A DNA stretch of 34,157 nucleotides from Candidatus Omnitrophota bacterium (GTDB lineage Bacteria; Omnitrophota; Gorgyraeia; Zapsychrales; JAHFFX01). The notes beneath the pieces are model-generated. The model did no database searches. It was given only the letters and a program-made list of their open reading frames with translations, and had not been told where the DNA came from. Shown piece by piece: positions 1-34,157 of this stretch; the stretch's first letter is position 1, and the number at the start of each line of letters is the position of its first letter. Location: assembly GCA_023247755.1 (NCBI GenBank), contig JAHFFX010000003.1, forward strand, positions 1 through 34,157, written 5' to 3'. Both the position numbers and the translations under genes were made by a program.

Positions 1-245
1 GGAACGACCTCCTGCAGCGAGGGGTCGATCTTATATTTGGTCAGGTTGATCGAAGGGATGTGCAGTTCTTTGACCAAAAGAAGCAGCAATTCCTTTTCGT
101 TGATCAAGCCTTTTTCGATGAGCGCCCGGTCAATGCTCATGCCTTTGGAGCGCTGCAGGCCCAAGGCCTCCTCGATCTCGGAACGCTTGAGCCCTTTGAG
201 GTCCATCAGGGCCCGGATGATCTTCTCTTTATGGGTTTCGCTCAT
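1..245 (-). CDS. MshEN / T2SS GspE N-terminal domain protein (partial, runs off the window)
   Basis: The reverse strand opens with ATG at 245 and stays open to the window edge, giving 81 residues beginning MSETHKEKIIRALMD. This ORF is missing from the supplied track because it is truncated. The segment ALIEKGLINEKELLLLL, followed by a stretch ending in LHIPSINLTKYKIDPS, matches the N-terminal domain of GspE/PilB/MshE ATPases, the same fold seen in the two genes upstream. Whether a full ATPase or another stand-alone domain follows cannot be seen. The gene lies 79 bp downstream of pilB on the same strand and probably belongs to the same transcription unit. The family assignment is fairly secure; the exact role is open. 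Confidence 0.7.
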   Translation of the reverse strand, partial: MSETHKEKIIRALMDLKGLKRSEIEEALGLQRSKGMSIDRALIEKGLINEKELLLLLVKELHIPSINLTKYKIDPSLQEVV

Positions 246-286
246 GTGTGTTCATTTGAAACGTGAAGATTCCTCGGGAAATGCCC

Positions 287-315
287 GGCGGGCCCCGCCT
301 TGGGCGGGGCCCGCC
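287..315. repeat. Perfect GC-only 13-bp hairpin after pilB
   Basis: Arms GGCGGGCCCCGCC (287-299) and GGCGGGGCCCGCC (303-315) are exact reverse complements around a 3-nt loop. The hairpin lies 10 bp past the pilB stop codon. No T-run follows on the minus strand, so it is not a classical intrinsic terminator. It may be a REP-like palindrome or an mRNA-stabilising stem. Its core CCCCGCC-NNN-GGCGGGG recurs in the hairpin at 7452-7480. Confidence 0.8.
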
Positions 316-324
316 CGCCAAAGA

Positions 325-2079
325 TCAGACCTTTTCATCCGGAGCGGTCACTCGCAGCACTTCTTCCAAAGAGGTCAGACCCTCCAGGGCCTTTCCAACA
401 GCGTCCTCCCGCATGGTGATCATGCCTTCCTGACGACCGGCTTCCTTGATCTTATACTCGCCGGCGCGCGCCAGGATCAGTTCTTTGACCTTGGGTGTCA
501 ACACCAGGATCTCACTGATCCCGAGCCGTCCGGCATAACCGGTATTGAAACAGGTCTTGCACCCCTTTCCACGGTAGAACTTTGTATCGGCACTCTGTAC
601 CAACCTGCCCAAATTCATCTTTTCCATGACTTCCCTGGTAAGTTTATATTCTTCTTTGCAATGCGAACAGACCTTGCGGATCAGACGCTGGGCGAGAACG
701 GCAATGGTCGAGGAGCAGATCAGGAACGGCTCGGTCCCCATGTTCATCATGCGGATGATGGAACCCGCCGCCGTGGTCGTGTGCAGGGAACTGAGGACCA
801 GGTGCCCCGTCAAGGCGGCCTTGACGGCAATATCGAGAGTTTCCGTGTCGCGGATCTCCCCGATGAGAATGATGTCGGGGTCCTGCCGCAGGATGGAACG
901 CAGGGCGGCGGCGAAGGTGAGCCCCACGCCGGGCCAGACGTTGACCTGGTTGATCCCCTCGAGCTGGTATTCCACCGGATCCTCGACGGTGACGATGTTC
1001 TTGCCCGGTGAGTCCACGAACTTAAGGATCGAATAAAGCGTCGTCGTTTTCCCCGAACCCGTGGGGCCGCAGGCCAGGATCATGCCATGGGGACGCTGCG
1101 AACATTCCTTGATCCGGGCGAGGTCCTCTTTGGTGTAGCCCAGTTTGACCAGGTCGAGCATGCCGGCGTTCTTATCAAGGATCCTCAGGACCACCTTCTC
1201 CCCCTGGATCGTGGGAAGAACGCTCACGCGGAAATCCACTTCCTTATCGCCGTCGATGATGGTGCGGAACCGTCCGTCCTGAGGCAGACGGTGCTCGGAA
1301 ATATCGAGCGTGGAAATGACCTTGATGCGGGAAACGATGGGAAAATGCAGGACCTTCGACATCTGGTCGATCTCCCGGATGATGCCGTCGATCCGGTAAC
1401 GGATGCGCAGCGATTTCTCCAGCGGCTCGATGAACACGTCGCTCGCTTTGGCGAGAACCGCCTGCTTGATGATGACATCCGTCAGCTTGATGATGGGCGC
1501 TTCCTGGCTCAGGTTCTCGATCGTGGACTTGTCCATCTCGGTCGCCGCTTCCTTGATGAGTTCCATCTCTTCAGCGTCCTTGATGTCCTTCATGATCTCT
1601 TCGAATTTCTCGGTCGTCTCGGTCTCCTGGCCGGGCTCGGGAACGACCTGGGCATAATATGTCTGAACGGCTTTCATGATGTCGCTCACCCGCCCGATGA
1701 TGGGCGTGATGCGCAGGCCCGTAAGGGCCACCACACTGTCGATGGCAAAGATATTGAGGGGGTCGGACATCGCGAGCGTCAATTGGTCCCCCATCTTGGA
1801 AATAGGCATGACCTGATACTTGACGGCGATGGCCTGGGGGATGATCTTGACGACGGAAGGGTCGATCTTTAGCCGCGAGATGTCGATGGGGGGAAGACCC
1901 AGGCTCTCGCTCAGCAACATGGTGAGATCGTCTTCGCTGATCAGCTTGAGTTGCACAAGGATCTTGCCCAGCGCTTCTCCGGTGCGTTTCTGTTCGGCGA
2001 CGGCCCGATCAAGGTCCTCCGGCTTGATGAGCTTATCCCGCAGCAAGATCTCTTTGATGCGGTCCTTGAGGGAAAACAT
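325..2079 (-). CDS. pilB: Type IV pilus assembly / type II secretion ATPase PilB (GspE family)
   Basis: This 584-residue cytoplasmic ATPase powers pilin or pseudopilin polymerisation. Residues about 1-140 are the T2SSE_N/MshEN domain and 190-570 the ATPase core. Walker A is GPTGSGKTT with Lys344. The Walker B region is ILIGEIRD with Glu408. The His box is GHLVLSSLHT. A CxxC pair at 471/474 and another at 507/510 form the usual zinc tetracysteine motif. The start ATG overlaps the stop of the upstream MshEN gene in a TAATG arrangement, so the two are translationally coupled. The N-terminal domain fits the MshEN c-di-GMP motif only loosely (the first half ends in Gln, the second does not). No other pilus genes are in view, so pilus versus secretion use cannot be decided. 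Length and motifs are normal for PilB. Confidence 0.95.
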   Translation of the reverse strand: MFSLKDRIKEILLRDKLIKPEDLDRAVAEQKRTGEALGKILVQLKLISEDDLTMLLSESLGLPPIDISRLKIDPSVVKIIPQAIAVKYQVMPISKMGDQLTLAMSDPLNIFAIDSVVALTGLRITPIIGRVSDIMKAVQTYYAQVVPEPGQETETTEKFEEIMKDIKDAEEMELIKEAATEMDKSTIENLSQEAPIIKLTDVIIKQAVLAKASDVFIEPLEKSLRIRYRIDGIIREIDQMSKVLHFPIVSRIKVISTLDISEHRLPQDGRFRTIIDGDKEVDFRVSVLPTIQGEKVVLRILDKNAGMLDLVKLGYTKEDLARIKECSQRPHGMILACGPTGSGKTTTLYSILKFVDSPGKNIVTVEDPVEYQLEGINQVNVWPGVGLTFAAALRSILRQDPDIILIGEIRDTETLDIAVKAALTGHLVLSSLHTTTAAGSIIRMMNMGTEPFLICSSTIAVLAQRLIRKVCSHCKEEYKLTREVMEKMNLGRLVQSADTKFYRGKGCKTCFNTGYAGRLGISEILVLTPKVKELILARAGEYKIKEAGRQEGMITMREDAVGKALEGLTSLEEVLRVTAPDEKV

Positions 2080-2531
2080 TATTTGGGTTTACCGTAGTAT
2101 TTATTGACGGTGCTGCGGATATCCGTTGCGGTGCTGACGAACGTCTGAACGACGCACCCGGTGATCAGCTCCACGTCCTCCACCGCCTGGACATTGAGGG
2201 GATCGGCCATGGCAAGCGTGAGGCTCTTGCCGATCTTGTCAATCGGCACCAGGCAGAATTGACGGCAGACGTTCTCGGGCACGGAATTGATGACGTCCTG
2301 ATCGATCTCATAATTGGCCAGGGGAAGATAGGGAAAGCCGTACTGCGAGGTCAACGCCTGCGCGATGTCCTCTTCGGAAGCGAACTTGAGCGTGACCAGA
2401 ACTTCGCCGAAGAGCCCGCCCTTCTCTTTCTGATAATTGAGGGCCATCTCAAGCTGATCATGCGTGATGACGCCGCGCTCGATGAGGAGCTCGCCCAGAT
2501 GCTTGTTGGTGGCTTTTTTAAAATGTTTCAT
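2079..2531 (-). CDS. Stand-alone MshEN-type domain protein (candidate c-di-GMP receptor)
   Basis: A 150-residue protein made only of the N-terminal domain of GspE/MshE-type ATPases, with no Walker motifs. It carries two 24-residue units, HLGELLIERGVITHDQLEMA... (11-34) and LFGEVLVTLKFASEED... (40-63), each ending in Gln and separated by exactly five residues. This matches the published MshEN c-di-GMP-binding layout (RLGxx..., five-residue spacer), with His or Leu in place of the first Arg. The second half, VPIDKIGKSLTLAMADPLN, also resembles the GspE_N domain. The gene sits between a GGDEF-like sensor and pilB and overlaps pilB by one base. A regulatory partner of the ATPase is likely, but ligand binding is inference. 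No strong Shine-Dalgarno is visible. Confidence 0.8.
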   Translation of the reverse strand: MKHFKKATNKHLGELLIERGVITHDQLEMALNYQKEKGGLFGEVLVTLKFASEEDIAQALTSQYGFPYLPLANYEIDQDVINSVPENVCRQFCLVPIDKIGKSLTLAMADPLNVQAVEDVELITGCVVQTFVSTATDIRSTVNKYYGKPK

Positions 2532-2592
2532 TTTATGGAACCAGCAAAGTGCTTTCGTGCCCGTGGGACTTAAGGAGCGGCACCGATCCGCC

Positions 2593-4026
2593 TCAGACCT
2601 TATAACAGATCCGGTTACCGCCCTGGCTTTCGGCTCCTTTGAGGATCTCCCGTCCTTTTTCGATCAGTTCATCGGCGGTCACCCCGTCCAGGGGATTTTC
2701 GGTGACCGCTCCCGTGCAGGTCAAGCGGTTCTTGGGCTCCTTTTCCTGGGAGAAAAGACCTTCGATCTTGCGGCGGACATTATCCGCAACGACGATGGAT
2801 TGCCGCTTGTTTTTTTCCGGAAGGATGATCGCGAATTCGTGGTCGCCGAATCGGGCCGCCTTGTCGGTCTCCGATATGCTCTCCTTAAGGACATTGCCGA
2901 TCTTAATAAGAATGTTCTCGGCGGCGATATTGCCGTGCGACTCATGATAGCCGCTGAAATTGTCGATGGTGAGCAAGAGCAAAGAACAAGGTCTTTGAAA
3001 ACTTGCCGCCCGCTTGATCTCCTCATTGAGCCGGTTGCGCAGATACGACTGGTTGAACAACCCGGTCAGCCGGTCCTTCACTTCCAACTTTTGGATCTCC
3101 CTTTGAAGAAGATCGTTGGTGTAGGCGATCGCGATCTGCCGGGCCACCACCTGCACCAGCTCATGTTCGGACTTGGAAAAAACGAAAGCGGGACTGTCGT
3201 TGCCGGCCACGAGCAATCCGTAGACGTTCCCCTTGGAATTGATCGGGACCAGGATCGCGTTGGACATCCCGAAGAGCGACCGGAACTGTTCGATCTCGGA
3301 GTTGGAAGTCGTTTCCTTGTCAATGACCATCGGAGATTGCTTAAGCAGGGCCTTTCCAAGTATCCCTTCCCCGAAACGGACGGTCGTGTTCTTGATCCCT
3401 TTTTCCAACAATTCGGAGGCCCTTGCTCCGGAAATGAAATGGACCTGGAATTCACTGGAATCAAGGTCCTTGAGGATCATGCAACCCTGGTTCAGGATCC
3501 CGGAAGAAAGGCACTTCCCCACTCCCACCTCAACGACCTCCTTGAACTGGGCGTTCTGGGAGATGAGATTGCTGATCTGCAATAAGTTCGAAAGCGTCAG
3601 GATCCGCTTGTTGATCTCCGTGTTGATCTGTTCGGTGGTCTGGCTGAATTTCTTGAGCTCTTCGACATTCTCCCGCATCCGCCGGGTCATGCGGTTGATG
3701 GCTTGCCCCAGCTCCCCGATCTCATCGTCCCGGAACAGTTCGATGTCGCGGTTAAAATCTCCGTCAGCGATGTGTTTCGCTTCCCGGCTTAACTTCAGGA
3801 CCGGATCCAGGATGCGCCAAATGATCAGGAAACCAAGACCGACGATCAGGAAAATGATCCCGATGATGGTCGTCATGGAACTACGCGTCTCAAAAAAGGA
3901 ATTGACGCCCGGGAAGAGGTAGGCCAAGAAGACCAGAAGGCAGAGCAAGATCAATCCGAAGGCAACGACGACCTCATTCCTAACCCCATTTGTGCTCAGC
4001 GACTTACGCCCAATCACAGTTTTCAT
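2593..4026 (-). CDS. HAMP-GAF-GGDEF membrane sensor with degenerate GGDEF motif
   Basis: The longest ORF (start 4047) is 484 residues. Two membrane helices lie at about 26-48 and 59-79 (ORF-track numbering), followed by a HAMP linker (80-135), a GAF-like domain (155-310) and a GGDEF domain (320-484) opening with DRLTGLFNQSYL. The signature reads RFGDHEF (399-405) where active cyclases have R-Y/F-GGDEF, so both the second Gly and the catalytic acidic residue are changed. The ND of the substrate loop is also lost. Diguanylate cyclase activity is therefore doubtful, and a nucleotide-sensing role is more plausible. The ATG at 4026 is preferred because a G-rich Shine-Dalgarno precedes it at normal spacing, while GGAGG abuts the ATG at 4047. 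The gene heads the pilB block. Confidence 0.85.
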   Translation of the reverse strand: MKTVIGRKSLSTNGVRNEVVVAFGLILLCLLVFLAYLFPGVNSFFETRSSMTTIIGIIFLIVGLGFLIIWRILDPVLKLSREAKHIADGDFNRDIELFRDDEIGELGQAINRMTRRMRENVEELKKFSQTTEQINTEINKRILTLSNLLQISNLISQNAQFKEVVEVGVGKCLSSGILNQGCMILKDLDSSEFQVHFISGARASELLEKGIKNTTVRFGEGILGKALLKQSPMVIDKETTSNSEIEQFRSLFGMSNAILVPINSKGNVYGLLVAGNDSPAFVFSKSEHELVQVVARQIAIAYTNDLLQREIQKLEVKDRLTGLFNQSYLRNRLNEEIKRAASFQRPCSLLLLTIDNFSGYHESHGNIAAENILIKIGNVLKESISETDKAARFGDHEFAIILPEKNKRQSIVVADNVRRKIEGLFSQEKEPKNRLTCTGAVTENPLDGVTADELIEKGREILKGAESQGGNRICYKV

Positions 4027-4067
4027 TCCTTCCCCCCATCGTTTCATCCTCCGCTCATTTTCGAATC

Positions 4068-4096
4068 ATTTTACTATACAGAAAATCAATAAACAA
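4068..4096 (-). promoter_or_regulatory. Candidate sigma70 promoter for the GGDEF-MshEN-pilB block
   Basis: In the AT-rich 105-bp gap after rodA, the minus strand has TTGTTT (4091-4096), 17 bp, then TAAAAT (4068-4073). The -10 matches consensus at five of six positions; the -35 is weak. Placement about 40 bp before the GGDEF gene start supports it. Confidence 0.5.
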
Positions 4097-4131
4097 ATAT
4101 AGTTTCTTCTATTTCTCGATATAATTATACA

Positions 4132-5238
4132 TTAAAAAATGTTTCTTCTGCGGCTCAAGCTCAGCAGGAATCCCAGCAGGATGGCAAAAACGAGGAAGGA
4201 CGTCCGTCCGTAACTGATGAACGGCAGCGTGATCCCCACCACCGGACACAGTCCGATCACCATGCCGATATTGATAAAGACCTGCAGCATCAGGATCCCC
4301 ACGATCCCGACCGCGACCAACCGGCCGAAATTGTCCTTGGTGTGTTCAGCGATATCAAGTCCGGCGCGCACCACCATGAAATAGCAATAGACGAGCGCCA
4401 GGGCCCCCACCAGCCCCCATTCCTCCCCGATCACCGAAAAAATGAAATCCGTATGCCGCTCCGGCAGAAAATTGAGTTGGTTCTGCGTTCCGGAGAGCCA
4501 GCCTTTTCCCCATAAGCCGCCCGATCCGACCGCTATCTTGGACTGAATGATGGTATAACCAGCACCCAAGGGATCGATGTTCGGGTTCAAGAACACCAGC
4601 AGCCGGTCCTTCTGATATTGCTTCATGACGCACCACAGCAGAGGAAGGCCGGCGGCCGAGACGCCCAGGAGCCATCCCAGATATTGGAATTCCAATCCGC
4701 TCATGAAGATCATGATCAAGAAAATTCCCATCAGCAGTATCGCCGTTCCCAGATCCGGCTGCTTGAAGATCAATAGAACCGGAACGACCGTCAGCAACAA
4801 CGGAAGGATGAGGTTGCGCCAGAGCCCTCTTGACACGCTGACCAGATCGAACGACAACGCCGGCCGGCGGGTGCTTAAATACCTTCCCAGCAGGAGGATC
4901 AGGGAAAGCTTCATCAATTCCGACGGCTGAAAGCTCAATCCTCCCAATTCGATCCAGCGGCGCGCTCCCAGGGCATGGCGACCCGCCACGTGCACCCCGA
5001 CCAGCAAGGCCAGGTTGATGGCGAACAGGACATAAGCGACATCATAAAATTTCCTATAATCCCGACGGCTGATCCAGTACATGATCAGCACCGCCAGCCC
5101 CACGAAGGTCAGCTGATCGTAGAAGACCTGCGAACTTACGCGCAGGTTATCGTAAGAAGCGCTGTAAAGCGAGACCAGGCCGAAGGCCATGATCAACAGC
5201 GCATGGATCCAGATCGTTCGATTCCATTGCTTGTTCAT
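4132..5238 (-). CDS. rodA: RodA, SEDS-family peptidoglycan glycosyltransferase
   Basis: This 368-residue polytopic inner-membrane protein has about ten hydrophobic segments. It polymerises lipid II during lateral wall growth, in partnership with PBP2. FQPSELMKLSLILLLGRYL is the SEDS-family signature, and the C-terminal PFISYGRTSFL is also typical. The gene starts immediately after the mrdA stop (TAAATG), so translation is probably coupled. It is the last gene of the mreBCD-mrdA-rodA run, and that order supports RodA over FtsW. Length is normal for the family. Confidence 0.95.
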   Translation of the reverse strand: MNKQWNRTIWIHALLIMAFGLVSLYSASYDNLRVSSQVFYDQLTFVGLAVLIMYWISRRDYRKFYDVAYVLFAINLALLVGVHVAGRHALGARRWIELGGLSFQPSELMKLSLILLLGRYLSTRRPALSFDLVSVSRGLWRNLILPLLLTVVPVLLIFKQPDLGTAILLMGIFLIMIFMSGLEFQYLGWLLGVSAAGLPLLWCVMKQYQKDRLLVFLNPNIDPLGAGYTIIQSKIAVGSGGLWGKGWLSGTQNQLNFLPERHTDFIFSVIGEEWGLVGALALVYCYFMVVRAGLDIAEHTKDNFGRLVAVGIVGILMLQVFINIGMVIGLCPVVGITLPFISYGRTSFLVFAILLGFLLSLSRRRNIF

Positions 5239-6954
5239 TTACAGGAGGTCCTCTTGTCGCATCCGCACCAGCAGGTCCTTCGCCACATCGACGGCATTGG
5301 CGCTGGAGCCGCCATATTCGAGAAAAATGCAAAAGGCGATCCGTCTCGTCTCGGATTCGGCATAACCAACGAACCAGGCATGATGCTCCCGGTCGCCCGA
5401 GGTCTGCGCGGTCCCCGTCTTGCCGGCGACCCGCAGCCCTTTGATGTCCAACGCATGCGCGGTGCCTTCTTCATCGGTGACCGTCGCGCGTAAGCCCCGC
5501 AACACGTCTGCAAAGCTCTTGGCCTTGAACTGGACCGTGTGCCGCAACGGATGCTGGTCGACCCGCTGGGCCCCGATGCTCAAAACGACATGCGGCCGGA
5601 CGTCCCGGCCCTCATTGGCGACGATGGCCATCAGGCGCACCAGCTGCAACGGGGTGGCGAGGACATCGCCCTGGCCGATGGACAAGTTCAATGTATCTCC
5701 CTTGAACCAACCCTGGTTGCGGCTGACCTTTCTTTGTAACGGGCTGGGAACGGTCCCCCCGGCCTCGTGAGGAAGATCGATATAAGTAGGATGCCCCAAC
5801 CCCAAGAGCCGCGCGTAACGATCCATCTCCGCGGCCCCCACCATCAGGCCCAGATGAAAGAAATACACATTGCACGAATGCGCGATCCCTTCGATGAGGT
5901 TCTGCACGCCGTGGGTATGCGCGCAGCGGAATTGTTGTCTTCCGACGGCATAAAACCCGGGACAATCGAAAGAGGTTGCCGGCGTGATCTTGTTGCTCTC
6001 CAGCCCCGCGAGACTGACCACGATCTTAAAAATGGAACCGGGCGGGTATTGGCCGTTCACCGCCCGGTTCAACAGGGGCGAATCGGGGTTCGAGAACACG
6101 TCCGCCGTCTCATTCCCGTCCGTCCGGCGGGAGAACATATTGGGATCAAAACCGGGGAAGCTCACCATGGAAAGTATTCCACCATCGGAGAGGTCCATGA
6201 CGATGATGGCGCCGTTCTTGCCCGCCAGCAGGTCCGCGGACATCGTCTGCAGGCGATGGTCCAAAGTGAGCGTAACGTCCTCGCCTCCGGCGGGACTGCG
6301 CAGGCCCAGCAATCGCACTTGCTGGCCGCGGCTGTTGACCTCGATCTGCAAGCCCCCGGGCTTGCCTCGCAAAAACTGGTTGTAATACTCCTCCACCCCG
6401 GATTTTCCAACGAGGCTCAACGGAGTGTATCCGTACTCCTTCATCTTTTCCAGGTCCAGGAGATCGGCCTTTCCCACATACCCCAGCACATGGGCGAACG
6501 TCTCGGAGAACGGATAAAAACGCCGGAAACTTTCTTCGATCAGGAGCCCCGGGAAACGGAACTTGTTCTCCTCCAGCTTCACCGCGATCTCTTCGGAGAG
6601 GTCTTCTTGGATCACAACGGGCGCGAAGGGGGCGAACTTTCCGGCCTGATATCTCCGGAAAAGCACTTGCGGGTCCTCCCCGAAGACCTGCCCCAAGAAG
6701 GAGAACAATTCCTTTTCATTGCGGACCTCCTGAGGGATGACGGAAGCGCAGAATGACAATCGGTTGTCCGCAATGATCTTTCCATTGCGATCCAGGACCC
6801 GTCCGCGTTTTCCTTCGAGAGGGACCACCCGGATGCGGTTATTGCGGCTCAGATCGAAGAAATACCGGTGGCGCACCACCTGCAGATAGGCAAGCTCGCA
6901 GGCCAGCAGCCCCAGCAGCCCCAGGGAGATCAAACGGATAATTTTAATACGCAT
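5239..6954 (-). CDS. mrdA: Penicillin-binding protein 2, elongasome transpeptidase
   Basis: A 571-residue class B PBP that crosslinks peptidoglycan in the periplasm during cell elongation. It has one N-terminal membrane anchor (about 5-26), a pedestal/dimerisation region (about 45-215) and a transpeptidase domain. The active-site motifs are all present: SIFK with catalytic Ser307, SCN at 360-362 and KTG at 512-514. The start overlaps the 3' end of mreD by 25 bp, and rodA follows with no gap. The gene order identifies it as PBP2 rather than the divisome PBP3. The protein is slightly shorter than E. coli PBP2. Confidence 0.95.
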   Translation of the reverse strand: MRIKIIRLISLGLLGLLACELAYLQVVRHRYFFDLSRNNRIRVVPLEGKRGRVLDRNGKIIADNRLSFCASVIPQEVRNEKELFSFLGQVFGEDPQVLFRRYQAGKFAPFAPVVIQEDLSEEIAVKLEENKFRFPGLLIEESFRRFYPFSETFAHVLGYVGKADLLDLEKMKEYGYTPLSLVGKSGVEEYYNQFLRGKPGGLQIEVNSRGQQVRLLGLRSPAGGEDVTLTLDHRLQTMSADLLAGKNGAIIVMDLSDGGILSMVSFPGFDPNMFSRRTDGNETADVFSNPDSPLLNRAVNGQYPPGSIFKIVVSLAGLESNKITPATSFDCPGFYAVGRQQFRCAHTHGVQNLIEGIAHSCNVYFFHLGLMVGAAEMDRYARLLGLGHPTYIDLPHEAGGTVPSPLQRKVSRNQGWFKGDTLNLSIGQGDVLATPLQLVRLMAIVANEGRDVRPHVVLSIGAQRVDQHPLRHTVQFKAKSFADVLRGLRATVTDEEGTAHALDIKGLRVAGKTGTAQTSGDREHHAWFVGYAESETRRIAFCIFLEYGGSSANAVDVAKDLLVRMRQEDLL

Positions 6955-7415
6955 TTTTTGAAGAGACGGAACATCGCCTCGGCGATCAACGTTGTGGTGA
7001 TGACCTCGGGGACCAGAACATAAAGAATGACGGAATTAAAAGCCAGGTCGGTGAAAAGAACGAACACCCCGTACAGCACGAGCCCATAGATCAGCGTCAC
7101 CAGGAACACCACGAACGCCCGCAGCGATCTGTAACCCATGTGGAACAGATACCTTTTGACGAAGTTCGTCAGAAAAGCGCACACCATCAGGGCGAACATG
7201 TTGGCCCCGAAAGGACCGACGGAAATGCTGTCCTTGAACAGACCGCAGAACAAGGCCGCCACCAGACTGTAGCGGACCCCCCAGGTGAGACTGAAATAAA
7301 CGACGGGCAAGAGGGTCACCGCGGGCTTAATGAGGCCGCCGCCCACGTTGAACAGGACGAACTCCAGAAGAAAGCTGAGATAGGAAATCAGGAGAATGAG
7401 GAAAATACGCCGCAT
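6930..7415 (-). CDS. mreD: Rod shape-determining protein MreD
   Basis: A 161-residue, highly hydrophobic protein with about five membrane helices, the normal size for MreD. It is an inner-membrane scaffold linking MreC and the PBP2/RodA synthase. The sequence LLPVVYFSLTWGVRYSLVAA and the following GLFKDS segment are MreD-like. Its place between mreC and mrdA is the strongest support. The 3' end overlaps mrdA by 25 bp. Only weak purines precede the ATG. Confidence 0.9.
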   Translation of the reverse strand: MRRIFLILLISYLSFLLEFVLFNVGGGLIKPAVTLLPVVYFSLTWGVRYSLVAALFCGLFKDSISVGPFGANMFALMVCAFLTNFVKRYLFHMGYRSLRAFVVFLVTLIYGLVLYGVFVLFTDLAFNSVILYVLVPEVITTTLIAEAMFRLFKKCVLKLSV

Positions 7416-7435
7416 GGGAAATTTTTCTTAAACGA

Positions 7436-7579
7436 GGGACGTTGGACGTCCGCGCGACCCCGCCGTTGGCGGGGTCGCGCTCAGACGTAGGACGTAAGAA
7501 ATTGAACGTCGCTACATTCGACAACTCACGTCCGACGTCCCAGCGAACGAAGCGAGCGGACGTCACACGTCCAACGTCC
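7436..7579. repeat. Heptad inverted-repeat cluster with central GC hairpin (mreC-mreD gap)
   Basis: This gap carries the hexamer GGACGT, or close variants, on a 7-bp period at 7437, 7444, 7483, 7490 and 7504. The complementary ACGTCC form follows on the same 7-bp period at 7528/7535 and 7560/7567/7574. The outermost pair, GGACGTTGGACGT (7437-7449) and ACGTCCAACGTCC (7567-7579), are exact reverse complements. A separate perfect 13-bp hairpin with arms GCGCGACCCCGCC and GGCGGGGTCGCGC and loop GTT is inserted at 7452-7480. The cluster starts 8 bp after the mreC stop codon, inside the shape operon, so it is transcribed. Confidence 0.85.
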
Positions 7580-7586
7580 TTCAGAT

Positions 7587-8369
7587 CTACTTTTGTATCA
7601 CCAGCACCTGCTCCAGCTGGGATAGGTCCACCGCCGGTTCAAGCAGCCATTCCACCGAAGAAGAACCGGGATTCTCCTCAAGGCCGATCACCTTGCCGAT
7701 AAGCAGCCCCTCCGGAAAAGCGGAGCTCATCTGCGAGGTGATGACCGGGTCGCCCACTTCCACATCGGCGTTCTCAGGAAGATACCGTAACCGGCACATG
7801 CCTTTGAGCGAACCGGAGATGAGACACCCCTCGCGGCTGCGCTGGACCAGGGCGGCCACGCTAAAGCTCGGGTCATTGACCATGATTACTTTGGAATTCT
7901 TACCGCTCACCTCCGCGATCTTGCCGACCACCCCGGACTCGTTGACCACGGGCATGCCGACGCGAATGCCTTGGCTCTCGCCGCGGTCGAGGATGATCGC
8001 GGAGTTCCAGTTGGTGGGATCCCGGCCGATGACATTGGCCGCCACCGAACTGAAGACGAGATCATTCTTGAAGTTCAAAAGTTTCTTTAAACGGTTGTTC
8101 TCCCGCAAGACCTCTTCCTGCCCGATCAACCTTGAGTGAAGGGCGCCGATCTCCCTTTGCAGGGAAACATAACGGGCATAGGTCGCGTGGTAGTGGAAAA
8201 GCTTGCGCGCTTCCTGTAATGGCCAGGAAAAGAATTTCCAAGGGCCTACGGTGAGGTCGTTAACGGAGGCTTTGATCGGGTTGAACTGGGAAGGGGAAGC
8301 GAAAATAAGGAACGCGGGAAAAGCGATTATGGCGAGGTAGACTAAAAGCTTTTTGTATTTCTTCGACAC
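7587..8369 (-). CDS. mreC: Rod shape-determining protein MreC
   Basis: A 260-residue bitopic protein with a short cytoplasmic N-terminus, one membrane helix (about 9-28), a periplasmic coiled coil (about 65-97) and the beta-sandwich MreC domain. GIRVGMPVVNESGVVGKI and the later VGDPVITSQMSSAFPEGLLI are family hallmarks. MreC assembles in the periplasm and activates PBP2. The start codon is GTG, 15 bp after the mreB stop, with no clear Shine-Dalgarno, so coupling to mreB is likely. Length is close to that of other short MreC proteins. Confidence 0.93.
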   Translation of the reverse strand: MSKKYKKLLVYLAIIAFPAFLIFASPSQFNPIKASVNDLTVGPWKFFSWPLQEARKLFHYHATYARYVSLQREIGALHSRLIGQEEVLRENNRLKKLLNFKNDLVFSSVAANVIGRDPTNWNSAIILDRGESQGIRVGMPVVNESGVVGKIAEVSGKNSKVIMVNDPSFSVAALVQRSREGCLISGSLKGMCRLRYLPENADVEVGDPVITSQMSSAFPEGLLIGKVIGLEENPGSSSVEWLLEPAVDLSQLEQVLVIQK

Positions 8370-8384
8370 ACGTTAAGCGATTGA

Positions 8385-9413
8385 CTAAAAATCTAATTTT
8401 GAAGGGACCACGAGGCGGCGACGGACCCGGGCCGGCATGTTGAGCGTCTGCCCCGTCCCCAACACGACCGCTGTGAGAGGATCATCGGCAACATGCACGG
8501 GAAGGCCGGTCTCTTCGGCCAAACGCCGGTCGAGACCGCGCAAGAGCGATCCTCCACCCGCCATCACGATGCCACGATCGATGAGATCGGAAGCCAATTC
8601 CGGCGGGGTGTGTTCCAAAGTCGTTTTTGCGGCGTCCACGATGGCCTGGACCGGTTCGCTCAACGCTTCCCGCACCTCGACCGAGGTGATGGTCACCGTT
8701 TTCGGCAGACCGGAGATCAGGTCGCGCCCGCGCACGTCCATGCTAAGTTCTTCTTCCAGCGGATAGGCGGAGCCGATACGGATCTTGATCTCTTCGGCGG
8801 TGCGCTCCCCGATCAGGAGATTGTACGTCTTGCGTAAATATTCCATGATGGCCGAATCCATTTCATCGCCCGCGATGCGGATGGATTTCGCGTAAACCAG
8901 GTCGCCCAGGGAGATCACGGCAAAATCCGTGGTGCCTCCGCCGATGTCGATGATCATGTTGCCGGCCGCTTCTTCGACCGGCAGGCCCACACCCACGGCT
9001 GCCGCCTTCGGCTGCTCGATGAGGTCCACCGAGCGTGCCCCGGCGCGTTCCGCCGAGTCCCGCACCGCTCTTTTTTCCACTTCGGTGATGCCGGAAGGAA
9101 TCCCGATCACCATCGCGGGACGGACCAGCACTTTGCGGTTATGGACCTTCTTGATGAAATAACGCAACATCGCTTCGGTGATCTCAAAATCGGAAATGAC
9201 GCCGTCCTTCATCGGGCGGATGGCGACGATATTCCCGGGAGTGCGGCCCAGCATCTTCTTGGCCTCTTCTCCGACCGCAATGACCTGATTGGTATCTTTG
9301 TGGATCGCCACAACGGAAGGTTCGCACAAGACGACGCCCTCTCCCTTGATATAGACCAAGGTCGTGGCGGTGCCCAGGTCGATCCCCATATCATTGGAAA
9401 AAAGACCGAGCAC
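8385..9413 (-). CDS. mreB: Cell-shape actin homologue MreB
   Basis: MreB polymerises on the inner face of the membrane and steers elongasome movement. The actin-fold motifs are clear: [13 protein letters not shown] (phosphate 1), [17 protein letters not shown] (phosphate 2) and [12 protein letters not shown] (adenosine). The ORF track's 415-residue version adds about 70 non-homologous residues and overlaps the aroA end and the promoter. A GTG at 9413 gives 342 residues starting (M)[13 protein letters not shown], matching the usual MreB N-terminus. An ATG at 9389 is the fallback (334 residues). No strong Shine-Dalgarno is visible at either. It is the first gene of the mreBCD-mrdA-rodA unit. 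Confidence 0.93.
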
Positions 9414-9522
9414 GTAATTGACAAATCTTTTCGAAAGCTTATTTATCCTAGGGAAGGAATACGATGTTCTTTTAAGCAAGGGATCTCTCCAAAGTTTCTT
9501 GGGGGGTAAACGAATGGTGCTT

Positions 9523-9551
9523 ATACTATATGAAAAGCAAGGGGCTGTCAA
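9523..9551 (-). promoter_or_regulatory. Candidate sigma70 promoter of the mre operon
   Basis: On the minus strand a consensus -35 TTGACA (9546-9551) is followed by 17 bp and TAGTAT (9523-9528). A TATAGT at a 15-bp spacer overlaps it. The -35 contains the aroA stop codon TGA (9548-9550). The predicted transcript would have a leader of about 100 nt before mreB. Confidence 0.6.
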
Positions 9552-10846
9552 ACAATTTTTGGCAGGCGGAGGTGCCGCGGAACAAGCTTTTTTAGATCGA
9601 GGACAAAACCGGGATAGGACTTCCTCGTGCATTCAATATCTTTAACTATAGCACCGAGTTTTAACCCAAGAACAGAGAAGGCCATGGCCAGCCGGTGGTC
9701 ATGATGAGGATCAAAATAACAGTCATTTTTATAGCTTGATCCGGGGTCGATCGTAAGGGAGTCCTCCTTCGCTTTCAGCGAAGCCCCGATCTTCACAAGC
9801 TCTTTTTTCAGATCTTCTATCCGGTCCGACTCCTTGGCCCTGGCATGCCCAATATCAAGAAGCCTGGTCCTCCCTTTTGCAAAGAGAGCTAAAACCGCCA
9901 TGATCGGAACAAGATCCGGAGAATCCTTGAGAGAAAAATCCCCTCCCTTCAACTGGAATGGGCCGCGCATGCGGATGGCCCGGGAAGTCCTCTCCCACCG
10001 AACTCCCATACGCTTAAGGAAATGCAGGATCTGTCCATCCGCTTGCAGGAATCGATCATCAAAATGTCCGCGGAACGTGACATCCGAAGGGATCAGGGAC
10101 GCGGCCGCCATAAAGAACGCCGCTAATCCGTAATCGCTTGGGACCGAATAGCTTTTCAATCCGGCGAAATGTTGCCTACCGGGAATGAAATAGGCATTTC
10201 TGCCGTTGGGTCTGATCCCGATACCGGCCTTCTTGAGAATCTGCAAGGTCATGGTGATATATGATTCCGAAACGATCTTCTTCCCGCTGATCAACAGCTC
10301 GGTATCCTGATCAAGCCGGGGGCAGGCGATCAGCAGAGCGGAAATGAACTGGGAACTGAGCGAGCCGTCGATCTCCACCCCTCCCCCCTGTAATTTTCCC
10401 CCGTGAATGTGGATCGGGATGCTCCCGGCAGGACCGGTCCCGGAAAGCTTCACCCCCATACGACGCATCGCTTCGATCAGGAAATGATTCGGCCTTCCCT
10501 TAAGCGTGCCTTCCCCGGACACTACCACGCGCCCGCCGCTCATCGCCGCCAAAGGAAGAATGAGCCGTAACACCGTTCCGGATTCCTTGACATTGATCCG
10601 GCGAATCGGCCTGCTGATCAAAGGAGCGTCTATCCGGAACGAATTCTTTCCGTTCTTGGTTATTTTCGCACCCAAGCACCTGGCCGCGCTCATGGCGACC
10701 AGGGAATCATCACAATCCGAAGGATTTTTGATGATCGATCTCCCTCCGCAGGCGGCCACCAGGAACGCACGGATGGAATAGGACTTCGAGGCCGGCAGAT
10801 CGATCGTGCCCCGGAGCGTTGCGACAGGATTGATTCTTAGGTTCAT
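9548..10846 (-). CDS. aroA: 3-phosphoshikimate 1-carboxyvinyltransferase (EPSP synthase)
   Basis: A 432-residue cytoplasmic enzyme that joins phosphoenolpyruvate to shikimate-3-phosphate in chorismate synthesis. [15 protein letters not shown] carries the PEP-binding Lys21 and the shikimate-site serines. [65 protein letters not shown] and [13 protein letters not shown] follow in the expected order across the two-lobed fold. The start ATG overlaps the stop of the upstream coiled-coil gene (ATGA). No other aromatic-pathway genes are present. Length is normal. Confidence 0.93.
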
Positions 10847-11772
10847 TTCTTGACGACGATCTGATCGTTCTTGCGGACTTTTTGGCTGGAAAAAGGCGGG
10901 ATAAAATCGGCGGCGGCCATGTCGGGTTGAACTTTGGACACCTTAACGTCCCCAAGATAATCGCTGCCGCGATAGATGGACATCACGGTCCCAGTTTCGA
11001 TCCCATCCTGGTGCCCCAGATCAAAAATGATGAAATCGTTCTCCTTATCGATGCTCAGGATCCTTCCTTCCCGGCTGGCATCCTGGTTCACCACAATGGT
11101 TCCCAAGGGGATTTCGTCACTGATCCCGGCCCGGGGCTCATCCGCAGGAGAGTTGCTCTCAGCGGGAGGAGTCGAAGGCTTGACCGGCGGAGCAGTTTGC
11201 GGCTGGGGGGCGACATCCAGGTCTTTGAGGATCTGCTGGGTTGGCCCCAAGGTCGGAGCAGCCGGTTCCGGAGGTAAGGCCTGTTGCTGGTTCTTCATGT
11301 CTTCCAATGTCTTAAGTTTCTGCTCTAATTCCGTCTTTTGCTGCTTCTCGCTGTCCAGCGTGGCCTGGAGGTCGCTGACCGCCTTCTTGGCGTCCTCCAG
11401 CTTTGCGGAAAGCTCGGTTCGAAGCTCTTCCTTGGACTGGGATTCGCTTTCCAAAGCTTCCTTGAGCGAAGCATTCTCCTCCTTGATCTGGTCCCTGACC
11501 CCCTCCGCCAGTTCCAGGTCGGACTGCAGGTCGGAGAGTTTGGCCTCCGACTCCTTGAGCTTTTCTTCCAGTATGAACTTTTCTTTCTTGACCTCTTTGA
11601 TCTCGGCCTGAAGTTTTGCTTCCGTGGCCTTGCTCTGCTCGAGGTTCAATTCCGCCAACTTGCGGAGCTCACTTTCTTTCTGAAAAAAGAACATGGCGAT
11701 GACGGTCAAAGACAAAAGCAACACCGAGATCAGCACCAGAAAGATCGTTATTGTCTTACCGCGATTGCTCAT
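10843..11772 (-). CDS. Membrane-anchored coiled-coil protein, function unknown
   Basis: A 309-residue protein I do not recognise at family level. It has one N-terminal membrane helix (about 8-30), a long charged Glu/Lys coiled coil (about 32-165), a Pro-rich linker (about 166-225) and a C-terminal beta-rich region (about 225-309) containing GRILSIDKENDFIIFDLG. That last part loosely recalls small beta-barrel domains of envelope proteins. The topology suggests anchoring at the inner membrane with the coil projecting into the periplasm. AAAGGAG precedes the ATG at good spacing, and it is translationally coupled to aroA. A role in envelope organisation is only a guess from the neighbours. Confidence 0.75.
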   Translation of the reverse strand: MSNRGKTITIFLVLISVLLLSLTVIAMFFFQKESELRKLAELNLEQSKATEAKLQAEIKEVKKEKFILEEKLKESEAKLSDLQSDLELAEGVRDQIKEENASLKEALESESQSKEELRTELSAKLEDAKKAVSDLQATLDSEKQQKTELEQKLKTLEDMKNQQQALPPEPAAPTLGPTQQILKDLDVAPQPQTAPPVKPSTPPAESNSPADEPRAGISDEIPLGTIVVNQDASREGRILSIDKENDFIIFDLGHQDGIETGTVMSIYRGSDYLGDVKVSKVQPDMAAADFIPPFSSQKVRKNDQIVVKK

Positions 11773-11844
11773 AAAAGGATTCTCCTTTGAAAGGACATGC
11801 GGCTCCGAAGGGCTTGTAAGGAGGGCATCATAGAATTTGTTTTT

Positions 11845-11872
11845 ATTATAAGATATGCTGGACCCAAGTAAA
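11845..11872 (-). promoter_or_regulatory. Candidate promoter for the coiled-coil gene and aroA
   Basis: The minus strand has a perfect -10 TATAAT (11845-11850), a 16-bp spacer and TTTACT (11867-11872, four of six -35 matches). The rest of the 188-bp gap between rluD and the coiled-coil gene is AT-rich and holds no ORF. A 7-bp inverted repeat AAAGATT/AATCTTT overlaps the upstream edge of the -35. Confidence 0.55.
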
Positions 11873-11960
11873 GATTAAATTTAAATCTTTTGATTAATGC
11901 CTTAACCGGGACAGCCTTCGTCTTCCGTTAAACGAGAGCCACTTTGATTCCGCCTTGAAA

Positions 11961-12863
11961 TTATTCTCGATTCAAGAATTCCCCTGGAGGGCGCACCGAG
12001 AATTCGATATAACGGGTGGTCCCGGGGTGGAAGAACCCGAGCGACTGGGCGTGCAAGGCGAGGCGCGGGAAGGAACTCTTCTTGCCGTACTTGTCGTCCC
12101 CGAGGATGGGGTGCCCCAGGTGGGCCATATGGACCCGCAGTTGATGGGTGCGACCGGTCTTCGGAAAGAGCGCCACCAGGGTCGAATCGTGAAAGCGCCG
12201 CAGCACCATGTAGAAGGTCTTGGCCTTCCGGGCATTCTCCTCGTAGATCACGGTCTTCTTGTCGAAATGCCGCGGATGCCGGCCGAGTGAAGCATCGATC
12301 AGCCCCTCATCGAACTGGACGATGCCTTCCACGAGCGCCAGGTATTTCTTGCGCACGATGCGTTTTTCGAACTGCCGGCTGATATTTGCGTGGGTGCGGT
12401 TGTTCTTGGCGATCACCATGAGTCCCGAGGTTTCCCGGTCCAGACGATGCACGATGCCGGGACGGAACGAGGTGTTGATGTCCGAAAGCTGATTTTTGCA
12501 ATGGTACAGAAGCGCATTGACGAGCGTGCCGGTATAGATCCCGCTGGCCGGATGCACCAGCATTCCGGCGGGCTTGTTGATGACCATGAGGTCTTCGTCC
12601 TCAAAAACGATGTCGAGCGGGATGTTCTCGGGCTCGATGTCTTCCCAGCCGATCTTCTCTTCAAACTCCTCGACAAAAATCTCATCATCGGCGGAGACTT
12701 TGAAATGGGCCTTGACCTTTTTATGATTGACGGTCACCTTGCCCGAGGAAATCAGCTCCTGGACAAAGTTACGGGAAGGAACGTTGGGGATGATCCGCGC
12801 GAGATAGACGTCCAGCCGCTGGCCGCTATGTTCGTCTTCGACTTTGAAGGTATAGTTTTGCAT
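11961..12863 (-). CDS. rluD: RluA/RluD-family rRNA pseudouridine synthase
   Basis: This enzyme isomerises uridine in RNA, probably 23S rRNA. It has an N-terminal S4 RNA-binding domain (about 1-65), then the catalytic domain with IPLDIVFEDEDLMVINKPAG and GIVHRLDRETSGLMV holding catalytic Asp142 (M6-start numbering). FPKTGRTHQLRVHMAHLGHP is the C-terminal signature. The second in-frame ATG (12863, MQNYTFKVED) aligns with family starts better than the first (12878). Even so it overlaps the lgt 3' end by 38 bp. RluD is the best name from the S4 domain and length (300 residues), but RluA or RluC specificity cannot be excluded. Confidence 0.88.
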   Translation of the reverse strand: MQNYTFKVEDEHSGQRLDVYLARIIPNVPSRNFVQELISSGKVTVNHKKVKAHFKVSADDEIFVEEFEEKIGWEDIEPENIPLDIVFEDEDLMVINKPAGMLVHPASGIYTGTLVNALLYHCKNQLSDINTSFRPGIVHRLDRETSGLMVIAKNNRTHANISRQFEKRIVRKKYLALVEGIVQFDEGLIDASLGRHPRHFDKKTVIYEENARKAKTFYMVLRRFHDSTLVALFPKTGRTHQLRVHMAHLGHPILGDDKYGKKSSFPRLALHAQSLGFFHPGTTRYIEFSVRPPGEFLNRE

Positions 12864-13560
12864 AAACGCCTGCCGCAAGGATCCCCAGACTGACCAGCTG
12901 AAAGATGCTTAACCCCAGAAAGATCTCCACGTGATCGGCGCGGAAGAATTCGTTGGCAAAACGCAAAAGGGCGGCCAGGACCAGATACGTGCAGAACACG
13001 TCACCGGCCGGATGCGGCCGGGTCGCGTAATTTCTCAGAAATAAGAACAGCAACAATAACCCAAAGGATTCATACAATTGTGTGGGATGGAGCCTTGCCT
13101 CGTGCACCGGGAAGTAGATCCCCCACGCCACCGGCTTACCATAACAACAACCGTTGAAGAAACAACCGATACGGCCGATAGCATGCCCGAGCGCGATATA
13201 GGGCGCCAGCAGGTCCATCACCGGCAGGGCCGGCATTTTCTTGCAGCGCAGAAAAAACCATCCGACAAGAAGGCCCCCCAAAAGCCCACCCTGGAAGGCC
13301 AGGCCGCCGTGGTGCAATTTGAACACCTCCAGCGGATCCCCGGCGAAGTGTTCCCAATCAAGGAAGATATAAAAGATCCGCGCTCCTACAATCCCCCCAA
13401 GCACGACCCAGAACATAAGGTCCAGGATGACATTGGGATCCAGCCCCCGCCGGCGGGCCTCCCGCGCCACGAGCGTGGAACAGACCAGCACCGCGACGGC
13501 GAGCATGAGGCCGTAGGAAAAGACCTTGAGCGGACCTATTTGGAAAAGTATGGGATGCAT
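12826..13560 (-). CDS. lgt: Prolipoprotein diacylglyceryl transferase
   Basis: A 244-residue inner-membrane enzyme with about seven helices that adds diacylglycerol to the lipobox cysteine, the first step of lipoprotein maturation. GRIGCFFNGCCYG (129-141) is the Lgt signature. HHGGLAFQGGLLGG and HPTQLYE are also characteristic. The gene overlaps lspA upstream by 25 bp and rluD downstream by 38 bp. The pairing with lspA places two successive lipoprotein-processing steps together. It is slightly short for the family but complete. Confidence 0.94.
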   Translation of the reverse strand: MHPILFQIGPLKVFSYGLMLAVAVLVCSTLVAREARRRGLDPNVILDLMFWVVLGGIVGARIFYIFLDWEHFAGDPLEVFKLHHGGLAFQGGLLGGLLVGWFFLRCKKMPALPVMDLLAPYIALGHAIGRIGCFFNGCCYGKPVAWGIYFPVHEARLHPTQLYESFGLLLLFLFLRNYATRPHPAGDVFCTYLVLAALLRFANEFFRADHVEIFLGLSIFQLVSLGILAAGVYAKLYLQSRRRT

Positions 13561-14015
13561 TTGAGAAGAATGATGAAAGCACCCACCGTGATGGCGCTGT
13601 CGGCGACGTTGAAGACCGGCCAGACGCGCAGATCGATGAAGTCGATGACATAACCGTAGAAGATCCGGTCGATGAGATTGCCGATCGCCCCAGCGAGGAT
13701 CATGGAAAAAGCGACGACATAGACCGGACTAAGGGCCTTGTGATCGCGATAATAATAGATGTTGAAGATGAGCAATACGACCGCGATGATGGGGATGAAG
13801 ATGAAAACGACCCCCTTGTCCCGGAAAAGTCCGAAGGCGATCCCCGTATTGTGGACCAGGGTGAAATGAAAAACGTTGCGGATGACGGGGAGCGATTCCC
13901 CCAGCGACAACAGATCGGAGAAATAGATCTTGGAGAAACGGTCGGCGAAGATGATGAGGGAAACCGTTATCAGGGACAGAAAGATGTCGACCTGAGAACG
14001 GACCTGTTCGTTCAT
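13536..14015 (-). CDS. lspA: Lipoprotein signal peptidase (signal peptidase II)
   Basis: An inner-membrane aspartyl protease that cleaves the signal peptide from diacylglyceryl-modified prolipoproteins. Starting at the ATG at 14015 gives 159 residues with four membrane helices. The catalytic pair lies in GNLIDRIFYGYVIDFID (Asp116) and FNVADSAI (Asp139). VHNTGIAFGLF is the other conserved block. The ORF-track start at 14105 adds 30 non-conserved residues overlapping the dksA-like gene. The 14015 ATG instead overlaps that gene's stop (ATGA), a typical coupling arrangement. Confidence 0.94.
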   Translation of the reverse strand: MNEQVRSQVDIFLSLITVSLIIFADRFSKIYFSDLLSLGESLPVIRNVFHFTLVHNTGIAFGLFRDKGVVFIFIPIIAVVLLIFNIYYYRDHKALSPVYVVAFSMILAGAIGNLIDRIFYGYVIDFIDLRVWPVFNVADSAITVGAFIILLKCIPYFSK

Positions 14016-14398
14016 CTGCCCGCTTCGATTTTTTCCTGGCACTTCAAGCAGGTTTCCGTGTAAGGAATGGCTTTGAGCCTTATGGCGGGGATGGGTTTGT
14101 GACATTCCGTGCAGATACCGAAAGCTTTTTGCTCGATGCGTTTGAGGGCCATGTCCACTTTATGGAGCAACTCGCGATCGTTGGAGGCCAACCCGAGAGA
14201 AAATTCCCGGTCGTACATATCGCTCGCCACATCCGCCATATGCAGCGCGTGGCCCGAGACGTCCCCTTGAGTGTCCTTCTTGTCGGCGGAATTGTCCGAC
14301 GCCATCTGCCGGATGTCGTGGGCGACCTCTTCCTTAAGCTTCAGGAGCATTTTTTTATATTGATCGCTGGTTTTTTTGTCCATCTTCTTGTCAGGCAT
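14012..14398 (-). CDS. DksA/TraR-family zinc-finger protein
   Basis: A 128-residue protein with a helical, charged N-terminal half (coiled-coil-like) and a C-terminal four-cysteine zinc finger, CTEC (96-99) and CLKC (117-120). This is the DksA/TraR/YocK fold. Members bind the secondary channel of RNA polymerase and modulate transcription, often with ppGpp. The acidic tip motif cannot be judged with confidence here, so true DksA activity is not certain. GGGAG precedes the ATG at good spacing. The stop overlaps lspA. Placement between ileS and lspA suggests co-transcription with housekeeping genes. Confidence 0.88.
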   Translation of the reverse strand: MPDKKMDKKTSDQYKKMLLKLKEEVAHDIRQMASDNSADKKDTQGDVSGHALHMADVASDMYDREFSLGLASNDRELLHKVDMALKRIEQKAFGICTECHKPIPAIRLKAIPYTETCLKCQEKIEAGR

Positions 14399-14409
14399 TC
14401 ACGATCTCC

Positions 14410-14448
14410 CGTCATTTTTCCACATTTCCTTTCCGGAAGGAAATGACG
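14410..14448 (-). promoter_or_regulatory. Overlapping inverted repeats in the ileS-dksA leader (possible alternative stems)
   Basis: In the 63-bp gap, AAATGACG (14441-14448) is complementary to CGTCATTT (14410-14417), and the overlapping GGAAATG (14439-14445) is complementary to CATTTCC (14423-14429). On the mRNA the same 5' arm can therefore pair with either of two 3' partners. The farther one adjoins the GGGAG of the dksA-like gene. No T-run follows, so it is not a simple terminator. Confidence 0.4.
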
Positions 14449-14461
14449 AGGCTCGCCTTGT

Positions 14462-17332
14462 TCATCTTACATAAGAGGCGGCCTTTATATTAACGATACA
14501 GCGGTCGCACAAAGCGGGGTGCTCTTGGTCCTTGCCGACGTAGGTGCTGTAATTCCAGCAGCGGCTGCATTTTTCGCCGGCGGCGGGGTGGACCTGGATC
14601 TCCAGCTGCGGGAAAGCTTCCCCAACAGGGCTGGAGACCGACTTGACTTCTTCTATATTGACCTGCGAAACGATAAAAAAGAACGGCAGAAATTTTTCGT
14701 GTTTGGAAAGCTCTTTGGCGTCGCGCGCCGAGGCGGTCCTAAACACCACCCGCGCCTCCAGTCCCCCGCCGATCTTTTCGGCACGCCGCAACTCGTCCAG
14801 GGCCTTCATCACGTACGGCCGCAGTTCGATGAGGTATTTCAACTCCGCGTGGCCGTCCATCGATTTCCAGGCATCCAGGGCCGGCAGCCATGGCAGAAGA
14901 TGTACGCTTTCAACAGCTTTCATGCTGGCGTCCTTGGCCATCGCCTGGAACACTTCTTCGGCGGTAAAGCTCAGGATCGGGGCGATCGCCCGCACCAGCC
15001 AATTCAAAATAAAGTAAAGAGCGGTCTGCGCACTGCGCCTTGCGGGTGAATTAGCCGCAGAAGTATACAGTCTGTCTTTTAAGATGTCAAGATAAATGGC
15101 GGACAGGTCGTCGTTGCAGAACGAATAAATGCTTTTGAAGGCCTTTTCGAAATCATACCGCTCGTAGCTCTTCCCCACCAGGTCGATCGTCCAGCCCAAA
15201 CGCTCCAGGGCCCAGCGGTCCAGCAGGTCCAGGCGCTCGAAAGGCAGCGCATGGCGCTCGGGATCAAAACCATCGAGGTTGCCCAATATATAGCGGAAGG
15301 TGTTGCGGATCTTGCGGTAGGCGTCCACCAGCCGGTCCAGGATCTCCTTGGAGATGCGGACATCTTCGTTGTAGCTGCTGGAGGCGACCCAAAGCCTGAG
15401 GATCTCCGCGCCGCTCTGATTGATGATGTCCTGCGGGGCGATGACGTTCCCAAGGGACTTCGACATCTTGCGGCCCGCGCCGTCGACGACAAATCCGTGC
15501 GTGAGCACGGCCCGGTACGGCGGAGCGCCCTCGATCGCCATCGACGGGATGATCGAAGACTGGAACCACCCGCGGTGCTGGTCAGAGCCTTCCAGATAAA
15601 GGTCCGCCGGCAGCGGCCGTTTCATATGGGACTTGAAGACCGCCTGGTGGCTGACGCCGGAATCGAACCACACATCAAGAATGTCGTGGGTCTTCTGGAA
15701 ATCGTTTTTGCCGCAGTCCTTGCATTTGAATCCCGGCGGCAGCAGATCCTTCAAATCCTTCTTAAACCAAACATCGCTCCCCTCTTTCCGGACGAGGTCG
15801 GCGTAATGTTCAATGACCTCCACAAACAATTTATGTTCCCCTTTACATCCGCCGCAGGAAAGCGCGGGGATCGGCACACCCCACAGCCGCTGGCGGGATA
15901 AACACCAGTCGGGACGGGTCGCCAGCATCCCCAGCATGCGCTCTTTGCCGGAAGCAGGGATCCAGGCGACCTCTTCGACGGACTTTTTGAGCTTTTCCCG
16001 TAATCCGTCTTTGTCCACCGCCAGGAACCATTGTTCCGTCGCGCGGAAGATGATCGGCTTCTTGCAGCGCCAACAATGCGGATAGGAATGGCTGATGTTC
16101 TCCTGAGCGAACAAAATTCCCCGGGAATTCAGATCCTCGATGATCTTTTCATTGGCTTTGAAAACATATTGACCGGCATAAGGCCCGGCCGCCTCGGTAT
16201 AAACGCCCTTATCGTTGACAGGCATGAGGACTTCGAGACCGTATTTCAATCCCGTCTTAAAATCATCCTGCCCGTGCCCGGGTGCGGTATGAACCAAACC
16301 TGTGCCGTCTTCTTTGGAGACATAATCTGCCATTACAACTCTGCAATTCTGCCTAAGATCAAAAGGATGTTTATAAGTCAACTTCGTTAAGAGATTACCG
16401 TCGACTTCTACGAGCGGCTTTTTGAATTCCGATATGCCCCCCTTGGCCAAAACACTTTGAGCTAATGAGCTTTCTAAAATTAGAATCTCCGAGCCCACAT
16501 CGAAGAAGCCATATGAGTAAGAAGCAATCAAAGCTGGGCGGTTGACATCTTGTTGTTCATAAAGCAAGGGATGAACCGCCACTGCGACATTCGCCAAAAG
16601 AGTCCATGGCGTCGTTGTCCAAATTAAAAGTGAAACGGGTTTGCCCAACGGTAACTCTTTAAAAACTTCAGGATTATTCACCCTGAACTTCACATACACC
16701 GATGGAGAGGTGTGGTTCTCGTATTCCACTTCCGCTTCCGCAAGTGCGGTCTCATCATTCGGGCACCAATTGACCGGCTTTAACCCGCGATAAATGTAAT
16801 CTTTCTTGCGCAGTTGTGCCAAAGATTTCAGGATCCAATGCTCGTAATCCGGCGCAAGCGTCAGATACGGGTTCTCCCAATCGCCGAGAACGCCCAGCCG
16901 CTTGAACTCTTCCCTTTGGATACCGACGAACTTCATCGCGTATTCGTGGGCCTTTTTTCGGAAATCAACGACGTCCACTTTGGATTTATCGGTCTTGAGG
17001 TCCTTGAACATCTGATGCTCGATGGGAAGGCCGTGGCAGTCCCACCCCGGGACGTACTCCGCATCGAGCCCTTGCATGGAACGGAACTTGACGATCATGT
17101 CCTTGAGAATTTTATTGAGGGCGTGGCCGATATGGATGTGGCCGTTGGCGTACGGCGGCCCGTCGTGCAGGATGAAGGCGGGTTTGCCTTTGGACTTGGC
17201 GCGGATCTTCTGGTACAGCTTGAGCTCCTCCCATTGCTTAAGGAGTTGCGGCTCGCGCTGCACCAGATTCGCTTTCATCGCGAAATCGGTCTTGGGGAGA
17301 TTGAGCGTATGTTGATACTTGTTGTCAGACAT
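14462..17332 (-). CDS. ileS: Isoleucyl-tRNA synthetase
   Basis: A 956-residue class I aminoacyl-tRNA synthetase charging tRNA-Ile with isoleucine, with editing of valine. The ATP-site motifs are HIGH at 67-70 and KMSKS at 622-626. [12 protein letters not shown] (96-107) and the CP1 editing insertion (about 200-400, with WTTTPWTL and [13 protein letters not shown]) are in place. The C-terminal zinc finger CSRCWNY...CDRC marks the bacterial IleS type. Length is normal. GC content falls to about 42% over 16321-16680, inside the editing domain. Only weak purines precede the ATG; an inverted octamer repeat lies just upstream. Confidence 0.97.
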
Positions 17333-17347
17333 TTTATTCTTGGGGGA

Positions 17348-17417
17348 CCCAGTTACCCAGCGACCCAGCGTCCCAGTAAATGCTTTTCCTGGGTTACTGG
17401 GTCTCTGGGGTCCTGGG
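17348..17417. repeat. Inverted octamer repeat, (CCCAGnnn)x4 / (CTGGGnnn)x4
   Basis: CCCAG occurs at 17348, 17356, 17364 and 17372. After a 12-bp spacer CTGGG occurs at 17389, 17397, 17405 and 17413. Both arrays keep an exact 8-bp period. GCGTCCCAG (17368-17376) and CTGGGACGC (17413-17421) form a perfect 9-bp pairing across the whole structure. The element fills most of the 98-bp gap between the mtnP stop and the ileS start and lies in the ileS leader if the genes are co-transcribed. Confidence 0.85.
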
Positions 17418-17430
17418 ACGCCCTTCAGTT

Positions 17431-18291
17431 TTATTTCAAATACTTCCCAATGATCATCTGCAAATCCTTCTTCGCCTCTTCCGGCATGTGGTCCTTGGGG
17501 GTGATGATGGCGTACTTGAGCGCGTCGGCGGCGCTGAAGCCCGACAGCTGCCCGATGCGCGGGATGGCCTTCTTGAGGACTTGCCTGGAGTTCTCGACAT
17601 TCTTGTTGAGGTTGGCGATGATCATCTCAACGGTGACCGATTCGTGGGACGGATGCCAGCAGTCATAATCGGTGACGGCCGCGAGCGTGGCGTAGGAGAT
17701 CTCCGCTTCGCGCGCCAGCTTGGCCTCCACCATGTTGGTCATACCGATGATGTCCATTCCCCAGCTGCGGTAAAGGTTCGATTCGGCCTTCGTCGAGAAT
17801 TGCGGGCCCTCCATGTTGATGTACGTGCCCTTGGGATGGACCCGCACCCCCAATTCCCGGCAGCTGTCCACCAGGATCGCAGCGATCTCGGGACTCACCG
17901 GATCGGCAAGCGAAACGTGCGCCACGATGCCGTTGTCAAAAAAAGTGCTCGGCCGCGCCTGATGCGTGCGGTCGACGAACTGGTCCGGCACGACGAAATC
18001 CATGGGCGCAAGCTCATCTTTGAGACTGCCGCAGGCCGACACCGAAACGATCGCCTCCACGCCGAGCTTCTTCATGCCGAAGATGTTCGCCCGGAAATTG
18101 ATCTTGGAAGGGGAAATGGTGTGGTAGTGGCCGTGCCGGGGAAGGAAGACCACCTCGATGCCTTCCAGCGTTCCCAATTGGAACTTATCCGAGGTCAGTC
18201 CGAACGGGGTGCCGATGGCGACCGCATCCTGCTTTTCCAGACCTTCGATGTTGTAAAGACCGCTTCCGCCGATGATGCCGACCTTGGCCAT
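17431..18291 (-). CDS. mtnP: S-methyl-5'-thioadenosine phosphorylase
   Basis: A 286-residue purine nucleoside phosphorylase-family enzyme that splits methylthioadenosine with phosphate to adenine and methylthioribose-1-phosphate, in methionine salvage. [49 protein letters not shown] and [19 protein letters not shown] are MTAP-type blocks. The ATG at 18291 is preceded by GAGGAGGT at ideal spacing. The ORF-track start at 18342 only adds residues translated from the repeat in the gap, so it was rejected. No other salvage genes adjoin it. An alternative specificity (methylthioinosine) cannot be ruled out by eye. Confidence 0.92.
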
Positions 18292-18314
18292 AGCTACCTC
18301 CTCAGATGAGAATG

Positions 18315-18390
18315 GGTGACCAGTGACCAGGTCATCCGTCACAAGTTACCGGAAAACCGCTGGTGACCGTTGACTGGTCACGGGTCACTG
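18315..18390. repeat. GTGACCA-type heptad inverted repeat (proC-mtnP gap)
   Basis: GTGACCA occurs at 18316 and 18323, with degenerate heptads continuing to about 18350. The opposite-orientation forms GGTCACG and GGTCACT occur at 18376 and 18383. The right half contains the proC stop codon (18385-18387). The units match those bracketing the S23-like gene at 19202 and 19659, but no gene lies between the halves here. Confidence 0.75.
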
Positions 18391-19173
18391 CTTTGACAAC
18401 TCTTCTGCGCGCTTGCGCGCCGCCTGCAGCGCTTCCGCGATAATATCGTCGAGCTTATACTTGATGAATACGTCCGTGGCGGCCTGGGTGGTCCCGCCCT
18501 TGGAGGTGACCTTCGCGCGCAAAGCACCGGGCTCTTCCTTTTTCCGGTCGAGCAAGAGAACCCCGCCCAGGAACGTTTTACGCACCAGCTGCCGCGCCAG
18601 GTTCTCGTCCAGCCCCAGCTTTTTGGCGCCGCTGATGAGGCTTTCCATGAAAAGATAGACGTACGCGGGCCCGCTGCCGGAGACCGCGGTGACCGCATCG
18701 ATAAGATCTTCCGGAACGACCACGGTTTCGCCGACATGCTGGAAGATCTTCATGGCCGCATCGAGATCCCCTCTTTTGGCGAAGCGTCCCGCCGCCAGCG
18801 CCGTCATGCCTTCGCCGATCATGGCGGGCATGTTGGGCATGGTGCGGACCACCCGGGTCTTTTCGGGAAGACTTTTTTCAAGGAACCCGGAAGTGATCCC
18901 GGCCGCGATCGATACGACGAGCTTGGTCTTGTCCACGAGAAAGAACATCTCCTGCAGGGCCTCTTCGACGTCCTGGGGCTTGACGGCAATAATGACCACC
19001 TGGGATTGTTCGACGAGCTCTTTAACGCTGCAGGGTTTCAGCTTGTAGGTCTTCTGAAGATATTGCTGACGCGCGGGATCCTTCTCGCTCACCAGGACCT
19101 TGTAATTCTTGCGGATCCGCTGGAGGATCGCTTCCCCCATGTTCCCGCCGCCGATGATACCGATGGTTGTCAT
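18385..19173 (-). CDS. proC: Pyrroline-5-carboxylate reductase
   Basis: A 262-residue cytoplasmic enzyme making the last step of proline synthesis, NAD(P)H reduction of pyrroline-5-carboxylate. The N-terminal Rossmann fold opens with IGIIGGGNMGEAI. The catalytic C-terminal half has ITAVSGSGPAYVY-like DAVTAVSGSGPAYVYLFME, then TSKGGTTQAA. AAAGGA precedes the ATG. It is near yggS, a common pairing in bacteria. The stop codon lies within a heptad repeat. Length is normal. Confidence 0.95.
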   Translation of the reverse strand: MTTIGIIGGGNMGEAILQRIRKNYKVLVSEKDPARQQYLQKTYKLKPCSVKELVEQSQVVIIAVKPQDVEEALQEMFFLVDKTKLVVSIAAGITSGFLEKSLPEKTRVVRTMPNMPAMIGEGMTALAAGRFAKRGDLDAAMKIFQHVGETVVVPEDLIDAVTAVSGSGPAYVYLFMESLISGAKKLGLDENLARQLVRKTFLGGVLLLDRKKEEPGALRAKVTSKGGTTQAATDVFIKYKLDDIIAEALQAARKRAEELSKQ

Positions 19174-19201
19174 GTGGTTGTTCCTTTTGTCAAGGTGCCC
19201 C

Positions 19202-19690
19202 GTGACCAGTCACAAGTGACCAGTTAATTCGAAGAAAAACTTTTATGAAATTTCCAAAGCAATGCGCCGGTTTCTGTTCTTATCGCTTCTAATTCTTCGT
19301 AAATCTCACGGCTGATATACTCTAACTTAAAACAAAACTCGAGCAAGTATTCGACCTCTCTCAGTGATCCTAATGCAATGTTAGAAAACTGTTTGATTTC
19401 ATTTCTATTCTGCCGGCCGATACCCTCAACGATATTGGTGGGGATGGAAATTGCCGCTCGGCGAAGTTGTGAAGTCAACCCGTACATTTCTTCTCTAGGA
19501 AAACTTCGGGTGGATAAATAGATTTTATACGCCAGTTGATCTGCTTTTTGCCAAGCCATTAGATTTTTATACGCCTTTTCCATTTCCTTATCTCCTGGTT
19601 ATGGTTTCCTGTTAATAATTCAGGAAAAGGGTAGTTTTTCCTCCTTTTAACACCTACGACTTGTGACTGGTGACTTGGTCACTGGTCACC
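19202..19690. mobile_element. Candidate repeat-bounded cassette carrying an S23/IVP-like gene
   Basis: The S23-like gene is bracketed by 7-bp-unit repeats: GTGACCA-GTCACAA-GTGACCA at 19202-19222, and TGTGACT-GGTGACT with GGTCACC at 19662-19690. A 13-bp segment is exactly inverted between them (ACCAGTCACAAGT at 19205-19217, ACTTGTGACTGGT at 19659-19671). The enclosed DNA has about 42% GC by count over 19261-19560, clearly below proC on one side. No transposase is present. Calling it mobile is inference from the repeats and base composition. Confidence 0.45.
19224..19583 (-). CDS. Four-helix bundle protein (S23 / 23S rRNA intervening-sequence protein family)
   Basis: A 119-residue, all-helical protein of the S23/IVP family, distantly related to the Avd accessory proteins of diversity-generating retroelements. 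NLMAWQKADQLAYKIY, FPREEMYGLTSQLRRAAISI, IPTNIVEGIGR and NIALGSLREVEYLLEF are family signatures. Biochemical function is unknown for most members. GGAGATAAGG gives a good ribosome-binding site. The stop codon abuts one repeat and another lies about 75 bp upstream. Base composition is lower in GC than its neighbours. It is not inside an rRNA gene here, and I see no reverse transcriptase, so neither an rRNA intervening sequence nor a DGR is indicated. Confidence 0.85.
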   Translation of the reverse strand: MEKAYKNLMAWQKADQLAYKIYLSTRSFPREEMYGLTSQLRRAAISIPTNIVEGIGRQNRNEIKQFSNIALGSLREVEYLLEFCFKLEYISREIYEELEAIRTETGALLWKFHKSFSSN

Positions 19691-19697
19691 AATCGGA

Positions 19698-20396
19698 TTA
19701 CTCTTTAAAGATCGCCGTCCCGATCCGTACCATGTTGGCGCCTTCGGCGATCGCGATCTCAAAATCATGGGACATCCCCATGGAAAGGTACTTCATTTGG
19801 ACGCCGGGCTTGTCCGGAAAGCTGCGCTCGATGTTTTCTTTCAACCGGCGCAGATCGCCAAAGCATGCCGAGATAACTTTTGCATCCTCGGTAAAAGGGG
19901 CCATCGCCATGAGTCCCAGGATCCTCACCTTCGGCAACTTCAGGACCTCTCCGATGAGCGGCAGGGCCTCTTCGGGAGCGATACCGTACTTTTGGGTCTC
20001 GCGGGCCGTGTTGACCTGCATTAAGATATCCGCAACGCGCCCGGCTTGGGCCGCCTGGCGTTCGATCTCGCCCGCCAGCTTTAGCGAATCAACGGATTGG
20101 ATCAGGTCGCAGATATTCAGGGCAGCCTTGACCTTGTTGGTCTGCAAATGCCCGATCAGATGACGAGTGAGCTTCCGACCGGCTGGATTAACCAGCGGGA
20201 ATTTCTTTTGGGCTTCCTGGACCCGGTTCTCGGCGATATCGTTGATCCCCGCGGCGACCGCCTGATCGATATCTTCGATCGAGGCGAATTTGGTAACGCC
20301 TACCAGGGTAATCTCTTCGGGATGTCTTCCGGCTTTGGGGCAAATGGCGGCGATACGGTCCCGAATTCTCGCCACATTGTCGCGAATCATTGCCAT
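19698..20396 (-). CDS. yggS: YggS/PLPBP-family pyridoxal phosphate homeostasis protein
   Basis: A 232-residue TIM-barrel protein that binds PLP and keeps its cellular level balanced, without known enzyme activity. Lys36 in LVGVTKFAS is the PLP lysine. AENRVQEAQKKF, RHLIGHLQTNKVK and LSMGMSHDFEIAIAEGANMVRIGTAIF are family blocks. Proximity to proC is a conserved context. The start could be Met1 or Met3; no clear Shine-Dalgarno is visible for either. The stop lies 7 bp from a GTGACCA-type repeat. Confidence 0.94.
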   Translation of the reverse strand: MAMIRDNVARIRDRIAAICPKAGRHPEEITLVGVTKFASIEDIDQAVAAGINDIAENRVQEAQKKFPLVNPAGRKLTRHLIGHLQTNKVKAALNICDLIQSVDSLKLAGEIERQAAQAGRVADILMQVNTARETQKYGIAPEEALPLIGEVLKLPKVRILGLMAMAPFTEDAKVISACFGDLRRLKENIERSFPDKPGVQMKYLSMGMSHDFEIAIAEGANMVRIGTAIFKE

Positions 20397-20422
20397 AAGC
20401 TATCACAAAAGGTTGGGGGCGT

Positions 20423-20448
20423 CAATCCTTCGACTGCGCTCCGGATTG
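20423..20448. repeat. REP-like palindrome, CAATCC...GGATTG
   Basis: CAATCC (20423-20428) and GGATTG (20443-20448) flank TTCGACTGCGCTCC. The form TCCTTCGACTGCGCTCCGGA resembles palindromic extragenic repeats common in many bacterial genomes. It sits in the 219-bp divergent gap between yggS and the HTH-EIIA gene. The gap otherwise holds the promoter at 20539 and no convincing gene. Confidence 0.5.
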
Positions 20449-20538
20449 TTCTTCTGCATGTCGTTCCCCGCAGGGCACGCTGAAGTTGCCGCTTCTTTCA
20501 ACAAAAAATGGTGCGGGTCATCCCGCCCCAGATAGATA

Positions 20539-20566
20539 TTGACATCCGCCATGGGGGGAATAAAAT
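20539..20566 (+). promoter_or_regulatory. Candidate sigma70 promoter of the HTH-EIIA / Hyf-like operon
   Basis: A consensus TTGACA (20539-20544) is followed by a 16-bp spacer and TAAAAT (20561-20566, five of six). Predicted transcription would begin near 20573, giving a leader of about 43 nt to the ATG at 20616. The spacer contains a run of six G. Confidence 0.65.
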
Positions 20567-20615
20567 ACAAAGACGTTTTCCCTAAAATTGGATTTTCCCC
20601 CAAAAAAACAATACG

Positions 20616-21299
20616 ATGAACTTAAAGATCAGGGATATTGCCGAATTGCTGCAAGTCTCGGAGCAGACCGTCTATCGCTGGATCCAGGAAAAAAAGATCC
20701 CCGCCTACAAGATCAATCATCAGTACCGCTTTAACAAGCTCGAGATCAACGATTGGATCCTGAAGAACCGCCTGGCCGTTTCGAAAAGAATCTACGACTT
20801 CAGCGCCGCCGGAACACCCGTCAGCCTCACGGACCTCCTGAAAAAAGGGGGCATTTTTTACGACAACGGTGGATCTTCGGTCGCAGAAATCATCCGCAAT
20901 GCCGGGGAGACGCTTCCCTTGCCGCCGGGCGCCGACCGAAAGACCGTGATTTACTCCCTCTTGCAGCGGGAGGAGATGATGCCCACCGCCATCGGTCGTG
21001 GGATCGCCATCCCGCATCCCCGCAACCCCCTTATCGCGGACATCGAGCATGAAAGCGTTTCGATTTTCTTGTTAAGAAATAAAATCGATTACAAAGCAAT
21101 CGACGGTGAACCGGTCCACACGCTCTTCATCGTGCTAAGCGCCAACCCGCAACGCCATCTAGAAGCCCTGGCCAAGATCTCCTTTTTGTGCCAACAAGAC
21201 GACTTCATCGGCCTTTTAAGAAAACCGGCGTTAGCAGAAGAAATTCTCGGTTATATCGAAAAAAAAGAAGCGGCCTGGCTTAAGAAAGACCCGAGATGA
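20616..21299 (+). CDS. Excisionase-type HTH fused to PTS EIIA (PtsN-like) domain
   Basis: A 227-residue fusion. Residues about 1-55 are a MerR/excisionase-type helix-turn-helix, with IRDIAELLQVSEQTVYRWIQ and a recognition wing ending near NDWILKN. Residues about 70-222 are a PTS EIIA type-2 (fructose/nitrogen) domain with GRGIAIPHPRNP, where His134 is the expected phosphorylation site. The likely role is a DNA-binding regulator whose activity follows the phosphorylation state of a PTS relay. The stop overlaps the start of the hyfB-like gene (ATGA), so it heads and is coupled to that operon. No good Shine-Dalgarno is seen before its ATG. Target promoters are unknown; autoregulation of the promoter at 20539 is plausible. 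Confidence 0.85.
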   Translation: MNLKIRDIAELLQVSEQTVYRWIQEKKIPAYKINHQYRFNKLEINDWILKNRLAVSKRIYDFSAAGTPVSLTDLLKKGGIFYDNGGSSVAEIIRNAGETLPLPPGADRKTVIYSLLQREEMMPTAIGRGIAIPHPRNPLIADIEHESVSIFLLRNKIDYKAIDGEPVHTLFIVLSANPQRHLEALAKISFLCQQDDFIGLLRKPALAEEILGYIEKKEAAWLKKDPR

Positions 21300-23290
21300 A
21301 TAATTTCTTGCTGGGAATTCTTTGTATATCCTTGGGCGGACTTTCTTCCCTGCTCAGCCCACCTCGCCAAAAAGGAAAAATCGTTTCCTTTTTTACCGGG
21401 ATCGGGATGTTGTTCATTCTTCTGACGACCGTGCCGGTCCTGCTCGTCGGCGGGACCTTGACGGGTTCATTCTATTTTAAACCCCCCATCGGCGCCGTTA
21501 CGCTCATCCTCGATCCCCTGGCGGCCTTTTTCGTCGCCTTGACCGCCGTCATGAGTTTTTGGGGAATAGTCTATGCCTCCGGGTATCTGCGGCACTATCA
21601 TGAGCGGGAGATTTACCCGCTGGGCTCACACTACTTCCTGATGTGCCTCCTCATCGTGGCCATGCTGCTTGTCCCGGTCGTACAGAACGCCCTGGCCTTT
21701 CTGGTCATTTGGGAAATCATGTCGCTGGCCTCGTTTTTCCTCGTTCTCTTTGAACACGACAAAAGCGAAGTGATGGAAGCCAGCTTGAACTACCTGGTGG
21801 CCATGCATGTCGGAGTGGCCTTTCTCTTGCTGGGTTTCATTTCTCTGGCCGTCAAATCGCAGAGCTTTGATTTTGCCTCCTTCCCTATAATAATAAGAGG
21901 AAGGGATTCATTCTCGGGAGGGTGGATACTCGCTTCGCTTTTGGTTGGGTTCGGCCTTAAAGCCGGCTTCGTCCCCTTGCACACCTGGCTTCCCAAGGCC
22001 CATCCGGCGGCCCCCAGCCCCATCTCGGCGCTCATGTCCGGAGTGATGATCAAAACCGGGATCTATGGCATTCTGCGGACATTGACCTTTATCGATCACC
22101 CCACCCTGACCCTTGGTTACACCATTTTGGGGCTGTCCCTTGTTTCAGGACTAATGGGCATTATCTATGCCGTTGCCCAAAACGACCTCAAAAGACTCCT
22201 CGCTTACAGCAGCATTGAGAACATCGGCATCATCGGCATCGGGATCGGCCTGGGTGTTTTGGGACAAGCCTATCATATCCCGGCGGTCGCGGCCTTCGGC
22301 TTTGCCGGCGCGCTTTTGCATGTCCTGAACCATTCCATATTCAAGGGACTGCTTTTTTACGGCGCGGGACTCGTTTACCAGAAAACGCATACCCGGGACA
22401 TGGAGATGTTGGGAGGACTCATCAAGAAAATGCCCGCCACGGCTTTTTGTTTCCTGGTGGCTTCGCTTGCAATCTGCGGGTTACCGCTCTTTAATGGATT
22501 TATCAGTGAATTTCTCATTTATTCCGGCTTTTTGAACGGCCTGAACTGGAAATTGCCGTTTTTCTCCGTTGCCTGCGTTCTATCGACGGCCGCGCTCGCC
22601 TTGATCGGAGCGGTCGCGCTTTTATGCTTCACAAAAGTCTATAGCATCGTATTTCTGGGATCTCCAAGAAGCGAGTTGGCGAAAACCCCTTCTGGGGTGG
22701 AACCGAAAAGCATGACGATCCCCATGATGATCCTCACGGGAGCGTGTCTTGGTCTGGGAATTTTCCCTCAAGAGCTGATTTTGTTGGTGGGACAACCGCT
22801 GCGCAGTTTGAACGTCCCCGACGGCCCCTCCCTTTTGGGAGGAAATATCTTTGTGACCTTGAACCAAATCTCCTCGGGGCTGCTGCTGTTTATCGCGGTC
22901 ACCGGCATAATTTATTTCCTGCGGCGGCAATTGCTGAAGAATCGCACCGTCCCGGCATTCCGAACCTGGGATTGCGGCTATCCGGTCCCCACTCCCCGCA
23001 TGCAATACTCCGCGGCCTCGTATTCCGCGTCTTTTCTCTCGCTGGCCGAATTTCTCATCCAGCGTCAGACGCAAAAGGATCCTCCTGAAGGACTCTTCCC
23101 CCAAAAGGCGCAATACCGGTCCCACAGCAAGGACATTTTTGAAGCATATGTCCTTCACCCGTTGTTGGTCGCCTTTAAAAAGTTCATGGATCTTTTCGCG
23201 GGGATCCAGAGCGGTAGCATTCAACAATATATCCTCTATGGATTGGTTTTTCTGACGGGCATCCTTCTGTGGATCGCCACGGTGAAATGA
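21296..23290 (+). CDS. hyfB: HyfB/HycC-like proton-translocating antiporter subunit
   Basis: A 664-residue membrane protein of the NuoL/MrpA-D family with about 14-16 helices, part of the ion-pumping arm of a complex I-like enzyme. Channel residues are retained: Glu140 in VIWEIMSL, Lys222 and His229 in LKAGFVPLHTWLPKAHP, and Lys253 in SGVMIKTGIYG. HVLNHSIFKGLLFYGAG is typical of HyfB/HycC. The C-terminal extension with RTWDCGYPVPTPRMQYSA is the Hyf/Hyc-type tail rather than the NuoL lateral helix. It starts inside the stop of the HTH-EIIA gene. Length is near that of E. coli HyfB. Ion identity (H+ or Na+) is unknown. Confidence 0.9.
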   Translation: MNNFLLGILCISLGGLSSLLSPPRQKGKIVSFFTGIGMLFILLTTVPVLLVGGTLTGSFYFKPPIGAVTLILDPLAAFFVALTAVMSFWGIVYASGYLRHYHEREIYPLGSHYFLMCLLIVAMLLVPVVQNALAFLVIWEIMSLASFFLVLFEHDKSEVMEASLNYLVAMHVGVAFLLLGFISLAVKSQSFDFASFPIIIRGRDSFSGGWILASLLVGFGLKAGFVPLHTWLPKAHPAAPSPISALMSGVMIKTGIYGILRTLTFIDHPTLTLGYTILGLSLVSGLMGIIYAVAQNDLKRLLAYSSIENIGIIGIGIGLGVLGQAYHIPAVAAFGFAGALLHVLNHSIFKGLLFYGAGLVYQKTHTRDMEMLGGLIKKMPATAFCFLVASLAICGLPLFNGFISEFLIYSGFLNGLNWKLPFFSVACVLSTAALALIGAVALLCFTKVYSIVFLGSPRSELAKTPSGVEPKSMTIPMMILTGACLGLGIFPQELILLVGQPLRSLNVPDGPSLLGGNIFVTLNQISSGLLLFIAVTGIIYFLRRQLLKNRTVPAFRTWDCGYPVPTPRMQYSAASYSASFLSLAEFLIQRQTQKDPPEGLFPQKAQYRSHSKDIFEAYVLHPLLVAFKKFMDLFAGIQSGSIQQYILYGLVFLTGILLWIATVK

Positions 23291-23291
23291 C

Positions 23292-24200
23292 ATGTTGACC
23301 ATTCTCGTTTTATTAACTGTTTCGCCGTTGTTCATCGGCATCATCAACCGGGTGAAATCCGTCTGCGCCGGACGGCAGGGGCCGGGCCTCCTTCAGCCGT
23401 ATTTCGATTATCTGCGTCTTTTTAGAAAAAGCCAGGTCGTGAGCCCCGCGACCTCTTTTATCTTTCAACTGGCCCCGACGATCTCCTGGACCACCGTCTT
23501 CTTCGCGGGACTCCTCATCCCCTTCGGCCCGCGACCGGCCGTGATCAGTTTTCCCGGGGATTTCATCCTCCTGGCTTATGTGTTGGCCTTCGGGCGTTTT
23601 TTTGCTTTGCTTTCCGCCATGGACACGGGCAGCAGCTTCGAGGGAATGGGCGCGAGCCGCGAGGTCACCTTCGCCACACTCGTCGAACCGGCCTTTTTCA
23701 TTCTTTTTTCCACCATCACTTTTCTGTCAGGCTTTCGGTCGCTCAGCGATGTCTTTGCGGCCCTCCACCAGAACGATTCCTGGACCCTAATAGTGATCTC
23801 CTTGAGCGTTCTTATCTTGTTTCTGATGATGCTAGTGGAAGGAAGCCGCCTCCCCATCGATGATCCCAACACGCATCTGGAACTGACGATGATCCACGAG
23901 GTCATGGTCCTGGACAACTCCGGTCCGGATCTGGGACTGATCCTTTACGGGACGGCCATGAAATTGGCGGCGATCGGCCTTTTGATCGCCAACCTTCTCG
24001 TTCCACCGGGGTTTGATATGCCTTTCTTGATGGTCCTGTTTCTCGGCATCCTTTTCGTATTGGCCGTGGCCATCGGAATCCTGGAATCGTCCATGGCCCG
24101 GCTGCGGATGGTTCACGTCCCGCAATTCGTTCTCGTCATGACATCCATCGGACTGCTAATCCTTTCGTTCGTATTTTTCAGCATCGGGGGGCACCGATGA
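23292..24200 (+). CDS. hyfC: HyfC/HycD-like membrane anchor (NuoH family)
   Basis: A 302-residue protein with about eight helices, the subunit joining the hydrophilic arm to the membrane arm. AGRQGPGLLQPYFDYLRLFRK and VEGSRLPIDDPNTHLELTMI are the family signatures. The acidic cluster in these loops corresponds to the quinone-side or connecting channel of NuoH. It begins one base after the hyfB stop and overlaps the hyfE-like gene by four bases. Length is normal. Confidence 0.92.
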   Translation: MLTILVLLTVSPLFIGIINRVKSVCAGRQGPGLLQPYFDYLRLFRKSQVVSPATSFIFQLAPTISWTTVFFAGLLIPFGPRPAVISFPGDFILLAYVLAFGRFFALLSAMDTGSSFEGMGASREVTFATLVEPAFFILFSTITFLSGFRSLSDVFAALHQNDSWTLIVISLSVLILFLMMLVEGSRLPIDDPNTHLELTMIHEVMVLDNSGPDLGLILYGTAMKLAAIGLLIANLLVPPGFDMPFLMVLFLGILFVLAVAIGILESSMARLRMVHVPQFVLVMTSIGLLILSFVFFSIGGHR

Positions 24201-24832
24201 CCGACCTGGTGATCGTCCTTTTCGGCCTCACGCTGCTTTACATTTCGGCCATCAGCCGCCTGGAAGGATACATCCGGGCCTTGGCGGTCCAGGGATTTTT
24301 ACTGACACTCCTCGTAGTGGTCGCCGGTGGACGAATCAATATCTGGAACCTCGCCTTTATCGTTCTGGAAACGCTGGGGTTCAAGACTTTCGTCATTCCG
24401 TGGTTTCTCACCAAGGTGGTTCGGGAAAACGAAATTTCCCGGGAGACCGAACCCTACATCACCAATTTCTACTCCCTGCTGTTCACAAGCCTCATTTTCG
24501 CTTTTAGTTTTTTCATCGCCTACTGGGCGGTCAGGAACGTCACCGATGTTCGGCCGCTCCATTTTGGGATCTCGATCGCCACCATCGTGTTCGGGCTCTT
24601 TATTATCCTCACGCGAAAGAAACTGATCACGCATACGATGGGGTTTATGATTATCGAAAATGGCATCTTCCTTTTGTCGCTGGCCAAAGTGCATGAAATG
24701 CCGATGATCGTCAATACCGGAATCCTGCTGGATCTATTTTTGGCGGTATTCCTCCTGGGAATTTTCATCAATAAGATCAAATCCTCTTTCGAAGAATTGG
24801 ACGTCAACGAGTTGACGTACCTGAAGGACTGA
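24197..24832 (+). CDS. hyfE: HyfE-like membrane subunit (NuoK-related)
   Basis: A 211-residue membrane protein with about six or seven helices. The second half (HTMGFMIIENGIFLLSL) is the NuoK-like region with a buried Glu typical of HyfE. The ATG lies within the hyfC stop (ATGA). Hyc-type hydrogenases lack this subunit, so its presence points to the Hyf/Ehr-type layout. Function is presumed to be part of the ion path. Confidence 0.88.
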   Translation: MTDLVIVLFGLTLLYISAISRLEGYIRALAVQGFLLTLLVVVAGGRINIWNLAFIVLETLGFKTFVIPWFLTKVVRENEISRETEPYITNFYSLLFTSLIFAFSFFIAYWAVRNVTDVRPLHFGISIATIVFGLFIILTRKKLITHTMGFMIIENGIFLLSLAKVHEMPMIVNTGILLDLFLAVFLLGIFINKIKSSFEELDVNELTYLKD

Positions 24833-24835
24833 CCT

Positions 24836-26245
24836 ATGATCGGCACCCTGCTCATCGCACCGTTGGTCTTAAGCGCCGTTCTGATCCTGGCCCGCTCTCC
24901 TCTCCTCAACCGGCTGGCCATTCTGGCTTATGCTGTTTTACATATGGGACTGTCGGTGGCGCTTTACTGGCGGCCGGAAAGCTTCCTTTCCTATTTTATG
25001 ACCGACGATCTGAACATCCTGTTCCTGCTGATCCTTTCGGTCCTGAACGCGGGGGTGGCCGTTTACAGTCTTGATTTCCTCAGAGAAGAAAGCATTTCGA
25101 AAAAATGGAACACCTACTATGCCGTGTTCCTGCTGTTGTTCGTTTTTTCGCTGACCGGGGCCATTTTAAGCGCGCACCTGGGGCTGTTCTGGGTCTTCAT
25201 GGAAGCGACGACACTCACCAGCGCCCCACTGGTGTTCTTTTACGGCCAAAAATCAAGCCTGGAGGCCACCTGGAAATACATCTTCATCTGCTCCATCGGG
25301 ATCTCCCTCGCTTTCGTGGGAATCGTCCTCCTTTCGATGGGCCAGACAAAACTAACGGATTCCCTCTTTTTTGCCGACCTTTACCGGAACGTCGATAAGC
25401 TGGCGCCGTTCTGGCTTAAGATATCCTTTCCTTTTATTTTGATCGGGTTCGGCACCAAAATGGGTCTGGCCCCGGTCCATGCGTGGCTTCCCGACGCCCA
25501 TTCCGAAGCACCCTCCCCGATCTCGGCTTTGCTTTCCGGGACACTCCTGAATGCCGCCTTCCTGGGGATCCTCAGGATCTATAAAATGATCGAAATCTCC
25601 CGACTACACAGCGAGATGGCGACGCTGTTATTATTGATGGGGTTCCTTTCGCTCTTCGTAAGCGCCATCTTCATCCTGAAGGTCAATAATTTTAAACGGA
25701 TGCTCGCGTACTCCTCGATAGAGAACATGGGGATTCTGCTGATCGGTATCGGCGTGGGTGGCGTGGGGCTTTGGGCGGCGATGCTGCACCTGCTGGCACA
25801 TTCCCTCAGCAAGGCCTCGTTCTTTTTGACTTCCGGGAATATCCTGCATCTGTACCAAACAAAGAACATCGACGGCGTGAAGGGACTTCTGCAGAAAGAC
25901 AAGTGGTCCGGGTGGCTCTGGATCGGGTGCTTCTTAAGCATCGTCGGGTTCCCGCCCTTTCCCATTTTCTTAAGCAAGTTTTTCCTGCTGACCGCCCTGC
26001 TTTCGAAGGGCTATTATTTTTTGGCGGCGATCTTTGTGCTGCTCTTGACCGTTATTCTCTTAGGTATGGGCCGTTCGGTTCTGTCGATGTCCTGCGGGGA
26101 ATGCAACGTGCCGACCTCGGGATACCGGCTGTCCTATTGTGCCCTGGTCCCTCAAATCGTCTTTATGATCATTTTGGTGTGGATCGGCATCGCGATGCCG
26201 GATGTCCTTAACGAGCTTCTTCGCCGATCGGTCCTGCTGCTTTAA
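24836..26245 (+). CDS. hyfF: HyfF-like antiporter subunit (NuoN/MrpD family)
   Basis: A 469-residue protein with about 13-14 helices, a second antiporter-type pump subunit. Glu123 in VFMEATTLTS, Lys208 in GFGTKMGLAPVHAWLPDAHSE with His215, and LKVNNFKRMLAYSSIENMG are the expected channel and loop motifs. It lies three bases after the hyfE-like stop. With HyfB it gives two pump modules to the complex. Length matches HyfF (about 480). Confidence 0.9.
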   Translation: MIGTLLIAPLVLSAVLILARSPLLNRLAILAYAVLHMGLSVALYWRPESFLSYFMTDDLNILFLLILSVLNAGVAVYSLDFLREESISKKWNTYYAVFLLLFVFSLTGAILSAHLGLFWVFMEATTLTSAPLVFFYGQKSSLEATWKYIFICSIGISLAFVGIVLLSMGQTKLTDSLFFADLYRNVDKLAPFWLKISFPFILIGFGTKMGLAPVHAWLPDAHSEAPSPISALLSGTLLNAAFLGILRIYKMIEISRLHSEMATLLLLMGFLSLFVSAIFILKVNNFKRMLAYSSIENMGILLIGIGVGGVGLWAAMLHLLAHSLSKASFFLTSGNILHLYQTKNIDGVKGLLQKDKWSGWLWIGCFLSIVGFPPFPIFLSKFFLLTALLSKGYYFLAAIFVLLLTVILLGMGRSVLSMSCGECNVPTSGYRLSYCALVPQIVFMIILVWIGIAMPDVLNELLRRSVLLL

Positions 26246-26267
26246 CCGCGGGGACCCGGAAAAATCC

Positions 26268-27770
26268 ATGAACTGGAAAATCACAAAAAACAATAAACCC
26301 ATCGGGATCGCGGACATTCCCCGCGGCAATGTCCAACAGCTGCGCAACGCCCTCATCAACCAATGCCGGCAGGGGAAAAGAGTCGTGTCGTTCTTTGGCC
26401 ACCCGGACCGCAAGGGGATGGTCTTGTTCGCCGTTCTCACCGATGACCAGAACTCCCGATTGCTCGTGGCCTGCGCCGATCTCGGAGCTGAGAGGGCGTA
26501 TCCATCGATCACGCCGGAAGTGCCGGCCTTGCATCTCTTCGAGAGGGAGATCTTCGAGCAATTCGGCATCGAACCGCAGGGGCACCCCTGGCTAAAACCG
26601 GTGCGCTATCCCTTCCGCCGCTTCGATCCCTCTCAGAACATAGGCAACTATCCTTTCTTCCGGATCGAGGGAGAGGACATCCACGAAGTCGGCGTAGGCC
26701 CCATCCACGCCGGGATCATCGAACCCGGCCATTTCCGCTTTCAATGCCGGGGAGAAAAGATCCATCATCTGGAAATCCAGCTGGGATATCAACATCGCGG
26801 CGTCGAGGAGCTGTTCGTGGGACCGATCAATCCCGGCGAACCGCGATTCAAACCACATCTCGCGGAAAGAATCGCGGGGGATTCGGCGGTCGCCCACGCC
26901 ACCGCTTATGCTCAAATCATGGAATCCCTCGCCCGGATCGAAGTGTCCCGCCGCGCCCAGGCCATCCGGGCCATCGCCCTGGAACTGGAGCGAATCGCCG
27001 TCCACGTGGGCGATCTGGGCGCGATCTCCAACGACATCGCCCATCTTCTGGGAAGCGCCGTCTTTGGGGCCATCCGAACGGCGGTCATCAACACCTCACT
27101 GTCCCTCTGCGGCAGCCGCTTCGGCCAGGGATTGATCCGGCCGGGAGGCGTTCTTTACGATCTTGATGATGAATTAAAGGAAAGAATGAAGCGGACCCTC
27201 AACAAAGTGCTCGAGGACGTCATCCGGATGAGCGAATCAATGCTGGCGACCTCCAGCGTCCTATCGCGTCTTGAGAAAACCGGGATCGTTACCAAGCAAC
27301 AGGCCCTGGACATCGGGTTGGTAGGCCCGGTGGCAAGGGCTTCGGGCGTGGCCATGGATACGCGTGCGGACCACCCGTTCGGTAACTACCGTTATTTTCC
27401 GATCCATAAGATCACTATGCCCGGCGGAGATGTTTTCGCCCGGACATTCATGCGTTACGTCGAGATCAAGCAGTCCGTCAATTTTATCCTGGAGCAGTTG
27501 GAACATTTTTCCCGGGAAGGCTCCTTATCGGATCCGGTGGAAAATCTTATGGCGGAGGGCTTCTGCGTGTCAATGGTGGAAGGCTGGCGCGGGGAGATCG
27601 CGCATGTGGTTCTCACCGATATCCAGGGGAATCCGGTCAGATACAAAATCAAGGACCCTTCGTTCAATAATTGGCTGGGACTGGCCATCGCCGTAAGGAA
27701 CAACGGCATTTCGGATTTTCCGTTATGCAACAAGAGTTTCAATCTGTCCTATAGCGGTCACGACCTGTAA
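26268..27770 (+). CDS. hyfG: HyfG-like NuoC-NuoD fusion subunit lacking Ni-Fe cysteines
   Basis: A 500-residue cytoplasmic subunit using the ATG at 26268; the ORF-track start lies inside hyfF and was rejected. Residues about 15-120 are a NuoC/HycE-N 30-kDa domain (LHLFEREIFEQFGI). The rest is the NuoD/large-subunit domain (QLGYQHRGVEELF). Where Ni-Fe hydrogenases carry RxCGxC, this protein reads ERIAGDSAVAHATAYA (Ala203, Ser206). The C-terminal DPCxxC is replaced by LCNKS near residue 487. The Ni-Fe centre therefore cannot form normally. This matches 'Ehr'-type complexes rather than a hydrogenase. The electron partner of the active-site cavity is unknown. Confidence 0.9.
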   Translation: MNWKITKNNKPIGIADIPRGNVQQLRNALINQCRQGKRVVSFFGHPDRKGMVLFAVLTDDQNSRLLVACADLGAERAYPSITPEVPALHLFEREIFEQFGIEPQGHPWLKPVRYPFRRFDPSQNIGNYPFFRIEGEDIHEVGVGPIHAGIIEPGHFRFQCRGEKIHHLEIQLGYQHRGVEELFVGPINPGEPRFKPHLAERIAGDSAVAHATAYAQIMESLARIEVSRRAQAIRAIALELERIAVHVGDLGAISNDIAHLLGSAVFGAIRTAVINTSLSLCGSRFGQGLIRPGGVLYDLDDELKERMKRTLNKVLEDVIRMSESMLATSSVLSRLEKTGIVTKQQALDIGLVGPVARASGVAMDTRADHPFGNYRYFPIHKITMPGGDVFARTFMRYVEIKQSVNFILEQLEHFSREGSLSDPVENLMAEGFCVSMVEGWRGEIAHVVLTDIQGNPVRYKIKDPSFNNWLGLAIAVRNNGISDFPLCNKSFNLSYSGHDL

Positions 27771-27780
27771 GAGAGGGAGC

Positions 27781-28542
27781 ATGCTCAATCCATTGAAAAT
27801 CCGGTGGCATCAAGGACATCAGACGATTCCCAACGTCCGGACGGCCGCAGTCGATGCCAAGTTCCCAGGGCTTCCCGTCCTCAACGACGACCTCCTTGCG
27901 GAGGATGCGGCAGCGCTTCAGAATCTTTGTCCGACGAAAGCCATTTCGATCGATCCTTTGAGAATCGATCTGGGCAAGTGCATCTTCTGCGGGGATTGTG
28001 AGCGCTTCTGCAAGAACGGGGCCATCCGTTTCTCTAACGAGTACAAGCTGGCTTCGACCTCCCGGCAGCAGCTCATCGTCGATCGCCGCACCAGCGCGGA
28101 CACTTATCGGAAAAGCGCAATTCGCGTGCGCGAGGAAATCAAACGCCTCTTCGGAAAGTCTCTAAAGTTGCGCTCTGTCTCCGCCGGCGGCTGCAACACC
28201 TGCGAAATGGAACTGAACGCTTGCGGCAACGTCAACTTCGACATGGGCCGCTTCGGCATCGAAATCGTGGCATCCCCCCGCCACGCGGACGGGATCGTCA
28301 TCACCGGCCCCATTTCGGAGAATATGGCCCAGCCCCTGGAAGACGCCTACCGTGCCACTCCCGATCCCAAGATCGTGATCCTCGCCGGAAGCTGTGCGAT
28401 CAGCGGCGGGATTTTTGCTCACTCTCCCACGCTTAAGCGGGAATTTCTGCAGAAATATCCCGTGGACCTGTTCGTCCCAGGATGCCCCTTTCATCCGCTC
28501 ACCTTCATCAATGGTGTGCTGGATTTCCTGGGTCGCAAATAA
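27781..28542 (+). CDS. hyfI: HyfI-like NuoB-family subunit with N-terminal ferredoxin domain
   Basis: A 253-residue fusion. Residues about 45-85 are a ferredoxin-like segment with CIFCGDCERFC (Cys67/70/73/77) and an upstream Cys50-Pro, enough for one [4Fe-4S] cluster. The other cluster's first three cysteines are missing. Residues about 130-253 are NuoB/HycG-like, with GGCNTCEMEL (Cys138/141), GSCAISGG (Cys205) and PGCPFHP (Cys235), the N2-type cluster ligands. It thus combines the roles of HyfH and HyfI. It lies 10 bp after hyfG with a GAGGGAG site, and is the last gene of the operon. The C-terminal end nearly touches the convergent addB-like gene. Confidence 0.9.
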   Translation: MLNPLKIRWHQGHQTIPNVRTAAVDAKFPGLPVLNDDLLAEDAAALQNLCPTKAISIDPLRIDLGKCIFCGDCERFCKNGAIRFSNEYKLASTSRQQLIVDRRTSADTYRKSAIRVREEIKRLFGKSLKLRSVSAGGCNTCEMELNACGNVNFDMGRFGIEIVASPRHADGIVITGPISENMAQPLEDAYRATPDPKIVILAGSCAISGGIFAHSPTLKREFLQKYPVDLFVPGCPFHPLTFINGVLDFLGRK

Positions 28543-28552
28543 TTCTCTTAGA

Positions 28553-31414
28553 TTATCGGCAGGCGTCGTAGAACGGGCAGGTCGCGCAATAGCGGGGTTC
28601 GCGGTCATCGGGCCGGAAGTGCACCTGGGGGTCGAGGATCTCCGAGAGTATAAAATCGAGCGGACGGGCAAAGGCCTCGCGCACGCCCTGCTGCTCCGCT
28701 CCATTCTCCGACTTGGGAAATTCCTTTAATTCGAGCGTCCGCAGATTATAGAAGGCCGCCTTCAGCGGTTCGCCGGGAAAACGCCGGCTCAGGAAATCGA
28801 AATAAAGCGGCATCTGAAAAGAGATCACCTGCTTCTTAATGTTGTCCCGGCTCAATTCCATGGACCGGATGACCTCGAGCCTCTTGGGCATCGGATCTTC
28901 GGACCCGGCCTTGAAATCGACCAGCAGGACCGTCCCGTCCGCGAGCCGCTCGATGCGGTCGATCTTATAGACCAGCTTTACTGTGACGGAGGAAAAAGAA
29001 ACTTGCTCCGCGTGATCCTGCTCGATCTCCAGGATCTTCTTCACATCGCGCAGTCCCTCGGCCTCCTTCTCTTTATCCAGAAACTGCTGCAGGCGCGTCT
29101 TGAGAACGGCCTTCAAAAGAAAAGCGTCGGATTTCATGCTGCGGCCGAACGTTTCCTCGAACTTCGTCTCGAACGCCTTGAAGAATTGTTTGCGGAAAGC
29201 GGCCGTGATCTTCGGTTGCTTGCCGACGAATTTTCCGAAAGCCTCCTGCAGCAGCTCATGCAGGAACGTCCCCACCTGCCGGTTCTCGGGCTCTTCCAGC
29301 AGGTCTTCCTTCTCTTCCAGTCCCAGGACATATTTGTAATAAAACCGCAGCGGACAACGGAGGTAAGTGTTCAAGCTCGATGCCGAGTAACGGTGTTTCT
29401 TAAGGAACTCGACGACCTCGGGGGTTTTGGGAATGTCGGTGGTCTTCGGCGTCACCCGGACGGTGTACGCGGCCTTCAGGGCCGGGACGGGTTGCGACGA
29501 TCCCTTTTTCTTTTGGGTTCCCCAGATCAGTTCCTCCACAAAACGGCTCTTTTCCCGCTCCGCGCTTTCTTCATACACGAGATGGACGTTCCGGGCGGAA
29601 TGGATCAACCGCAGGAACTGATACCGCTGGATCTCCTCTTCCTGTTCCAGGCGGTCCAGGTTGAGACTGACCATCACTTCCCTGGGGATCAAGGGGTCAT
29701 AGACCCGCAGCCGCGGCAGCACCCCTTCATTGAGCCCGAGCACGATCACGTTCTCGAAATTGAGCGCCCGTGTTTCCAAAAGCCCCAGGATCTGCAGGCC
29801 CCTAAGCGGCGAGCCCAAAAACGAAACCATCTCATGTTCCATCCGGTTGTTGCAGATCTTGAACATCTCCTCCGGAGTGAAGCTTTCCTTATTAAAGGAG
29901 GCCCCGCGGATCTCCTCGAGAAGCGCCATCATCCGTTCGGCGATCTTGAGATTCAACGGGTAGCCGCCCATGAAGCTCTTTTGCAGGAAAAGATCCAGAA
30001 AATCTCCCAGGGCCCCGGCAAAATCCGACAAGCTCGCGATCGATTCCCACGCCGTCAGCAGACGCGCATGGATTTCCTGAAGAATTTCCCGGAGGTCCTC
30101 TCTACGCACGGATAATTCCATGCCTCGCAAGACCCCGACGGTCAAATCATAGAGGTCTTCCAGCTTCTCCAATTCCTTCAGCTCCACGAACAGTTGCCCG
30201 CCCAAGGGGGTCTTCACCGCTCCGGTCAGTACCTCCTCGATCTTGTGGACGAGCACCCGGGTGACCGTGGGGCTCTTTGAAAACCGGAGGTTCTTGACGA
30301 ACGGATGCCGAAGCAGCTTCAAATAATCCTTCGCGTAATAGGACCCGCCCTTGCGGGAAAGCTGGGCCGAGAACACGAACTGCAGAAGCGAATGGAAGGA
30401 ACTCCGCTTGAGGGGATACCCCAAAGAAACGTTGAACTCTTCGATGAGCCCGGAGACCTCCGACAAAAGCGGGATGACGTGCGTGTTGTCCGCAAGGACA
30501 ATGACCGTCCGCTCCAGCCGCTCGCCCTCCGCTAACATCTTTTTAAGGATCTCACGCACCAGACCGACCTGGGAATGCGTATCGAAACCGGAATACAGTT
30601 CGATGCGGGGATCGTTTTCCCCGGACGATTCTCGGGAATCGTCCGGAGCCGTGATCGGCACTCCAAAATCCCTGGCGTTCTTCTTCAGAGCAGGCCACCG
30701 GTCCTCGTCCCCTTGGAAGAAAAGCGCGGCCTTACCCGCATCGAACAGGGCCTTCATCAATTTCTTTTCCGTCGCGTGCAGCGCGAAGAAATGGGCAAAA
30801 TATATTTGGTCGAATTCCGGGAAGTCGGCGGCGGTTACGGCTCGGGAGCCCGTAAGATACGCGTAGCCGCGGGTCGAACGCCCGCTTTGGCGCAGTTCTT
30901 CATGAAAGGCCTCCCGCAGGTCGATGATGTTCTCAAGCAGGCGGTTGACGTCCGGAGGGATCGCGTAGCCGATCTCGGCGTTGAATTGAACGTTGCGCAG
31001 CAGTTCCGAGGGGACATCTTCCAGGTCCAGCTCTTCGATGAAGGCCAGGATCTCCCTGGCCCACGGCAGGAATTCGGCAAAACTGCGGCGCTTCTTGAGG
31101 ATCTGCGGGCAGCGGGTCCGGACGTTGCGAAACAGCAAGTATTGCGCATCAAGGTCCGACAACCGGAGGAAAACCTGCCGTTTGCGCAGAACGTACTCGA
31201 CGAACTCATCGATCGTGAAGAATCTGGGAGGAAAAAAACTTTTTTCCGACCGGCGGGCCAGCTCCCGCTTTAAGAACAGCGCCGGACGGTGGCCTCCGAA
31301 AACGACCGCCAGCCGCCGCAGATCCCCGCCGGGCTCGCGGCCGAAATGTTCGCATTCGTCCGCCAGACGCCCCAGAAAATCGTCTTTGAAACCATAAGTC
31401 ACTAAGCGCTTCAT
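28553..31414 (-). CDS. addB: AddB/RexB-like PD-(D/E)XK nuclease with degenerate helicase domain
   Basis: A 953-residue protein resembling the AddB subunit of AddAB-type double-strand-break resection enzymes. Near the N-terminus FGGHRPALFLKREL replaces a Walker A motif, so ATPase activity is unlikely. RGLQILGLLETRALNFENV and IVLGLNEGVLP are AddB-type helicase remnants. The C-terminal nuclease has YKIDRIERLADGTVLLVDFK, followed by the Cys cluster YCATCPFYDAC (943/946/952). With YLRCP upstream, this forms the AddB iron-sulfur staple. It lies downstream of the AddA-like gene on the same strand with two small genes between. Chi-like specificity is unknown. Confidence 0.85.
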   Translation of the reverse strand: MKRLVTYGFKDDFLGRLADECEHFGREPGGDLRRLAVVFGGHRPALFLKRELARRSEKSFFPPRFFTIDEFVEYVLRKRQVFLRLSDLDAQYLLFRNVRTRCPQILKKRRSFAEFLPWAREILAFIEELDLEDVPSELLRNVQFNAEIGYAIPPDVNRLLENIIDLREAFHEELRQSGRSTRGYAYLTGSRAVTAADFPEFDQIYFAHFFALHATEKKLMKALFDAGKAALFFQGDEDRWPALKKNARDFGVPITAPDDSRESSGENDPRIELYSGFDTHSQVGLVREILKKMLAEGERLERTVIVLADNTHVIPLLSEVSGLIEEFNVSLGYPLKRSSFHSLLQFVFSAQLSRKGGSYYAKDYLKLLRHPFVKNLRFSKSPTVTRVLVHKIEEVLTGAVKTPLGGQLFVELKELEKLEDLYDLTVGVLRGMELSVRREDLREILQEIHARLLTAWESIASLSDFAGALGDFLDLFLQKSFMGGYPLNLKIAERMMALLEEIRGASFNKESFTPEEMFKICNNRMEHEMVSFLGSPLRGLQILGLLETRALNFENVIVLGLNEGVLPRLRVYDPLIPREVMVSLNLDRLEQEEEIQRYQFLRLIHSARNVHLVYEESAEREKSRFVEELIWGTQKKKGSSQPVPALKAAYTVRVTPKTTDIPKTPEVVEFLKKHRYSASSLNTYLRCPLRFYYKYVLGLEEKEDLLEEPENRQVGTFLHELLQEAFGKFVGKQPKITAAFRKQFFKAFETKFEETFGRSMKSDAFLLKAVLKTRLQQFLDKEKEAEGLRDVKKILEIEQDHAEQVSFSSVTVKLVYKIDRIERLADGTVLLVDFKAGSEDPMPKRLEVIRSMELSRDNIKKQVISFQMPLYFDFLSRRFPGEPLKAAFYNLRTLELKEFPKSENGAEQQGVREAFARPLDFILSEILDPQVHFRPDDREPRYCATCPFYDACR

Positions 31415-31436
31415 GGGAACATCCGGGAGAGTGCAG

Positions 31437-32297
31437 TTATTTGCCGGGCATTAGTTCGAGCTGCTTGACGAGTTTTTCGAACTCGAACACGAGGGGGTGT
31501 CGCCAGCGTTTTCTGGCGATCTTGAGGACCTCCTTCTTGAACCATAGTTCCTTTTCCTTGCCGGCGGGGAGCCGCTGCCAGACGGCGGAACCTTCCTTCA
31601 AATATTGCCCCAGGATGGAATTGATCAAAGATATCTTTTCGGCCACGGTAATCACGACGGCCTCCACATCGCTGGCCCGCAGCGTCTCGAGGTGCCGGCG
31701 TTTGCGTTCTTCCCAGGCCTCCCCGGAAAGGGCATCCGAATCATCGGTGATCGTCTCCACGAGACTGAGCGCGTCGGGGCCACAGGCCTGTTCGATCTCA
31801 TTGGGACGGCAAGTGGTCTGATTGAGCAACGCGTGGCACAAGGACGCCGCGATGATCTCGTCCTTGAGGCTGAAATCCAGATGGGCCTTGCGCAGGATAT
31901 TGGCCACCTCCAGCGCATGCTCGAGAAAGGAGCGGCCGTTCACCCGCAGGACCTGCTCCTTGTGATAGTTGACGGCCAAGTAAAGCGCATATTCGGTCAT
32001 CGGGTTGAACACGGTGCTCACCCGGAAGATCTCGCGCCCGTCGGGATTGAAGATCAGATACTCGTAACCGCCTTCCGTGGCCTGTTTGAGCCACTCGTTG
32101 TAGGAAAGCTTGACCTTCGTGATGTTGTTGTTCTTCTTGAACTCGTAAATGGCGAACACCAGCAGGTCCGCCAGGTCACTGCCCTCGCGGATGATCACGC
32201 TTTTTTCCTGCGGAAAGCTCTCAAGGTTGGGGTCGATATCCTGCAGATCGACCTGGACCAGGGAATAAGACGCGCCTGTCTCCCGGCTATTTGACAT
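31437..32297 (-). CDS. Degenerate RelA/SpoT-type HD domain protein
   Basis: A 286-residue protein from the ATG at 32297, which has AAAGGG in front; the ORF-track start at 32363 was rejected. Residues about 115-250 resemble the SpoT/Mesh1 HD hydrolase domain: SFLEHALEVANIL, LCHALLNQTT, ETITDDSD and EERKRRHLETLR. The HD pair reads His-Ala, the following ED reads Asn-Gln and the ADK block reads AEK. Metal-binding residues are therefore lost and ppGpp hydrolysis is unlikely. The N-terminal 110 residues match nothing I recognise. It overlaps the small secreted-protein gene by 11 bp. A nucleotide-sensing or structural role is possible. Confidence 0.7.
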   Translation of the reverse strand: MSNSRETGASYSLVQVDLQDIDPNLESFPQEKSVIIREGSDLADLLVFAIYEFKKNNNITKVKLSYNEWLKQATEGGYEYLIFNPDGREIFRVSTVFNPMTEYALYLAVNYHKEQVLRVNGRSFLEHALEVANILRKAHLDFSLKDEIIAASLCHALLNQTTCRPNEIEQACGPDALSLVETITDDSDALSGEAWEERKRRHLETLRASDVEAVVITVAEKISLINSILGQYLKEGSAVWQRLPAGKEKELWFKKEVLKIARKRWRHPLVFEFEKLVKQLELMPGK

Positions 32298-32604
32298 AAG
32301 AACCCTTTCGCAAGCCATGAACGTGGCTGTTTTTATTCTGAACCGCTTTCTGACGGCGCGCAACGTCCGCCTGTTTTTTCTTTTGCAGTTTCTGCAGCCG
32401 CTTGATCCTTCTTTGCTCCTGCCGCTCCTTTTTAATGGCCGCCGCCTGGACGTCAGATTTCCCCATCGTCGCGATGGAGTCCGTCACCCGGTTGAACAGA
32501 TTGACCTCGTTGAGCTTATCGGCGGTCGTGGGCGGCTCTCCTCCCGCCGAGACCGCTTGCCCCGCCAGCAAGAACACAATGATAAGACCGGTTATTTTCT
32601 TCAC
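32287..32604 (-). CDS. Small secreted basic protein, function unknown
   Basis: A 105-residue protein starting at GTG (32604), preceded by GGGAG at good spacing. The first about 20 residues (KKITGLIIVFLLAGQAVSAG) form a signal peptide with an AxA-like cleavage site. The mature part has a short acidic-neutral stretch, then a strongly basic, helical Lys/Arg/Gln-rich region from about residue 55 on. I do not recognise a family. Its ribosome-binding site overlaps the stop of the AddA-like gene, so it is co-transcribed. A cell-surface or nucleic-acid-binding role would be a guess. Confidence 0.7.
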   Translation of the reverse strand: MKKITGLIIVFLLAGQAVSAGGEPPTTADKLNEVNLFNRVTDSIATMGKSDVQAAAIKKERQEQRRIKRLQKLQKKKQADVARRQKAVQNKNSHVHGLRKGSYVK

Positions 32605-32615
32605 TTTTGATCTCC

Positions 32616-34157
32616 CTATGAAGTTGCAAAAGAAAGACCGGGAGAGACCCCCGTCACTTCCTTCACCTGTTTCTGCTGCAGCGCCAGCAAGTACCCTCTG
32701 ACCTTCTTGCCTGGGTACAGTTCTTCGATGAGTTGCATGTAATCCAGGACCTGCCTTTCATATTCTACCAGGGCAGACCGTCCTTCCGCCGTTGCCTGCG
32801 GCAGGCTCAGCTTATAATCGACCACCCAGACCTCGTCGGGTCCCACGATAAGACGATCGACCCGCCGGGTGTGCCCGAAACGGTTGATGATCTCCACTTC
32901 CGTGGCGACCGCCGCCTCCCCGACCGCGAAGAATGGCCGAAAGCTCTCGCACGAGAGGATCTCATCCAGTTGTTTGCGAAAACGTTCCGCGTCGGCCACC
33001 GCAGGAAAGACCTGCGGCAGGGCGGCCAGGCCCTCTGCGATCCGTTGCGCCTGGCCGCCCGGCGCCAGATTTCCCACAAAGGACAACAGAAAATGCAGGA
33101 CCTCGCCTTCCGCGATGAGCTCCCGGCGCTGCAGTGCGGAGACCTGGGAGAACTCGTCCTTAAGGAAAGCGATCCAATCCCGCCCGGAAGAAGCCGGAAT
33201 AGGGAACAGCCGGGTCCCCACTTCCTTTACCGGTGCGAGACAGCTTTTCTTGATGCCCGATTCCAGTTCCTGGGCGATCAAACCCCGGGCCAGGTTCAGA
33301 CTGTTGCCGCAACGTTCCGGGATGAGGACATACAGTTCCTCGCGGGAACGGGTCAACGCCACATAAATGTTGTTGAGCTCTCCGACAAAAGATTTCCGGT
33401 ATTCCCGGTGGTAGATCTCCGCCAGTTCCGCGGAAAAGGCCGCCGGCCTTTTCCGGAGCTGGATCAAACGCAGTTCCCCGGAAGCATGATCGAGCACGCA
33501 GGATTTCTGTCCCTGGCGGACTCCCCGGCCAACCTGGATGTCCATCCCGAGGAACGGGATGAGGACCGCCGGGAACTCCAAACCCTTTGATTTGTGGACG
33601 GTGAGGACCTTGACGGCCTGGTTCTCCGAGATGTTCACATACAGATCTTCGCCGGGCGCTTCCTGCAGATACTCCAGGAACGAAGCGATGTCGGAGACCT
33701 CTTCCTCCCGGTCCTGGATGAGCTGCAGGAACCGCATCAGAAAACCCTGGTATTCCGGGAACCGCTCCAGGCAGTTGAATTTGCCGCAGACACTTACCGT
33801 CATTTCGTAAAGCGGATACAACCCGGCGCTCTTGAAGAATTCCTCGAAATACTCCTCCCAGATCGAAGGATAAACATCGCGGAACAGCTTATAAAGATAA
33901 AGGTCGCGTTCGTTCTCGCGGCGTTGGCGGTAGCTGAAAATGAATTCGCGCAGTTCCTCGGGGGTCAACCCCGCCGCCCGGCCGAAGATCTCGCCCAAGA
34001 GGAACGAAGCGAAGTTCAGATTGTCGATGGGGCTGTCCAGGAACTTGAGGAGCGCCACCAGTTCCTTGACCAAAAAGTTCTCCCGGATATTGGAAGTGCG
34101 CTCCGAATCAACGAGGATACCGGACTCAAGCAGCCAGGACGTGACCAGTTCGACCTC
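32616..34157 (-). CDS. addA: AddA-like UvrD-family helicase with RecB nuclease domain (partial at 5' end)
   Basis: The frame stays open from the stop at 32616 to the window edge, giving at least 513 residues. The TTG at 34073 in the ORF track is an internal Leu. Helicase motif V, VLTVHKSKGLEFPAVLIP, and motif VI, NNIYVALTRSREELYVL, mark UvrD/AddA superfamily 1 helicases. The C-terminal RecB-like nuclease shows RRVDRLIVGPDEVWVVDYK, with the PD-(D/E)XK Asp and Asp-Tyr-Lys. The Walker A part lies outside the window. Together with the AddB-like gene it would form a break-resection enzyme for recombination repair. The addA-first order and intervening genes are unusual. Confidence 0.85.
   Translation of the reverse strand, partial: EVELVTSWLLESGILVDSERTSNIRENFLVKELVALLKFLDSPIDNLNFASFLLGEIFGRAAGLTPEELREFIFSYRQRRENERDLYLYKLFRDVYPSIWEEYFEEFFKSAGLYPLYEMTVSVCGKFNCLERFPEYQGFLMRFLQLIQDREEEVSDIASFLEYLQEAPGEDLYVNISENQAVKVLTVHKSKGLEFPAVLIPFLGMDIQVGRGVRQGQKSCVLDHASGELRLIQLRKRPAAFSAELAEIYHREYRKSFVGELNNIYVALTRSREELYVLIPERCGNSLNLARGLIAQELESGIKKSCLAPVKEVGTRLFPIPASSGRDWIAFLKDEFSQVSALQRRELIAEGEVLHFLLSFVGNLAPGGQAQRIAEGLAALPQVFPAVADAERFRKQLDEILSCESFRPFFAVGEAAVATEVEIINRFGHTRRVDRLIVGPDEVWVVDYKLSLPQATAEGRSALVEYERQVLDYMQLIEELYPGKKVRGYLLALQQKQVKEVTGVSPGLSFATS

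Follow-up and report, generated by a model that had tools for sequence, protein, structure and literature searches.

We conclude that the seven same-strand genes at 20616-28542 of the window (the whole stretch of 34,157 nucleotides that was analysed, contig C184 of a 2.4 Mb Omnitrophota genome that is 91% complete) encode a known kind of complex, the membrane-bound, complex I-type oxidoreductase termed energy-converting hydrogenase related (Ehr). Gene content, residue conservation and genome comparisons lead us to favour the reading that this is an operon for a putative ion-pumping complex that is not a hydrogenase, whose output would be adjusted by a PTS-Ntr-like protein, HTH-EIIA, encoded by its first gene. 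Ehr complexes have already been described (PMC6349859, PMC7894505), their lack of Ni-Fe ligands being on record in the literature, but their conserved regulator, it appears, has not. Ehr is widespread in anaerobic phyla, its substrate and regulation are not known (the preliminary description was right about the substrate), and a partner gene that recurs in at least ten phyla offers a general handle on when the complex is used.

The operon and its large subunit

The order of the seven genes, all on the forward strand, is HTH-EIIA, B, C, E, F, G, I. The first (20616..21299) encodes a regulator of 227 residues in which Pfam places HTH_17 at residues 3-52 and, after a linker, PTS_EIIA_2 at 74-216. 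Its end (21299) overlaps, through ATGA, the start (21296) of the gene for an EhrA/HyfB-like, NuoL/M-type antiporter-like subunit (664 residues, 21296..23290; Pfam, and NCBIfam hydrogenase 4 subunit B at 544 bits). The regulator-headed, Hyf-like operon reported in the preliminary description is real and its coordinates are confirmed. After hyfB come a HyfC/NuoH-like subunit (302 residues, 23292..24200; Pfam NADHdh, 115 bits), a HyfE-like subunit with a NuoK-type C-terminal part (211 residues, 24197..24832), which is weak in Pfam and matches the NCBIfam HyfE-like family at 67 bits, under the cut-off, and a HyfF-like, NuoN/M-type antiporter-like subunit (469 residues, 24836..26245; Pfam, and NCBIfam at 356 bits). 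The last two genes encode the EhrL/HyfG-like large subunit, a fusion of NuoC and NuoD (26268..27770; Pfam Complex1_30kDa and 49kDa), and the small subunit EhrS, which joins a ferredoxin motif to a NuoB-like part for the N2 cluster (27781..28542; Pfam Fer4 and Oxidored_q6). The large-subunit reading frame opens at 26202, a start that would make hyfG overlap hyfF by 44 bases, and the ATG at 26268 is more likely the true one. Proton_antipo_M (twice, in the HyfB-like and HyfF-like subunits), a NuoH-like and a NuoB-like subunit are all found in this one cluster, a combination expected of Ehr, and gene calls and Pfam place no NADH module (NuoEFG) in the operon. The gene spacing suggests co-transcription of HTH-EIIA with the Ehr genes. 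A search upstream for an operator gave just a 9-bp imperfect palindrome at 20509, no better than chance. A SulP permease gene adjoins the operon, an association that rarely recurs across loci.

The membrane arm had been said to keep its channel lysines and glutamates, and in comparison with E. coli Hyf, Hyc and Nuo most are indeed retained, but two HyfF positions are changed: the second lysine position is N, as in E. coli HyfF, and the IFLS(E/K)F motif has K where E is expected. The four cluster cysteines of the NuoB-like part are present as CxxC, GSC and GCP, as previously noted, and the N-terminal part of EhrS carries one 4Fe-4S ferredoxin motif, CIFCGDCERFC, and a second that is degenerate. 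From these subunits redox-driven ion translocation is a putative activity of the complex.

In an alignment of 131 large subunits the columns of the hydrogenase ligand cysteines fall on A225, S228, S516 and G519 of the window protein, which has thus lost all four Ni ligands; cysteine occupies these columns in 14-21%, 0%, 0% and 0% of the Ehr clade and in 100% of hydrogenases. AGDS (26874-26885) does stand in the place of CGxC, as had been proposed. The loss of the Ni-binding DPCxxC was likewise correctly recognised, but the counterpart of that motif is NLSYSG (27741-27758, N514-G519) and not LCNKS (508-512), which lies just upstream. No conserved pair of replacement cysteines was seen in the Ehr large subunits of the alignment; C509 is conserved in 96% of them, and H177, D227, N510, K511, S516 and D521 are near-invariant there but seldom or never occur in hydrogenases. 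The lost ligands, taken with this new set of near-invariant residues, suggest a site that has been remodelled and still functions. The protein stops 3 residues past the old ligand position and the cleavable C-terminal tail is absent. An AlphaFold2 (AF2) model has E. coli formate hydrogenlyase HycE (7z0s_E) as its top match (TM 0.82), the loops of the former active site and the C-terminal end being modelled with low confidence. The complex cannot be a [NiFe] hydrogenase. HypD is missing from 13 of the 16 genomes with the operon, the 91% complete source genome included, which leaves those genomes without the known route to the NiFe(CN)2CO group.

A tree of 130 large-subunit rows (quick IQ-TREE, long branches flagged, the order of deep splits unsure) places the 109 Ehr rows in a single clade (SH-aLRT 100 by the quick method), apart from HycE/HyfG, the Omnitrophota group 4 hydrogenases and NuoD. 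The Ehr assignment made in the preliminary description therefore holds, on lost ligands and on tree position, and the outcome it had named as contrary, a large subunit inside the catalytic group 4 hydrogenases with relocated cysteines, was found in neither tree nor alignment. The window protein groups with Geobacter and Melainabacteria Ehr, sharing a clade with four Geobacter-family loci (L096, L099, L111, L122), and its nearest relatives come from Spirochaetota, Ignavibacteriota and Bacteroidota rather than from other Omnitrophota. An EIIA gene is also present at L064, L065 and L067, those of the tree neighbours with enough upstream sequence, from which it is fair to infer that the whole unit has moved by horizontal transfer.

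Linkage of HTH-EIIA to Ehr

Is the regulator gene a chance neighbour? Ehr of the window type occurs in 16 of 193 genomes of the phylum, and HTH-EIIA heads the operon in all 16; three of these seemed unlinked only through contig breaks, and hyfB comes after HTH-EIIA in each. Beyond these 16, G076 is a further genome with HTH-EIIA and hyfB, and all 17 strong HTH-EIIA matches in Omnitrophota are linked to hyfB. Clade B Ehr, which is common in the phylum, was without EIIA at the three loci inspected.

The neighbour is thus not confined to the source genome, nor to its phylum. We surveyed named loci that were the best 80 matches and no random sample, the genome collections being mostly MAGs, and found EIIA within the operon at 34, absent from 26 and undecidable at 20; since the loci are best matches, 34 of 60 is no estimate of prevalence. 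The 34 linked loci span at least ten phyla (Planctomycetota, Verrucomicrobiota, Thermodesulfobacteriota, Spirochaetota, Myxococcota, Bacteroidota, Lentisphaerota, Omnitrophota, Zixiibacteriota and Acidobacteriota) and three further bacteria. Absences are chiefly those of the Melainabacteria clade and of one Bacteroidota clade, most Bacteroidota being without the gene; at least nine gains or losses of EIIA are required on the large-subunit tree, and with 26 of the 60 informative loci lacking it the EIIA gene is not required for Ehr function. Where linked, it mostly overlaps or abuts the next subunit gene and is the first gene of most operons. It is the sole frequent non-subunit neighbour, other families each occurring at no more than 4 of the best 80 named loci, and its pairwise distances follow those of EhrL (Mantel r 0.66, with 0 of 5000 permutations as high). 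Given the thousands of genes in each genome, we infer from so recurrent an adjacency that the linkage is not due to chance.

We found nothing in the open-access literature on EIIA paired with Ehr or with hydrogenase-4, and within that scope the earlier remark that this arrangement is not a described one holds; the portions searched of the papers on Geobacter and Margulisbacteria/Melainabacteria Ehr make no mention of the gene. HTH-EIIA lies immediately ahead of the Ehr genes in Geomonas limicola (L096), which opens the link to study in cultured Geobacteraceae.

The HTH-EIIA protein and its possible mode of control

By its domains HTH-EIIA is a predicted PTS-Ntr-like output protein, with a DNA-binding domain of the excisionase/MerR type and an EIIA domain that has both the EIIA fold and a phospho-acceptor histidine, as such proteins do. 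That histidine (His134) and a second (His181) are invariant in a 30-sequence alignment, and the phospho-acceptor is kept in all linked EIIA proteins but one fragment (L132). The AF2 model (pLDDT 91) has PtsN (3urr) as its top PDB match; the cut-off of the PtsN equivalog TIGR01419 is not reached (48.6 against 138.7 bits). A match to the antiphage protein MAD1 (NF047737, 67.6 against a cut-off of 80) involves the generic HTH domain only, and we rejected that identity. HPr and EI-family proteins occur in 16 of 16 Ehr genomes, the EI-family profile PF02896 matching PEP synthase and PPDK as well, and a PTS_EIIC of the PF02378 type in none. One protein of the source genome (on C38) is a true EI (TIGR01417, 641 bits), and a single cluster of that genome holds EI, HPr, YvcK and a PtsN-like EIIA. 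With EI and HPr present and the PF02378 permease absent, the PTS looks regulatory.

We envisage that electrons from a low-potential donor, perhaps reduced ferredoxin or a partner dehydrogenase, would enter at the small-subunit 4Fe-4S motif and pass through the NuoB-type cluster to an acceptor reduced in the remodelled cavity of the large subunit, and that the energy would be conveyed through HyfC and HyfE to HyfB and HyfF, the two antiporter-like subunits, which would move H+ or Na+. PEP, through EI and HPr, would set the phosphorylation of His134, and the phospho-state, in whichever direction it acts, may tune Ehr output through operon transcription by way of the HTH, through binding to an antiporter-like subunit, or through both. 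The recurrence of the pairing in at least ten phyla argues that the pump is probably under PTS control. Operon position by itself is no demonstration of regulation, and the EIIA protein could act elsewhere instead.

Of these modes, transcriptional autoregulation alone, in which phosphorylation would change DNA binding and the complex would not be contacted, comes close to an even chance. The HTH is retained in nearly all linked copies, including those of diverged Verrucomicrobiota (L130: HTH_17 at 27.4 bits), and a first position in most operons is what an autoregulator would have, but the EIIA gene lies between subunit genes in Desulfomicrobium and some Verrucomicrobiota, which would be unusual for one. 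The paralogs also suggest protein contact: among 13 HTH-EIIA loci away from Ehr, 10 adjoin Na_H_Exchanger proteins, a CitMHS/NhaD-type transporter, ClC or CrcB (L202 and L203 have no such neighbour, and the contig of L054 is too short to judge), and at L201 the antiporter beside HTH-EIIA bears an EIIA domain of its own. A precedent comes from E. coli, where PtsN in its unphosphorylated form inhibits the K+/H+ antiporter YcgO by binding to it (PMC11808508). Paralogs beside ion transporters and an Ehr arm built of antiporter-like subunits point to the control of ion flux as the common thread. A tie to carbon or nitrogen status through the PTS, as first proposed, is plausible, but the paralog neighbours favour ion or proton homeostasis at least equally. 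A bolder proposal, which we regard as rather doubtful, is that HTH-EIIA might be a peripheral, phosphorylation-dependent gate of Ehr, binding its antiporter-like subunits directly and so bringing a complex I-family enzyme under PTS control, as one member of a broader set of HTH-EIIA proteins devoted to cation/proton and anion transporters. If HTH-EIIA does adjust Ehr output, PTS-Ntr control would reach beyond K+ transporters to a redox-driven pump.

Electron partners and known systems

What might the complex be coupled to? An FDH-Ehr unit has been proposed for Margulisbacteria/Saganbacteria (Carnevali 2019, PMC6349859), and Ehr of G. sulfurreducens (GSU0739-45) was more abundant in formate-grown than in hydrogen-containing conditions, a formate link being suggested (PMC7894505). 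In the source genome a single, distant Fdh-alpha-like gene lies on a different contig (487 bits, under the cut-off). A formate-linked unit is nonetheless improbable for the window operon: Fdh-alpha exceeds the cut-off in 0 of the 16 Ehr genomes, 10 of which have no match at all, and no fdh gene is a recurrent Ehr neighbour among the best 80 named loci, so that an FDH partner is unsupported as a general rule. We give as little credit to a quinone reductase, in effect complex I minus its NADH module. Ehr and Nuo have fold and subunits in common, and cytochrome bd is clear in 4 of the 16 Ehr genomes, but it is absent from the source genome and from most of the others; the NuoD quinone-site His/Tyr motifs GPxHPS(T/A)HG and DYL/EYL are missing from the large subunit, in which a hydrogenase-like EPGHFRF stretch occurs, and the source genome already holds a NuoD-type complex I gene (L143). 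UbiA-type genes are present too, but they also occur in 14 of 14 control genomes and are uninformative as a quinone marker. A [NiFe] hydrogenase with relocated ligands is very unlikely, HycE being the closest overall fold but the missing cysteine pair, HypD and C-terminal tail and the position of the tree clade all counting against it.

The subunit set of Mbx/MBS from P. furiosus differs from that of the window Ehr. The two are alike in having antiporter-like subunits and a hydrogenase-derived large subunit without H2 chemistry (6u8y); in profile searches the window large subunit matches Mbx/MBS at 125.6 bits, more weakly than formate hydrogenlyase or MBH. E. coli hydrogenase-4 and formate hydrogenlyase (HyfG, HycE) share with the window the HyfB/C/E/F arm and the fused C+D large subunit, whereas the window Ehr is without Ni ligands, C-terminal tail, separate HyfA/D/H-type subunits and nearby maturation genes. 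For the regulator the closest system is PtsN/EIIA-Ntr, with the same EIIA fold, conserved histidine and setting of EI and HPr without PTS_EIIC, from which it differs in its N-terminal excisionase-type HTH and in its location in an Ehr operon rather than among general nitrogen or PTS genes. The Ehr complexes of G. sulfurreducens and of Margulisbacteria/Melainabacteria have the same subunits as the window Ehr, NuoL-like EhrA, HyfE-like EhrC, EhrL and EhrS, although Geobacteraceae Ehr often has two NuoL-like genes and the window Ehr has one.

Inverted repeats in the window

At window positions 18312-19693, proC and the gene for a four-helix-bundle protein (19224-19583) are surrounded by a GTGAC/GTCAC-rich repeat, whose copies pair up in inverted orientation over as much as 35 nt.

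Neighbors and variants of the HTH-EIIA-Ehr operon

Two Omnitrophota genomes and one Verrucomicrobiota locus encode a SulP-family anion permease immediately 5′ of the HTH-EIIA-Ehr operon; at two further loci the permease gene is close to the operon, the Spirochaete copy being divergent (loci from other genomes, L174:7255-8868, L170:1943-3604, L127:2363-4270, L126:3-1769 and L134:2439-4106; PF00916 was checked on the L174 copy, of the five). In a Spirochaetota genome an EIIA domain is fused to a cation/proton antiporter (L201:891-3089), with an HTH-EIIA gene immediately 5′. The EIIA fragment found 5′ of Ehr at L132:509-799 has Gln at the phospho-acceptor position (AIPQ) and is possibly a decaying copy. 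A single Verrucomicrobiota genome carries a tandem pair of Ehr-like operons (L130:4249-19931), and the large subunit of the second one is diverged.

Clade B Ehr of Omnitrophota

At the inspected Omnitrophota loci of this second Ehr type (L171, L172 and L173), no HTH-EIIA gene adjoins the operon, and the small subunit is short (~170 aa), without the ferredoxin part. Three additional antiporter-like genes lie upstream at L172 (genome G167), and NfnAB-like genes, encoding a sulfide/dihydroorotate dehydrogenase-like subunit and GltA, follow 3′ (11472-13714), which hints at NADPH/ferredoxin chemistry.
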